Shown here: piece by piece, positions 1 to 60,031 of the stretch
How positions within the stretch are numbered: the first letter of the stretch is position 1
Layout of the letters: each line of letters opens with the position of its first letter
From: an uncultured Pelagibacteraceae bacterium
GTDB lineage: Bacteria > Pseudomonadota > Alphaproteobacteria > Pelagibacterales > Pelagibacteraceae
Reading direction: 5' to 3'
Length of the DNA stretch: 60,031 nucleotides
Assembly: GCA_902616675.1 (NCBI GenBank)
Contig: CACMTV010000005.1
Coordinates: 1 to 60,031 of the forward strand
The notes under the pieces: generated by a model
Databases searched by the model: none
Told to the model about the DNA's origin: nothing
Seen by the model: only the letters and a program-made list of their open reading frames with translations
Program-made: the position numbers and the translations under genes

Positions 1-2492
1 AAGTTTTAGCCAGTTACGGTCATATCAGAGATTTACCATCTAAGAATGGTTCTGTTGATCCTGATAAAAATTTTGAGATGCAGTGGGAACTGGATTCATT
101 TTCAAAAAAATATTTAAAAGAAATTACTGATGCTGCAAAAGAAAGTGATAAAATAATCTTAGCAACTGACCCGGATCGAGAGGGTGAAGCAATTGCTTGG
201 CATGTAAAACAAGTTTTAGACGATAAAAAATTATTAAAAGGAAAAAAACTTGAAAGAGTTGTGTTTAATGAGATTACTAAAAATGCAGTGTTAAATGGTA
301 TAAACAATCCAAGAGAAATTGAAGATACTTTAGTAAAAGCTTATCTAGCGAGAAGAGCTTTGGATTATCTAGTTGGTTTTAATATCTCACCTATTTTATG
401 GACTAAACTTCCTGGATCAAAATCTGCTGGAAGAGTTCAATCAGTTGCTCTAAAATTAATAACTGAGAGAGAACACGAAATCGAATCTTTTAAACCTGAA
501 GAGTATTGGACTATCGATGCAAGTTTTCAAAACTCAAAAGATAAAAATATATTTTCAAAATTAAACCTTATTGATGAAAAAAAAGTTGAGAGATTTAGTT
601 TTAAAAATAAAAATGATATTAATAAGGCAACTGAAAATATTAATAAACATGAATATTTTGTTAAAGATGTAAATTCAAAAATAATTAAAAGAAATCCTTC
701 CGCACCTTTCACAACATCAACGCTTCAACAAACTTCTTCTGGAAAATTTGGATTTGGGGCATCTAGAACAATGCAAATAGCACAACGATTATATCAAGGA
801 ATTGAAATTGATGGAGAAACAATTGGTCTTATCACTTATATGAGAACCGATGGAACAAATATATCTAATGAAGCAGTCAAAGAATTTAGATCTTTTGTTG
901 AGAATGACCTTGGTAAAAATTACTTACCAGATAATCCAAATAGTTATAAAGGGAAAAAAGCTAAAAACGCTCAAGAGGCACATGAAGCAATTAGACCAAC
1001 AGATATTAAAAAAAAACCTGATGAGATGAAAAAATATTTAAGCACAGATCAATTTAAATTATATGATTTAATATGGTCAAGAGCCCTAGCATCGCAAATG
1101 AAAGCCGCAGAATTTGATAGAAACACTATTCAAATTCATTCAAAAGATAATAGTGTTCAGTTTACTTCTAGCGGATCTGTAATTAAATTTGATGGCTTTT
1201 TAAAAATTTATTCTTTTCAAAACGATGATGAAGAAAAAAATATATTACCAGAAGTTAAAGTTGGAGAAAAATTAACTCTAGGTGAATTAATTGATGAACA
1301 GCATTTTACATCACCTCCTCCAAGATACTCAGAAGCAAGTTTGGTAAAAAAAATGGAAGAATTAGGTATTGGCAGACCATCTACCTATGCTAGCATAATA
1401 TCAGTTTTATCAACTAGGAATTACACAGAATTATTAAATAAAAGATTTCATCCTACGGATAGAGGTAAATTATTGTCAGCATTTTTGGAGAAATTATTTT
1501 CTAAATATGTTGACTATAATTTTACAGCAGATTTAGAAAATCAACTTGATGAAATAACCAGTGGTAAAACTAATTATCTGAATGTCTTAGAAAGCTTTTG
1601 GAAAGGCTTTTATAATGATGTGGGATCTGTCAAAGATATTAGAACCAGAGAAGTATTAGATTTACTAAATGACAGCTTGGGTGATTTAATATTTGATAAA
1701 AACGAGAATAATCAAATTGATAGAAAATGTAAAATTTGTGATAACGGAGTATTAAGTCTCAAAAATAGCTTTAGAGGTGGTGCTTTTATTGGTTGTTCAA
1801 ATTATCCAGAATGTAAGTTTACAAGACCATTATCTAAAGCTAAAGCATCTCAACAATCATTTTTAGCTGAACCTAAATTAATAGGTAAAAATGATGATGA
1901 AAAAGAAATATTTTTAAAAAATGGAAGATTTGGTCCCTATTTACAATACGAATTAAATAATGAAGAAATCGAAAAACCAAAGAAAAAAAGAAAGTTAAAA
2001 AAAGAAAAAGATAATAATTTTAAAAATGTGTCAATACCTAAAGGTCTTGCTTTAGAAGATATAGATCTAGAAAAAGCAAAGTATTTGTGTTCTCTTCCAA
2101 AAAATATTGGAAAACATCCAGATCTTAATGAAGATATAACTATTAATATTGGAAGATTTGGTCCTTATTTAAAATGCTCTAATAAATCTGCAAGATTAGA
2201 AACTATTGAGGATCTTTTTTCTATAGGACTAAATCGAGCTATAACATTAATTTCTGAGGCTAAACCGGGTAGAGTCTCCTCTTCTGAAATTAAAAATATT
2301 GGCGAACATCCTGAAGATAAAAAACCAGTAAGAGTAATGAAAGGACAATATGGACCTTATATCAAGTATAAGTCTCTTAATGCAACAATTCCAGAAGATA
2401 AAGACCCTACAGAAATTACTATGGAAGAAGCATTGATATTAATAGAAAAAAGAAGAGAATATGATAAATCAAAAAAAAGGAGAAAAAAATGA
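1..2492 (+). CDS. topA: DNA topoisomerase I (type IA), 5' end cut by window edge
   Basis: The enzyme relaxes negatively supercoiled DNA by single-strand passage. The reading frame is open from base 3, so the gene begins upstream of the window and the ATG at 78 is internal. The visible part keeps Toprim acidic residues (TDPDREGEAIAWH near the start) and the active-site tyrosine in TYMRTDGTN (Tyr codon 837-839). A four-cysteine zinc motif (CKIC followed by CSNYPEC) starts at codon 1728. Three C-terminal repeats follow with GRFGPYL, GRFGPYLK and GQYGPYIK cores, and the protein ends in a Lys/Arg-rich tail. The stop overlaps the next start in an ATGA, suggesting translational coupling. The identity is secure; only the first part of the Toprim domain is missing. 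Confidence 0.97.
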   Translation, partial: VLASYGHIRDLPSKNGSVDPDKNFEMQWELDSFSKKYLKEITDAAKESDKIILATDPDREGEAIAWHVKQVLDDKKLLKGKKLERVVFNEITKNAVLNGINNPREIEDTLVKAYLARRALDYLVGFNISPILWTKLPGSKSAGRVQSVALKLITEREHEIESFKPEEYWTIDASFQNSKDKNIFSKLNLIDEKKVERFSFKNKNDINKATENINKHEYFVKDVNSKIIKRNPSAPFTTSTLQQTSSGKFGFGASRTMQIAQRLYQGIEIDGETIGLITYMRTDGTNISNEAVKEFRSFVENDLGKNYLPDNPNSYKGKKAKNAQEAHEAIRPTDIKKKPDEMKKYLSTDQFKLYDLIWSRALASQMKAAEFDRNTIQIHSKDNSVQFTSSGSVIKFDGFLKIYSFQNDDEEKNILPEVKVGEKLTLGELIDEQHFTSPPPRYSEASLVKKMEELGIGRPSTYASIISVLSTRNYTELLNKRFHPTDRGKLLSAFLEKLFSKYVDYNFTADLENQLDEITSGKTNYLNVLESFWKGFYNDVGSVKDIRTREVLDLLNDSLGDLIFDKNENNQIDRKCKICDNGVLSLKNSFRGGAFIGCSNYPECKFTRPLSKAKASQQSFLAEPKLIGKNDDEKEIFLKNGRFGPYLQYELNNEEIEKPKKKRKLKKEKDNNFKNVSIPKGLALEDIDLEKAKYLCSLPKNIGKHPDLNEDITINIGRFGPYLKCSNKSARLETIEDLFSIGLNRAITLISEAKPGRVSSSEIKNIGEHPEDKKPVRVMKGQYGPYIKYKSLNATIPEDKDPTEITMEEALILIEKRREYDKSKKRRKK

Positions 2493-2713
2493 ATAAAATA
2501 TTATTGATTGTCGTTCTGATATTTAGCTTTAATAACTTAGTATCTGCAGAGGAAAAAAAATGTAGAACATTTGATATAGTTTGTAAAACTAAAAATTCTG
2601 TTAATAAAACAATAGAATTTCAAAAAAAAAAGGCGGGTGAAGGAGTTTCTCAATTAAAAGAAATTCCTGAAAATTTAAAACAAAAAAATAAACATTTAAA
2701 ACAACGAAAATAG
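2489..2713 (+). CDS. Small exported protein of unknown function (74 aa)
   Basis: I do not recognise this protein. It opens with a Lys and a hydrophobic core ending in LVSA|EEKKC, which looks like a signal peptide cleaved near residue 20. The predicted mature part is about 54 residues, rich in Lys and Glu, with two cysteines (CRTFDIVC) that could form a periplasmic disulfide. The start overlaps the topA stop (ATGA) and its own TAG stop overlaps the GTG start of the next gene (TAGTG), so it sits in a coupled three-gene unit. The coupling and clean signal sequence argue that it is a real gene. No function can be assigned. Confidence 0.75.
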   Translation: MNKILLIVVLIFSFNNLVSAEEKKCRTFDIVCKTKNSVNKTIEFQKKKAGEGVSQLKEIPENLKQKNKHLKQRK

Positions 2714-3174
2714 TGTCTGTGGAAAAAAAATTAAAAGAGTTAAAGATTAGTTTACCAGAGCCAAAAGATCCTGTGGGATCTTATGTTGCAAGTAAAATTA
2801 TTGGAAAGTTACTTTTTATATCAGGACAAATATCAATAGATGAAAAAGGTAATCTTATAAAAGGAAAAATAGGAAAAGATTTAGATGTTAATCAAGGATA
2901 CGAAGCTGCTAAAAGGTGTGGACTAGCTATTGTCTCTCAAGTTAAAAAAGCCTGTAATGGAGATTTATCTAAAATAAAGACATGTGTAAAATTAACTGGT
3001 TATGTCAACTCCACAGATGATTTTGCAGATCAGCCTAAGGTTATAAATGGTGCATCTGAAATTATTGCAAAAATTTTCGATGAAAAGGGTTTGCATACAA
3101 GAGCAGCGGTCAGTTCTAACAGCTTACCATTAAATGTATCTGTGGAAGTTGATGCTATATTTGAAATTAATTAA
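2713..3174 (+). CDS. RidA/YjgF/UK114-family protein
   Basis: RidA proteins hydrolyse reactive enamine/imine intermediates released by PLP enzymes; other subfamilies have different or unknown roles. The 153-residue product is somewhat longer than the usual 125-130 and contains the family core KLLFISGQI near residues 32-40. It also has the substrate-binding arginine (Arg130, in HTRAAV) and a glutamate in SVEVDAI (Glu145), matching the positions used by active RidA. The start is GTG, overlapping the stop of the preceding gene by one base; a second GTG two codons later is an alternative. The 3' end overlaps convergent ugd by 8 bases. The exact subfamily is not resolved. Confidence 0.88.
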   Translation: MSVEKKLKELKISLPEPKDPVGSYVASKIIGKLLFISGQISIDEKGNLIKGKIGKDLDVNQGYEAAKRCGLAIVSQVKKACNGDLSKIKTCVKLTGYVNSTDDFADQPKVINGASEIIAKIFDEKGLHTRAAVSSNSLPLNVSVEVDAIFEIN

Positions 3175-4471
3175 TTTTGGGTCTACCAACAGAGTAATAA
3201 TCTAGTTTCTTATTGCTCATCTCGTTGATGCTATAAAGGTTTCTCAAATCAAATATTTTAAGTTTTTTATTTTTATTTATTCTTTTAAAATCAATGGATT
3301 TAAACTCATCCCACTCTGTGTGTAAAACTATTAAATCTGCATTTATGCAATTTTCTTTTATATTTTTTTTAAATTTACAATTATTTATTTTTTTAAATTC
3401 TTTTTTTTCACCTGTTGGATCATAGTATGTGACTTTTGATCCATTTTTACATAAATAAGGAATCATTTTGAGACTAACAGAGTCTCTCATATCATCAGTA
3501 TTAGGTTTAAAAGTAACACCTAAAAATGCAATTTTTTTCCCTTTTAATGATCCTAATATTTTCTTAATTTTTTCTGTATGAAATTTTTTTCTATTATCAT
3601 TGGACTTAATCACAGATTTTACGATTGATAAGTTTATTTTAAATTTATCTCCAGTCGAAACTAGACCTTTTGTGTCTTTTGGAAAGCAGGATCCCCCATA
3701 TGCAGGTCCAGCTCTTAAAAATCTACTACCAATACGACTGTCGCTACCCATTCCTAAAGAGATATCCTCAATATTTACATTTGCTTTTTCACACAAGTTT
3801 GCCAATTCATTTATAAATGTAATTTTTGTCGCTAGAAATGCGTTTGAGGCATATTTAATTAGTTCGGCTCCTCTGCGAGAGGTTGTAAAAAAATTTGCTC
3901 CCTTATTTATTAGTGGTTGGTATAACTTTTTCAATATTTTAAAATGTTTCTTCTCATTTGAACCGATAACGATCCTGTCTGGAAATCTAAAATCTCTTAT
4001 CGCTTCGCCTTCCCTTAAAAACTCTGGATTTGAAATAATATCAAGATTTTTTCTTTTCAATTTTTTTAATATTTTTTCAATCCTATCGCCGGTGCCAACA
4101 GGAACAGTTGATTTAGTAATTATTATTTTTTTATTTTTAGTCGATTTTGCAATTTCCTTCACTGCTTTAAATACAAATGACAAATCAACATCATGGGAAT
4201 TCTGTTTATTAGGTGTGCCAACACAAATAAAAATTAATTCGGACTTTGATATTGCCCTCTTAAAATCATTTGTAAATATTAATCTTCCAGCAGCAAAATT
4301 TTTTTTAATTAATTCATCTAAACCGGGCTCGTATATAGGAGAAATTCCTAAGTTTAATTTTTCAATTTTTGATTTATCTTTATCAATGCAAATAACTTTA
4401 TTTCCTAAGTCAGCAAAACATGTTCCACTTACTAAACCAACATACCCTGTTCCTATCATACACAAATTCAT
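3167..4471 (-). CDS. ugd: UDP-glucose 6-dehydrogenase
   Basis: The enzyme oxidises UDP-glucose to UDP-glucuronate with two NAD+, supplying acidic sugars for surface polysaccharide. The 434-residue protein has an N-terminal Rossmann motif (GTGYVG, residues 7-12), STVPVGT near 121-127 and FLREGEAI near 151-158. The catalytic cysteine is Cys262, in GGSCFPKD. A central helix precedes a C-terminal UDP-binding domain beginning around KGKKIAFLGVTFKPNTDDMRDS. It lies 1 base downstream of galU, which makes its substrate, so the two form a small pathway operon. Confidence 0.97.
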   Translation of the reverse strand: MNLCMIGTGYVGLVSGTCFADLGNKVICIDKDKSKIEKLNLGISPIYEPGLDELIKKNFAAGRLIFTNDFKRAISKSELIFICVGTPNKQNSHDVDLSFVFKAVKEIAKSTKNKKIIITKSTVPVGTGDRIEKILKKLKRKNLDIISNPEFLREGEAIRDFRFPDRIVIGSNEKKHFKILKKLYQPLINKGANFFTTSRRGAELIKYASNAFLATKITFINELANLCEKANVNIEDISLGMGSDSRIGSRFLRAGPAYGGSCFPKDTKGLVSTGDKFKINLSIVKSVIKSNDNRKKFHTEKIKKILGSLKGKKIAFLGVTFKPNTDDMRDSVSLKMIPYLCKNGSKVTYYDPTGEKKEFKKINNCKFKKNIKENCINADLIVLHTEWDEFKSIDFKRINKNKKLKIFDLRNLYSINEMSNKKLDYYSVGRPKIN

Positions 4472-4472
4472 T

Positions 4473-5285
4473 TCAATCCTTTGATATTTCTATACTTGAG
4501 TTGATATATCCGCTTAGTGTCCCACAGTCTAAATACTTACCTTTAAAAATATTTCCATAAAAATTTTCATTTTTATAAATTAAATTTTTGATTGCATCCG
4601 TAATATGTATTTCATTTCCTTGTCCAGGTTTTAACATTTTAATTTCTTTCATTATTTTTTTAGGTAAAATATACCTTCCAATAATAGCGTAATTTGAATT
4701 GGCATCTTTAATTTTAGGTTTTTCAACAACATCTGTAATTTGAAAATAATTTTTTTTTTTATTTTTTAAAGATAATATGCCCCATCTTGAGACTGTTTTT
4801 TTTGGAACTTTTTTTGTTGCTATAATAGAACCATTTGTTTTTTTATAAAGTTTTACCATTTCTTTAGTGCAATTTTTTTTTATTATTAAGTCATCGGGCA
4901 AAAGCATTAAAAAGTAATCTCCTTTAATAAGATTTTTACATTTTAAAACTGCATCACCAGTTCCTTTGGGCTTATTTTGGAATACAAATTTAATCATTTT
5001 TCTATATTTTTTAATTTTTCGAAACTCATTTTCCAATCTTTTATCTTTCTTTTTTTTAATAGCTTTTAAGTAAAATTTATCATTGTAAAAATATTTTTTT
5101 ATGTTTTTTTTTTTGTTAGATATGATAAATATAAATTGTTTAATTCCTGCCTCTAAGCATTCATCTAAAATATATTCTAAATTTGGTTTGCCATTTATTG
5201 GCAAAAGTTCTTTAGGGATAACACTTGTTAATGGCAACATTCTTGTGCCTAAACCTGCTAGTGGAATAATAGCTTGTTTTATCAT
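4473..5285 (-). CDS. galU: UTP-glucose-1-phosphate uridylyltransferase
   Basis: This enzyme makes UDP-glucose from UTP and glucose-1-phosphate. The 270-residue protein begins with the nucleotidyltransferase signature PLAGLGTRMLPLT (about 8-20) followed by IPKELLPINGKP. It contains NKPKGTGDAVL and the metal-binding LLPDD segment, and further down VVEKPK and GNEIHITDAI. It is a little shorter than typical GalU (about 290). The ATG at 5285 is the natural start because the signature begins within ten residues. It is divergent from panC across a 38-base gap that must hold both promoters. Confidence 0.95.
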   Translation of the reverse strand: MIKQAIIPLAGLGTRMLPLTSVIPKELLPINGKPNLEYILDECLEAGIKQFIFIISNKKKNIKKYFYNDKFYLKAIKKKKDKRLENEFRKIKKYRKMIKFVFQNKPKGTGDAVLKCKNLIKGDYFLMLLPDDLIIKKNCTKEMVKLYKKTNGSIIATKKVPKKTVSRWGILSLKNKKKNYFQITDVVEKPKIKDANSNYAIIGRYILPKKIMKEIKMLKPGQGNEIHITDAIKNLIYKNENFYGNIFKGKYLDCGTLSGYINSSIEISKD

Positions 5286-5323
5286 ATGATTCTTTTATTG
5301 AATAATATCACTACGGATTATTA

Positions 5324-6025
5324 ATGAAAATAATTAGGCAAAATAAAGACCTTAAAAAGTTTAAAAATAAGATAAATTCAATTTCTTTTGTTCCTACTAT
5401 GGGAGGGCTGCATAAGGGTCATGAGTCTCTGATTAAAGAGGCTCTGAAAAAAAATAGAAATGTTGTAGTCAGTATATTTGTAAATCCAAAACAATTTAAT
5501 TCAAAAAATGATTTTGATACATATCCAAGAAATTTTAAAAAAGACGTAAAAATTTTAAAAAAATTAGGTGTGAAATACTTATATTATCCCAAATATAGAG
5601 ACATTTTTTCATTTAAAACAAAGAATAAGATATATCTTCATACGTTTGCAAAAAAACTATGTGGAAAATATAGACCTGAACATTTTAAAGGTGTTTTAAA
5701 CGTTGTAAACAGATTTTTAGAGTTATTAAATCCAAAATACCTATACCTCGGAAAAAAAGATTTTCAACAATTGATATTAATTAAAAAACATATTCAAAAA
5801 AATAAGATTAAAACTTTAGTAATTTCTTGTAATACTATACGTGATCAATATTCTTTACCATATTCATCTAGAAACTTTAATTTAAATAAAGAAGAAAGAA
5901 AATTAGCATCGAAAGTTTTTATGCTTTTAAAAAAAGAGAAAAATAAAATTAAAAGACAAAAGCCGAAAAAAATTAATTTATTAAATGTAAAGAAAAAAGT
6001 TTTTAATATAGGTATATTGATTTAA
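5324..6025 (+). CDS. panC: Pantothenate synthetase, C-terminus disrupted by a frameshift
   Basis: PanC condenses pantoate and beta-alanine with ATP to make pantothenate. The 233-residue in-frame product keeps the N-terminal PTMGGLHKGH motif (24-33), FVNPKQF (52-58), the GKKDFQQ segment (143-149) and the SSRN part of the KMSKS-like loop (181-184). It ends abruptly after NIG-ILI. The family's usual C-terminal segment is present in the -1 frame just downstream (6013-6126), so the last 35-40 residues are lost. This could be a real mutation or a sequencing/assembly error; no long homopolymer sits at the junction. I see no panB nearby. Confidence 0.9.
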   Translation: MKIIRQNKDLKKFKNKINSISFVPTMGGLHKGHESLIKEALKKNRNVVVSIFVNPKQFNSKNDFDTYPRNFKKDVKILKKLGVKYLYYPKYRDIFSFKTKNKIYLHTFAKKLCGKYRPEHFKGVLNVVNRFLELLNPKYLYLGKKDFQQLILIKKHIQKNKIKTLVISCNTIRDQYSLPYSSRNFNLNKEERKLASKVFMLLKKEKNKIKRQKPKKINLLNVKKKVFNIGILI

Positions 6026-6126
6026 TTAATTTAAATAATTTAAACAAAGTAAAGAAATATAGTGAAAAATTTAATATTTTTTCAGCTTTTTATGTTGGAA
6101 AAGTAAGATTGATTGATAATTTTTAA
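6004..6126 (+). pseudogene. panC: Out-of-frame C-terminal remnant of panC
   Basis: In the frame one base behind panC the sequence from 6013 reads YIDLINLNNL and ends with FYVGKVRLIDNF and a TAA at 6124-6126. That matches the normal end of pantothenate synthetases (a YIE/YID strand, then a region ending RLIDN). This frame opens only after a stop at 6004-6006, and the panC frame stops at 6023-6025. The frame change must therefore lie in that 20-base interval. The expected Lys-Ile-Asp-type residues just before YIDL are absent, which suggests a small deletion rather than a single inserted base. The remnant's last four bases overlap the end of convergent mgtE. Confidence 0.8.
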
Positions 6127-7502
6127 TTTAAAAAGAAGTATGAACCAATTCCTAAAAAAGACAAAAAACCTATTACATCTGTTATAGTAGTAACGAAAAC
6201 ACTAGATGCTAGTGCAGGATCGATATTGACTTTCTTTAAAGATACTGGAACTAGAATTCCAAATAAACCTGCCACTATCATGTTTAAAACCATTGATATA
6301 CCAATTAATAATGAGAGTCTTAATTCTTGAAACCAAAGCTGAACAATTATTGCTGTGATTATTGCAAAAATAATTCCATTTAATATACCAATCAAAAATT
6401 CTTTGCCTACAATTTTATTAAAATTTCCAGATGATAGTTCTTTAGTAGCTATAGCTCTTATTGTTACTGCTAATGTTTGCATTCCTGCATTTCCACCCAT
6501 TGATGCTACAATAGGCATCAAAAATGCTAGAGCAACCATTTGCTCTATTGATGCACCGAATAAACTTATTACCCAAGTAGCCAGTAAAGCTGTAAATAGA
6601 TTCAACAACAACCAATTAAATCTTCTTTTTGTTTTGACTAAAACACTATCAGTAATTTCTTCGTCACCTACACCGGCTAATCTTAATACATCTTCTTCCG
6701 CCTCCTCTTGTACAACTGTAACAATGTCATCTGCAGTTATCATTCCAACTAATTTGTTGTTTTTGTTTACCACTCCTGCAGAGAGAAGGTTATAATTTTC
6801 AAATGTGTGTCCTACTTCCTCTTTATCCATATTAACCGAAATTAAGACTGGCATCTCTCTCATTATAGAATTCATTTTTTTTTCTCTAGGAGTCCTTAAT
6901 ACTCTGGAAGATGGTACAATACCAATCGGCTTAAATTCGTTATCTACTACAAATATTTCCAAAAATTCTTCTGGCAATTCCTTACTTTCTCTTAAGTAGT
7001 CAATTGTTTGACCAACAGACCAATCACTAGGAACAGCTGTAAACTCTCTTTGCATAATCCTAGCTGCTGAGTCTTCAGGATAACTTAGGCCCTCTTCTAA
7101 TAAAAACCTATCTTTTGGTGGAAGTTTATCTAATACAGAGTTTTTTTTTTCTTTATTTAAATTTTCAATAATAGAAATTGCATTATCTGATTCTAATCTT
7201 TTTATAATTTTTGCTATAGCTTCTGAGGATAATAACTGTAATATTTCTGTTTGAATTGACTCATTAATTTCAACAAAAATTTCAGGATCAATTCCGAATT
7301 CTTCTATTTCAAGTAATTTAGCTCTTGTTTCAGATGACAAATTCTCAATTAAATTCGCGACATCTGAGGGATGTAAATCTGCTAGTGTTTGATTGATAAA
7401 TTTAATATCAGAAGCTTTGATTTTATCACTAAAAATACTTAAAAATTCTTTATTAAAATCAAAATTAACGTTTTTACCACCTATTGATTTAACTAAACTC
7501 AT
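6123..7502 (-). CDS. mgtE: Magnesium transporter MgtE
   Basis: MgtE is a gated Mg2+ channel of the inner membrane. The 459-residue product has the family layout: an acidic helical N domain (about 30-130, with LHPSDVANLIENL), two CBS domains (about 135-260) and a C-terminal five-helix membrane domain. The membrane domain carries PIVASMGGNAGMQTLAV, the pore signature. It ends in VFVTTITDVIGFLSFLGIGSYF, which contains the conserved Thr/Asp residues of the last helices. Family members use the N and CBS domains to close the pore when cytosolic Mg2+ is high. It is divergent from lipB, with about 60 bases between them, and convergent with panC. Confidence 0.96.
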   Translation of the reverse strand: MSLVKSIGGKNVNFDFNKEFLSIFSDKIKASDIKFINQTLADLHPSDVANLIENLSSETRAKLLEIEEFGIDPEIFVEINESIQTEILQLLSSEAIAKIIKRLESDNAISIIENLNKEKKNSVLDKLPPKDRFLLEEGLSYPEDSAARIMQREFTAVPSDWSVGQTIDYLRESKELPEEFLEIFVVDNEFKPIGIVPSSRVLRTPREKKMNSIMREMPVLISVNMDKEEVGHTFENYNLLSAGVVNKNNKLVGMITADDIVTVVQEEAEEDVLRLAGVGDEEITDSVLVKTKRRFNWLLLNLFTALLATWVISLFGASIEQMVALAFLMPIVASMGGNAGMQTLAVTIRAIATKELSSGNFNKIVGKEFLIGILNGIIFAIITAIIVQLWFQELRLSLLIGISMVLNMIVAGLFGILVPVSLKKVNIDPALASSVFVTTITDVIGFLSFLGIGSYFFLN

Positions 7503-7563
7503 AAAAATCCTTGATTTCTTTTTTTGAGACTAATAGTTCATAAAATGATAAAATTCAAATTAA

Positions 7564-8175
7564 ATGAACATTGAAGTCAAAATTAGCAAGCTCAGAATAC
7601 CATATAAAAAGGCAATATATGATCTTGAAAAAAGAGTTGAAGACGTAAAAAAAGGCTTAAAAAAAGAATTAATTTGGATATTAGAGCATCCCACAACATA
7701 TACTGGTGGTATTAGATCAAGCAAAAATGAAATTTTAGATAAAAAAATTAAGATTATCAAAACTAATAGAGGTGGAAAAATTACTTTACACAATCCTGGA
7801 CAAAAAATTATTTATTTCGTTATAGATTTAAATAAAAGAAAAAAAGACATTAGATTATTATTAAAGGTAATAGAAACAAGTATTATTGAAATTTTAAAAA
7901 TTTATAACATTAATGGTAGTTCAGATAAAAAAAATATTGGTATATGGGTTAAAAATAAAAAGATTTCAGCTATAGGTATTAAAGTTAAAAGATGGATAGC
8001 TTATCATGGATGTTCGATTAATATTAATAATGACTTGTCCAAGTATAAAAAAATTATCCCGTGTGGTTTGAGTAATGATAGAATAACCTCATTTGATGAT
8101 TTGGGTGTTAAAAATATTTTAAATTTGAATAATAATATAAAAGAAATCTTTGTTAAAAATTTAACTAAAATATAG
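7564..8175 (+). CDS. lipB: Octanoyl-[acyl carrier protein]:protein octanoyltransferase
   Basis: LipB moves octanoate from acyl carrier protein to lipoyl domains; LipA (52986-53933) then inserts sulfur. The 203-residue protein has RGGKITLHNPGQ (69-80), the conserved lysine in NKKISAIGIK (Lys133) and the catalytic cysteine in IIPCGL (Cys167), the pair used for acyl-enzyme transfer. The HGCSININNDL segment just before also fits the family. The start at 7564 is supported by the usual distance to the RGG motif. The 3' end overlaps the convergent pseudouridine synthase gene by 15 bases. Confidence 0.96.
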   Translation: MNIEVKISKLRIPYKKAIYDLEKRVEDVKKGLKKELIWILEHPTTYTGGIRSSKNEILDKKIKIIKTNRGGKITLHNPGQKIIYFVIDLNKRKKDIRLLLKVIETSIIEILKIYNINGSSDKKNIGIWVKNKKISAIGIKVKRWIAYHGCSININNDLSKYKKIIPCGLSNDRITSFDDLGVKNILNLNNNIKEIFVKNLTKI

Positions 8176-9063
8176 TTTTATTTTTTTTTTAAAATCATGA
8201 TCAAGTTCAGCTTTAAGATTTATCTTCTTATCATCTTTAATGAATTTTAATTTAGAGGCATGTAAAAGCATCGATTGATTTTTAAAATTTTTACTTTGTT
8301 TTAAATTATATTTTTGGTCACCGATTATAGGATAACCTCTCATGTATAATTGCTTTCTTAATTGATGTTTTCTTCCTGTCTTGGGATTTAATTCTAATAA
8401 AGAATACCTATGATTTGATTTTAAAACCTTTAAGAAAGTAATAGCTTTTAATTTTGTTTTTTTATTTTTCTCAAAGTATTCAAGAAAATCTTCCATTTTT
8501 TTTAGACTTTTAGGAACCTCACCTTTAACAATTGCTAAATAAGTTTTATGAATTTTTCTTATTCTAAATAACGAAGTAAAAAATTGTGCCGACTCTCTAT
8601 TTTTTGCAATCAAAAAAACACCTGAAGTTTCTTTGTCAAGTCTGTGAACGATATATGGTTTTGTATATTGAAAATATTTTGTTTTTTTTAAAGTATCAAC
8701 TATGTTTTTAAGGTTATTAGTACCAGATTGAACTGCTATTCCTTTAGGTTTATTTATTACAATATAATCGTTGTCATTATAGATTACAAAGTTATCTATT
8801 CCTTTTTTTTCTCTAGTAGTTGGTAAATACTGAATCTTTTTTTTTAAATCTGTAGGTTTATACTTTGATAAATTAAATACAGAAATATTGTCACCTTCAG
8901 TAAGTCTAAATGAGGATTTAATTCTTTTATTATTTACTTTAATTTGATTTTTTCTTAGTAATTTTTGAATTAATGAATTGGGGAGATTTATTACTTCTTC
9001 TTTAAACCATTTATCAAAACGAGATTTATTATAACTTTTATTGATTATAAACTTATCTGGCAT
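8161..9063 (-). CDS. rluC: RluC/RluD-family 23S rRNA pseudouridine synthase
   Basis: The protein isomerises uridine to pseudouridine in rRNA. It has an N-terminal S4-type RNA-binding region (about 14-65) and a RluA-type catalytic domain with VINKPKGIAVQSG (102-114), PYIVHRLDKETSGV (136-149; catalytic Asp143) and the later GRKHQLRKQL segment. The fold and length (300 residues) fit RluC best, but RluC and RluD are hard to separate by eye, so the exact target uridine is uncertain. It lies 12 bases after rplQ and is probably the last gene of the ribosomal super-cluster. Confidence 0.88.
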   Translation of the reverse strand: MPDKFIINKSYNKSRFDKWFKEEVINLPNSLIQKLLRKNQIKVNNKRIKSSFRLTEGDNISVFNLSKYKPTDLKKKIQYLPTTREKKGIDNFVIYNDNDYIVINKPKGIAVQSGTNNLKNIVDTLKKTKYFQYTKPYIVHRLDKETSGVFLIAKNRESAQFFTSLFRIRKIHKTYLAIVKGEVPKSLKKMEDFLEYFEKNKKTKLKAITFLKVLKSNHRYSLLELNPKTGRKHQLRKQLYMRGYPIIGDQKYNLKQSKNFKNQSMLLHASKLKFIKDDKKINLKAELDHDFKKKIKLYFS

Positions 9064-9075
9064 ATAAAATATGCT

Positions 9076-9519
9076 CTATTTAGTTGCTGCTTTTGCTGTC
9101 TCTGAAATTTTCTTATCTTTAGTTTCAACTTTTTTTGGCTTATCTATTTTTTTAGCTTCAATATTTCGATCGACTAATTCTATTACTGCCATAGGGGCAT
9201 CATCTCCGGTTCTAAACCCTGCTTTTAATACTCTAGAATAACCACCATTTCTTTTGCTATATCTTTTTGATAAATCATTAAATACTTTTTTGACTGAAAA
9301 TTGATTTTGTAATTTTGAAAACAGCTTTTTTTTATTATTCAGATCATTTTTTTTTCCTATAGTGATTACTTTGTCTATTTGAGGTTTTAACTCTTTTGCT
9401 TTTGGTAAAGTTGTTATTATTTGTTCGTACTTAATTAGAGAATTTAGCATGTTTTTGAACAGAGCTTTTCTATGTTCTGAAGTTTTATTTAATTTTCTAT
9501 AACCTAAATTATGTCTCAT
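9076..9519 (-). CDS. rplQ: 50S ribosomal protein L17
   Basis: L17 lies near the exit tunnel on the back of the large subunit. The opening [20 protein letters not shown] is the family start, and [25 protein letters not shown] marks the end of the globular part near residue 122. A Lys/Glu/Ala-rich tail of about 25 residues follows, longer than in the minimal form. The ATG overlaps the end of rpoA by one base, so it closes the alpha operon (rpsM-rpsK-rpoA-rplQ). Confidence 0.98.
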
Positions 9520-10553
9520 TAGTAACTGTTTTCCTCAAGTTTTTTCGACATCTCTGCTATATTGTCAGGAGGCCAATTAGGTATTTCCATTCCTAAATAT
9601 AATGACATTGTACTTAATACCTCTTTTATCTCATTAAGGGATTTTCTCCCAAAGTTAGGAGTTCTTAACATTTCAGGCTCTGTTTTTTGAACTAAATCTC
9701 CAATATAAATTATGTTATCATTTTTTAAACAATTCATTGACCTTACTGAAAGCTCAAGCTCTTCAACTCTTTTTAATAAATTTTTATTAAACTCAGGCTC
9801 AGAAGATTTTACCTCTTTTACTATTTCTTTTGGATCTTCAAAATTCACAAACATTGAAAGTTGATCTTGAAAAATTCTTGCTGAGTAAGCAATAGCATCT
9901 TCAGCAGCAACTGTTCCATTAGTTTCTACATTCATGACTAATTTATCGTAATCTAATGCACTTCCAGCTCTAGTATTTTCTATTGAAAAAGAAACTTTTT
10001 TTACTGGACTAAATAAAGAGTCTATAGAAATTAATCCAAGAGGACTGTCTTCGGATCTATTCTTAGGGGCAGGCACATATCCTTTTCCAGAATTGACAAA
10101 TAACTCCATATGGAAATTTGTTTTTTCATCAACGTTACAAATAGTTTGCTCTGGATTTAATATTTCTATGTCGGATCCAAGAGTTATATCCTTAGCTTTT
10201 ACTTCTTTAGGTCCTTTAATATCTAAAATAATTTTTTTAGAGCCTGTAGAGTTAGATTTTATTGCTAAATTTTTCACATTTAAAACAATATCAGTTACAT
10301 CTTCTCTAACACCTTTGATTGATGAAAATTCATGTAAAACACCGTCGATTTGTATTGCAGTTACAGCTGCTCCTTGAATAGAAGATAATAAAATTCTTCT
10401 CAATGAATTTCCTATAGTTTGGCCAAAACCTTTTTCTAATGGTTCTGCTACGACTTTTGCAAATGATTTATCTTCGCTGCTAGTTATATTTAATTTATTT
10501 GGTTTTATTAATTCTTTCCAATTTTTATCTATTATATTAGTAGTGGACTGCAT
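9519..10553 (-). CDS. rpoA: RNA polymerase alpha subunit
   Basis: Alpha dimerises to start assembly of RNA polymerase and contacts promoter UP elements and activators. The 344-residue protein has the N-terminal assembly domain ([19 protein letters not shown] near 37-55, then [14 protein letters not shown]). A linker near 245-255 leads to the C-terminal DNA-binding domain, marked by [14 protein letters not shown] and [12 protein letters not shown]. It is flanked by rpsK and rplQ with one-base overlaps. As is common outside gammaproteobacteria, rpsD is not inserted between rpsK and rpoA. Confidence 0.98.
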
Positions 10554-10993
10554 TAAACTCTCCTTTTTTTTGGTGGCCTTGTGCCGTTATGCGGCATTGG
10601 CGTTGTATCTTTTATAGAAATAATTTTAAATCCTCTAGACTGTAATGATCTTAAAGCTGTTTCTCGACCTGAACCTGGACCTTTTACTTGAACTGTTAAT
10701 GTTCTCAATCCCATCTCATAAGCTTTAGCACCAGCATCGTCAGCTGCAACTTGAGCTGCGTATGGTGTAGATTTCCTAGAACCTTTAAATCCCTTTGAGC
10801 CTGCGGAAGACCATGAAATAACGTTTCCGGTTTCATCTGCTATAGAAATAATTGTATTATTAAATGTAGAGTTAACAAATGCAATTCCCGAGGTAATATT
10901 TCTTTTTACCTTTTTCTTTTTTTTGAATTGAACATCTTTTTTTTTTATATCTTTGTTTTCTAATTCTTTTTTTTCATCAACTTTTTTATTCAT
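10553..10993 (-). CDS. rpsK: 30S ribosomal protein S11
   Basis: S11 lies on the small-subunit platform near the E site. The conserved body begins at [18 protein letters not shown] (about residue 36) and ends with the family tail [16 protein letters not shown]. The first 30 residues form a highly charged, Lys-rich extension, making the protein 146 residues against the usual 125-130. The ATG lies 2 bases after rpsM and no internal ATG offers a better start, so the extension seems genuine. Confidence 0.97.
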
Positions 10994-10995
10994 AT

Positions 10996-11379
10996 TTATT
11001 TTTTAAGTGGCGTTAGTTTTTTTCCTGCGATAGCGATAGCCTTACCTTTTCTAGTTCTTGCATTACAATGAGTTCGTTGGCCTCTAACAGGCAATTTTTT
11101 TTTGTGTCTACTTCCTCTATATGTTGCTAAATCAACCAATCTTTTGATATTAACAGATATGTCTCTTCTTAGATCACCCTCAACTTTATGATTGCTGTCA
11201 ATATATTCTCTAATTTTAAGAACTTGTTCTTCGGAAAGTTGGTTAACTCTAGTGCTCTCAGAGATATTGAGTTTTTTACAAATCTTTTTTGATGAGTATA
11301 AACCTATACCGTGTATATATGTTAGTGCAATACTGACAACTTTATTTTGTGGAATATTTATTCCTGCTATACGAGCCAT
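10996..11379 (-). CDS. rpsM: 30S ribosomal protein S13
   Basis: S13 sits in the small-subunit head and forms bridges to the large subunit. The start [20 protein letters not shown] is the family signature; [14 protein letters not shown] follows, and the C-terminus has [27 protein letters not shown]. It is the first gene of the alpha operon. A 59-base gap separates it from adk and carries a very good promoter (see 11408-11436). Confidence 0.98.
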
Positions 11380-11407
11380 ATTCTAAAGGGTTTAATTTCT
11401 AAATGCG

Positions 11408-11436
11408 TATTTAATGGCGTTATAGATTAATGTCAA
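11408..11436 (-). promoter_or_regulatory. Sigma-70-type promoter for rpsM-rpsK-rpoA-rplQ
   Basis: Read on the minus strand, a perfect -35 TTGACA (11431-11436) is followed by a 17-base spacer and a -10 TAAATA (11408-11413). Transcription would begin near 11401, about 20 bases before the rpsM ATG. This is the clearest promoter in the window and lies in one of the few real gaps of the ribosomal cluster. It would let the alpha operon be expressed apart from the long upstream transcript. Confidence 0.65.
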
Positions 11437-11438
11437 CC

Positions 11439-12005
11439 CTATATAAGGGAAATAATATCACTAATTTCAGTGTTTATTTGATGAATGGGTCTTTCTCCAT
11501 CAACTACCTTTAATAAATTCAATTTTTTATAATACTCAATGATAGGTTCTGTCGATTTTTCATAAGTTTCGTATCTTTTTGCTGCTATTTCCTCGTTGTC
11601 ATCTGGTCTTTTTTCTTGAGATCTTCTCTCTGAAATTCTTTTTTTTATTGTTTGTAAACTTACTGATAATTTTAAAACAATATCAATTTTTTGTTTATAC
11701 TTTTTTAATAAATTATCTAAATTTTTTGCTTGATTTAAATTTCTAGGATAGCCGTCAAAAATAATTCTATTTTTATATTCTTTGTTAGATATTATTTTTT
11801 CAATTAAATCAGAAACAATTTGATCTGAAACAAGATTGCCCTCATTTATTATCGAGGATATTTTCTTTCCGATCGGGGTATTTTTTGATATTTCTTTTCT
11901 TAAAAACTCACCAGTAGATAGCTGAAACAAATTAAATTTTTCTGCAATGAATTTTGACTGAGTTCCTTTCCCAGCACCAGGTGGTCCAAAAATAACTAGG
12001 TTCAT
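11439..12005 (-). CDS. adk: Adenylate kinase
   Basis: Adk balances AMP, ADP and ATP. The 188-residue protein has the P-loop GPPGAGKGTQ (7-16), the AMP-binding LSTGEFLR, IFDGYPRN and the LID-start SERRSQEKRPDDN. The LID is the short form without the zinc-finger insertion. It sits between secY (4 bases upstream in transcription order) and the rpsM promoter, the usual secY-adk-rpsM order. Confidence 0.97.
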   Translation of the reverse strand: MNLVIFGPPGAGKGTQSKFIAEKFNLFQLSTGEFLRKEISKNTPIGKKISSIINEGNLVSDQIVSDLIEKIISNKEYKNRIIFDGYPRNLNQAKNLDNLLKKYKQKIDIVLKLSVSLQTIKKRISERRSQEKRPDDNEEIAAKRYETYEKSTEPIIEYYKKLNLLKVVDGERPIHQINTEISDIISLI

Positions 12006-12009
12006 TTAA

Positions 12010-13311
12010 TTATTTCCCAAATTTAGCTTTTTTAATTAAAGACTCATATTGAGAGCTCATTAATCTAGTCTGAACTTGCGTTACCGTATCCATTGCTACA
12101 ACAACAACAATTAAAATAGAAGTACCGCCAAGATAAAAAGGAATTGGATATTTTGCTATTAAAAACTCTGGCATTAAACACACAATAGTTAAATACATAG
12201 CGCCAATAGTTGTAAGTCTAGTTAAAATTGTTTCTATATACTCTGCTGTTCTTTCTCCTGGTCTTATTCCAGGTATATAACCTCCATATTTTCTTAAATT
12301 TTCAGCGGTTTCTTTTGGGTTGAATACAATCGATGTATAAAAAAAAGAGAAGAAAATAATTCCAAATGCATATAAAGCCATATACAAAGGTTGTCCTTGA
12401 GTAAATAGGGATGAAAAATTAATAAAGAAATCTGACTCAGCAAAACCAAAATTACTTACTGTAATTGGCAGTAAAAGTAATGCTGACGCGAAAATAGCAG
12501 GAATAACACCAGCTGTGTTTATTTTAAGTGGCAAATGGGACGACTCGCCTCCATAAATTTTATTCCCCATCTGTCTTTTTGGATAATTTATTAATATTTT
12601 TCTTACAGCTCTCTCAAAAAATACGATAAACAAAACTGTTATAATAACTAAAATAAATATACCTACAATCATTACCGCAGATAGCGCTCCTGTTCTTCCT
12701 AGCTCAAATGTCGAAGCTAAGGCTCTTGGTATCTCTGCTACAATTCCAGAAAAAATTATTAAAGATATACCATTACCAATACCTCTTAAGGTAATTTGTT
12801 CTCCTAGCCACATCAAAAAAGTGGTCCCAGCTACGAGTGAAATAGTTGTTGTCACTCTAAAATACATTCCAGGTTCTAAAACTAAGTTTCCTGCATTTTC
12901 AATACCAACTGCCACACCATAACCTTGTAATCCAGCTATCAAAACAGTTCCGTATCTTGTTATCTGAGTAATCTTTTTTCTTCCAATTTCACCTTGTTCT
13001 TTTAAATTTTTAAAATAATCTGATGTTCCAGTTAATAATTGAACTATAATTGATGAAGATATATATGGCATAATCCCAAGAGCAAAAATTGCCATTCTAG
13101 TAACTGCACCTCCTGAAAACATATTAAACATACCTAAAAGTCCTTTTTGACTAGATGACATTATTTCTTTGAGTGCATCAGGATCTATTCCGGCTAAAGG
13201 TACATACGTGCCTAATCTATAAACTATAAGTAGAAAAATAGTAAAAAATATTCGATTTTTTAAATCTGTTGCATGACTAAAAGCACCAGGATTTAAATTT
13301 TCACTAGACAT
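12010..13311 (-). CDS. secY: Protein translocase channel subunit SecY
   Basis: SecY forms the pore for Sec-dependent export and membrane insertion, with SecE (35944-36135) and SecG (57924-58226) also in this window. The 433-residue product has ten hydrophobic segments, with RLGTYVPLAGIDP after the first helix. It also has GIMPYISSSIIVQLL in helix 2, FERAVRKILINYPKRQ in the ribosome-binding loop and GYIPGIRPGERTAEYI in the next cytoplasmic loop. It follows rplO by 6 bases. Confidence 0.98.
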   Translation of the reverse strand: MSSENLNPGAFSHATDLKNRIFFTIFLLIVYRLGTYVPLAGIDPDALKEIMSSSQKGLLGMFNMFSGGAVTRMAIFALGIMPYISSSIIVQLLTGTSDYFKNLKEQGEIGRKKITQITRYGTVLIAGLQGYGVAVGIENAGNLVLEPGMYFRVTTTISLVAGTTFLMWLGEQITLRGIGNGISLIIFSGIVAEIPRALASTFELGRTGALSAVMIVGIFILVIITVLFIVFFERAVRKILINYPKRQMGNKIYGGESSHLPLKINTAGVIPAIFASALLLLPITVSNFGFAESDFFINFSSLFTQGQPLYMALYAFGIIFFSFFYTSIVFNPKETAENLRKYGGYIPGIRPGERTAEYIETILTRLTTIGAMYLTIVCLMPEFLIAKYPIPFYLGGTSILIVVVVAMDTVTQVQTRLMSSQYESLIKKAKFGK

Positions 13312-13317
13312 AAATTT

Positions 13318-13770
13318 TTAGTTTTTAATTAGTGTTAATTTGCCACCAACTTTTTCAATTTTTTCTTTAGCTTGTTTTGAGACAAAATTTACGGATAAGT
13401 TTAATTTATTTTTAATCTCCCCATTTCCTAAAATTTTCAATTTTTCATATTTTTTTGAAATAATTTTTTTATTTTGAAGTAATTTTAAATCTAAATTACC
13501 TTCTAGATTTATCTTTTTTTGATCTAAAAAACTTTGAAGATTTGATAAGTTTAAAATTGCGGTATTTCTTTTTTTAAATGACTTAAAACCACGCTTAGGC
13601 AACCTTCTAAACAATGGCATTTGCCCACCTTCAAAACTTTTGATAGCAACCCCTGACCTTGCTTTTTGACCTTTGTGACCTCTTCCAGATGTTTTTCCTT
13701 TACCAGAACCGATACCTCTTCCTGGTCTAATTTTTTTTTTATTTGATTTTATTAAATTATTTAACTTCAT
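13318..13770 (-). CDS. rplO: 50S ribosomal protein L15
   Basis: L15 is a late-assembling large-subunit protein. The true start is the ATG at 13770 ([20 protein letters not shown]), giving 150 residues. A longer open frame reaching 13869 only adds sequence that reads through rpsE and has no family similarity. The glycine-rich GSGKGKTSGRGHKGQKARSG segment is diagnostic. The start overlaps the rpsE stop by one base (TAATG). Bacterial gene order normally has rpmD between rpsE and rplO; here there is no room for it. Confidence 0.97.
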   Translation of the reverse strand: MKLNNLIKSNKKKIRPGRGIGSGKGKTSGRGHKGQKARSGVAIKSFEGGQMPLFRRLPKRGFKSFKKRNTAILNLSNLQSFLDQKKINLEGNLDLKLLQNKKIISKKYEKLKILGNGEIKNKLNLSVNFVSKQAKEKIEKVGGKLTLIKN

Positions 13771-14273
13771 TATTTGTTCTCTCTTTTTAAAACAATTTCT
13801 GATATTTTTTTCCCTCTTATAGTTGATAATAATTTTGGTGAGACCTGAGATCTTAGTCCATTTACACATGCTTTTAAAACGTTATGAGGGTTAGCTGAGC
13901 CTAATGATTTAGCAACAACATCTTGTATGCCTAATACTTCGCAAACAGATCGAATTGCCCCACCCGCAATAATACCTGTGCCGGCTGGAGCAGATCTCAT
14001 GAATACTTTTCCCGAACCATTTTTACCTTTAACATCGTGATGTAAAGTTCTTCCATCTTTTAAAGGTATTTTCACTTGATTTCTTTTTGCTACTTCTGTG
14101 GCTTTTTTTATTGCATCTGGAACTTGTTTTGATTTACCTTGACCAATACCTATTGATCCTTTTTGATTGCCTACTACTACTAAAGCAGCAAAACCAAATC
14201 TTCTACCCCCTTTAACAACTTTGGTTATTCTGTTAATGGCTACCAGTTTTTCTTTAAATTCTATTTCACTCAT
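13770..14273 (-). CDS. rpsE: 30S ribosomal protein S5
   Basis: S5 helps set decoding accuracy at the ribosome's mRNA entry. The 167-residue protein has the double-stranded RNA-binding part ([28 protein letters not shown] split across residues 6-33) and [20 protein letters not shown]. It also has ICEV-type [22 protein letters not shown] further on. It overlaps rplO by one base and abuts rplR. Confidence 0.98.
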
Positions 14274-14627
14274 TTATATTTTTAATCCGTTCTTTCTTAG
14301 AGAGTCTGCTAGAGCCTTAATTCGCCCATGATACTTATATCCCCCTCTATCAAAATAAACACTGCTTATTTTTTTTTCTTTCGCTCTTTTAGCTAGTAAT
14401 TCACCTAAAATATTAGAAAGATCCATTTTTTTTGTTTTGGTTTTTTTTAGTTCTTTTTCTGTTGTTGAGGCTGAAACTAAAGTTTTTCTAATTTTATCAT
14501 CTATAATTTGAGCTGAGATGTTTTTTGTTGATTTAAAAACAGTAATTCTTAATTTATCTGAATTAACATCCTTCAATTTTTTTCTATTTCTAATTTTTCT
14601 TTTTATTTTAGAATTTAATTTTTTCAT
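14274..14627 (-). CDS. rplR: 50S ribosomal protein L18
   Basis: L18 binds 5S rRNA together with L5. The protein has 117 residues with a very basic N-terminus, RITVFKSTKNISAQIIDD in the middle, and the conserved ending SSVYFDRGGYKYHGRIKALADSLRKNGL. It abuts rplF and rpsE with no gap. Confidence 0.97.
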   Translation of the reverse strand: MKKLNSKIKRKIRNRKKLKDVNSDKLRITVFKSTKNISAQIIDDKIRKTLVSASTTEKELKKTKTKKMDLSNILGELLAKRAKEKKISSVYFDRGGYKYHGRIKALADSLRKNGLKI

Positions 14628-15173
14628 CTATTTTTTCTTTCCTTCTTTTCTAAGAACATACTGATTTCTTTCTTTTATACCTTTTCCTTTGTAAGGCTCT
14701 ACTGGTTTTAAGGCCTTTATGTCTGATGCTATTTTTGATACCAGTTCTTTATCTACGCCATTTATTTTAATTACAGTTTGTTTTTCTACTTGAATTTTTA
14801 CATCCTTAGGAAATTTAAAGTTTACATCATGACTAAATCCTATCTGTAAATTTAAGCTTTCCCCTTTTAAACTAGCTCTAAAACCTACTCCATTAAGTTC
14901 TAATATTTTTTCATGACCTTTAGAAACACCGATAACAGCATTATTAATTAAACTTCTATATGTGCCCCATAATAATTGAGTTTTGTGGTCAATTTTCTTA
15001 TTTACAGGAAGAATTTGAAATTCATTTTTATCATTAATTTTTGATGAAAATATTTTTTCATTTATAAATAAAATTTTATTACCTTTTGGACCGGTCACAG
15101 TTAATTTTTCACCTTCAACCTTAATTGATGTGTCTTTTGGTAAAACGATATTTTTTTTCCCTATTTTTGACAT
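14628..15173 (-). CDS. rplF: 50S ribosomal protein L6
   Basis: L6 lies at the base of the L7/L12 stalk. It has the opening MSKIGKKNIVLPKDTSIKVE, a GPKG turn near residue 34, the GVSKGHEKILELNGVGFRA segment and the C-terminal EPYKGKGIKERNQYVLRKEGKKK that ends most L6 proteins. The 181 residues are normal. The start shares one base with the rpsH stop. Confidence 0.98.
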   Translation of the reverse strand: MSKIGKKNIVLPKDTSIKVEGEKLTVTGPKGNKILFINEKIFSSKINDKNEFQILPVNKKIDHKTQLLWGTYRSLINNAVIGVSKGHEKILELNGVGFRASLKGESLNLQIGFSHDVNFKFPKDVKIQVEKQTVIKINGVDKELVSKIASDIKALKPVEPYKGKGIKERNQYVLRKEGKKK

Positions 15174-15571
15174 TAAAATACCTTACAAATTATTTCTCCA
15201 CCTATATTATTTTTCCTAGCTTGAATATCAGACATTACTCCTTGTGATGTTGATATAATGGCCATACCTAATCCATTTTGTATCTTAGGTATGCTTGTGG
15301 CTCTTGAATAAACCCTTCTTCCTGGTTTTGATATACGTTTAATTTCTTTTATCACTGGTGTTCCTTCATAATATTTAAGATTTACCTTGATAATTTTTTT
15401 GTTATTATCATTACTTTCTAAAAAAAAGCTATTTATATATCCCTCAGCTTCTAAGATTTCTAATATTTTAGATCTAAATTTAGACGCGGGTATATTCACA
15501 GATCGTAAGCTTCTCATTTGACCGTTCCTTATTCTTGTAAACATATCTCCAATTGGATCAACTAAAGTCAT
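15173..15571 (-). CDS. rpsH: 30S ribosomal protein S8
   Basis: S8 binds helix 21 of 16S rRNA and, in enterobacteria, represses the spc operon. The start DPIGDMFTRIRNGQ and the C-terminal NGLGMAIISTSQGVMSDIQARKNNIGGEIICKVF with GRRVYSRATSIP before it are diagnostic. I see no separate S8-like RNA site in the leader of rplE, though it could be buried in coding sequence. Confidence 0.98.
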   Translation of the reverse strand: MTLVDPIGDMFTRIRNGQMRSLRSVNIPASKFRSKILEILEAEGYINSFFLESNDNNKKIIKVNLKYYEGTPVIKEIKRISKPGRRVYSRATSIPKIQNGLGMAIISTSQGVMSDIQARKNNIGGEIICKVF

Positions 15572-15578
15572 ATTCCTC

Positions 15579-15884
15579 CTACCAACTTGATTTAATTATT
15601 CCAGGAATTTTTCCAGCAGATGCCATGTCTCTCAAGGCGATCCTAGAAATTTTTAATTTTCTATAATATCCGTGTGGTCTACCTGATACGCCACATCTAT
15701 TTCTTATTCTTACATGTGAAGAATTTTTTGGTAACTTATCTAATTTTAATTGAGCAGCAAATCTTTCAGCTAATTCTAATTTTTTATTCATTATTATTTT
15801 TTTTAATGCTTTTCTTTTCTTTTCAAATCTTTTTACCATTTTAATTCTTTTTAAATTTTTTTGTATTGCGCTTGTTTTTGCCAT
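15579..15884 (-). CDS. rpsN: 30S ribosomal protein S14, zinc-independent form
   Basis: S14 sits in the small-subunit head. At 101 residues it is the long form: it has a single cysteine in RIRNRCGVSGRPHGYYRK instead of the CxxC pairs of the short zinc-binding form. SRIALRDMASAGKIPGIIKSSW is the typical ending. It lies 7 bases before rpsH and 1 base after rplE. Confidence 0.97.
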   Translation of the reverse strand: MAKTSAIQKNLKRIKMVKRFEKKRKALKKIIMNKKLELAERFAAQLKLDKLPKNSSHVRIRNRCGVSGRPHGYYRKLKISRIALRDMASAGKIPGIIKSSW

Positions 15885-15885
15885 T

Positions 15886-16440
15886 TTACCTCTTTTTTTT
15901 TTCTGTTATCGGAAAATTGAATTCTTTTAAGAGCTCAAGAGTTCCTTTTTTTGAAGTGTTTGATGTTACAATTGTAATATCTAAACCTCTAATCTTATCA
16001 ACTTTGTCGAAGTTCACTTCAGGAAATATAATATGTTCTTTAATACCAAAGCTATAATTTCCTGAGTTATCAATACCATCAGATTTTAAACCTCTAAAAT
16101 CTTTTATCCTTGGTAAAGCAATATTTACTAATCTATCTATAAACTCATACATTTTATTTGCTCTAAGGGTAACCTTAGCTCCAGCGCTTTGACCTTTTCT
16201 AGTTTTAAAGTTTGCAATAGATTTTTTAAATTTTGTAACAATTGGCTTTTGACCAGTTATTAAACCTAAATCATCTAAACTTGTTTTAATTTTTTTCCCA
16301 TCTGACGCATCTTCTCCTAACCCCATATTTAACACTACTTTTACTAATTTGGGTGCCTCATGTTTATTTTTGTAATTAAGCTTGTTCATCAAGTTCTTAA
16401 TAATATCTTTTTCATATAATGTTTTTAGCCTAGGCCTCAT
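15886..16440 (-). CDS. rplE: 50S ribosomal protein L5
   Basis: L5 binds 5S rRNA and contacts the P-site tRNA. Recognisable parts are APKLVKVVLNMGLGEDA (about 29-45), LITGQKPIVTKFKKSIANFK and LVNIALPRIKDFRGL, then YSFGIKEHIIFPEV. It has 184 residues. The start overlaps the end of rplX by four bases (ATGA-type coupling). Confidence 0.98.
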   Translation of the reverse strand: MRPRLKTLYEKDIIKNLMNKLNYKNKHEAPKLVKVVLNMGLGEDASDGKKIKTSLDDLGLITGQKPIVTKFKKSIANFKTRKGQSAGAKVTLRANKMYEFIDRLVNIALPRIKDFRGLKSDGIDNSGNYSFGIKEHIIFPEVNFDKVDKIRGLDITIVTSNTSKKGTLELLKEFNFPITEKKKR

Positions 16441-16697
16441 TTTTTACTCACTTTTTTTGTTTTATTTTTATCTTTTTGTTTATCTATATTTTTAACATTT
16501 GAAATATGTATAAAATTTTCTTTAGTAATAATTCCACCTTTATTTTCTTTAGTTGGTTTAAGATGTTTTTTAATAAAATTAATTGCTTTAATTTTAACTC
16601 TATTTTCACTTCTATTTATTTCTAATATTTCACCAGTTTTTCCTTTATCTTTTCCAGATATAATTTTTACTTGAGTTCCTTTTTTTAGATTTAACAT
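16437..16697 (-). CDS. rplX: 50S ribosomal protein L24
   Basis: L24 initiates large-subunit assembly and lies at the tunnel exit. The KOW motif GTQVKIISGKDKGKTGEILEI (starting near residue 7) and FIKKHLKPTKENKGGIITKE identify it. At 86 residues it is shorter than the usual 100-105, with the C-terminal region reduced to a short Lys-rich tail, in keeping with genome streamlining. Confidence 0.95.
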   Translation of the reverse strand: MLNLKKGTQVKIISGKDKGKTGEILEINRSENRVKIKAINFIKKHLKPTKENKGGIITKENFIHISNVKNIDKQKDKNKTKKVSKK

Positions 16698-17066
16698 TTA
16701 TAAAACCTCCGGTGCTAATGATATAATTTTTGTATGTCCTCTTACCCTGAGTTCTCTAGTAACTGGTCCAAATATTCTAGTTCCGATTGGCTCACCTTTT
16801 TCATCTGTCAGAACAACAGCATTAGTATCGAATTGTATTTTTGATCCATCGTTTCTAAATATTTCTTTTTTTGTTCTAACTACTACAGCTTTATGAACAG
16901 CGCCTTTTTTAACCTTTCCCTTAGGGATAGCGTCTTTAACGCTGATTACAATAATATCTCCTACAGAGGCGTATCTTCTTTTGGATCCACCGAGTACTTT
17001 TATGCATTCCACTCTTTTTGCTCCAGTATTATCAGCTACATTAAGCTCTGTTTGCACCTGTATCAT
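16698..17066 (-). CDS. rplN: 50S ribosomal protein L14
   Basis: L14 forms part of the intersubunit bridge. The 122-residue product starts [20 protein letters not shown] and ends with [23 protein letters not shown], with the signature [16 protein letters not shown] in the middle. It shares four bases with rpsQ and abuts rplX. Confidence 0.98.
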
Positions 17067-17293
17067 TTTTCAACAACCTTCCATCTTTTTTTTTTAGATA
17101 TTGGGTTACATTCGATTATTTGAATAATCTCTCCCTCTTTAAATTTATTTTTTTCATCATGGGCGTGATATTTTTTTGATCTTTTAATTACTTTGCCATA
17201 AAACGGATGGGCAAATTTTCTTGTTACTTCAACAACCACTGTCTTGTTATTTTTAGCGCTAGTAATTACACCCTTTAAGATTTTTTTTGTCAT
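17063..17293 (-). CDS. rpsQ: 30S ribosomal protein S17
   Basis: S17 binds the 5' domain of 16S rRNA. It is a 76-residue protein with the OB-fold signature [20 protein letters not shown] (about 17-36), KKYHAHDE and [20 protein letters not shown]. It overlaps rpmC upstream and rplN downstream by four bases each, so the three are translationally coupled. Confidence 0.97.
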
Positions 17294-17481
17294 TTTGAGC
17301 TCTTTAAAGTTGTGTACAGTCTAGCTATACTTTTTTTGATTTCACCATATTGAGCAGGATTCTCAACTTGGTTGTTTATTCTTTTAAATCTTATGTTTAA
17401 TAAATCTTTTTTTAAAGTCTCAAGTTTTTTTAAAGCTTGATCTTTTGTTAATCTTTTATCTTCTTTTTTTTTAGTTGCCAT
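17290..17481 (-). CDS. rpmC: 50S ribosomal protein L29
   Basis: L29 is a small helical protein at the tunnel exit. The 63-residue product has [20 protein letters not shown] and the family segment [21 protein letters not shown]. It sits one base after rplP and is the shortest ribosomal protein of this run. Confidence 0.96.
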
Positions 17482-17482
17482 A

Positions 17483-17887
17483 TTACCTGCTTATAAATTT
17501 TGTTTTAATTGGTAGTTTAGCTGATGCTTTGTATAAAGCTTCTCTCGCTACTTCTTCAGTAACACCATCTATTTCAAATATAATTCTTCCTGGTTTGACT
17601 CTACATGCATAATACTCAGGAGAACCTTTTCCTTTACCCATTCTTACTTCAGTAGGTTTTTTTGATACCGGTATGTTTGGAAAAACCCTCGTCCAAACTT
17701 TACCTGTTCTTTTCATGTATCTAGTTAGCGCAACTCTTGCAGCTTCTATTTGTTTTCCTATAACTCTCTCAGGCTGCATGGCCTTTAGACCAAATTGCCC
17801 GTAATTTAAAGTTACAGCCCTGCTAGCTTTACCTTTTATTCGCCCTTTAAATGCTTTTCTGTACTTAGTTCTTGTTGGTTGTAACAT
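17483..17887 (-). CDS. rplP: 50S ribosomal protein L16
   Basis: L16 helps form the A-site of the large subunit. The 134-residue protein starts [19 protein letters not shown] and has [24 protein letters not shown] with [25 protein letters not shown] after it. The ATG lies inside the end of rpsC (23-base overlap), so ribosomes finishing S3 can restart there. Confidence 0.98.
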
Positions 17888-18551
17888 TTTTAACTCTTTC
17901 TATTTTTTGTTTTTCAATATCCTTATCAAATAAAGCTCCTTTAAAAATCCAAACTTTAATACCTATGATTCCATAAGTAGTTAAAGCTTCCGCAAATCCA
18001 TAATCTATATTTGCTCTCAAAGTGTGTGAAGGTATACTTCCCTCTCTTAACCATTCTGTTCTAGCAATTTCATTTCCTGCGAGACGACCACTGACCATTA
18101 CTTTTATACCTTTTGCATTTAGTCTCATCGCAGATTGCATTGCTCTTTTCATAGCACGTCTGTATGCAATTCTTTTAACCAATTGCTGAGCAATATTTTC
18201 AGCAACTAGATTTGCATTTAACTCTGGCTTTTTAATTTCTTTAATATTGACATTAACTTCGCTGTCAGTAATTTTCATTAAATTTTTTTTAATTTTTTCA
18301 ATATCAGAACCTTTTTTTCCTATAACAAAACCTGGCCTAGATGTATGAATAGAGACAGTACATTTTTTTGATGAACGCTCTATTATAATTTCAGATACAC
18401 CAGAGTTTGTAATATTTTTTTTTATAAACTCTCTCATTTTAAAATCTTCAATTAAATATTTTCCAAAATCTTTCTTCTTAGCAAACCAAGTTGAGTCCCA
18501 ACCTCGATTTATTCCAAGTCTAAGTCCTATTGGGTTAATTTTTTGACCCAT
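17865..18551 (-). CDS. rpsC: 30S ribosomal protein S3
   Basis: S3 is part of the mRNA entry helicase of the small subunit. The start is placed at 18551, because [20 protein letters not shown] is the family opening; an ATG seven codons upstream adds only a basic stretch read through rplV. The KH domain has [20 protein letters not shown] and the C-terminal domain [13 protein letters not shown] followed by [21 protein letters not shown]. It overlaps rplV by 17 and rplP by 23 bases. Confidence 0.97.
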
Positions 18552-18909
18552 CTTTTGTCTCCTTTCTCTCACTTAAAACAATTGTAATTCTGCTAAAAGG
18601 TTTTTTTATCGGGCTGGCTCTCCCTTTTGCTCTTGGCCTAAATCTTTTCATTACTAAGGACTTTCCAACATATGCTTCTTTTACATATAAATTATCGATA
18701 TCAAATTGATTATTATTTTCTGCATTAGCAATTGCTGATTTAACGGTTTTGCTTACATCTAATGATATTTTTTTTCTTATAAAATCTAAATCTCTTAAAA
18801 CAGCATCAACTTTTTTTCCTCTAATGTGATCTAAAACCAAAGAAATTTTCCTCGGACTTGATCTTACATTTTTGTTTACTGCTTTTACAATGTTATTATT
18901 TTTTTGCAT
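18535..18909 (-). CDS. rplV: 50S ribosomal protein L22
   Basis: L22 lines the exit tunnel. The start chosen is ATG 18909 ([20 protein letters not shown]), giving 124 residues. A longer open frame to 19008 gives a Gln/Lys-rich stretch that is only the out-of-frame reading of the Ala-rich rpsS tail. [18 protein letters not shown] and the ending [22 protein letters not shown] are diagnostic. It overlaps rpsS by 14 bases. Confidence 0.96.
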
Positions 18910-19228
18910 CTTTTGCTGCTCCTGATGATGCCGGCGTTGCTGCTGCTTTTTCTGCTGCAGCTTTTTTATCTGCTGGCGTATGTCCTTTAAAAGTTCTAGT
19001 TGGTGCAAATTCCCCTAATTTGTGACCTACCATTTCTTCAGAAATTGTAATGGGTATGAATGATTTACCGTTGTGTATCATAAAACTGTGTCCAACAAAA
19101 TCTGGTATTATTGTTGAATTTCTAGACCAAGTTTTTATTGGTTTTTTTCCAGGGTTGTTTTTTAGTTTATCAATTTTTTTTAATAAACTTGGATGTACAA
19201 ATGGACCTTTCCAAATCGCTCTTGTCAT
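18896..19228 (-). CDS. rpsS: 30S ribosomal protein S19 with Ala/Lys-rich C-terminal extension
   Basis: S19 is in the head of the small subunit. Residues 1-88 are normal: [15 protein letters not shown], then [41 protein letters not shown]. Beyond this comes a tail of about 20 residues made almost only of Ala, Lys, Ser, Thr and Pro, so the total is 110 rather than about 92. The tail's GCT/GCA codons make a local GC-rich patch, and the rplV start lies within its last 14 bases. Confidence 0.97.
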
Positions 19229-19230
19229 AA

Positions 19231-20061
19231 TTACTTTCTTTTCTTCCTTCTTGATATTATTAATTTGTCACTTCTTTTGGGTCTTCTAGTTTTTAATCCT
19301 TTTGCTGATTGACCCCATGGTGAAACTGGACTTCTTCCTCCAGAAGTTTTACCTTCACCACCTCCGTGTGGATGGTCTACTGGATTCATCGCAACACCTC
19401 TTGATTGCGGTCGTTTGCCTCTCCATCTATTTCTTCCTGCTTTTCCAATTTTAATATTTTTTTGATCTGGATTTGATACAGATCCAATAGTTGCTTTACA
19501 ATTAACGCTTACTTTTCTTGTTTCACCTGATGAAAGTTTAATGATTGCATAGTCATCGTCTATTCCTGATAAAGTTACGGATGATCCAGCTGATCTAGCT
19601 AACTTTCCTCCATTTCCTGGAATTAGCTCTACATTATGTATAGTTGTTCCAGGAGGGATATCCTTAAGCTTTAGATTGTTTCCAATTTTTATATCTACAT
19701 TGTCCCCAGAAGTAATTTTATCTCCCACCTTAAGACCTTGTGGACATAAAATATAATTTTTCACTTCATCATCGTATTTTACTAAAGCAATATAAGAAGT
19801 TCTGTTAGGATCATACTCAATACGCTCAATTTTAGCTGAGATGTTAATTTTGTTTCTTAAAAAATCTATTATTCTATATTTATGCTTAACACCGCCACCT
19901 CTATGTCTTGAGGTAATTCTTCCATAATTGTTTCGTCCACCAGAGGATTTTTGACCTTTTGTTAAAGGCTTATAAGGAGAACCTTTCCACAGCCCACTTT
20001 TGTTAACTATCACGGTTCCTCTTGTTGATTTTGTATATGGTTTAAAAGTTTTTAAGCTCAT
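19231..20061 (-). CDS. rplB: 50S ribosomal protein L2
   Basis: L2 is needed for subunit joining and peptidyl transfer. The 276-residue product has the start [39 protein letters not shown] near 40-60, and the signature [18 protein letters not shown] containing the conserved histidine (about residue 229). It ends [13 protein letters not shown]. It lies 2 bases from both neighbours. Confidence 0.98.
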
Positions 20062-20063
20062 AA

Positions 20064-20357
20064 TTAAATCCCTGTTGTTAAATCAATGCTTTGACCTTTT
20101 TTTAGAGTTACAATTGCTTTTTTGTAACCACTTTTCTTTGAAAGTCTTCCTTGTTTTAATTTAATTTTAGTTTTTAAATTTATAATATTTACTTTTATTA
20201 CATTTACTTTAAATAACTTTTCAATATTTTTTTTAATATTTTTTTTGTTTGCACTCTTGTGCACTTTAAATACAGTTTTATTTTGTTCAGAAAGTATCGT
20301 TGCTTTCTCAGTAATTATAGGCCTTAGAATAGAGTCTAAGTAATTAATTTTTTTCAT
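20064..20357 (-). CDS. rplW: 50S ribosomal protein L23
   Basis: L23 is the docking site for trigger factor and SRP at the tunnel exit. The protein has 97 residues with ILRPIITEKATILSEQNKTVFKV near the start and VKVNIINLKTKIKLKQGR in the middle. It overlaps the end of rplD by 14 bases. The sequence is unusually Lys/Ile-rich but keeps the family pattern. Confidence 0.96.
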   Translation of the reverse strand: MKKINYLDSILRPIITEKATILSEQNKTVFKVHKSANKKNIKKNIEKLFKVNVIKVNIINLKTKIKLKQGRLSKKSGYKKAIVTLKKGQSIDLTTGI

Positions 20358-20979
20358 TTAAAATCCTTTTTTCTAAATTTTTAACTGAGCTTTGAGTTAA
20401 TAAGACATTTTTATATTTCATCATGTCAAAAATATTAGCTCCTGCTTCATTTATGATTTTTAAATTTTTTATATTTCTCGCTGATTTATTTATATTTTTT
20501 AATGTTTCTAAATCAGAAATTATTATTACATTCGTAAGGTTATTTTTTATTAAAAAACTGTTAAATTCTTTAGTTTTCTTAATTTCTTTTTTTACATCAG
20601 ATAAAACAAATAAATTATTATCTGAGTTTTTTTTGGACAAAGTATGAGCCAAAGCTAGTTTTCTTACTTTTTTGTTAATCTTTTTAATTTTGTACACTGC
20701 CCCTTTTGGACCGTGCGCGACTCCTCCGCCAACAAATATTGGAGCTTTTCTACTTGCGTGTCTAGCGCCACCACTACCTTTTTGAGGTACAATTTTTTTT
20801 GTTGATCCTTTAATTTCATTTTTTTGTTTAGTTTTTGCTGTTCTAGGCTTTAGATGATTTAACTGCCAGTCAATTACAGATTTAATCAACTTGTAGTTTA
20901 TCTTGTGTTTCAGAATTTTATCTGAAACTTCAATGGTTTCTGATTTAGAATTTTCTAAATTTAATAATTTAACCTTCAT
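20344..20979 (-). CDS. rplD: 50S ribosomal protein L4
   Basis: L4 reaches into the exit tunnel and, in enterobacteria, regulates the S10 operon. The loop segment QKGSGGARHASRKAPIFVGG (around 71-90) followed by GVAHGPKG is diagnostic. The C-terminal part has SDLETLKNINKSARNIKNL. It has 211 residues, abuts rplC and overlaps rplW by 14 bases. Confidence 0.97.
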   Translation of the reverse strand: MKVKLLNLENSKSETIEVSDKILKHKINYKLIKSVIDWQLNHLKPRTAKTKQKNEIKGSTKKIVPQKGSGGARHASRKAPIFVGGGVAHGPKGAVYKIKKINKKVRKLALAHTLSKKNSDNNLFVLSDVKKEIKKTKEFNSFLIKNNLTNVIIISDLETLKNINKSARNIKNLKIINEAGANIFDMMKYKNVLLTQSSVKNLEKRILNEKN

Positions 20980-21687
20980 TTATTTCTTTTTACCTTTCGC
21001 TGCTTCAGATTTTTTAATCATTTCGTTATATTTTTCCAAAGTAGTTTTTCTCTTCACATCTTTAACCGACTCTCTTAAGTAAATAGTAGAGTTTTTACCA
21101 CCTGGAATTGACCCTTTTACATAAAGTAAGTTATTTTCTGGATCTGATTTTATAATTTCTAGATTGAGCATTGTCCGATATTTATCACCCATATGGCCTG
21201 CCATCTTTTTTCCCTTAAATACTTTACCTGGATCCTGATTTTGTCCAGTTGATCCATGAGCTCTATGTGAAACTGAAACACCGTGTGAAGCCCTTAAACC
21301 AGCAAAATTCCATCTTTTCATTGCACCAGCAAATCCTTTACCAATAGTTTTTGATTTTACGTCAACAAATTTTTTATCTTTTAATAATTCTAAACCTAGT
21401 TCATTCCCAGTTTTATAATTTTCAGTAGTATTAACCCTATATTCTTTTAATATTTTTTTTGGTTCAGTATTTTTTTTTGTAAAATATCCTTTCATTTGTT
21501 TGGTTAATTTTGAATTTTTTATTTTGAAGTATCCAATTTTTACTGCTGAGTAACCCCTTTTATCTTTTTCAATAACATCAATAACTCTTCCTGTTTCTAT
21601 TTTTATTACGGTAACAGGTACTGATTGACCAGACTGAATAAACTCTCTGGTCATTCCTAGTTTCGTTCCTATTAATCCAATACTCAT
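20980..21687 (-). CDS. rplC: 50S ribosomal protein L3
   Basis: L3 is an early assembly protein near the peptidyl transferase centre. Recognisable parts are IGLIGTKLGMTREF at the start, GKGFAGAMKRWNFAGLRASH near 125-145, HRAHGSTGQNQDPGKVFKGKKMAGHMG and YRTMLNLEII. The 235-residue length includes a Lys-rich C-terminal tail. It lies 2 bases after rpsJ. Confidence 0.98.
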   Translation of the reverse strand: MSIGLIGTKLGMTREFIQSGQSVPVTVIKIETGRVIDVIEKDKRGYSAVKIGYFKIKNSKLTKQMKGYFTKKNTEPKKILKEYRVNTTENYKTGNELGLELLKDKKFVDVKSKTIGKGFAGAMKRWNFAGLRASHGVSVSHRAHGSTGQNQDPGKVFKGKKMAGHMGDKYRTMLNLEIIKSDPENNLLYVKGSIPGGKNSTIYLRESVKDVKRKTTLEKYNEMIKKSEAAKGKKK

Positions 21688-21689
21688 AA

Positions 21690-21998
21690 TTAAATTTTTA
21701 TTTCTATATCTACACCCGAAGCCAAATCTAATTTCATTAGTGCTTCTACAGTTTGAGGTGTAGGTTCAATTATATCTATTAATCTTTTATGTGTTCTTGA
21801 CTCAAATTGTTCTCGGCTCTTTTTATCTATATGAGGAGACCTTAAAACAGTATATCTTTCTATTCTCGTTGGTAAAGGTATAGGTCCTTTTACTTGTGCG
21901 CCTGTTCGTTTTGCAGTATTAACGATCTCTTCGGTAGAAAGATCTAAAATTTTATTATCGTAGGCTTTCAAATGAATTCTGATATTTTGATTTTCCAT
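21690..21998 (-). CDS. rpsJ: 30S ribosomal protein S10 (NusE)
   Basis: S10 works in the ribosome and, as NusE, links NusG to translating ribosomes. The 102-residue protein has [20 protein letters not shown] and [29 protein letters not shown] split across the middle, ending in [12 protein letters not shown]. Its start is 1 base from the fusA stop; in many bacteria a tuf copy lies between fusA and rpsJ, but here it does not. Confidence 0.98.
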
Positions 21999-21999
21999 A

Positions 22000-24075
22000 T
22001 TATGCTAATTTTTTTGTTACCTCATCTTGAACGTTTTGTGGCACTTTATCATAATGGCTAAATTGCATTGTATATTGTGCTCTTCCTTGCGTTGAAGATC
22101 TAAGATTATTTATATATCCAAACATATTCGCTAACGGCACTGTAGCTTGTATAGCAGTTGCGTTACCTCTTGGTTCTGTAGATCCAACTTGACCCCTTCT
22201 ACTATTGAGGTCTCCAATTACATCACCCATAAAATCCTCTGGAGTTACAACTTCAACTTTCATAATAGGTTCTAATAATTTAAGTTGTGCTTTTGTGCAT
22301 GCATCTCTGAAGCACATTCTGCTAGCAATCTCAAAAGCAAGTACGCTTGAGTCCACATCGTGATGTAATCCATCAAGAATGGTCACTTTATAGTCTATCA
22401 TAGGGAAACCTGCGAGTATCCCGCTATCAGCGACGCTTTCAACTCCTTTTTCTACACCTGGGATAAATTCTTTAGGAATTGCTCCACCTTTAATTTTATT
22501 TTCAACCTCTCTGCCTTTGCCTGGCTCTAACGGTTCTACAAGCAAAGTTACTTTAGCAAATTGCCCTGCTCCCCCGCTCTGTTTTTTATGAATATACGTA
22601 ACTTCAGATGATCCAAGTATAGTTTCTCTGTAAGCAACCTGAGGCGCACCAATATTTGCTTCGACTTTAAATTCTCTTTTCATTCTATCAACAATTATAT
22701 CTAGATGTAATTCTCCCATACCTTTTATAATTGTTTGACCCGACTCTTCGTCTGACGTAACTCTGAATGAAGGGTCTTCTTTAGCTAATCTACCTAAAGC
22801 TTCTCCCATTTTTTCTTGGTCTGCTTTAGTTTTTGGTTCTACTGCAATTTCTATAACAGGATCAGGAAATTCCATAGGTTCAAGAAGAACTGGGTTATCT
22901 TCCTCACACAAAGTATGGCCTGTTATAGTATATTTTAGACCTGCTAAAGCTACTATATCGCCTGCTGTAGCCTCTTTAATATCCTCTCTGCTGTTAGCAT
23001 GCATTAGCAACATTCTTCCAACACGTTCTGACTTTTCTTTAGATGAGTTATAAACTGATGTACCAGATTTTAGTGTGCCTGAATAAATTCTTACAAAAGT
23101 TAAAGATCCAACAAAAGGATCGTTAGCAACTTTAAAAGCTAATCCTGAAAAAGGTTCATTATCAGCAAATTTCATTTGAACTTTTTCATCAGATCCAAGC
23201 TTAGTTCCTTCTATTGATTTTAAGTCTTCTGGACTTGGTAAAAAATCAATTACTGCGTCTAATAATGGTTGAACTCCCTTATTTTTAAATGCTGATCCAG
23301 TAGTAATTGGCACAAAATTAAAAGCTAAAGTCCCTTTTCTTATACATCTTATTAAAGATGCCTCAGATGGCTCTTTTCCATTTAAATAATCTTCCATTAA
23401 TTTTTCATCTTCTTCCACGGCTGTTTCAACTAATTCTTTTCTGTATTGAGATGCTTTTTCTTTGAGATCCTCTGGAATATCAACTAAGTCGAATTTAGCT
23501 CCTAAATCTTCATTTTGCCAAATAACAGCTTTCATTTTTACTAGATCAACTATTCCTTTTAAATCAGCCTCCATCCCTACAGGAATTTGTAGAACTAAAG
23601 GTTTAGATCCTAATCTCTCTTTTATCATATCTACGCACCTAAAGAAATCTGCACCAGTCCTATCAAGTTTATTAATAAAACATATTCTAGGAACTTTATA
23701 TTTGTCTGCCTGTCTCCACACTGTTTCAGATTGTGGTTCAACTCCAGCTACTCCATCAAAAACTGCAACGGCGCCATCTAATACTTTTAAAGATCTTTCT
23801 ACTTCAATAGTGAAATCTACGTGACCGGGAGTATCAATAATATTAATTCGGTTGTCCCTCCAAAAACAAGTAGTTGCTGCCGAAGTAATTGTGATACCTC
23901 TTTCTTGCTCTTGTTCCATCCAGTCCATCGTGGCAGCTCCATCATGTACCTCTCCTATTTTATGACTTTTACCGGTATAGTATAAAATTCTTTCTGTTGT
24001 AGTAGTTTTACCAGCATCAATGTGTGCCATGATTCCTATATTACGATATTTATCTAATGAATATTTTTTTGACAT
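22000..24075 (-). CDS. fusA: Elongation factor G
   Basis: EF-G is the GTPase that drives translocation. The 691-residue protein has the P-loop [10 protein letters not shown] (17-26), switch segment [24 protein letters not shown] and [10 protein letters not shown]. Domains II-V follow, with [18 protein letters not shown] in domain IV and [24 protein letters not shown] in domain V. It is part of the str group (rpsL-rpsG-fusA), 3 bases after rpsG. Confidence 0.98.
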
Positions 24076-24078
24076 AAA

Positions 24079-24549
24079 TTACCATCTAAAGTGAGCAAAG
24101 GCCTTATTTGACTCTGCCATCTTGTGAGTATCCTCTCTTTTTTTAATTGCTGATCCTTTGTTCTGGGATGCGTCTAGTATTTCAAAATATAATTTTTCTG
24201 ACATCGTTTTATTTTTTCTTTTTCTTGTAGCATCAATTATCCACCTTAAGGCCAATGCTTGTCCTCTATTTGATTTTACCTCCACAGGAACTTGATAGGT
24301 AGCTCCTCCCACTCTTCTTGATCTTACTTCTAAGTTTGGTTTAACATTGCTAATTGCGTTATTAAAAACTTTTAGTGGATCATCATTTCCTTTTTGTTTA
24401 ATTCTATCTAAAGCATCATATAAAATCTTCTCTGCTGTTGATCTTTTACCGTCATACATAATTGAGTTAATAAATTTTGAAATTACCACCGATCTATACC
24501 TTGGATCAGGATATATTTTTCTAACAGGAGCTTTTCGTTTTCTTGACAT
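24079..24549 (-). CDS. rpsG: 30S ribosomal protein S7
   Basis: S7 starts assembly of the small-subunit head. The 156-residue product has [39 protein letters not shown] and the signature [19 protein letters not shown] (with L-to-V type variation at its start), ending with [15 protein letters not shown]. It lies between rpsL (4 bases) and fusA (3 bases). Confidence 0.98.
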
Positions 24550-24553
24550 GATT

Positions 24554-24925
24554 TTATTTAGGTTTTTTTGTTCCGTATAACGAACGTCTTTTCTTTCTAT
24601 TCGCTACTCCTTGAGTATCAAGATTACCTCTTAAAATATGATATCTAACCCCTGGTAGATCTTTAACTCTTCCACCTCTTATCATTACTACAGAGTGCTC
24701 TTGTAAATTATGTCCTTCGCCAGGTATGTAGGCTGTAACTTCAAAACCATTTGATAATCTTACTCTTGCAACTTTTCTAAGAGCTGAGTTTGGTTTTTTT
24801 GGAGTGGTTGTATAAACCTTTACACAAACTCCCCGTTTTAAAGGTTGTTTTTGTAATGCAGGAACTTTGTTCCTCATTAAAGGTTTAACTCGACCTTTTT
24901 TAATTAACTGGTTGATAGTCGGCAT
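24554..24925 (-). CDS. rpsL: 30S ribosomal protein S12
   Basis: S12 controls decoding accuracy. The 123-residue protein has [15 protein letters not shown], the [19 protein letters not shown] segment containing the streptomycin-site lysine in its normal form, and [20 protein letters not shown], with [12 protein letters not shown] next. About 160 non-coding bases lie upstream before rpoC ends, with a candidate promoter, so it probably starts its own transcript. Confidence 0.98.
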
Positions 24926-25022
24926 AATTTTATTTTGAAGTAAAAGAAAAGGTTACCCGGAAATGTCGTGGTTAGTGTTTAAGGCTAAATTCATCCTTAC
25001 TTCTAACATTCAAAATTGCGCT

Positions 25023-25050
25023 AAACTAGCACCGAAGTTAGAAAAGTCAA
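25023..25050 (-). promoter_or_regulatory. Candidate promoter for rpsL-rpsG-fusA-rpsJ and S10/spc genes
   Basis: On the minus strand, TTGACT (25045-25050) and TAGTTT (25023-25028) are separated by 16 bases. The -35 is good and the -10 is mediocre. They lie in the largest gap of the cluster (24926-25086), which otherwise contains only a 7-base inverted repeat (25001-25007 with 25037-25043) and no clear terminator for rpoC. A start near 25016 would leave about 90 bases of leader before the rpsL ATG. Confidence 0.45.
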
Positions 25051-25086
25051 CGATTTTTGGATGTTTTATAGGCTGTAAATATAGCT

Positions 25087-28000
25087 TTATTCGGCTGCAG
25101 GTGCGGTTTCTTGCTCTTCTTTTTTTAATTCCTCTAATCTTAGCTTATCCTCTTTTTGAGCCTCTTTATCCCAACCCATTTTAGTTAATCCTGTGCCAGC
25201 TGGAACCAATCTTCCTACTATAACATTTTCTTTCAAACCCTCTAAATTATCAACTTTTCCTTTAATAGAGGCATCAGTTAATACTCTCGTTGTTTCTTGG
25301 AAAGAAGCTGCTGAAATAAATGAATTTGTTTGCAAAGATGCTTTTGTTATACCTAAAAGAACTCTTTCAAAGGAAACTACCTTTTTCTTATCTTTCGATA
25401 ATTTTTCATTAATTTCCTTAATATCATTTAAATCTATTATTTCACCAAGTAATAATTCGGAGTCGCCTGGATCTTTTACCTCAACTTTTTTAAGCATTTG
25501 TCTAACAATAGTTTCTATATGTTTATCATTAATAACTACTCCTTGTAGTCTGTATACCTCTTGAACTTCACTCACAAAATACTCTGTTAATTTTTCAACA
25601 CCTAATATTCTTAAAATATCATGTGGTGCAGGACTTCCATCCAATAAGTATTCACCTTTTTTAATTTTTTCACCTTGGTTAAAGTTAACATGTTTACCTT
25701 TAGGTATTAGATAATTGGAAGTTTCTCCCTTTGAAGAAACTATAGATATTTTTTGTTTACCTCTTACCTCTTTTCCAAATTCAATAACTCCATCATTCTC
25801 CGCAATGATTGCACTGTCCTTTGGTCTCCTTGCCTCAAAAAGTTCTGCTACACGCGGCAAACCACCGGTAATATCTTTTGTTTTAGAGGTTTCTTTTGGA
25901 AGTCTTGCTAAAACATCCCCGGCAGAGATTTTTTGTCCATCTTTAACTGATAATATTGTATCTGGAACTAGATAATATCTCGCTTCATTTCCGTCTGCTT
26001 TTTTAATTATTTCTCCTTTGTCTGATCTTAGAGTAAGTCTAGGTTTTAATTCAGAATTTTTGCTTACAGATTTCCAGTCAGTTACTGATTTTGATGATAT
26101 ACCTGTGGCATCATCTAAAGTTTCTGTAATAGATGTGCCTTCTACTAAATCCATATAATTAACAATACCTGAAGTTTCAGCTATAACTGGTAGAGTATAC
26201 GGATCCCACTCAGCAATTTTTTTACCTTTTTCTATATTATCTCCATCCTTAAAGAAAAGTTTAGATCCATAATTAACTTTGTAGATTGCGAGTTGCCTAT
26301 TGTTTTCATCCTCAATACTTAATTGTGTATTCCTTCCCATAACAATCATATTCTTTTTTGAGTCTTCTATAAGATTTTTATTAATTATTTTAAGCTTACC
26401 TTTTGTTTGAGACACAATTTGAGACTCTTCTTTAATTTGAGCTGTGCCCCCAACGTGGAAAGTTCTCATAGTAAGCTGGGTGCCTGGTTCACCAATTGAT
26501 TGGGCAGCTATCATACCTATTGCTTCACCGATGCTTACTAACTTTCCTCTAGCTAAGTCTCTACCATAACAAACTTGGCAAACTCCCTTTGTGGAAGCGC
26601 AAGTTATTACAGAATACACATTAACTGATTTAACACCAGCCGCATCTATTTTTTCGCAATCAAACTCATCAATTAATTTGCTTTTTTTTATGATAACTTC
26701 TCCAGTAACAGGATTCTTAATATCTTCTGCAATAACTCTACCTAAAATTCGCTCAGATAAACTTACTAAAATATTTCCACCTTCTATTATTTCAGAAATT
26801 GTTACTGAGGATCTTTTTTTTGGATCACATTCTGCTTTTGTTACTTGTACGTCTTGTGCAACGTCACACAATCTTCTAGTTAGATAACCAGAATTAGCAG
26901 TTTTTAAAGCTGTATCTGCCAATCCTTTTCTTGCACCGTGAGTTGAGTTAAAATATTCCAAAACAGATAACCCTTCTTTAAAATTTGAGATTATTGGTGT
27001 TTCTATTATTTCGCCGGAAGGTTTTGCTATCAGTCCTCTCATGCCAGCAAGCTGCTTCATTTGTGCTTGAGATCCCCGAGCTCCAGAATCTGCCATCATA
27101 TAAACTGAATTTGTTTCTATTCTGTCGTTTTCATATACTTTTTCAGCAGAAGAAATTTCTTTCATCATTTCATTGGCCACTGTGTCAGTGCATTTAGACC
27201 AAATATCTACTACTTTATTGTATTTTTCGCCTCTTGTAATTAATCCATCAGAATATTGTTTCTCATAATCTTCAATTTGTTTTTTTGTTTCATTAATCAA
27301 ATTTTCTTTAGTTTTAGGTATTATTAAATCATCTTTTCCAAAAGAAATTCCAGCTTTGAAAGCGTGTTTAAAACCTAATGTTTTTATTCTATCGCAAAAA
27401 ATAACTGTTTCTTTTTGCCCACAAAATCTAAAGATAGTATCAATTACTTCAGATACATTTTTTTTTGTTAATAATCTATCAACTAAAGTAAATTTTATGT
27501 TAGGATTTTTTGGCAATAAATTAGCCAACAAAAATCTTCCAGCTGTACTAGTATATTTTTCCTTTATTATTTTATTGTTCTGATCAACGGTTTCAAATAT
27601 TGAAATTATTTTAGTGTGAAGACTTATTGATTTGTTTTCTAAAGCTTGTTCAATTTCATCAATGTTAGAAAATATTCCTTTTTGTTTTTCTGATTTGGAT
27701 GCTTGCGATAAATAATAAATACCTAGTACTATGTCTTGGCTCGGTACTATAATTGGTTTACCATTTGATGGACTTAATATGTTATTCGTAGACATCATAA
27801 GAACTCTTGCTTCTAATTGTGCCTCAAGACTTAATGGGATGTGCACAGCCATTTGATCACCATCAAAGTCAGCGTTAAAAGCTGCACATACAAGTGGATG
27901 TAGCTCTATTGCGTTACCTTCAATAAGCTTGGCTTCAAAAGCTTGGACACCTAATCTATGCAGTGTTGGCGCCCTATTTAAAATGACCGGGTGCTCTCTA

Positions 28001-29259
28001 ATTATATATTCTAACGCATCCCATACTTCACTTTTTTCCTTTTCTACTAATCTTTTTGCCTGCTTGATGGTCGTGGCTAAACCTAGTTTATCTAGTCTTG
28101 CATAAAGAAATGGTTTGAAAAGTTCTAAAGCCATTTTTTTTGGAAGACCACATTGATGCAATTTAAGTTCTGGCCCTACAACGATTACAGATCTACCTGA
28201 ATAATCAACTCTTTTTCCTAATAAATTTTGTCTAAATCTTCCCTGTTTTCCTTTTAGCATTTCAGCTAAAGACTTTAATGGTCTTTTACCTGTGCCTGTT
28301 ATAACTCTACCACGTCTTCCATTATCAAAAAGGGCGTCGACTGACTCTTGCAACATTCTTTTTTCATTTCTTACTATAATGTCTGGAGCTTTTAGATCCA
28401 AAAGTCTTTTGAGTCTATTATTTCTATTTATTACTCTTCTATAAAGATCGTTTAAATCTGATGTCGCGAATCTTCCACCATCAAGTGGTACTAAAGGTCT
28501 TAATTCTGGCGGAATAACTGGCACAGTAGTTAGAATCATCCACTCAGGTTTGTTCCCAGAATTTATGAAAGACTCTATTAATTTAAGTCTTTTGATAGTT
28601 CTTTCTTCAGTAACTTTTGATTTTACCTCTTTTAATGACTCTCTCAATTTTTTTTGCTCTGATTGAAGATCTAAATTAATTAGAATTTCTCTTACGGCTT
28701 CAGCTCCAATACCAGCAGTAAATGCATCCTCTCCGAACTCATCTTGAGCTTTTATAAGCTCTTCCTCATTTAAAAGCTGTCTTGGTTTTAGTTTGGTTAG
28801 ACCTGGTTCAATTACAATGAAACTCTCAAAATATAAAACTTTTTCTACTTCTTTTAACTTCATATCTATCGCCAAAGATATTCTGCTTGGCAGTGACTTT
28901 AAAAACCATATGTGAGCAACCGGACAAGCTAAATCAATATGACCCATTCTTTCTCGTCTCACATTTGATTTTGTAACTTCTACTCCGCATTTTTCACAAA
29001 TTATTCCTCTGAATTTCATTCTTTTGTACTTACCACAAAGACACTCATAATCTTTAACTGGTCCAAAAATTCTTGAACAAAAAAGGCCGTCCTTTTCTGG
29101 TCTAAAAGTTCTATAGTTTATAGTCTCTGGTTTTTTAATTTCTCCAAATGACCAAGATTTTATTTTATCAGGACTTGCTAGAGTAATCTTAATGCTTCCA
29201 AAGTTATTTTCTGAGGATATATTTCTGTTATCAAGATTTTTTGTTAAATTTTTTTCCAT
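25087..29259 (-). CDS. rpoC: RNA polymerase beta' subunit
   Basis: Beta' carries the catalytic magnesium site. The 1390-residue product has the N-terminal zinc cysteines [20 protein letters not shown] (about 74-93) and the active-site loop NADFDGD at residues 462-468. The second zinc site lies in [14 protein letters not shown] and CQVCYGRD, and [20 protein letters not shown] marks the bridge/trigger region. The C-terminus is a short Glu/Lys tail. It follows rpoB by 3 bases; the two genes are separate, not fused. Confidence 0.99.
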
Positions 29260-29262
29260 ATT

Positions 29263-32200
29263 TTAATTTAGTTCAATATTTAATCCTAAAGCCCTTATTT
29301 CTTTAATAAGCACATTAAATGACTCTGGGACACCTGACTCAAAATTGTTATTTCCTTTTACTATTGTTTCATAAACTTTTGTTCTTCCAGCAACATCATC
29401 AGATTTTACAGTCAATATTTCTTGTAAAGAGTAGGACGCGCCATAAGCTTCCAATGCCCATACTTCCATTTCTCCAAATCTTTGTCCTCCTAATTGAGCT
29501 TTACCCCCTAAAGGTTGTTGAGTAACTAAACTATAAGGTCCTGTCGATCTAGCATGTATTTTATCTTCTACTAAGTGGTTTAACTTCAACATATAAATCG
29601 TTCCAACGGTAACTGGTCTGTCAAATCTCTCTCCAGTTCTTCCATCCCATAAATTGGTTTGACCGCTTGTGGGAAGTTTGGCTAAATCTAACATGTTGGT
29701 AATATCTTTTGTTGAAGCTCCATCAAAAACAGGTGTGCCGATCGGAATTCCATTTGAAATATTTTGTACTAACTCAAATATTTCTTTTTTTGATAATTTT
29801 GAAATAACGTTTTCAAAATAATTTTTACCATAAATATCCTTTAATTTATTTTTTAATTTTTCAAAACCTTCCTCAAAATTTTTTAAGTGTGTTTTTATTT
29901 GTTCCCCTAGTTCTGAACAAGACCAGCCTAAATGAGTTTCAAGAATTTGGCCTACATTCATCCTGCTTGGAACTCCCAATGGATTTAAAACAATATCAAC
30001 TGGTTTCCCATTTTCCATATAAGGCATATCTTCAACAGGAACGATCTTACTAACCACACCTTTATTCCCGTGTCTCCCAGCCATTTTATCCCCGGGCATA
30101 AGTCTTCTTTTTACAGCAACGAAAACTTTTACTACTTTCATGACTGTTGGGAGTAAATCATCACCTTGTTGAATTTTATTTACCTTATCATCAAATCTAA
30201 TATTAATATCTTCTAAGGCATTATCATATTGATTTTTTAATTTTAAAATATTTTCATTGATTTTTTCATCTTTGAAAGAAATTTTCCATAAATCTTTTAA
30301 TCCTAAATCTTTTAAGTCATTGTCGTTTAAAGTTAGACCTGCTTTTAATTCCTTGTAGCTTTTATTTATTGACTGATTTTTTAATAAGTCTGTAGCTCTT
30401 GACTTAATATTTCTATTAAGGATTTCTTCTTCAACTTTTCTGTCTTCTTGTACTAATTCAATTTCTGATCTTTCAATGGCTATTGATCTCTCATCTTTCT
30501 CAATACCGTGTCTGTTAAAAACTCTTACATCTATGACTACGCCAGCGCTACCAGATGGCAATTTTAGCGATGAGTCTCTTACATCAGTGGCTTTTTCACC
30601 AAAAATTGATCTTAAAAGTTTTTCTTCAGGGCTAGACGAAGTTTCACTTTTTGGCGTAACCTTTCCAACTAAAATATCACTTGGTTTTACCTCTGCACCC
30701 ACATAAACTATTCCAGATTCATCTAAGTTACGTAAACTTTCCTCGCTTACATTTGGAATATCTCTTGTAATCTCTTCAGCACCAAGTTTTGTGTCTCTTG
30801 CCATGGACTCATATTCTTCTATATGGATTGATGTAAAAACATCATCTGTTACACATCTTTCTGATATTAAGATTGAATCCTCAAAATTGTAACCTTGCCA
30901 AGGCATAAATGCTACAGTCACATTTTTTCCTAAGGCTAGTTCGCCAAGTTTTGTAGCTGGCCCATCAGCTATAATATCACCTTTTTTTATTTCATCGCCT
31001 ACTTTCACTAAAGGCTTTTGATTAATGCATGTGTTTTGATTTGATCTTTTAAATTTTGAAAGATTATAAATATCAACGGCAGATTGTGATAAATCTTTTA
31101 CCTCTGTAGCTTTAACTACAATTCTTTTTCCATCGATTTTGTCTACCACACCGCTTCTTTTAGCGACAATTGTTACACCAGAATCTAAAGCAACATCTGA
31201 CTCTATTCCTGTGCCAACTAATGGGGACTCAGGCTTTAATAAAGGCACAGCCTGTCTCATCATATTTGAGCCCATTAAAGCTCTGTTAGCGTCATCATTT
31301 TCTAAAAAAGGAATTAAAGCAGCTGCCACTGAAACAAGTTGTTTAGGAGATACATCAATGAAGTCTATATTATCTTTATTAGATAACTGAAAATTTAGGT
31401 TTTTTCTACATGCAACCAATTCTTCTTCAAAAGATCCATCTTGTTTTAATGATGAATTGGCTTGGGCTATAGTATATTTTTCTTCTTCTATAGCAGAAAG
31501 ATATTTAATCTCATTTGTTACTTTACCTTTAATAACCTTTTTATAAGGACTCTCAATATAACCAAATTTGTTAACTCTGCAGTAAGTAGCTAAACTGTTA
31601 ATTAAACCTATATTCGGTCCTTCAGGGGTTTCTATAGGGCAGATTCTTCCGTAGTGTGTTGGATGCACGTCTCTTACTTCAAAACCAGCTCTTTCTCTAG
31701 TTAAACCACCAGGGCCAAGTGCGGACACTCTTCTTTTATGAGTAATTTCAGAAAGTGGATTAGTTTGATCCATAAATTGTGATAGTTGTGAAGTTGCAAA
31801 GAAATCTTTTAAAGAAGTTGTAATTGGTTTAGCATTAATTAAGTCTTGTGGCATAGCGGACTCTATTTCAAGAAAAGTGGACATTTTTTCTTTAACGGTC
31901 CTCTCCATTCTTAAAAGACCAATCCTAAACTGATTTTCAACTAGTTCTCCAACTGATCGAACTCTTCTGTTTCCTAAATGGTCAATGTCATCTACTTCTC
32001 CTTTGCCATCTCTTAAATCAAGCATGAACTTTATTATTGCAATGATATCTGTTAAATTTAAAGTGTTGTCTTTTACATCTCTATTTAAATTTAATTTTGA
32101 ATTTAACTTGACTCTTCCAACTTCGGAAAGGTCATACCTGTCTTTATTAAAATACAAATTTTTGAAAACATCTTCTGCAATTTCTATAGTCGGTGCCTCA

Positions 32201-33354
32201 CCAGGTCTTAATACTTTATAAATATCATTCAAAGCGTCAGTTTTATTAGAATTTTTATCTACTTTAAGTGTTTCGAGTAAATAAGGTCCTTTATTGATAG
32301 GGTCAATGTTTACTAGTTCTAAATTTTTTAAACCTTCATTTTTTATTTTCTCGATCGTTTCATCATTTAAATCTGAACCAGAGGGAAGAAAAATGCTATT
32401 GCTTTTATCAATTAAATCTTTAGAGGTATATTTTCCAATAAGTTCTTCATTTGATATAAAAATTTCCTTTAAATTTTTTTCTTGAAGTTTTTTGGCAATT
32501 ACAAAATTTAACTTTTCTCCTTTAGATAGTATTTTTTTGTTAGTTTTTGCGTCAATTAAATCAAAAGCTAACTTTACTGGCCTTTTAAAATTATTGACAT
32601 CAAAGTTAGTAATCCATTTTTTATTTTTTTCATCAAAGTTAAATTGGCTAGTTGAGTAAAAACTTTTGATAATTTTTTCTTTTGTTAAACCAAGTGCAAA
32701 CAATATGGTTGTAATAGGTAATTTCTTTTTTCTATCGATTCTAAAATATAAAATGTCTTTTGGATCAAATTCAAAATCGAGCCATGATCCTCTGCCGGGA
32801 ATAATTCTACAATTAAACAATAGTTTACCGCTCGAGTGAGTTTTGCCTTTATCATGGTCGAAAAAAACACCTGGGCTTCTATGCATTTGATTAACTACAA
32901 CTCTTTCAACTCCGTTGACGACAAAAGTACCACTTGGTGTCATTAATGGAAGTTCTCCAATAAAAACTTCTTGTTCTTTTGCTGATAAAATCTGTTTAGT
33001 ATTATTTTCTGCATCAATATCGTAAACGACTAATCTTAGATTAGCTTTTAAGGATGCAGAATAAGTTAAACTTCTTTGTTTGCACTCAAGAACATCAAAT
33101 TTTGGTTTCTCTAACTTATATGAAATATATTCTAGCGTAGATTTGTCTGAATTATCATCTATAGGAAATATACTTTTAAAAACTTTGTCAATACCTTTGG
33201 AAAGAACATCCATTTGCTCGTTAAGAGCTTTAGATGACAAAAACTCTTGATATGAGTTTTTTTGAACCTCAATTAAATTAGGTATAGATAAGCCCTCTTT
33301 TAGCTTACCAAAACTTTTCCTAATACTTTTTTTTTGAGTAAAAGATAATTCCAT
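29263..33354 (-). CDS. rpoB: RNA polymerase beta subunit
   Basis: Beta forms the upper jaw of the catalytic cleft. The 1363-residue product opens with [16 protein letters not shown]. It contains the rifampicin-binding cluster [18 protein letters not shown] (around 525-542) in wild-type form and [19 protein letters not shown]. Later come [19 protein letters not shown] and, near the end, [18 protein letters not shown]. The 54-base gap upstream (33355-33408) is AT-rich; I see no clear promoter or attenuator there. Confidence 0.99.
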
Positions 33355-33408
33355 TAAATAGTTTTACTACGAAATTTAATCCGCAATAATTAAGTCTTTA
33401 ATTTTAAT

Positions 33409-33777
33409 TTACTTTAATTCTACTTTAGCGCCGGCTGCTTCAAGTTTTTTCTTAAATTCGTCGGCTTCTTTTTTAGGAACGCCTGCTTTTATTTCTTTAG
33501 GTGCACCTTCAACTAAATCTTTTGCTTCTTTCAAACCTAAGCCTGTAATGGCTCTAACTTCTTTAATAACATTAATTTTTTTATCACCTGCAGCTGCTAA
33601 GAATAATGAGAATTCTGATTTTTCTTCTCCCGCTGGTGCTGCGCCAGGTGCTGCCGCTGCTGCTACTGGAGCTGCTGCTGTAACTCCCCATTTTTCCTCT
33701 AATTGTTTAGAAAGCTCGGCTGCTTCTACAACTGTTAATTTTGATAAATCTTCGATAATTTTATTTAAGTCTGACAT
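33409..33777 (-). CDS. rplL: 50S ribosomal protein L7/L12
   Basis: L12 forms the flexible stalk that recruits translation GTPases. The 122-residue protein has an N-terminal dimer domain (about 1-30), an Ala/Gly/Pro-rich hinge (about 33-52) and a C-terminal domain with [23 protein letters not shown] in two parts, ending [15 protein letters not shown]. The low-complexity hinge is normal for this family. It lies 15 bases after rplJ. Confidence 0.98.
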
Positions 33778-33792
33778 AATTGGTCCTTGTAA

Positions 33793-34305
33793 TTAATTTT
33801 TTAAACTCTTTGCGCGCGCTAAATTAGCAATTTTTGAGCCAGGTGCAAGTAAAATACTAATTAATTTTTGGGCAGGAGATGATAAAATACCTACAATTTT
33901 AGCCCTCGCTTCCTCTAAAGAAGGTAATGTGGCGATAATAGCCACCTCTTTTTGATCCAAAACCTTACCATCCATAAAACCTGCTATAATTTTTAATTTA
34001 TCGTGTGATTTTGCAAATTTAGTTAAAATTTTTGCTGTTGTTATTGGATCTGATGACAGAGCGGCTGCTGTTGGACCGGTAAAATATTTTTCTAAATCTT
34101 TAACAGGTGTTTCTTTAATCGCAATTTTTGTAATTCGATTTTTTGTAATTTTAAAAAGTATACCTTTTTCTCTTAATTGTTTTCTTAATTCATCAAGCTC
34201 ATTTACGTTTAAACCTTGGTATTGAGCAATCATTACTGAATTATTTGAAGAAAAATTTTTTTTCATTTCTTCAATATAAACTTTTTTATTTTCTTTGTTC
34301 ATCAT
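33793..34305 (-). CDS. rplJ: 50S ribosomal protein L10
   Basis: L10 anchors L12 dimers to the ribosome. The 170-residue protein has NSVMIAQYQGLNVNELDELR, LFKITKNRI and a C-terminal helix (LISILLAPGSKIANLARAKS) that binds L12. Two ATGs stand side by side at the start; either could be used. Only 2 bases separate it from rplA, so there is no room for the L10-binding leader known from other bacteria. Confidence 0.97.
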   Translation of the reverse strand: MMNKENKKVYIEEMKKNFSSNNSVMIAQYQGLNVNELDELRKQLREKGILFKITKNRITKIAIKETPVKDLEKYFTGPTAAALSSDPITTAKILTKFAKSHDKLKIIAGFMDGKVLDQKEVAIIATLPSLEEARAKIVGILSSPAQKLISILLAPGSKIANLARAKSLKN

Positions 34306-34307
34306 AA

Positions 34308-34994
34308 CTAATTTTTACCCCCTAACTTATAAGAAATACCCATAGTTGATGTTAAAAATACATTTTTTATAAATTCTCCTTTAATATTTTCAGGTTTTTC
34401 TTTTTTTAAAAACTCAATAAAATATTTATAATTTTCAATTAATTTCTCTCTTGAAAAATTTTTTCTACCGATTGATAAAGCTAAATTTCCATCTTTGTCA
34501 TTTTTGACTTCCACTAGGCCTGTTTTAATATCTGTTATTGACTTTTTTAAATCATTTGAAACTGTTCCTAGTTTTGGATTTGGCATAAGACCTTTAGGTC
34601 CAAGAATTTTTCCAAGTTTACCAATTTTGCTCATCATTCCTGGCGTACAAATTAATTTATCAAAATTTAATTTACCATTTGATATGTTGTCTAATAAATC
34701 TTGAGAGCCTGCGATATCTGCACCAACTTTTTTAGCTTCATCTACTTTTTCTTGTTCACATAAAACCGCCACTTTAAACTTTTTTCCATTTCCGTTTGGT
34801 AATTTTACCACTGTTCTTAAATTAAAATCTCCACCCTTTGATTGCTTAGTGTTTATTGTAATTGATAAATCAACTGACTCCTCCATTTTTGAAGTACAAT
34901 TTTCTTTAACCAAATCTAAAGATTTTTCTAAAGAGATTTTATCTTTAATTTTTTTCTTCTCTATTAATTTGTATCTTTTAGATTTTTTTTTCAT
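34308..34994 (-). CDS. rplA: 50S ribosomal protein L1
   Basis: L1 forms the mobile stalk near the E site. The 228-residue product has [40 protein letters not shown], then [16 protein letters not shown], and the ending [19 protein letters not shown]. It overlaps the end of rplK by four bases (ATGA). It is in the usual rplK-rplA-rplJ-rplL order. Confidence 0.98.
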
Positions 34995-35416
34995 TCTTTA
35001 ACCTCAATACCCATAGATCTTGCTGATCCGCAAATTATCTTTGTTGCTTCTTTTATATCAAATGCATTTAAATCTTTCATTTTCTCTTTAGCTATAGCTT
35101 CTGCTTGTTTCATAGTTATTGATCCTGCAATTACTCTTCCTGGTTCTTTTGATCCACTTTTCAATTTTGCTGCTTCTCTAATAAAATGTGAAGCTGGAGG
35201 AGACTTTATAACAAAATCAAATTTTTTATCTTTATAAACAGTTATTACTACAGGTACAGGCTTACCCATAAAAGATTTTGTTTTTTCATTAAACGCTTTG
35301 CAAAATTCCATTATATTTATACCTCTCTGACCAAGTGCTGGACCCACAGGAGGAGCTGGATTTGCCTGACCTCCCTTAATTTGCAACTTTACGTATCCTG
35401 TTATTTCTTTCGCCAT
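34991..35416 (-). CDS. rplK: 50S ribosomal protein L11
   Basis: L11 is at the GTPase-associated centre. The 141-residue product has the N-terminal signature [20 protein letters not shown] (about 15-34) and the C-terminal RNA-binding domain ending [18 protein letters not shown]. It lies 2 bases after nusG and overlaps rplA. Confidence 0.98.
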
Positions 35417-35418
35417 AA

Positions 35419-35943
35419 TTAATTCTTTTCTACCTGATTAAATTCTAAATCCACAGGAGTTGCTCTACCAAATATCGAAACTGACACCTTTAGTCTAGAC
35501 TTTTCTTCATCTATTTGTTCAATCAAACCAGTAAAAGATGCAAATGGTCCATCACAAACTTTTACCTTTTCACCAATTTCAAAGCTTATACCTGATTTTT
35601 GATTGATTGCACTCTCTGATACTTGTCCTAAAATTCTTTTTATTTCATTATCAGATATTGGTGTTGGTTTATCAGAAGAGCCTAGAAAACCACTGACCTT
35701 TTGTAAATTCTTTATTAAATGATAAATTTGTTTTGTTAATTCAATTTTAATTAAAACATATCCTGGAAAGTATTTTTTTTCTTTCTTTGTTCTTTTGCCT
35801 TTTTTAACCTCTGTTACTTGGTGCGTGGGAATCAAAATTTGGTCTAAGCTACTTTCTAGCTTGTGTCTCTTAAGCTCCTCCTTAATGCTTTCTACAACTT
35901 TTTTCTCAAAGCCAGAATATGCCTGTACTATATACCAATTCAT
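35419..35943 (-). CDS. nusG: Transcription termination/antitermination factor NusG
   Basis: NusG rides on RNA polymerase and links it to Rho or, through S10, to ribosomes. The 174-residue protein has the NGN domain opening [31 protein letters not shown] near 65-75 and [17 protein letters not shown]. The C-terminal KOW motif is [20 protein letters not shown] (about 122-141). It directly follows secE with no spacer. Confidence 0.98.
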
Positions 35944-36135
35944 TTAAAAACTAAGATTCAGGATTATATTTAGTAAAAATCTTAAAATTTGATCTAATAG
36001 CAAAAAGAAAATTGCAGCTATTGAAGCAAGACCAAATACCATAAGCGCACCAGTCATGGTATCTTTTTTTGTAGGCCAAGATATTCTAAAAGACTCTTGT
36101 TTGACCTCTTGAAAAAATTTTAATGGATTTCTCAT
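35944..36135 (-). CDS. secE: Protein translocase subunit SecE
   Basis: SecE clamps the SecY channel. The 63-residue single-span form has the amphipathic surface helix with FFQEVKQESFRISWPTKKDT (8-27) followed by one membrane helix. The KxSWPT-type motif is diagnostic. It sits between tRNA-Trp and nusG, the common secE-nusG-rplK order. Confidence 0.96.
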   Translation of the reverse strand: MRNPLKFFQEVKQESFRISWPTKKDTMTGALMVFGLASIAAIFFLLLDQILRFLLNIILNLSF

Positions 36136-36150
36136 AATGCTTCGTTTAAT

Positions 36151-36226
36151 TGGCAGGAGCGGAGGGACTCGAACCCACAGCCTCCGGTTTTGGAGACCGG
36201 CGCTCTACCAATTGAGCTACGCTCCT
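36151..36226 (-). tRNA. trnW: tRNA-Trp (CCA anticodon)
   Basis: The minus strand folds into a 76-base cloverleaf: acceptor AGGAGCG with CGCUCCU, D stem GCUC/GAGC, anticodon stem CCGGU/ACCGG with loop CUCCAAA, T loop UUCGAGU, discriminator G and an encoded CCA. The anticodon is CCA. Its first two bases are also the last two bases of the tuf TAG stop, so the tRNA must be cut from a tuf-secE transcript by RNase P. Confidence 0.97.
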
Positions 36227-37415
36227 ATTTAATTATCTTCGTTACTACGCCAGCTCCTACAGTTTTACCACCTTCTCTAATAGCAAAATTTAAGTTTTGA
36301 CTCATAGCAATTGGAGTAATTAATTTAACACTAAATTTTCCGTCGTCTCCAGGCATTACCATTTCCGTTCCAGACGGAAGTGTAACTTCTCCAGTTACAT
36401 CAGTTGTTCTGAAATAAAATTGTGGTCTATATTTAGTGAAAAAAGGAGTGTGTCTACCACCTTCCTCTTTTTTAAGAATGTATGCTTGGCATTCAAATTC
36501 TGTGTGTGGTGTAACAGAACCTGGTTTAGCAAGAACTTGTCCTCTCTGTACATCATCTCTCTCAACACCTCTTAGTAATGCACCAATGTTATCGCCTGCT
36601 TCACCGCTGTCTAAAAGTTTTCTAAACATTTCTACACCAGTACAAACAGATTTTTTTGTATCTGTAATACCAATAATTTCAATTTCTTCTCCAACTTTAA
36701 TTACACCTTGCTCAACTCTTCCAGTTACTACTGTTCCTCTTCCTGAGATTGAGAAAACATCTTCAACTGGCATCAAGAATGGCTTGTCTTTTGGTCTGTC
36801 GGGTTGAGGTATAGTTTCGTCAACTGCCTTCATTAATTCCATGATAGCATTTTTTCCAGTTGCTTCATCCTTACCTTCAACTGCATTAAGTGCCGAACCT
36901 TTTATTATCGGAATTTTATCTCCGGGAAATTTATAAGAAGTTAACAATTCTCTAATTTCTTCTTCAACTAGATCAACTAACTCTTTATCTTTAACAGTAT
37001 CAATTTTATTAAGAAAAACTACTATCGCAGGAACTCCAACTTGACGAGCTAATAGAATGTGTTCTCTTGTTTGTGGCATTGGACCGTCAGCGGCGTTAAC
37101 TACTAATATAGCTCCATCCATTTGAGCTGCACCTGTGATCATATTTTTTACATAGTCAGCGTGACCAGGACAATCTACGTGAGCATAGTGTCTCTTAGCC
37201 GTTTCATACTCTACGTGTGCAGTTGATATAGTTATCCCTCTTTCTTTTTCCTCTGGGGCTTTATCAATTTGATCATAAGCAACAAATTTTGCTCCACCAG
37301 CTTCTGCAAGAACTTTTGTAATTGCTGCGGTTAAAGTAGTTTTACCGTGGTCTACGTGTCCGATTGTACCGATGTTACAATGCGGTTTATTTCTATTAAA
37401 CTTTTCCTTCGACAT
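36225..37415 (-). CDS. tuf: Elongation factor Tu (single copy in window)
   Basis: EF-Tu brings aminoacyl-tRNA to the ribosome. The 396-residue product has the P-loop [10 protein letters not shown] (19-28), [26 protein letters not shown] and [11 protein letters not shown]. The later [20 protein letters not shown] opens domain II. Codon use is conservative and the GC is higher than in neighbours, as expected for a highly expressed gene. The TAG stop overlaps tRNA-Trp by two bases. No second copy lies at the fusA-rpsJ junction. Confidence 0.99.
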
Positions 37416-37450
37416 TTTTTTTTCCTTTTTTTTCTTTTAATTTTGTTTTT

Positions 37451-37524
37451 TGGAGCGGGTAAAGGGAATCGAACCCTTACATCCAGCTTGGAAGGCTAGC
37501 GTTCTACCATTGAACTACACCCGC
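37451..37524 (-). tRNA. trnG: tRNA-Gly (UCC anticodon)
   Basis: The minus strand folds into a 74-base cloverleaf: acceptor GCGGGUG with UACCCGC, D stem GUUC/GAAC, anticodon stem CUAGC/GCUGG with loop CUUCCAA, T stem AAGGG/CCCUU, discriminator U and an encoded CCA. It lies 35 bases before tuf and 46 bases after tRNA-Tyr, probably in one transcript with both. Confidence 0.97.
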
Positions 37525-37570
37525 AAAATCCAAACTTAACACGCTCTTTATTATTAAACGTTTTTAAGCA

Positions 37571-37656
37571 TGGTGGAGGGGGAAAGATTCGAACTTTCGA
37601 AGACCGAAGTCAACGGGTTTACAGCCCGCCCCATTTGACCGCTTTGGTACCCCTCC
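37571..37656 (-). tRNA. trnY: tRNA-Tyr (GUA anticodon)
   Basis: The minus strand gives an 86-base tRNA with acceptor GGAGGGG/CCCCUCC, anticodon stem-loop around CUGUAAA (anticodon GUA), a long class-II variable arm, T loop UUCGAAU, discriminator A and encoded CCA. It is the first gene of the leftward transcription-translation cluster, about 44 bases after the candidate start site. Confidence 0.96.
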
Positions 37657-37707
37657 ATATTTTCTTTAGGGATACCCACTAACTTAAAAAGCATTCAACA
37701 ACAAGGG

Positions 37708-37736
37708 TTTTATAAGCATTTGTACAATAAATGCAA
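37708..37736 (-). promoter_or_regulatory. Candidate promoter for tRNA-Tyr/tRNA-Gly/tuf and downstream cluster
   Basis: On the minus strand, TTGCAT (37731-37736) and TATAAA (37708-37713) are separated by 17 bases, with transcription expected near 37701. The region 37657-37790 is the divergent gap between tRNA-Tyr and rlmB and holds nothing else I can identify. A weak TAAAAT on the plus strand (37752-37757) may serve rlmB but has no good -35. Confidence 0.5.
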
Positions 37737-37790
37737 TAAATCATTTTACGTTAAAATATGCTAATTATTTGAAAAAAAACCAAGATTTTT

Positions 37791-38546
37791 ATGAAAAAAA
37801 CTACATTTTTGATCGTTGGTAGACATGCTGTAACCGAAGCTCTTAGAAACCCTAAAAGAAAGGTGCATCGTCTATTTATTACTGAAGACGCTCTTAAAAA
37901 ATTAAATAGAGATAATCAAAGTGAAAATTTAGTTAAAAAGGTTCATGTTTTTTATAAAACAAAAAGAGAAATTGATAATTTATGTGGCAAAGAGGATATT
38001 TCACACCAAAATATAGTTGCTGAAGTAGAGAGTATAGAAAATACAACTATCAAGGAATATTTAAAAAATACCGAGAAAAAAAATATCAATTTTTTGGCGC
38101 TTGAAGAGGTAACAGATCCAAGAAATATAGGATCAATTATAAGATGTGCAACTAGTTTTAATTTGGATGGTTTAATTGTTAAAGAGCGGTCGTTTCCATT
38201 TAAAAGTAAACTGTTATTTAAAAGTGCCAGTGGCGGAATGGAACATTTAAATATTTTTCAAGTATCAAATATTAATACCACGTTAAGATTTTTAAAAAGT
38301 AAAGATTTTTGGGTAAGTGCTTTTGATAGTGAGGGTGGTAAAGACTTCACTGAAAATAAATGGGATGGTAAAAATGTTTTATTATTTGGCTCTGAAGGAT
38401 TTGGCTTGAACAAAAATACAGTAGCAAACTCTGATTTTGTTTTCAGAATTTCTATAAATAAACAAATGGAAAGTTTGAATATAGCGAATTCTGTTGCAAT
38501 AGTTTGCCATCATATTAACAAGGTTATTTCTAATAAAAAAAATTGA
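37791..38546 (+). CDS. rlmB: TrmH/SPOUT-family 23S rRNA guanosine-2'-O-methyltransferase (RlmB-type)
   Basis: RlmB methylates the ribose of G2251 in the P loop of 23S rRNA. The 251-residue product has an N-terminal substrate-binding domain beginning IVGRHAVTEALRNPKRKVHR. The three SPOUT motifs follow: EEVTDPRNIGSIIRCA (about 105-120), LLFGSEGFGLN and the knot segment INKQMESLNIANSVAI. It reads away from the tRNA-Tyr cluster and is followed by tRNA-Thr. Family membership is sure; the target base is inferred. Confidence 0.9.
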   Translation: MKKTTFLIVGRHAVTEALRNPKRKVHRLFITEDALKKLNRDNQSENLVKKVHVFYKTKREIDNLCGKEDISHQNIVAEVESIENTTIKEYLKNTEKKNINFLALEEVTDPRNIGSIIRCATSFNLDGLIVKERSFPFKSKLLFKSASGGMEHLNIFQVSNINTTLRFLKSKDFWVSAFDSEGGKDFTENKWDGKNVLLFGSEGFGLNKNTVANSDFVFRISINKQMESLNIANSVAIVCHHINKVISNKKN

Positions 38547-38569
38547 TTGTGTCACTTTTTTGGTATATT
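38543..38569 (+). promoter_or_regulatory. Weak candidate promoter for tRNA-Thr
   Basis: TTGATT (38543-38548, overlapping the rlmB stop) and TATATT (38564-38569) are 15 bases apart, shorter than ideal. Transcription would begin about 7 bases before the mature tRNA. Co-transcription with rlmB is an equally good explanation. Confidence 0.3.
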
Positions 38570-38582
38570 TATTCTGATTTAA

Positions 38583-38658
38583 GCCCTCATAGCTCAATTG
38601 GTAGAGCAATTGATTTGTAATCAATAGGTTCGCGGTTCGAGTCCGTGTGAGGGCACCA
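38583..38658 (+). tRNA. trnT: tRNA-Thr (UGU anticodon)
   Basis: The plus strand folds into a 76-base cloverleaf: acceptor GCCCUCA/UGAGGGC, D stem GCUC/GAGC, anticodon stem AUUGA/UCAAU with loop UUUGUAA, T loop UUCGAGU, discriminator A and an encoded CCA. It ends 5 bases before the convergent cupin gene and marks the left border of the glycan island. Confidence 0.97.
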
Positions 38659-38663
38659 TAAGT

Positions 38664-39098
38664 TTATTTTTTTATTCTAATTTTATTCTCATCAATATTT
38701 TCAAATTTTACTTTATCCTTTGAAAGACTGTAAGGACCTTGTTTGATCTCCAACATTTCAATATTTTTTAAAACTTTAAAACCGTGACCCCCATTTACAA
38801 GCATAATAATGTCATTTTTTTTTAAAACTTTACTAAATAAATATTTTCTGTTCTGTGTATAAAAATCCACCCTTAATTCACCTTTTAAAATAAGAATCAC
38901 TTCTGTTGTAGATAAAATTTTTGTTAATCGCTTTTGATGAAGATGTGGTTTTATAATATGTTTTTTTTTATGTTTCATATAGCCAAATTGTTGGGTAGCA
39001 CTATTTGGTGTGAAAAAATGAATCCCTTTTTTATTCCTATATCTGCCACGAACAATTAATGCCAACATTCTTTTTTTATGAGTAATTTGCTCTATCAT
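38664..39098 (-). CDS. Cupin-fold protein, WbuC-like
   Basis: The 144-residue protein has cupin metal-site residues: KPHLHQ (His52, His54), Glu66 in TEVILILKGEL and His105 in NGGHGF. It ends its core with MLEIKQGPY, resembling the EVKxGPY close of WbuC-type proteins found in O-antigen loci. Their reaction is not well established and may concern sugar-nucleotide metabolism. It is 3 bases after the glycosyltransferase gene at 39102, in a four-gene leftward operon. The fold call is fair; the function is open. Confidence 0.7.
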   Translation of the reverse strand: MIEQITHKKRMLALIVRGRYRNKKGIHFFTPNSATQQFGYMKHKKKHIIKPHLHQKRLTKILSTTEVILILKGELRVDFYTQNRKYLFSKVLKKNDIIMLVNGGHGFKVLKNIEMLEIKQGPYSLSKDKVKFENIDENKIRIKK

Positions 39099-39101
39099 AA
39101 A

Positions 39102-39815
39102 TTAATTTTTTCTCCTAAAAATTGTAACGAAAGTTCTTAAAACATACATTATACCATGAAAAAAAAACTTTACTAAATTTGGTGCTGATTTGCTATCACT
39201 ATCATCCTCATCTTTTTTTTGGATATAGGGTATTTCAGTAATTTTGAAACCTTTTCTGTGTGTATTGTAAAGAAATTCTAAAAAAAACTCTCCATGTCCA
39301 TAGCATAAAAAAGTTACTTCATCTAAAATATCTCTTTTCATTAAAAAAATTGAACTTGTTAAGTCTTTAATTGGTATTCTAAATAAAAACCTACAAAAAG
39401 TGTTAAAAATTTTGCTACCTAATGATCTTAGCAAAATCCTTTCATCCCCTCCTCCTTCAATATATCTAGATAAAATTACTACATCTGAATCATTTTTTAA
39501 CTCATTTATCATTTGAGTAAATTTCTCTGATACTTCACCCATATTAGTATCAATCCACCCTATATAATCTCCAGTGGTTTCAATTAAACCCCTAGAAAAA
39601 GCTGAAGCCAAACCTTTACTTTTTTTTCTAAATATCAATTTAAATCTATTATTGATGTTTAGTTTTTTTAAAATTTCTATAGTTCCATCATTTGATGAAT
39701 CATCAACTATAACCAATTCTAAATTTGGTATATTTTTTTCCAACTGATTTATAGTATTTTCTATGTATTTCGCCTCATTGTAAGAACATAGAATAATTGA
39801 AACTTTGTTTTGCAT
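39102..39815 (-). CDS. Family 2 glycosyltransferase, dolichol-phosphate-mannose-synthase-like
   Basis: A GT-A fold transferase of 237 residues: VSIILCSYNEAKYIENTI opens it, VIVDDSSNDGT (36-46) binds the nucleotide sugar, and GLASAFSRGLIETTGDYIGW is typical of the DPM1/GtrB group. The usual DxD metal motif reads IDTN at 88-91, so the second acid is replaced. No C-terminal membrane helices of the GtrB type are obvious. Such enzymes often charge a polyprenyl phosphate, which would suit the GT-C-like protein at 41968; this pairing is inference. Confidence 0.82.
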   Translation of the reverse strand: MQNKVSIILCSYNEAKYIENTINQLEKNIPNLELVIVDDSSNDGTIEILKKLNINNRFKLIFRKKSKGLASAFSRGLIETTGDYIGWIDTNMGEVSEKFTQMINELKNDSDVVILSRYIEGGGDERILLRSLGSKIFNTFCRFLFRIPIKDLTSSIFLMKRDILDEVTFLCYGHGEFFLEFLYNTHRKGFKITEIPYIQKKDEDDSDSKSAPNLVKFFFHGIMYVLRTFVTIFRRKN

Positions 39816-39816
39816 T

Positions 39817-40896
39817 TTATTTCTTTATGAATATTTTTTTTATATCTCTGTTAAATTTTTTTTTTTCTTCTAATATCAAATTTTTATACTTCAAAAAATT
39901 TTTGAATTCTTTTTCATAATCATTAAATATTTTATCAATAATATTTTTAATTTTTTTTAAATTATATTTCCTTTCCTCAAATTTATACTGTTTTTTAATG
40001 GGTATATCATACTTATTTCCTGCGCTTCCTCTTTTGTTAGTTAATATGCAGTTATTAAACAATACCGCTTCCCGAGGCATTCTATCTTTTCCCGGGTGAT
40101 AACCAAAATCCAAATAAATTTTCGTCTTTTGAAAAATATTAATAATTTTTGCACTATTCAAATTTTTAAGCTCAATCATCTTATAATTTGTGTAATTTGA
40201 AATTTTTTTTACAAAATCATTGCTTTTATTTGAATAACAAATGATATTTGATTTATTAATTTTTTTTTTTCTAAAATTTTGTAGAATTTCCTCTCTCTGA
40301 TAATCTGATAAATAAGCAACGTTTATAAATTTTTTTTTTAAAAAGGTATATGCGTAATAAGATTGGCATAAATGAAGATTAATACCTTTAAATTCACTGA
40401 GTTTATTTAAATCAATAAAACTATATTTAAATTTTAAGTAATCCTGTAAAGTTAATAAACCAAAAAAATAATTAGTAAATTTGTTAAAATTATTTATAAT
40501 ATTAAAAGGAATTTTAATAATTGATCTTAAATATTTGTTGTAATCGACACGAAATTTGTATCCATAATAATTATCAATACTTAACCACCACAGAATTTTT
40601 TTTAAATTTTTATATTTTAAGGCATATTTCATAAAGCTATAATATTCTGGTATAATTAGTATATTTTCTTTTTTATCCTCAATATTTGTTTTGTATTTAA
40701 GATTATATTTTTTAAAATTTTTGTGTATTGGATGCTTGTGTTCAGGAAGATAAAACATAAAAGTATCTACCTTGAAATTTTTTTTAATTGATAAACCAAT
40801 TTGATGTAAAAGTTCGGGACCTCCAGTAAAAAGGTTTGATGGGGCCATTATGTAAACTTTTGTATTTTTTCTTAAATAAATCTTATTCATTTCCAC
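39817..40896 (-). CDS. Glycosyltransferase-like protein, family not recognised (359 aa)
   Basis: I cannot name a family. The N-terminus has VYIMAPSNLFTGGPELLHQI, a glycine-rich loop like that of GT-B enzymes that bind an acceptor. The C-terminal third has KIYLDFGYHPGKDRMPREAV followed by NNCILTNKRGSAGN, which looks like a GT-B donor site in which the usual ExxxxxxxE is reduced. No membrane span or signal peptide is evident. It overlaps the start region of the next gene's end by 10 bases and lies between two GT2 genes, so a glycan role is likely. Composition is extremely Lys/Asn/Ile-rich. Confidence 0.6.
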   Translation of the reverse strand: MEMNKIYLRKNTKVYIMAPSNLFTGGPELLHQIGLSIKKNFKVDTFMFYLPEHKHPIHKNFKKYNLKYKTNIEDKKENILIIPEYYSFMKYALKYKNLKKILWWLSIDNYYGYKFRVDYNKYLRSIIKIPFNIINNFNKFTNYFFGLLTLQDYLKFKYSFIDLNKLSEFKGINLHLCQSYYAYTFLKKKFINVAYLSDYQREEILQNFRKKKINKSNIICYSNKSNDFVKKISNYTNYKMIELKNLNSAKIINIFQKTKIYLDFGYHPGKDRMPREAVLFNNCILTNKRGSAGNKYDIPIKKQYKFEERKYNLKKIKNIIDKIFNDYEKEFKNFLKYKNLILEEKKKFNRDIKKIFIKK

Positions 40897-41642
40897 CCAT
40901 ATTTTTTTAAAGAATTTATACTTATAAAAAATAGAGATTTTAAATTTGTAAAAAAATTAAGCTGATTATGTATTTTATTTATTTGCCATAAACTAACCAA
41001 ATTTTTTAACTTGTTTGCGGATCTATTATTTTTATTTATTCTATAATAAACAAATGTATCTTTTGAATTGAAAGCTGTTTCACCTTTCTTTAATAAATCA
41101 CATTTGAAAAGATAGTCTTCTTGATCTACATCTTTAAATCTAACATTTCCTAGAGAATTTCTTGAAATAATTATAGAGGAAGTGCTCATTGATGATTTTA
41201 AAATAAAATTTTTGTAATCTAAAAAAAGAGGCATTTTTACAGTTTTAACTTTTCCTTCATTATCATTTAAAAAAAAATTGTAATCCGTAAAAGTAAAATT
41301 ATAATCATTTTTTAACATTTCATTAATTTGTTTTTTTAATTTATCTTTTGGCCAAAAGTCATCAGAGTCCATAAATGCTACAAATTCTGAAGATGATTTA
41401 TCAATAGCATAATTTCTACAAAAAGCAGGTCCTTTGTTTTCTTTCAAAAGAAAAAAATTAATATTGTCAATATTTTCATATTTTTTGAAAATTTTAGCAG
41501 AATCATCATGAGAGTTATCATCAACTAGATAAATTTTCCAATTTTTGTAAGTTTGAGATAAAATGGAGTCTAAACATTGATTAAGATATTTAGCTTTATT
41601 ATAGTTTGGAATTATAATATCAATATCTGGTTGTTTGACCAT
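40887..41642 (-). CDS. Family 2 glycosyltransferase
   Basis: A 251-residue GT-A enzyme: IDIIIPNYNKAKYLNQCLDS at the start, LVDDNSHDDS (39-48) for the nucleotide, NKGPAFCRNYAID and the metal-binding MDSDDFW (91-97). The C-terminal part defines the acceptor and cannot be read from sequence alone. It is the first gene of the leftward four-gene operon and is divergent from 41678 across 35 AT-rich bases. Confidence 0.85.
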   Translation of the reverse strand: MVKQPDIDIIIPNYNKAKYLNQCLDSILSQTYKNWKIYLVDDNSHDDSAKIFKKYENIDNINFFLLKENKGPAFCRNYAIDKSSSEFVAFMDSDDFWPKDKLKKQINEMLKNDYNFTFTDYNFFLNDNEGKVKTVKMPLFLDYKNFILKSSMSTSSIIISRNSLGNVRFKDVDQEDYLFKCDLLKKGETAFNSKDTFVYYRINKNNRSANKLKNLVSLWQINKIHNQLNFFTNLKSLFFISINSLKKYGWK

Positions 41643-41677
41643 AAACAGTTAAAAGTTTATAAAAAGATAATGTATTT

Positions 41678-41959
41678 ATGATAAAGTTAGAAAGCAATTT
41701 AAAAATCTTTTTTATCAAATTAGTCGCTATTACTTTCGCAATCATAGTTATAATAAATGTATTTTATAATGTATTTCTTGCAGACAAGTTAGAGATTTTA
41801 AATAAATTGTCTGCTTTGGATAATAATACTGCTGATATGGTAAAAGATAAAATAAGATCTGAAATCAAAAGTGGGTTAGAGAAAGACCGAATTTTATCGA
41901 ATGAAGATGCCATCTTGATTAAAAAGTTCATTAAAAAAATTACTTCAGAATTAAAATAA
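41678..41959 (+). CDS. Small membrane-anchored protein of unknown function (93 aa)
   Basis: I do not recognise it. One hydrophobic segment (about 10-33) is followed by a charged, helix-prone stretch (DKLEILNKLSALDNN, then NTADMVKDKIRSEIKSGLEK). The likely topology is one N-terminal anchor with a 60-residue soluble helical domain. It starts a rightward run with the GT-C-like protein 8 bases downstream, glf and galE, suggesting an accessory role in glycan assembly. It could also be unrelated. Confidence 0.65.
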   Translation: MIKLESNLKIFFIKLVAITFAIIVIINVFYNVFLADKLEILNKLSALDNNTADMVKDKIRSEIKSGLEKDRILSNEDAILIKKFIKKITSELK

Positions 41960-41967
41960 GATTAAAA

Positions 41968-43530
41968 TTGAAAAATTTTTTTACACTATTGTTAGAGAAT
42001 GATAAAAAAATTAAATTTATTTTAATCATTTATACAATTTATTGTGCATATATAATTGGTACATCATGGGATGAAAGTTATTATCACGAAATAGGAAAAA
42101 TTAATTTAAACTATCTTTTATCTTTTGGGATTATAGATGAACCTTTCCATTATAAATGGCGTTTTTCTACCTTATATTGGTCTATATCAAGTTTAATAAG
42201 TCAAATTCTTCCAAAAAAATTTAATTTAGAAATTTATCACATAATAAATGCCTTTATAGGTTTGATGACTTTAGTTGGATTATATAAAATTAATAAAATC
42301 TTATTTAATAAATTTATTGCAAAAGTTTCGTCTTATTTACTTTTTTTTGTACCATTTTTTTTTGGACATCTTGCAGTTAATAACAAAGATATAATTTTGG
42401 CTTTTGCTCATGTATGGATTATTTATTATGTGTACAAGTATACTTTCACTAATTATGAGTTGAAAAAAAAAATACTTTTAATTTTTAAGATTTCTTTATT
42501 ATCAGCGTTAGGAACTGGAATTCAATTATTATTTCTTGGCTCTTTAATTCCTATAATAATTATTTTTTTAACAATTATATTCATTAAAAGAGAGAAAACT
42601 ATAAAAATTATTTTTTTAGATACAATAATTTTTTTCTTGTTATTTTATTCAATTTTAATTTTGTTTTGGGTTGATACCCATAATAATATTATAACTTTAC
42701 CTTACGATTTTATAGTCAAATCTTTTTCTATTAATCCAGGATGGCCATTTAATTTATTAAATGGGGTCTATCTTAAGACAAATAATATACCTTTTAATTA
42801 TTTGTTAATAAATTATTTTTACAAACTACCTGAGTTTTTTATATTTTTATATATAATTGCTATTCCAGTTTTGCTTTTAAATAGAGAAATTTTAAGTAAA
42901 AAATTTAAATATTTTAAAATTAAAATAATTTTGGCAATATTACTTCTAATTTTTCCAAGTCTTGTTTTGATTATTATACCTTATCCTGTTTATGATGGTT
43001 TGAGACTTTTTTTATGGAGCTCACCATATTTAACAGTCATACCCGCGGTTGTAATTTATTTAATTTATATTAATAAGAATTTTTTTTATAGTTTAGCAAA
43101 AGTATTAGTATCAATTTTGTTTCTTTTTCATATTTTTAATTTTTTAACAATTACACCATATCATTATACTTTCTTAAATTATTTCTCGGGAAAAAAAGAT
43201 TTAAGATATCAAAAATTTGAAAATGATTACTGGTCTACTAGTTTAAAAGAACTTATCTATAGCTCAAATTTAGTTGGTGATAATATTAAATTTTCCTCAT
43301 GTGGTGTGAGCCCCGGAATTACAAAAATTTATATGAAACAGAGATATAAAAGATCGGAATTTACAAGCATAGCGGATGCTTCTTATATTATAATGACTAA
43401 TAGAACATTATTTTCAAAAAAAAAGAATAAAATTTCAAATTGTTTTGATGAATATAATTTTGAGAATGTGCATCAAATAACAAGAAATGGTATAATTTTA
43501 TCAGCAATAAAAAAAAATAAAAATGACTAA
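41968..43530 (+). CDS. Polytopic membrane protein, probable GT-C-type glycosyltransferase
   Basis: The 520-residue product has about ten or more hydrophobic segments. After the first comes GTSWDESYYHEIGK (51-64), which resembles the acidic first-loop motif of PMT/ArnT-type transferases that take sugar from a polyprenyl phosphate. A soluble C-terminal part (from about 410, with NYFSGKKDLRYQKFENDYWS) follows. The start is TTG at 41968, as no ATG lies near the needed N-terminus. It ends 8 bases inside glf. The region is extremely AT-rich (one 60-base line at 42601 has 5 G/C). Donor and acceptor are unknown. Confidence 0.72.
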   Translation: MKNFFTLLLENDKKIKFILIIYTIYCAYIIGTSWDESYYHEIGKINLNYLLSFGIIDEPFHYKWRFSTLYWSISSLISQILPKKFNLEIYHIINAFIGLMTLVGLYKINKILFNKFIAKVSSYLLFFVPFFFGHLAVNNKDIILAFAHVWIIYYVYKYTFTNYELKKKILLIFKISLLSALGTGIQLLFLGSLIPIIIIFLTIIFIKREKTIKIIFLDTIIFFLLFYSILILFWVDTHNNIITLPYDFIVKSFSINPGWPFNLLNGVYLKTNNIPFNYLLINYFYKLPEFFIFLYIIAIPVLLLNREILSKKFKYFKIKIILAILLLIFPSLVLIIIPYPVYDGLRLFLWSSPYLTVIPAVVIYLIYINKNFFYSLAKVLVSILFLFHIFNFLTITPYHYTFLNYFSGKKDLRYQKFENDYWSTSLKELIYSSNLVGDNIKFSSCGVSPGITKIYMKQRYKRSEFTSIADASYIIMTNRTLFSKKKNKISNCFDEYNFENVHQITRNGIILSAIKKNKND

Positions 43531-44665
43531 AATGAATAAACCGGATGTTTTAATAGTTGGGTCAGGTTTCTATGGCGCTGTCTTGGCAGAACGTATAGCA
43601 AATGTTTTAGGAAAAAAAGTTTTAATCATTGAAAAAAGAAATCATATTGGTGGAAATTGTTACAGTGAAGTTGATAAAAAAACTAAGATAGAATATCATA
43701 AGTATGGCACTCATATTTTCCATACTTCTAATCAGAAAGTTTGGGACTATATAAATCGATTTACCGAATTTAATAATTATAGGCATCAGGTTTTGACAAA
43801 TTATAAAAATAAAATTTACCAAATGCCTATAAATCTTGAAACAATTAATTCTTTTTTTAAAAAGAATTTTCAACCTCAAGAAGCCGAAAAGTATATTAAT
43901 GATAAAACAAAAAAATTTAAAAAATATAAATTTAAAAATTTTGAAGATAAGGCTATTTCACAAATAGGAAAAGAATTATATAATGCCTTCATCAAAGGTT
44001 ATACTCAAAAACAATGGGGTAAAAGTCCTAAATATTTACCTGAAAGCATATTTAATAGACTACCAATAAGATATAGTTATAACGAGGATTATTATCAACA
44101 AACCCAATATCAAGGTATTCCTAAAAATGGATATAAAAATATTTTTATAAATCTATTAAAAAATCAAAAAATTAAAGTATTATTTAAACAAAAATATAAT
44201 TTAAACTACAAAATCAAACCTAAATATTTAACAATTTATACTGGGCCACTTGACTCATTGATGAGATACAAATTTGGAAAGCTTGAATGGAGATCTCTTT
44301 TGTTTAAAAAAGAAATTAAAAATGTTAAAGACTTTCAAGGTACATCGGTTATTAATTATCCTGATATTAAAAACAAATTTACTAGAATTCATGAGCCTAA
44401 ACACTTACACCCAGAAAGAAAACCTTTTGAGTCTAAACAAACATTAATTATTAAAGAATATTCAATTAAAAATGACAATGAACCTTATTACCCAATCAAC
44501 GATGAAAAAAACAGAATTAAACACAGAAAATACAAATCTGAAGTAAGTAAAATTAAAAAATTTGAATTCGGTGGAAGACTAGCTGATTATGCTTACTATG
44601 ATATGGACATGACTATTTCAGCAGCTTTAAAAAAATTTGAGCAGATAAAGAAAAAAATTAAATGA
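43523..44665 (+). CDS. glf: UDP-galactopyranose mutase
   Basis: Glf converts UDP-galactopyranose to UDP-galactofuranose using reduced FAD. The 380-residue protein has the FAD-binding VLIVGSGFYGAVLAERIA (9-26), EKRNHIGGNCYSE, YGTHIFHTSN and QKQWGKSPKYLP. The C-terminal FTRIHEPKHLHPERKPF and NEPYYPIND match the flavin/substrate loop of the family. It starts 8 bases inside the previous gene and overlaps galE by four bases, so galE supplies its substrate from the same transcript. This implies a galactofuranose-containing surface glycan. Confidence 0.95.
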   Translation: MTKMNKPDVLIVGSGFYGAVLAERIANVLGKKVLIIEKRNHIGGNCYSEVDKKTKIEYHKYGTHIFHTSNQKVWDYINRFTEFNNYRHQVLTNYKNKIYQMPINLETINSFFKKNFQPQEAEKYINDKTKKFKKYKFKNFEDKAISQIGKELYNAFIKGYTQKQWGKSPKYLPESIFNRLPIRYSYNEDYYQQTQYQGIPKNGYKNIFINLLKNQKIKVLFKQKYNLNYKIKPKYLTIYTGPLDSLMRYKFGKLEWRSLLFKKEIKNVKDFQGTSVINYPDIKNKFTRIHEPKHLHPERKPFESKQTLIIKEYSIKNDNEPYYPINDEKNRIKHRKYKSEVSKIKKFEFGGRLADYAYYDMDMTISAALKKFEQIKKKIK

Positions 44666-45636
44666 GAATACTTATCACTGGTGGAGCAGGGTATATAGGA
44701 AGTCATGTCTGTAATTTACTTTTAGATAAAGGTTTTAAAGTAACTGTAATTGATAACTTAGTTACTGGAAATAAAGAATTGGTTCCTAAAAAGGCAAAGT
44801 TAATTATTGCTGATATAGCAGATGAAAAAAAAATTGAATATGTAATAACTAATGAAAAATTTGATTTAGTAATGCACTTTGCTGGCCTAATAAGGGTTGA
44901 TGAGTCTGTTAAAGAGCCTGAGAAATACAATGAATTTAATTTTGAAAAAGCAAAAAAATTTTTAAATATTTGTTTTAAGAATAAGTTATTTAAGATTATT
45001 TTTTCATCCACAGCATCTGTTTACGGGAATTCAAAAAAACAGAAAGTATTAGAAACTGACCCTCTCGATCCTTTAAATCCTTATGCGATTTCTAAACTTA
45101 AACTAGAAAATTTTATAATTTCAAAATCTAAAGAACTTAAAATTAGTTATATTATTTTAAGATATTTTAACGTTGCAGGTGCTGACGAAAGGTTGCGGAG
45201 TGGTTTAATTTCAAAGTTCTCTTCACATTTAATAAAAAGAGCTTGTGAGGTTGCGGTTGGAAAAAGAGAAAAACTAATTATTAATGGAAATGATTATAAT
45301 ACTTTAGATGGAACACCTGTAAGAGACTATATTCATATTACTGATTTAGCTGATATCCATTATATTTCAGCTAAGCATTTAATGGAAAACGGAAAATCTG
45401 AAATTTTCAATTGTGGTTATGGAAAAGGTTATTCCGTAAAAGAAGTCTTAGAAAGTTTCAGCAAAGTTCTAGGTAAAAAAATTAATTTTGAAATAGGTCC
45501 TAGAAGAGACGGAGATAGTGAAATGGTAGTTGCTAATTCAGATAAATTTAATAAATTTTTTAATTGGAAACCAAAATTTAACGATATTAAATTCATTCTT
45601 AAGACAGCTATTGATTGGGAAAAAAAAATTAAATGA
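44662..45636 (+). CDS. galE: UDP-glucose 4-epimerase
   Basis: GalE interconverts UDP-glucose and UDP-galactose. The 324-residue short-chain dehydrogenase has GGAGYIGSHV (7-16) for NAD, MHFAGLIRVDESV, the catalytic STASVYG and YAISK (Tyr/Lys pair). It then has RYFNVAGADE and GTPVRDYIHITDLAD. Substrate from GalU (4473-5285) flows through GalE to Glf. It ends convergently with trkA, overlapping 8 bases, which marks the right border of the island. Confidence 0.96.
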   Translation: MRILITGGAGYIGSHVCNLLLDKGFKVTVIDNLVTGNKELVPKKAKLIIADIADEKKIEYVITNEKFDLVMHFAGLIRVDESVKEPEKYNEFNFEKAKKFLNICFKNKLFKIIFSSTASVYGNSKKQKVLETDPLDPLNPYAISKLKLENFIISKSKELKISYIILRYFNVAGADERLRSGLISKFSSHLIKRACEVAVGKREKLIINGNDYNTLDGTPVRDYIHITDLADIHYISAKHLMENGKSEIFNCGYGKGYSVKEVLESFSKVLGKKINFEIGPRRDGDSEMVVANSDKFNKFFNWKPKFNDIKFILKTAIDWEKKIK

Positions 45637-46996
45637 TACTAAAAATATTTTCGATTTCTTTAAGTTGATCTCTGCTGGCTAATAATACAACCAAATCGTC
45701 TTTTTCAAATACAAAATCTCCTCTTGGTATTATAACCTGTTTGCCCCTGACTACAGCTCCAATTCTGACATTTTCTGGTAGGTCACAATCTTTAATTTTT
45801 TTATTTAATAAATCAGACTTTTCTAAAACTTTGGCTTCTATAAACTCAAATTCTCCATCTAGTAAAGAATATACTGTTGCAATAGTTCCTCTATGAACAT
45901 GTTCCATTATTCTTGATACAGTTGTCATTCTTGGATCTACTAAGTCGTCAATGTTTAGAGAGCTTTGTAATAAACTGTAGTTTGACTTATTCACAATAGC
46001 TATGGTTCTTTTTGTTTTACCTGTTTTTTCTGCAAGCACACATGCCATGATATTATTTTCATCATCATTTGTCAGAGCAAGCACAGTCTCGGACTCTTCT
46101 AGGTTAGCTTCTTTTAGAATTTCCTCATCTAAAGCATCTCCGTTAATCACTATGGACGAAGTGAGTTCAGTTGCAATTTCCTCTGCTCTGCTTTTGTCTT
46201 TTTCAATAATTTTTATTCTAGCGCCCTCAAAATTTTCTTCGACCATCTTAGCTAAATGAAAGCCAATATTTCCACCTCCAATAATAAGAATTTTTTTTGA
46301 GGTTTTCTCGTCATGTCCAAACGCTTTAAGGATCTCGTTGAGTTGATCGCTGCTAACTACTACATATACGTTATCACCCTCCTTAAGCTTGTCTTCTTTT
46401 TTTAAAAATTGGAATTTTTCTTCTCTTACTAAACCAACAATGTTTGCTTTAAAATTTGGAAATTTTTCAGTCAACTTACTCAAAGATGTATTTATAATGG
46501 GACAAGATTTTTCAATTGCAATTTCTAACATTTTTACTTTATTGCCCGCGAATGGAACATTGTCCAAAGCACCTGGAGCCTCTAATCTTCTAAATAAGGA
46601 TTTTGCAACTTCTTTTTCAGGAGAGATTATTACATCAATCGGGATATTAGATTTATTATAAAGTTTACTCCATTTTCCCTCTAAAAAGTCTTTTGTTCTA
46701 ATTCTCGCAATTTTTTTTTGAATATTAAACAAAGAGCTAGCTAATTGGCAAACTACCATATTAGTTTCATCATTTCGAGTAACTGCGATAATCATATCAG
46801 TATTTTCCGCACCAGCGTTTTCTAAAACTGAGGGTAGTGAGGCTCGACCTACTATCCCTTTTGCATCTTGAGTATCGTTAATTTTCTTTATATCTTCAGA
46901 TGATTGATCTATTACTGTAACAGAGTGACCTTGAGAAGATAATTGTTTACTAATTGAAAAGCCTACTTTACCGGCACCACATATAATTATATTCAT
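45629..46996 (-). CDS. trkA: Trk potassium uptake regulator TrkA
   Basis: TrkA is the cytosolic NAD(H)-binding subunit controlling a TrkH/TrkG potassium channel, which is not in this window. The 455-residue protein has two RCK_N domains (IICGAGKVGFSISKQL at 3-18 and ILIIGGGNIGFHLAKM near 228-243), each followed by a C-subdomain; the last ends IPRGDFVFEKDDLVVLLAS. It lies 2 bases after ntrX, an arrangement known from many alphaproteobacteria. Confidence 0.95.
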   Translation of the reverse strand: MNIIICGAGKVGFSISKQLSSQGHSVTVIDQSSEDIKKINDTQDAKGIVGRASLPSVLENAGAENTDMIIAVTRNDETNMVVCQLASSLFNIQKKIARIRTKDFLEGKWSKLYNKSNIPIDVIISPEKEVAKSLFRRLEAPGALDNVPFAGNKVKMLEIAIEKSCPIINTSLSKLTEKFPNFKANIVGLVREEKFQFLKKEDKLKEGDNVYVVVSSDQLNEILKAFGHDEKTSKKILIIGGGNIGFHLAKMVEENFEGARIKIIEKDKSRAEEIATELTSSIVINGDALDEEILKEANLEESETVLALTNDDENNIMACVLAEKTGKTKRTIAIVNKSNYSLLQSSLNIDDLVDPRMTTVSRIMEHVHRGTIATVYSLLDGEFEFIEAKVLEKSDLLNKKIKDCDLPENVRIGAVVRGKQVIIPRGDFVFEKDDLVVLLASRDQLKEIENIFSII

Positions 46997-46998
46997 TT

Positions 46999-48369
46999 TT
47001 AATTAATACCTTTTATACCGAGTTGTTTTAACTTTCTATGTAGGGCTGAACGCTCCATTCCAATAAAGTCAGCTGTTTTTGAGATGTTTCCGTGATTTTT
47101 TTTTAATTGTATTGTTAGATATTCTTTTTCAAATCTTTCTCTTGCCTCCTTTAATGGAGGTGCAAAAGTATCATTATCAATAAAATTTTTATTTAGTGGT
47201 TTTTTATTATTCAGTATATCGCTTATGGACTTATCAATTTTCTCTTTGCTTTCATTAGCTGAAACAATTGATAATCTTTCAATTAAATTTCTTAATTCCC
47301 TAATGTTGCCTGGCCAATTATAAGTATATAATTGATCATTTTTAGTATTAATATCAATTTCTTGTACACCATTTATCTCTGAAATCTTTTTTTTGAAGTA
47401 ATTTATTAATTCTGGAATATCCTCTGTTCTTGATGTCAGTGAGCTTAATTCAATGGGTACAACATTTAATCTATGAAATAAATCCTCTCTAAATTTTCCT
47501 GTAGCTACCTCCTCGAGTAAATTTCTTGAAGTAGATGAAATTATTCTCACATTAACATTAACATCTTTTTTGCCATTAATTCTTTTAAATTTTTGATCTA
47601 TGAGTACTCTTAAAATAATTGCTTGAGTTTCTATTGGTATCTCGGTTACTTCATCTATCAATAAAGTTCCTTTATTTGCTCTATCAAAAGCACCAAAAGA
47701 AATAGTGCCGTCTTCAAATTCTTGTCCAAACAATTCTTTTTCATAAGTTTTTTCATTTAATGAAGCAGCATTGATAACAACAAAGGGGTTTTTATTTCTA
47801 GATGAAAGTTTATGAATTTTTCTCGCTACAAGTTCTTTGCCTGAACCAGTAGGCCCAGAAATTAAAACTCTACTTTCAGTATTTGATAATTTTTCAATGA
47901 TTTTTTTAACTTTTAAAATTGATGGACTTTTACCTATAAGCTCAAACGAGTGAAATAATTTACTCTCTATAATTTCCTTTTCCTCTTTTAAGCTAGCAGC
48001 TTCTAAAGCTCTATTTACATAATTTAATAGCTTATCTATTGAAAAGGAAGCTCCTTTTTCTATAAATTCATATGCCCCTAGTCTAATTGATTCTAGTGCC
48101 ACAGTTACAGTTGCGTGACCTGAGATCATTATTACAGGAATAGCATTATTTTTTTTCATGATAAGTTTTAATAAATCTGTTCCATCTTTATCTGCTCTAT
48201 CAAGTTTAATATCTATTATCGCTAAATCAGGTAATTTTTTATTAATTTCTAATAAAGCTTGGTTGTAATTAGCTGCAGATCTTACGCTAAAACTTTTTTC
48301 CTTTAGAATGTTACAGATTAAATACCTAATGTCAGGATTATCGTCTATTACTAGGACTTCTTTATTCAT
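46999..48369 (-). CDS. ntrX: NtrX-type response regulator
   Basis: The 456-residue protein has a receiver domain (Asp53 in IIDIKLD, then ISGHATV), an AAA+ domain and a C-terminal Fis-type HTH. Walker A is SGPTGSGKE (171-179) and Walker B is GTLLIDEV. The HTH has GNISKTADFIGMERSALHRK. The GAFTGA loop that contacts sigma-54 is absent: ELFGQEFEDGTISFGAFDRA runs straight to GTLLIDEV. That fits NtrX of alphaproteobacteria, which can act without sigma-54. Its partner kinase ntrY is 3 bases upstream. Likely targets, known elsewhere, are envelope, redox or nitrogen genes; here they are unknown. Confidence 0.92.
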   Translation of the reverse strand: MNKEVLVIDDNPDIRYLICNILKEKSFSVRSAANYNQALLEINKKLPDLAIIDIKLDRADKDGTDLLKLIMKKNNAIPVIMISGHATVTVALESIRLGAYEFIEKGASFSIDKLLNYVNRALEAASLKEEKEIIESKLFHSFELIGKSPSILKVKKIIEKLSNTESRVLISGPTGSGKELVARKIHKLSSRNKNPFVVINAASLNEKTYEKELFGQEFEDGTISFGAFDRANKGTLLIDEVTEIPIETQAIILRVLIDQKFKRINGKKDVNVNVRIISSTSRNLLEEVATGKFREDLFHRLNVVPIELSSLTSRTEDIPELINYFKKKISEINGVQEIDINTKNDQLYTYNWPGNIRELRNLIERLSIVSANESKEKIDKSISDILNNKKPLNKNFIDNDTFAPPLKEARERFEKEYLTIQLKKNHGNISKTADFIGMERSALHRKLKQLGIKGIN

Positions 48370-48372
48370 AAA

Positions 48373-50139
48373 TTATATTTTCGGTAGCCAAATTTCAATT
48401 TTAGTTCCATTTTCTTTTTTAATTACAAATTCTCCAGAATGTTCATTTATTATCTTATTAACTATTGGAAGACCTAAACCTGTTCCATTTTTTTTGGTTG
48501 TAAAATAAGGTGTCATCACTTTTTTTGTATCTGAAATTCCTTCACCATTATCTCTTATAACAATGACTATATAATCAATATTATTATGAATATCTATGTC
48601 AATTTTACCTTCATATTTAGGCTTTTTATTCAAAATTTCAATTATTGATTCTTCAGCATTTTTAATAATATTGATAAATACCCTATACAACTGATCTTCA
48701 TCACCCATAATGAAGTTCTTTTTTTTATTTTCCTTGAAAAATATCTTGCTCTTCAAAGATATTTTTAAAAAATTAATCGAACGTAAAATTACATCATTTA
48801 AATTAATTTTTTTTAGTACAGGTCTTGGCATTCTAGCAAAATTAGAAAATTCATTAACAAGTTTTTCAATATCTTTTATTTGTCTATTTATAGTTAATAA
48901 ATAATCGTTAAATTGAGAACTGTCTTCACCAACTTTTGAAGAGTATTTTTCTTTAAGCCTGTCTATAGATAATTGTATTGGCGTTAAAGGATTCTTAATC
49001 TCATGAGCAAGTTTTCTAGCAACAGTTTCCCAGGCTTCATATCTTTCAGTGACTAGAAGTTTGTCTTGCTGTCTTTTTAATCTTGTTATCATGTTATTAA
49101 AATTTAAATTTAATTTTTTGAACTCTTCATCAGCTTCTATGTTAGGTACTTTTGCATCTAATTCACCTTTACTAATGTTTTCAGATGCACTGATCAAATT
49201 TATAATTGGTTTTGTTAATCTTCTTGCAAATGTTATTGCGACCGCAGTGGATAGAAAAAGTAATAATGTGACTACAATTATGTAAATGATAGCAAATGTA
49301 AGTTTAATACCTGTTTGACTATTTTCCACTGAATAATAAAAATCAACTGCTTTTTCAGTTTCATTTAAATATTTTAGTATATCTGGATCGATATCCCTCG
49401 AGATATAAAGATATGTATCAATAAATGAGTTTAATTTTATCATTGCGGAAGTTTTGTTTTCAAAATTATTTGGAATAATAACTGGTGCCCCTTTTAATGC
49501 TTCATCGAAAGTTTCCTCACCTGGAAAAAAAAAATCACTTGATGTTATACCAGTTTCAGATAATAAAATATTACCTGCGCTATCAATTAAATAAATATCG
49601 TCGATTTTTCTTAAAATTTTTTCAGCTCCTACAACTCTTAAAAATTGTTTAGGATTAGAATAATAAAAATTTGAAGCCCTATTTAAACCAACGCTCATTA
49701 AAATTACATCAGATTTAACATTTTTTTTACTCTCTTCTAAATAGTTTCTAGCAACATCATTTGAATTATTTACCGCTTGAGTAATTTGATCATCAAAATA
49801 TTTTTGTAAACCGAAATTAAATATCACAAGAGAGAAAACTGCTACTATTAATGAAGGTATTAATGTAAATATTGAAAAAAGTGATACATATTTTAAATTT
49901 GTTTGTGAACCAGATTTGTTATTTTTACCTGCACTGTAGAATCTAAAAAAATTTCTAAATATTAAATAAAAAAAAATTAATAACAAAAATATATCTAGAG
50001 AAAGCAAAACTAATATATTTTGCTCAGTAAGAGGTACAAACCCTTCATTGATAAATGTTAGAAATGTTAATATACCTAGAAAAATGCAGGTAAAAGAGGA
50101 TAAAATAATCCAATTAAAATTTTTAATTATCTTAAACAT
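48373..50139 (-). CDS. ntrY: NtrY-type sensor histidine kinase
   Basis: A membrane kinase of 588 residues. It has several N-terminal hydrophobic segments (about 10-105), a periplasmic sensor region (about 110-280), a further helix and a HAMP domain with TFARRLTKPIINLISASENI. The H box KLAHEIKNPLTPIQLS follows (His379), and the ATPase boxes are NAEESI, RDNGEGIS and NGTGLGLPIV. No obvious ligand-binding motif is seen in the sensor domain. It pairs with NtrX. NtrB and NtrC, which usually precede it in alphaproteobacteria, are not here. Confidence 0.93.
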   Translation of the reverse strand: MFKIIKNFNWIILSSFTCIFLGILTFLTFINEGFVPLTEQNILVLLSLDIFLLLIFFYLIFRNFFRFYSAGKNNKSGSQTNLKYVSLFSIFTLIPSLIVAVFSLVIFNFGLQKYFDDQITQAVNNSNDVARNYLEESKKNVKSDVILMSVGLNRASNFYYSNPKQFLRVVGAEKILRKIDDIYLIDSAGNILLSETGITSSDFFFPGEETFDEALKGAPVIIPNNFENKTSAMIKLNSFIDTYLYISRDIDPDILKYLNETEKAVDFYYSVENSQTGIKLTFAIIYIIVVTLLLFLSTAVAITFARRLTKPIINLISASENISKGELDAKVPNIEADEEFKKLNLNFNNMITRLKRQQDKLLVTERYEAWETVARKLAHEIKNPLTPIQLSIDRLKEKYSSKVGEDSSQFNDYLLTINRQIKDIEKLVNEFSNFARMPRPVLKKINLNDVILRSINFLKISLKSKIFFKENKKKNFIMGDEDQLYRVFINIIKNAEESIIEILNKKPKYEGKIDIDIHNNIDYIVIVIRDNGEGISDTKKVMTPYFTTKKNGTGLGLPIVNKIINEHSGEFVIKKENGTKIEIWLPKI

Positions 50140-50179
50140 ATAGTTAATAATTTATATAAATATAATATAAGTTTATACC

Positions 50180-51325
50180 ATGAGTTTCAGTTTAATCATT
50201 CTTGCTGGAGGTAATAGCCATAGATTTAGGTCTAATATAGGCAAACCATATCAAAAAATTGCTGGCAAATCATTAATTGAAATAAACGTAGATAAAGCAA
50301 GAAAAATTAAAGCAATTAAAAAGGTGGTTCTTGTTTATAATAGAAAAGACTTTAAAAGAGTCAAATCACTGAAATTAAAAAATATTAAACTAATTATAGG
50401 CGGGAAAAATAGACAACAATCTGCTTTTAATGCATTGAAATATTTAATTAAAAATAAAGGCGCTACAAAAGTATTGATACACGACGTGGCACGACCAAAT
50501 TTTACACTTAAATTACTTAATTCAATTGTTAAAAAAATGAAAAGTGCAAGAGCTGTTATCCCAAAAATAAATATAAACGATGCAGTAAAGCAGAAAATTG
50601 ACTCGAGTTTAAGTGAATATATTTTAGGAAAAAAAAGAGATAGTTTATTTTTAACTCAAACACCACAAGCGTTTAATCTTAAGGAAATCTATCACTTGCA
50701 CAGAACAAACGGTGCTAAGTACAAAGATGATGATATCTCTCTTTATATGGATTTGAATAAGGTTAAATTTATTGAAGGTGAAAAAAATAACTTTAAAATT
50801 ACAGACTTGTCAGATTTTGAAAATTTAAAAAATATCTATAGATCAAAACAAAGTGTTGGTATTGGTTTTGATGTTCACAGGCTAGCACCTAAAAGAAAAC
50901 TTTACTTAGCGGGACTTAAAATTAAATCAAAACTAGGGACGCTTGGTCATTCAGATGGAGATCCTGTTCTTCATGCAATAACTGACGCTATATTAGGTGC
51001 ATGTCAAATGGGTGATATTGGGAGTATGTTTTCAGATAAAAATAAAAAATTCAAAAATATAAGATCAAATATCTTGTTAAAAAAAGTTTTAGATCAAATA
51101 AAATTTAAAGGTTATTTGCTTAATAATATAGATATAAATATAATTACTCAAACACCTAAAATTAAAAATCTTAAAAATAAAATGATTGAAAATATTGCTG
51201 AGCTGTGTGAAATTTCAAAAGACAAAATAAACATTAAAGGTAAAACCACTGAAAAATTAGGTGTTATCGGAAAAGAAAAAGCTATAGCATGTGAAGTCAT
51301 AGCGTCAGTAGTAAAATATGATTAA
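50180..51325 (+). CDS. ispDF: Bifunctional IspD/IspF isoprenoid enzyme
   Basis: This fusion catalyses two steps of the MEP pathway. The IspD part (1 to about 222) makes CDP-methylerythritol; the IspF part (about 225-381) makes the cyclodiphosphate. IspD signs are IILAGGNSHRF, IHDVARPNF and LTQTPQAF. IspF signs are GIGFDVHRL (Asp231, His233), LGHSDGDPVLHAITDA (His257) and KATTEKLG-type KGKTTEKLGVIGKE. The fusion is common in alphaproteobacteria. It is divergent from ntrY across 40 bases with TATAAT at 50161-50166, and overlaps pgpA by 8 bases. Confidence 0.96.
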   Translation: MSFSLIILAGGNSHRFRSNIGKPYQKIAGKSLIEINVDKARKIKAIKKVVLVYNRKDFKRVKSLKLKNIKLIIGGKNRQQSAFNALKYLIKNKGATKVLIHDVARPNFTLKLLNSIVKKMKSARAVIPKININDAVKQKIDSSLSEYILGKKRDSLFLTQTPQAFNLKEIYHLHRTNGAKYKDDDISLYMDLNKVKFIEGEKNNFKITDLSDFENLKNIYRSKQSVGIGFDVHRLAPKRKLYLAGLKIKSKLGTLGHSDGDPVLHAITDAILGACQMGDIGSMFSDKNKKFKNIRSNILLKKVLDQIKFKGYLLNNIDINIITQTPKIKNLKNKMIENIAELCEISKDKINIKGKTTEKLGVIGKEKAIACEVIASVVKYD

Positions 51326-51824
51326 AACTTTTAATTATTTATTTGTTACTTTTTTTGGGATAGGAACAATAAGATTTGCTCCTGGAACAATTACTTCTTT
51401 AATTACAACTGTTCTCCTTTTCAGTTTATTTCATGTATTAAATTTTTCTAATAATGTAATTTTATTATTTCTAATTTTAGTTTTTTTATATTCTTTTTAC
51501 GCTGTAGCTGAGTATATAAAAGAAAATGAAAATAAGGATCCCAAGGAAGTTGTTATAGATGAAGTTATAGGCCAGTCTGTTCCAATTTATTTATTTGAGA
51601 TAGCACATGGTACAGAAAAAAACTTTCAGGAATCAATACTTTTTTACATTTATATTTTTGTATTGTTTAGGTTTTTTGACATTAAAAAACCATTTCCAGT
51701 CAATATTTTTGATAAAAATTATAAAAATAGTTTTGGTGTAATTATTGATGATGTTATTGCAGGATTATACGTTGTTTTAACCCTTATTGTTTTCATGATT
51801 ATCAAGTCGAGGTTCTTTGTATGA
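51318..51824 (+). CDS. pgpA: Phosphatidylglycerophosphatase A
   Basis: PgpA dephosphorylates phosphatidylglycerol phosphate in the inner membrane. The 168-residue protein has GIGTIRFAPGTITSL (about 14-28), the acidic active-site segment VVIDEVIGQSVP, FRFFDIKKPFPV and GVIIDDVIAGLYV. These are the conserved family blocks, among four hydrophobic segments. It overlaps ispDF by 8 bases and cinA by 4, forming a coupled three-gene run. Confidence 0.93.
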   Translation: MIKTFNYLFVTFFGIGTIRFAPGTITSLITTVLLFSLFHVLNFSNNVILLFLILVFLYSFYAVAEYIKENENKDPKEVVIDEVIGQSVPIYLFEIAHGTEKNFQESILFYIYIFVLFRFFDIKKPFPVNIFDKNYKNSFGVIIDDVIAGLYVVLTLIVFMIIKSRFFV

Positions 51825-52288
51825 GTTTAAATAAAAAAGTAGTTTCAATTCTTAGAAAGAAAAAATTTAAGTTAGCAATAGCTGAGTCTTGCACTGGAGG
51901 ACTGCTTTCAAGTTCAATTGCCTCCGTAAGTGGTGCTTCAAAAGTATTTTCAATGGGTTTTGTTACTTACTCTAATCAAGCTAAAATAAATATCTTAAAA
52001 GTACCAAAAAAAATTATTCAAAAGCATGGTGCAGTTAGTGTCCAATGCTGCTTGTTTATGGTTAATAATTTGAGCAAAATTAGTAAAAGTAAGCTTTGTA
52101 TTTCTGTAACTGGTATAGCTGGTCCTAATGGTGGGTCAAAGCAAAAACCAGTTGGGTTAGTATATATTGGTTTTAAGAAAGATAAAATTGTTAAAGTAAA
52201 TAGATATGTCTTTAAAAATCGAGGAAGAAATTACATTCAAAAAGCAACGGTAAATAAAGCTTTAAAATTAATTCATAATTTTCTCTAA
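51821..52288 (+). CDS. pncC: CinA C-terminal-type nicotinamide-nucleotide amidase
   Basis: The enzyme deamidates nicotinamide mononucleotide, recycling NAD breakdown products. At 155 residues it is the stand-alone amidase (PncC/YgaD type) without the N-terminal CinA domain. Conserved parts are AIAESCTGGLLSSSIASVSG (19-38), VTYSNQAKINIL, HGAVS and VTGIAGPNGGSKQKPVGLVY. It ends convergently, overlapping the small membrane-protein gene at 52268 by 21 bases. Confidence 0.93.
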   Translation: MSLNKKVVSILRKKKFKLAIAESCTGGLLSSSIASVSGASKVFSMGFVTYSNQAKINILKVPKKIIQKHGAVSVQCCLFMVNNLSKISKSKLCISVTGIAGPNGGSKQKPVGLVYIGFKKDKIVKVNRYVFKNRGRNYIQKATVNKALKLIHNFL

Positions 52289-52561
52289 TACTTGAGCTGC
52301 TAAAATATTTACTAAAAAGAATATTACTATCACGTCAATATAAAGTAAAAAAACTAATCTATTTCTAAATCTTCTTCTTCTAAGAATTTTTGGTTTATCA
52401 GGATTAAAATCCTCTTTCTTATTTGGTTTGAAATCGTAAGAAAATTTCCAATAATTTGTATCTGTTTCGTTCGGATCTCCCGTATTGAAATATTTAATAT
52501 ACTCTACTAAGTACCACCAAAAAACCAAAAAAATTATTATTAGAGATATAGTGCCGAACAT
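52268..52561 (-). CDS. Small two-span membrane protein of unknown function (97 aa)
   Basis: I do not recognise it. A hydrophobic segment (about 4-24) is followed by a polar middle with NTGDPNETDTNYWKFSYDFK and an Arg-rich patch (ILRRRRFRNR). A second hydrophobic segment (about 70-92) ends the protein. Both ends would lie on the same side of the membrane. It overlaps the RatA-like gene by one base (TAATG-type) and is probably the last gene of the tpiA-to-ratA operon. Confidence 0.72.
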   Translation of the reverse strand: MFGTISLIIIFLVFWWYLVEYIKYFNTGDPNETDTNYWKFSYDFKPNKKEDFNPDKPKILRRRRFRNRLVFLLYIDVIVIFFLVNILAAQVLEKIMN

Positions 52562-53004
52562 TACTTGTATAATTCTAAAGCCCTTTTTTCAAAAGCATTT
52601 GCAATTTTGTTCAAACCAAAATTAAAGGATCTTTTCATTATCGCATTTAACAAATTATTTTTTAATTCAAAATCAATATCAAATTCAAGTTGTGTAGAAT
52701 TATTAATTTCTTTAAATTTCCATTCATTTTTCAAATGAGTGAGAGGTCCTTCAATATTTGTGACTAAAATTTTATCTTTTTCTTTATAATAATGAACTAA
52801 GCTTGTATAAGTTTCATTAATAATACTTTTACCAACTTTTAAATCAGCTTTTATCTCAATCAAATCACTGCTTTCTTTTCTTGTATAAACTTTACCATTT
52901 AAACACCAGGGAACAAACTCTGGATATTTTTCAATATCAAGAACCATTTCAATTAGTTGTTTTTTTTTACAGGGAATAATTTTTTTTATTGATGCGGATG
53001 ACAT
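52561..53004 (-). CDS. RatA/COQ10-like START-domain protein
   Basis: The 147-residue SRPBCC-fold protein has [20 protein letters not shown] (13-32), the diagnostic opening of the COQ10/RatA group, and [20 protein letters not shown] in the second half. COQ10 homologues bind ubiquinone and help respiration. The E. coli RatA name comes from a proposed ribosome-binding toxin; for an alphaproteobacterium next to lipA the quinone role is more plausible. It overlaps lipA by 19 bases. Confidence 0.88.
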
Positions 53005-53933
53005 TCAAGCTGTTTATTTCTTGCGTCCTGTAGTTTTTTAAAATCTTCATCAGCATGATAAGAAGATCTTGTTAAAGGTGTCGAAGACACTAGTAAAAAA
53101 CCTTTTGTCTTTGCAATCATCTCAAGTTCTTTAAATTCCTCTGGTGTATAATATCGATGTAGTGGATGGTGTTTCGGTGAAGGTTGTAAATATTGACCGA
53201 TAGTAATAAAATCTACTTCGGCGGATCTTAAATCATCCATAACTTGAATAACCTCATTTTTATTTTCCCCTAAACCAACCATTATTCCGGATTTAGTGAA
53301 AATTTTATTATTAAATCTTTTTGCGTTTTTTAATAATTCTAAAGATGCAAAATAGCGAGCACCAGGCCTTACAGTAGTATAAAGTCTTGGAACAGTTTCA
53401 ATATTATGATTAAAAACATCTAAATCAGCCTCCAAAATTTTCTTATATGAATCTCCTTTCCTTAAAAAGTCTGGTGTTAAAACTTCAATAGACGTTTTAG
53501 GATTTTTATTTCTAGTAGCCTCGACAACTTTAAAAAAGTGCTCTGATCCTCCATCTTTTAAATCATCTCTATCAACAGATGTGATTACTACATGTTTCAA
53601 ATTTAAACTTTTGACTGCATTAGCAATTTTTAAAGGTTCAAAAATATCAAGAGCTTTTGGCTTTCCAGTTTTCACGTCACAAAAAGCACAAGCTCTAGTA
53701 CAAGTATCTCCCATAATCATAAAAGTGGCATGTTTTTTACTCCAGCATTCAGTAATATTTGGGCAATTGGCCTCCTGACAAACAGTTACTAAATTGTTTT
53801 GGTTAACAATTTGTTTTGTTTGAAAGAAAATCTGAGAGTTAAAAATTTTTGATCTGATCCATTCTGGCTTTCTTTTAATAGGATTAGAAGGTTTGTTAAC
53901 TTTTTCTGGATGTCTTTTATCTCTATCTATCAT
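52986..53933 (-). CDS. lipA: Lipoyl synthase (radical SAM)
   Basis: LipA inserts two sulfur atoms into protein-bound octanoate. The 315-residue protein has the auxiliary cluster cysteines in [14 protein letters not shown] (Cys52, 57, 63) and the radical SAM cysteines in CTRACAFC (Cys78, 82, 85). It also has [18 protein letters not shown] and the C-terminal serine ligand region near [13 protein letters not shown]. LipB (7564-8175) makes its substrate. It overlaps the FtsB-like gene by four bases and the RatA-like gene by 19. Confidence 0.97.
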
Positions 53934-54226
53934 TTTAGTTTTATAATTATTTCTTCTTTTTTTCCAAATTTTAATTTTTCTCTAAATAATGTTTCTACGT
54001 AATCAAAGTTTAGGTTAGTTGATAAAAGTTTATTTTTTTTTTCAAATTCATTTAATTTTTCAGTTAATATCTTTTCTTTTTCGATTAAATTTTTTTGTTT
54101 TTTTTCTTTCTCATAATACGAGATTAATCCTCTTTCACCACCAATCATATTTGTAGCAATATATAAGGTTAAGAAAATGTTTAATAGCAAGAATTTCTTT
54201 TTAATAAAAAAGTTAAAAAGTCTCAT
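53930..54226 (-). CDS. FtsB/DivIC-family septum formation initiator
   Basis: A 98-residue single-span protein: basic N-terminus, hydrophobic helix (about 13-27), the N-terminal family turn [17 protein letters not shown], then a coiled coil (about 45-75). The divisome FtsB/DivIC proteins bridge FtsL and FtsQ at the septum. The position directly after eno is typical of both gamma- and alphaproteobacterial ftsB. It is 2 bases after eno and overlaps lipA by 4. Confidence 0.85.
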
Positions 54227-54228
54227 GT

Positions 54229-55440
54229 TTAAATTTTAGCCATTTTTGATTGATTTCCAAGCTTCTCTTCGATTCTCAAAAGCCTATTATATTTAGCAAC
54301 CCTCTCTGATCTAGCTAAAGATCCTGTTTTAATTTGAGAAGAATTAGTCGCAACTGCCAAATCAGCTATAAAAGTGTCTTCTGAGTCGCCAGATCTATGG
54401 GAGATTATGGTTTTAAAATTGTTATCTTTAGCAAGTTTTATTGTTTCAAGTGTTTCACTTACAGTGCCTATCTGATTTGGTTTGATTAGAATAGTGTTAG
54501 CACATTTTTCTTTAATTCCTTTTTCTAATCTTTTTTTATTTGTAACAAATAAATCATCCCCAACAATTTGAGTTTTTGTTTTTTGAGTTAAATTTTTCCA
54601 ATTATGCCAATCATCTTCTGGGAACGGATCTTCAATCGATTTTATCGGATATTTTTTTTCTAGATCTAGAAAGTATTGAACATTTTTCGGAACTTTAAGT
54701 TCATTTGCTGCTACATCTAAACAAATTGATACGTCCTTACCTGGCTTAAATCCTGATGTTGATATTGAATTTATAATAATTTCTATAGCCTCCTCATCGG
54801 ATCCTAGAGATGGCGCAAATCCACCCTCGTCACCTACGCTTGTAGAAATCTTTTTACTTTCTAAATATTTTTTTAAATTTTGTATAACTAGAAAGGACAT
54901 TTGCATACATTCTTTAAAATTTTTTGCTCCATCCGGTCTAATCATAAACTCTTGAATTTCTAATGAATTATTAGCATGAGCGCCACCATTAATGATATTC
55001 ATTAAAGGATAAGGCATACATAAAGTTTTATTTTCACTTTTAATGTACTCATATATCTCTTTTTTTGAGAATTTTGCGGCAGCTTTTAAATTTGCAATTG
55101 AAACTGCTAAAATAGAATTTGCACCTAAGTTTGATTTATTTTCCGTGCCATCTAAACTTAATAATATCTTATCTATTTCACTTTGATTTGTTGACTCTTT
55201 ATTTTGAAGCGCTTTAGAAATTTTATTATTAATGTTATTTACAGCATCAAAGACACTTTTATTTAAATAATCATTGTTTTTGTCTCTAAGTTCATGAGCT
55301 TCATAACGACCTGTTGAAGCCCCCGATGGCACTATTGAAGTTTCAATTGTCTCATCTTGCAAAATAATCTCGGCCTCAACTGTTGGGTTGCCTCTGCTAT
55401 CAAAGACTTGTCTGCCTTTTACACTTTTAATTTTTGACAT
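54229..55440 (-). CDS. eno: Enolase with shortened barrel loop
   Basis: Enolase dehydrates 2-phosphoglycerate to phosphoenolpyruvate. The 403-residue product keeps VFDSRGNPTVEAE and SGASTGRYEAHELRD. It also keeps the metal ligands in CLDVAANE, KSIEDPF and VGDDLFVTN, the general base in ILIKPNQIG, and ISHRSGDSEDTF. It is about 15-25 residues shorter than usual. The gap falls after LDVAANEL, where other enolases have an SEFY...GKY stretch before the YPIxSIEDP strand. The frame is intact, so this is not a simple frameshift. It lies 1 base after kdsA. Confidence 0.96.
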   Translation of the reverse strand: MSKIKSVKGRQVFDSRGNPTVEAEIILQDETIETSIVPSGASTGRYEAHELRDKNNDYLNKSVFDAVNNINNKISKALQNKESTNQSEIDKILLSLDGTENKSNLGANSILAVSIANLKAAAKFSKKEIYEYIKSENKTLCMPYPLMNIINGGAHANNSLEIQEFMIRPDGAKNFKECMQMSFLVIQNLKKYLESKKISTSVGDEGGFAPSLGSDEEAIEIIINSISTSGFKPGKDVSICLDVAANELKVPKNVQYFLDLEKKYPIKSIEDPFPEDDWHNWKNLTQKTKTQIVGDDLFVTNKKRLEKGIKEKCANTILIKPNQIGTVSETLETIKLAKDNNFKTIISHRSGDSEDTFIADLAVATNSSQIKTGSLARSERVAKYNRLLRIEEKLGNQSKMAKI

Positions 55441-55441
55441 T

Positions 55442-56263
55442 TTATTTAACTAATTTATCGATTTCAGTTAATTTTTTTAACAAACCTTTTAATTCATTAA
55501 GTGGGACCATATTAGGTCCATCTGATGGAGCATTATCTGGATCGTCATGAGTTTCTATAAATATTGCACCAACTCCAACTGCAATTGCAGCTCTGGCTAA
55601 ATGAGGAACAAATTCTCTTTGACCTCCACTTTTTTCACCCATCCCCCCCGGTTGTTGAACTGAATGCGTTGCATCAAAAATAATTGGAAAACCAAATTTC
55701 GACATTATGGGTAAGGCTCTCATATCTGAAACAAGTGTGTTATATCCAAAACTTGCTCCTCTCTCTGTTATGAGAATATTTTTATTTCCTGAATCTTCTA
55801 TCTTTTTTATAACATTTGCCATATCCCAGGGGGCTAAGAATTGTCCCTTTTTAACATTAATTATTTTTCCCGTTTTTGCTGCAGCTATTAACAGATCAGT
55901 TTGTCTACATAAAAATGCAGGAATTTGTAAAACATCTACATGATTTGCTACAACTGAACATTGCTCAGTTGTGTGGATATCAGTTAAAACTGGCACACCT
56001 ACTTCTTTTCTTAGTTTGTCGAAAATAGGTAAAGATTTATCTAATCCTAAACCTCTTTTTCCTTTTAAACTTGTTCTATTGGCTTTATCAAAAGATGTCT
56101 TATAAATAAGATTAATACCCAAGCCACTTGTAATTTTTTTTAATTCAGTAGAAATTTTCATTGCATGTGTCTCGCTTTCAAGCTGACATGGGCCGGCTAT
56201 CAAAGTGAAAGGTTTATCATTTCCAATTTCAAAATTATTACATTTTACTTTATGATTTTTCAT
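55442..56263 (-). CDS. kdsA: 3-deoxy-8-phosphooctulonate synthase
   Basis: KdsA joins phosphoenolpyruvate and arabinose-5-phosphate to form Kdo-8-phosphate for LPS inner core. The 273-residue protein has [15 protein letters not shown] (21-35), [25 protein letters not shown] and [30 protein letters not shown] comes near the end. The gene shows that this organism retains LPS core synthesis. It overlaps pyrG by 4 bases, and enolase downstream makes its substrate. Confidence 0.97.
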
Positions 56264-57882
56264 CTTCTTGAATAAGTTTTCGCTGCCTTTATAAAGGACG
56301 AGAATAATGGATGCGGAGTTAAAGGTCTAGATTTAAATTCAGGATGAAACTGAACTCCAATGAACCATGGGTGATCATTTAATTCAATTATTTCTGGTAA
56401 TTTATTGTCCGGAGATAGACCTGAAAAAATCATACCTTTATCCTCAAATTTACCTTTATAATTAATATTAACTTCATATCTGTGACGATGTCTTTCATTT
56501 ATTTTCAAAGAATTATATATTTTGCTAACCTTTGTGTCTTTTTTAAGTCTAGCTTCATAACTACCTAAACGCATAGTCCCACCCAAATTTTTGTCAGTAC
56601 CTTTCATTAATTTTCCATCTTTTGTCCACTCACTCATCAAGCCAACAACAGAAGCTTTGGAAGGACCAAATTCACTAGAGGTTGCATCTTTAATATTTAA
56701 CTTATTTCTTGCAAATTCAATTACTGCCATTTGCATTCCAAAACATATGCCTAAAAATGGAATATTATTTTTTCTTGCAAAATAAATTGCTGCTATTTTT
56801 CCTTCAGTACCCCTTTTACCAAAACCACCCGGTATGAGAATTCCTGATACATCTTTTAATTTATCTTTAATTTCACCTGATTTAAGTTTGTCGGATTCTA
56901 TTCTTATCAAATTAACTTTTAAATTATTATCAATACCTCCATGTGTTAAGGCTTCATCCAAAGATTTATAAGCATCTTTTAGCTCAACGTACTTACCAAT
57001 AATTGCTATATTTACAGTATTCTTAGTATTAAGAACCAATTTAGTAATTTTTTTCCAAGGGTTCAAATTTACTTTCTTTTTTGATTTAATCTTGAAAAAC
57101 TTAAGAACCCTTTCATCTAATTTTTCTTTATTAAAACTAATCGGCGCTTCATAAATAGTTTTTACATCAACAGTTTCTATAACGTCTTCAATAGATACAT
57201 TGCAAAAAAGTGAAATCTTTTTTCTTTGATCTAATGGGATCGACATCTCAGATCTACAAATTATTATATCAGGTTGAATACCAATACTTCTTAACTCTTT
57301 AACAGAATGTTGAGTTGGTTTAGTTTTAATTTCATCTGAAGCTTTCATATATGGAACTAAAGTCAGATGAATAAATAAAGTATTTTTTCTTCCTATTTCA
57401 TTTGAAAACTGTCTTATAGCTTCTAAAAAAGGAAGGCTTTCAATGTCGCCGACTGTTCCTCCGATTTCACATATTACAAAATCCTCTTTTGCAACATCAT
57501 TTTTAATAAATTCTTTTATCCTATTAGTAATGTGTGGAATTACCTGAACAGTTTTACCTAAATATTTACCTTGACGTTCTCTTTTGAGAACATCATTGTA
57601 TATTTTTCCTGTTGTAATGTTATCTGATTTTTTGGCTGATATTCCTGAAAATCTTTCGTAGTGGCCTAGATCTAGATCTGTTTCTGCTCCATCATCAGTT
57701 ACATATACTTCACCATGTTGAAATGGACTCATTGTTCCCGGGTCAACGTTTAAATAGGGATCTAGTTTTCTTATTCTAACTTTGTATCCTCTAGACTGAA
57801 GTAAATAAGCTAATGAAGCAGATGATAAGCCTTTTCCCAGAGATGAGACCACGCCGCCAGTAACGAAAATATATCGCGCCAT
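56260..57882 (-). CDS. pyrG: CTP synthase
   Basis: PyrG aminates UTP to CTP using glutamine. The 540-residue product has the synthetase domain opening [38 protein letters not shown] and [18 protein letters not shown]. The C-terminal glutaminase domain has LGICFGMQ with catalytic Cys380 and the triad His/Glu in [13 protein letters not shown] 41-base gap separates it from secG and contains a TATAAC that may give an internal promoter; this is weak. Confidence 0.98.
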
Positions 57883-57923
57883 GGAAGTATGTTATACTTG
57901 ATAATTGTGTTAAAAAAAAGTTT

Positions 57924-58226
57924 TTATTTATTAGACTCTGGTATTTGAGGTAGATCTGAATCTTTGTTTTCCTCGAGCTCTAAAACTGATTGGGTCTTAC
58001 GAATTTCATCTCTATTAATAGCTACTAGTGCAATACTACAAATTATAAACAATGAAGCGATTATAGTTGTTAGTTTTGTTAAAAAAGTGCCAACTGATCT
58101 TGAAGACGTGAAATTATCCTGTGAAACACCAAGTCCAAGGGCTCCACCTTCAGATCTTTGTAATAAAACTACAACAACTAAAATAATTGCTAGAATAATA
58201 TTTATTACAACAAGTATGTTTTCCAT
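57924..58226 (-). CDS. secG: Protein translocase subunit SecG
   Basis: SecG is the two-span accessory subunit of SecYEG. The 100-residue protein has a first helix (about 4-22), then VVLLQRSEGGALGLGVSQDN (19-38), the conserved cytoplasmic loop, and a second helix (about 48-68). A short acidic tail follows. It lies 5 bases after tpiA and before pyrG; the tpiA-secG-pyrG order is common in alphaproteobacteria. Confidence 0.94.
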   Translation of the reverse strand: MENILVVINIILAIILVVVVLLQRSEGGALGLGVSQDNFTSSRSVGTFLTKLTTIIASLFIICSIALVAINRDEIRKTQSVLELEENKDSDLPQIPESNK

Positions 58227-58231
58227 GATGC

Positions 58232-58975
58232 TTATCTATAGTAATTCTTTATTATATCAATAAATTTTTTTGAAGATTTTGATGCTCCTCCTATAAGAAA
58301 ACCGTCAATTTGCTTGATTTCTCTAAACATTCCTATGTTGCTTCCATCAACCGATCCGCCATACAAAACTTCAGGGCTTTTGCTTTTAAAAATTTTTTTT
58401 AATACTTTCTTAATGTGTTCGATTGTTTTACTTAATTCTTTAAATGTAGGAATTTTACCAGTTCCTATAGCCCAAATTGGTTCATAAGCAACAACAATAT
58501 TATTTTTGTTAAATTTTTTTTCTAATACTTTAGTCAATTGTCTTGTTAAAACACTGAATGTTTTTTTGTTATTTTTTTGAATTTTATTTTCCCCAATACA
58601 AAAAACAACTTTTAAATTATTTTTTAAAGCAAATTTTACTTTATTGTTAAGAATAATATCTGTGTCACCTTCATTTCTATTATCTGAATGTCCTACTAGG
58701 GTATATTTAGCACCAACACTCTTTAACATATAGGAACTAACTGCAGCTGTATTAGAAGAATATTGATCTAATTGATAACAGTTTTGTGAACCTATATTTA
58801 TTTTTTTATTTCTAAAGTGTCTAGAGTACGTCTCGATTAGTGTATATGGAGGTGTAATAACAACCTTATATTTATTTTTATTTTTATCCTTTGAATAGAA
58901 TGAGTTTATTCTATTTAAAATATTAATAGACTTAGGAATTCCAAACATTTTCCAATTTCCAATAAAATATTTCAT
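58232..58975 (-). CDS. tpiA: Triosephosphate isomerase
   Basis: TpiA interconverts dihydroxyacetone phosphate and glyceraldehyde-3-phosphate. The 247-residue product has the substrate lysine in GNWKM (Lys9), His96 in LVGHSDNR, the catalytic glutamate in AYEPIWAIGTG (Glu165) and the phosphate-binding VLYGGSVDGSN. The usual GHSERR/GHSENR reads GHSDNR, so the nearly invariant glutamate after HS is aspartate. It is divergent from the PpiD-like gene across 64 AT-rich bases. Confidence 0.96.
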   Translation of the reverse strand: MKYFIGNWKMFGIPKSINILNRINSFYSKDKNKNKYKVVITPPYTLIETYSRHFRNKKINIGSQNCYQLDQYSSNTAAVSSYMLKSVGAKYTLVGHSDNRNEGDTDIILNNKVKFALKNNLKVVFCIGENKIQKNNKKTFSVLTRQLTKVLEKKFNKNNIVVAYEPIWAIGTGKIPTFKELSKTIEHIKKVLKKIFKSKSPEVLYGGSVDGSNIGMFREIKQIDGFLIGGASKSSKKFIDIIKNYYR

Positions 58976-59039
58976 GATATTTTTATATTGAGTTTGATCT
59001 ATTCGAATTAATAATTTATTAATTGTTTAAAATAATTAT

Positions 59040-60031
59040 ATGATAAATTCAATAAAAAAATATTCTAAGACCTTCCTTTTTAAAGTTCTAGTAGGAATAA
59101 TAATACTCCCATTTTTATTTTGGGGAATGGGGGATGTATTTAGCGGAGGAAGCCAAAATGTAGTTGCAAAAATTGACTCTGAAAAGGTAAGTACTAGGGA
59201 TTTTGTAAATTATTTAAATGTTTTAAATTTAAACGACCAAGAACGTAAAGATCTTCCAAAAACAGATTTAATAAATAGAATTTTGTCTGATTATATTGGT
59301 AAAAAAGTTCTTATACAGGAACTAGAAGGTTTAAATGTTATTCTTGAAGATAGATCTTTAAAAGAAATAATTATTAATGATAAAACATTTTTTAAAGATA
59401 ATAAATTTTCTAGAACAGAATATGAAAAATTTTTGATTTCAAATAGTTTAAGCGCACCTCTTTTCGAGACAAATGTTGCAGAACAAGAAAAAAAAAGACA
59501 GTTATTAAGTTATTTATCTGGTGGAGTTGAAATTCCTAATTTTCTTGTCCAATACGAATACAATAAAGAAAATCAAACAAAAAAAATAGAATTTATTAAT
59601 TTAAAAAAATTTTACGATAAACCTATTCCTGAAAAAAAAATTAAAGATATTTATGAAAAAAACAAAAGTTTTTATACCGAAATATTAAAAGATTTTAAAT
59701 ATACTGAATTAACCCCAACAAACATAGTAGGTGAAAAAGAATATAGCGAAAACTTTTTTAATAAAATTAATCAAATTGAAAATAAAATTTTAGATGGCAT
59801 AAGGTTTGATGAGATTACCACAAATTACAATTTAGAATCTAATACTACTGGATTAATAAACAACAAAGGTAATTCTAAAATAAGTAAAAATCTTGCTCAA
59901 GCAATGTTTGTGCTTAAAGAAGAAAATACATCTGAGTTTATTAATTTAGATAAAAAGTATTATTTAGTTGAAATGACAAAAGTTTTTAAAAATCAAAAAG
60001 ATATAAACAACAAAGAAGTTAGAGATGCTAT
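59040..60031 (+). CDS. PpiD/SurA-type periplasmic folding factor, 3' end cut by window edge
   Basis: The frame is open from ATG 59040 to the right edge (330 codons seen). The start MINSIKKYSKTFLFKVLVGI leads into one membrane anchor (to about residue 30) with FWGMGDVFSG at its end, a hallmark of PpiD/SurA_N_3 proteins. The SurA-like chaperone domain follows: AKIDSEKVSTRDFVNYLNVL and NRILSDYIGKKVLIQELEGL. The rotamase domain, if present, starts near the cut. In alphaproteobacteria this gene commonly neighbours tpiA. It probably assists outer-membrane protein folding. Confidence 0.88.
   Translation, partial: MINSIKKYSKTFLFKVLVGIIILPFLFWGMGDVFSGGSQNVVAKIDSEKVSTRDFVNYLNVLNLNDQERKDLPKTDLINRILSDYIGKKVLIQELEGLNVILEDRSLKEIIINDKTFFKDNKFSRTEYEKFLISNSLSAPLFETNVAEQEKKRQLLSYLSGGVEIPNFLVQYEYNKENQTKKIEFINLKKFYDKPIPEKKIKDIYEKNKSFYTEILKDFKYTELTPTNIVGEKEYSENFFNKINQIENKILDGIRFDEITTNYNLESNTTGLINNKGNSKISKNLAQAMFVLKEENTSEFINLDKKYYLVEMTKVFKNQKDINNKEVRDA

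Follow-up and report, generated by a model that had tools for sequence, protein, structure and literature searches.

Is a marine bacterium with a broken panC gene giving up the synthesis of pantothenate, or is the break a single accident, in one cell or in one assembly? The question is raised by the window analysed here, which is the entire contig C5 (60,031 bases) of the source genome G000, whose assembly totals 902,962 bases over 15 contigs and is 72.48% complete. The genus genomes compared with it are numbered G0xx, and the loci and stretches fetched from these genomes carry L-numbers. In the sequenced DNA, PanC is truncated by a single 16-base deletion. We put at about even the chance that this is a private and recent slippage deletion in the lineage of the sequenced cell, one that inactivated PanC and entailed no clade-wide loss of the pathway.

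The panC frame is split by a 16-base deletion

The features at the locus, in window coordinates, are as follows.

4473-5285, minus strand: divergent neighbour of panC, 270 codons, presumably a GalU-type nucleotidyltransferase
5324-6025, plus strand: panC (pantoate--beta-alanine ligase) frame, 233 codons, in which homology to the intact enzyme covers residues 1-231, followed by two foreign residues and a stop
6013-6126, plus strand: stranded C-terminus of panC in the other frame, YIDLIN...RLIDNF, predicted to form a three-strand sheet, with the old stop at 6124-6126
6016-6017, plus strand: junction of the 16-base deletion, placed at the gap in the alignment to the relative G051
6123-7502, minus strand: convergent neighbour, 459 codons, which we take to be an MgtE-type magnesium transporter, its last bases overlapping the old panC stop

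The stop of the panC frame at 6023-6025, the family's C-terminal end in a different frame at 6013-6126, and the stop of the other frame at 6004-6006 all lie where a sequence-only reading of the window had placed them. PF02569 matches the locus in two pieces, with profile positions 2-211 at 5330-5959 (229.8 bits) and positions 210-267 at 5947-6123 (21.4 bits, with three internal stops). Taken alone, the open 37-residue C-terminal piece matches profile positions 231-267 with an E of 6.8e-4, just under the Pfam cut-off (19.3 vs 20.7 bits). When the panC proteins of ten named relatives (L033-L042) were tested, every one matched the same two frames, indicating that the split is not due to chance. 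Ten relatives' loci contribute 105 frames of 90 codons or more that match the window around panC; of the genes involved, panC alone is divided between frames, and both of its neighbours recur in L062 and L063 beside a panC that is intact. A profile search of the source genome revealed a single PF02569 place, with no second copy of panC found elsewhere.

The nearest relative found, G051 (DNA identity 92%), has an intact panC encoding 272 residues. In a DNA alignment that reaches to about 6.6 kb, and which in panC is otherwise collinear and 92% identical, 16 bases are absent from the window as one block, with the gap resting on nine of the fourteen rows of a multi-relative DNA alignment, those other than L063, L064, L067, L069, and L075. 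The panC span is 856-860 bases in 13 of the best 14 full-length relatives, vs 840-841 in the window, and 848 bases vs 832 in the fourteenth, G078; more distant relatives show further length differences besides. The sequence-only reading had judged a small deletion likelier than a single miscalled base and had proposed comparing PanC with that of close relatives. In that comparison the relatives are intact, and the 16-base gap bears out the deletion and rules out a one-base sequencing error. The same reading had seen no long homopolymer at the lesion, and the longest single-base run in 6007-6025 is indeed three bases. The gap, its size, and the lost residues are seen directly, and the gap is absent from the relatives examined, among which there is no conspecific.

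In the relative L064, the motif TATA is present twice at the site of the deletion, 16 bases apart, where the window has one copy. Slipped mispairing between two such short copies would remove 16 bases, and if the repeat was present the junction could be placed anywhere between 6012 and 6017. G051 lacks the second TATA copy at this site, and the slippage step is therefore one that we infer. Upstream of the lesion, 46 of 690 panC bases differ between the window and G051 (22 synonymous, 24 not), compared with 3 of 108 bases beyond it in the old frame (two synonymous, one not). The stranded end thus appears to be still under coding constraint, which suggests a young lesion, and the deletion would have arisen only recently, in the line of descent leading to the sequenced cell.

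Consequences for the PanC protein

The deletion severs the final 41 residues of PanC from the frame. Against TIGR00018, the truncated protein scores 210.6 bits over profile positions 3-229 of 283, below the cut-off of 212.75 bits, with the intact PanC of G051 scoring 242.6 bits; against PF02569 it scores over the cut-off, yet reaches position 207 of 268 only. In the AlphaFold model of the intact G051 protein (mean pLDDT 91.9), three strands lie past residue 231 (residues 233-240, 256-263, and 266-271). The model of the truncated protein (mean pLDDT 86.8) stops short of all three strands, closing with a helix and then a loose tail, and has neither the C-terminal lid sheet nor the RLIDN end in frame. 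Six of the 58 columns that are invariant across 22 aligned relatives are lost (Y236, F258, R267, I269, D270, and N271). With its frame broken in comparison with intact orthologues, the window panC would be a pseudogene by deletion if the organism itself carries the lesion. The product would retain the nucleotide-binding domain and lose the C-terminal lid beta-sheet, and on this basis the truncated PanC should be inactive.

It is scarcely conceivable that the truncated PanC is still functional, or that a change of frame at the time of expression restores its end. The frame retains both the SSRN segment and the N-terminal domain, and the solved structure of 3guz_A, a chain of 176 residues that carries the name pantothenate synthetase, indicates that a shorter N-terminal piece can fold. 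However, an R[LIV]IDN end is present in 57 of 57 whole frames from relatives, and the models suggest that the three-strand sheet is gone. To restore the frame, the shift would have to fall between 6006 and 6023, a stretch in which the longest run is three bases, and the deleted codons would remain missing. Recoding was ruled out by eye, with no slippery run or heptamer in the frame overlap (maximum run of three, 6007-6025).

panC and panB in the genus

The sequence-only reading had further proposed that the lineage may be losing de novo pantothenate synthesis, in keeping with vitamin dependence in streamlined marine bacteria. This is not supported by the wider genus, whose genomes widely retain both panC and genes of the panB family. 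PF02569 was surveyed in a sample of 101 of the 169 genus genomes (the other 68 lying outside the sample), and matched in 75, including all seven of those that are at least 90% complete. In 67 genomes other than the source, panC gives one stop-free match that reaches profile position 267. A further seven have partial matches, six of which remain open as far as a contig end (G080, G100, G016, G081, G048, and G032), with the seventh, G047, broken within a contig of 5,125 bases. The 69 panC copies that are not cut by a contig end therefore comprise 67 that are whole, one with the 16-base deletion, and one with an inverted junction. Of 59 panC loci read, two are cut by contig ends and 57 contain whole frames of 264-291 residues, drawn from 55 genomes, with G007 and G021 each counted twice. 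A 233-residue end shared with relatives, which the sequence-only reading had named as grounds for abandoning its claim, is found in none of these 57 frames.

In G047 (L156:1-1475, G047:C32), bases 1-512 match panC in the forward direction and bases 506-1475 align inverted to the neighbouring gene region, seven bases being shared at the junction (about base 510). This junction looks like an amplification chimera, and could also be a real rearrangement.

PF02548, the panB family, matched in 133 of the 169 genus genomes. Of the 14 genomes with a completeness of 90% or more, 13 match, each one strongly, and the other, G062, has panC and no PF02548 match. Ten of the 133 genomes have a weaker match only (E about 1e-34 to 5e-36, profile positions 65-258), with frames of 272-274 codons among the matches listed. 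As these may be another enzyme, about 123 is a safer count for panB than 133. At least 27 places in the genus show a weaker PF02548 match over profile positions 65-258, in frames of 271-274 codons, and may represent another enzyme within the panB superfamily. In one published table, Ca. Pelagibacter strains HTCC1062, HTCC7211, and IMCC9063 are credited with KPHMT (panB) and PS (panC), with ADC and KPR marked absent (PMC7142369).

A search for panB had also been recommended in the sequence-only reading, and PF02548 is indeed not matched in G000 at its 72.48% completeness; this absence, however, is uninformative. The strong PF02548 match of G051 lies at C1:23013-23762, and its surroundings (L097, 19.9 kb) have only three matches in G000, each of less than 50 bases. 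The whole panB neighbourhood is thus unassembled, so that the missing panB says nothing, and panB loss was ruled out as evidence. In the same 72%-complete assembly no panF exceeds the curated cut-off, and the weak panF matches come from a single frame of 623 codons, in two pieces. If panC were truly null, the cell would consequently lack a recognised dedicated uptake route, which counts against a real mutation.

We therefore consider it very unlikely that selection has led the lineage to abandon pantothenate synthesis and take the vitamin up. The broken panC and the unmatched panB of G000 are what such a loss would leave, but the panB neighbourhood is missing in its entirety, the two gene families persist across the genus, no panF passes the cut-off, and panC shows no further decay. 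There is a similarly slim chance that the deletion is fixed in the species, with free-living Pelagibacter of this lineage importing pantothenate from the surrounding sea water by a transporter not yet recognised, at the outset of losing B5 synthesis.

Reliability of the assembly

A stronger competitor to a private mutation is that the 16 bases were lost in whole-genome amplification or in assembly and that the panC of the cell is intact, which we rate at a little below an even chance. Amplification enters here through the probable single-cell origin of G000, judged from its large missing regions and from its relatives, a basis that itself tempers the amplification argument. Among 28 panC-related named loci, the nearest 22 are Pelagibacteraceae or Candidatus Pelagibacter, and 21 of these 22 are AG-numbered isolates.

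To gauge the background of breaks, 444,290 bases of G000 (window included) were compared with 393,477 bases of G051, with aligned pieces of more than 400 bases summing to about 237 kb. Pairwise DNA gap counts were too noisy in diverged stretches, where compensating short gaps dominate, and a survey of protein frames was relied on, which admitted frames whose best match had 60% identity or more. Of 234 G051 frames sought in G000, 208 were found whole, a further 12 run into stretch ends, and the remaining 14 fall into neither group. Four of these 14 are frame breaks, in panC, lolCE (L107:996-2223, G000:C8), a LysE-type translocator (L104:15188-15773, G000:C4), and homoserine kinase, whose C-terminal end is shifted (L139:11521-12487, G000:C1). 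Relative to G051, each of the latter three carries an additional base at a run of A. The other ten were set aside by eye, with six having an in-frame stop near an end, two being partial matches, and two being probable non-genes (L121:8992-9288 and L145:18804-19334).

The reverse survey, of 226 G000 frames in G051, found 208 whole, 12 cut, and six neither. Two of the six are frame breaks, in murD and the fused murE-murF (L117:1684-2953 and L117:4031-6788; G051:C4), each of which occupies two frames in G051 and is whole in G000; three have stops near the start, and the last (L135:11139-11522, two stops) was counted outside the frame breaks. The murD and murEF breaks lie in two nearby genes of the one assembly. 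As lolCE, murD, and murEF are expected to be needed by a living cell, false or slippage-rescued breaks occur in both assemblies, with that of lolCE in G000 being either an error or tolerated through slippage.

These background breaks favour an artefact in panC, as do the chimera-like join in the panC of G047 and the stranded C-terminal end that shows no decay, the last of these being as compatible with a young mutation as with an artefact, since both leave an identical trace. The breaks differ in kind, however, with those of the background being single bases at runs and that of G047 an inverted join, whereas that of the window panC is a short direct loss without a run. Only four gaps of at least 7 bases lie inside the aligned G000-G051 pieces. 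Two are multiples of three and one, of 10 bases (L104:10498), corresponds to none of the frames counted as split, leaving the panC gap as the only one to split a gene in about 237 kb aligned.

Passages of a study of amplification chimeras (PMC1855051) describe more than 85% of them as inverted with an intervening deletion, and most junctions as having short complementary ends; the inverted join in the panC of G047 is of this predominant form. Direct-orientation joins of less than 10 kb account in those passages for only 11 of 475 chimeras, a rarity that argues against such an origin for the panC deletion. A second report describes deletions as a little commoner in reads from WGA-X than in those from MDA (PMC5519541). 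The gap in panC, being 16 bases long, free of a run, and the sole gene-splitting gap of at least 7 bases, makes a real private mutation slightly likelier than an artefact of amplification or assembly.

Discussion

If the deletion was present in the cell, it would represent one private loss-of-function allele of a vitamin gene that is otherwise widely kept. The panC break has the look of an unremarkable single mutation or of an artefact of the sequencing, and not of a trend toward vitamin dependence. Given that breaks confined to a single assembly are also seen in lolCE, murD, and murEF, and that the panC of G047 is chimera-like, one broken gene is weak evidence of a vitamin requirement, and gene breaks in single incomplete assemblies of this genus call for caution. 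Literature searches for frame breaks in SAR11 single-cell genomes, and for GORG together with vitamin, returned no match.

Compared with the PanC family (PF02569, TIGR00018), residues 1-231 of the window protein match the 272-residue PanC of G051 with 92% identity, and the gene neighbours are the same. Unlike the intact family, the window frame lacks the last 41 residues and scores below the TIGR00018 cut-off. The locus also resembles other frame-broken genes in incomplete marine Pelagibacter assemblies, in which a single break occurs whilst neighbours within about 5 kb and relatives are intact. It differs from the other breaks in G000, which are one-base changes at runs, and from the panC of G047, which has an inverted junction, in being a loss of 16 bases.
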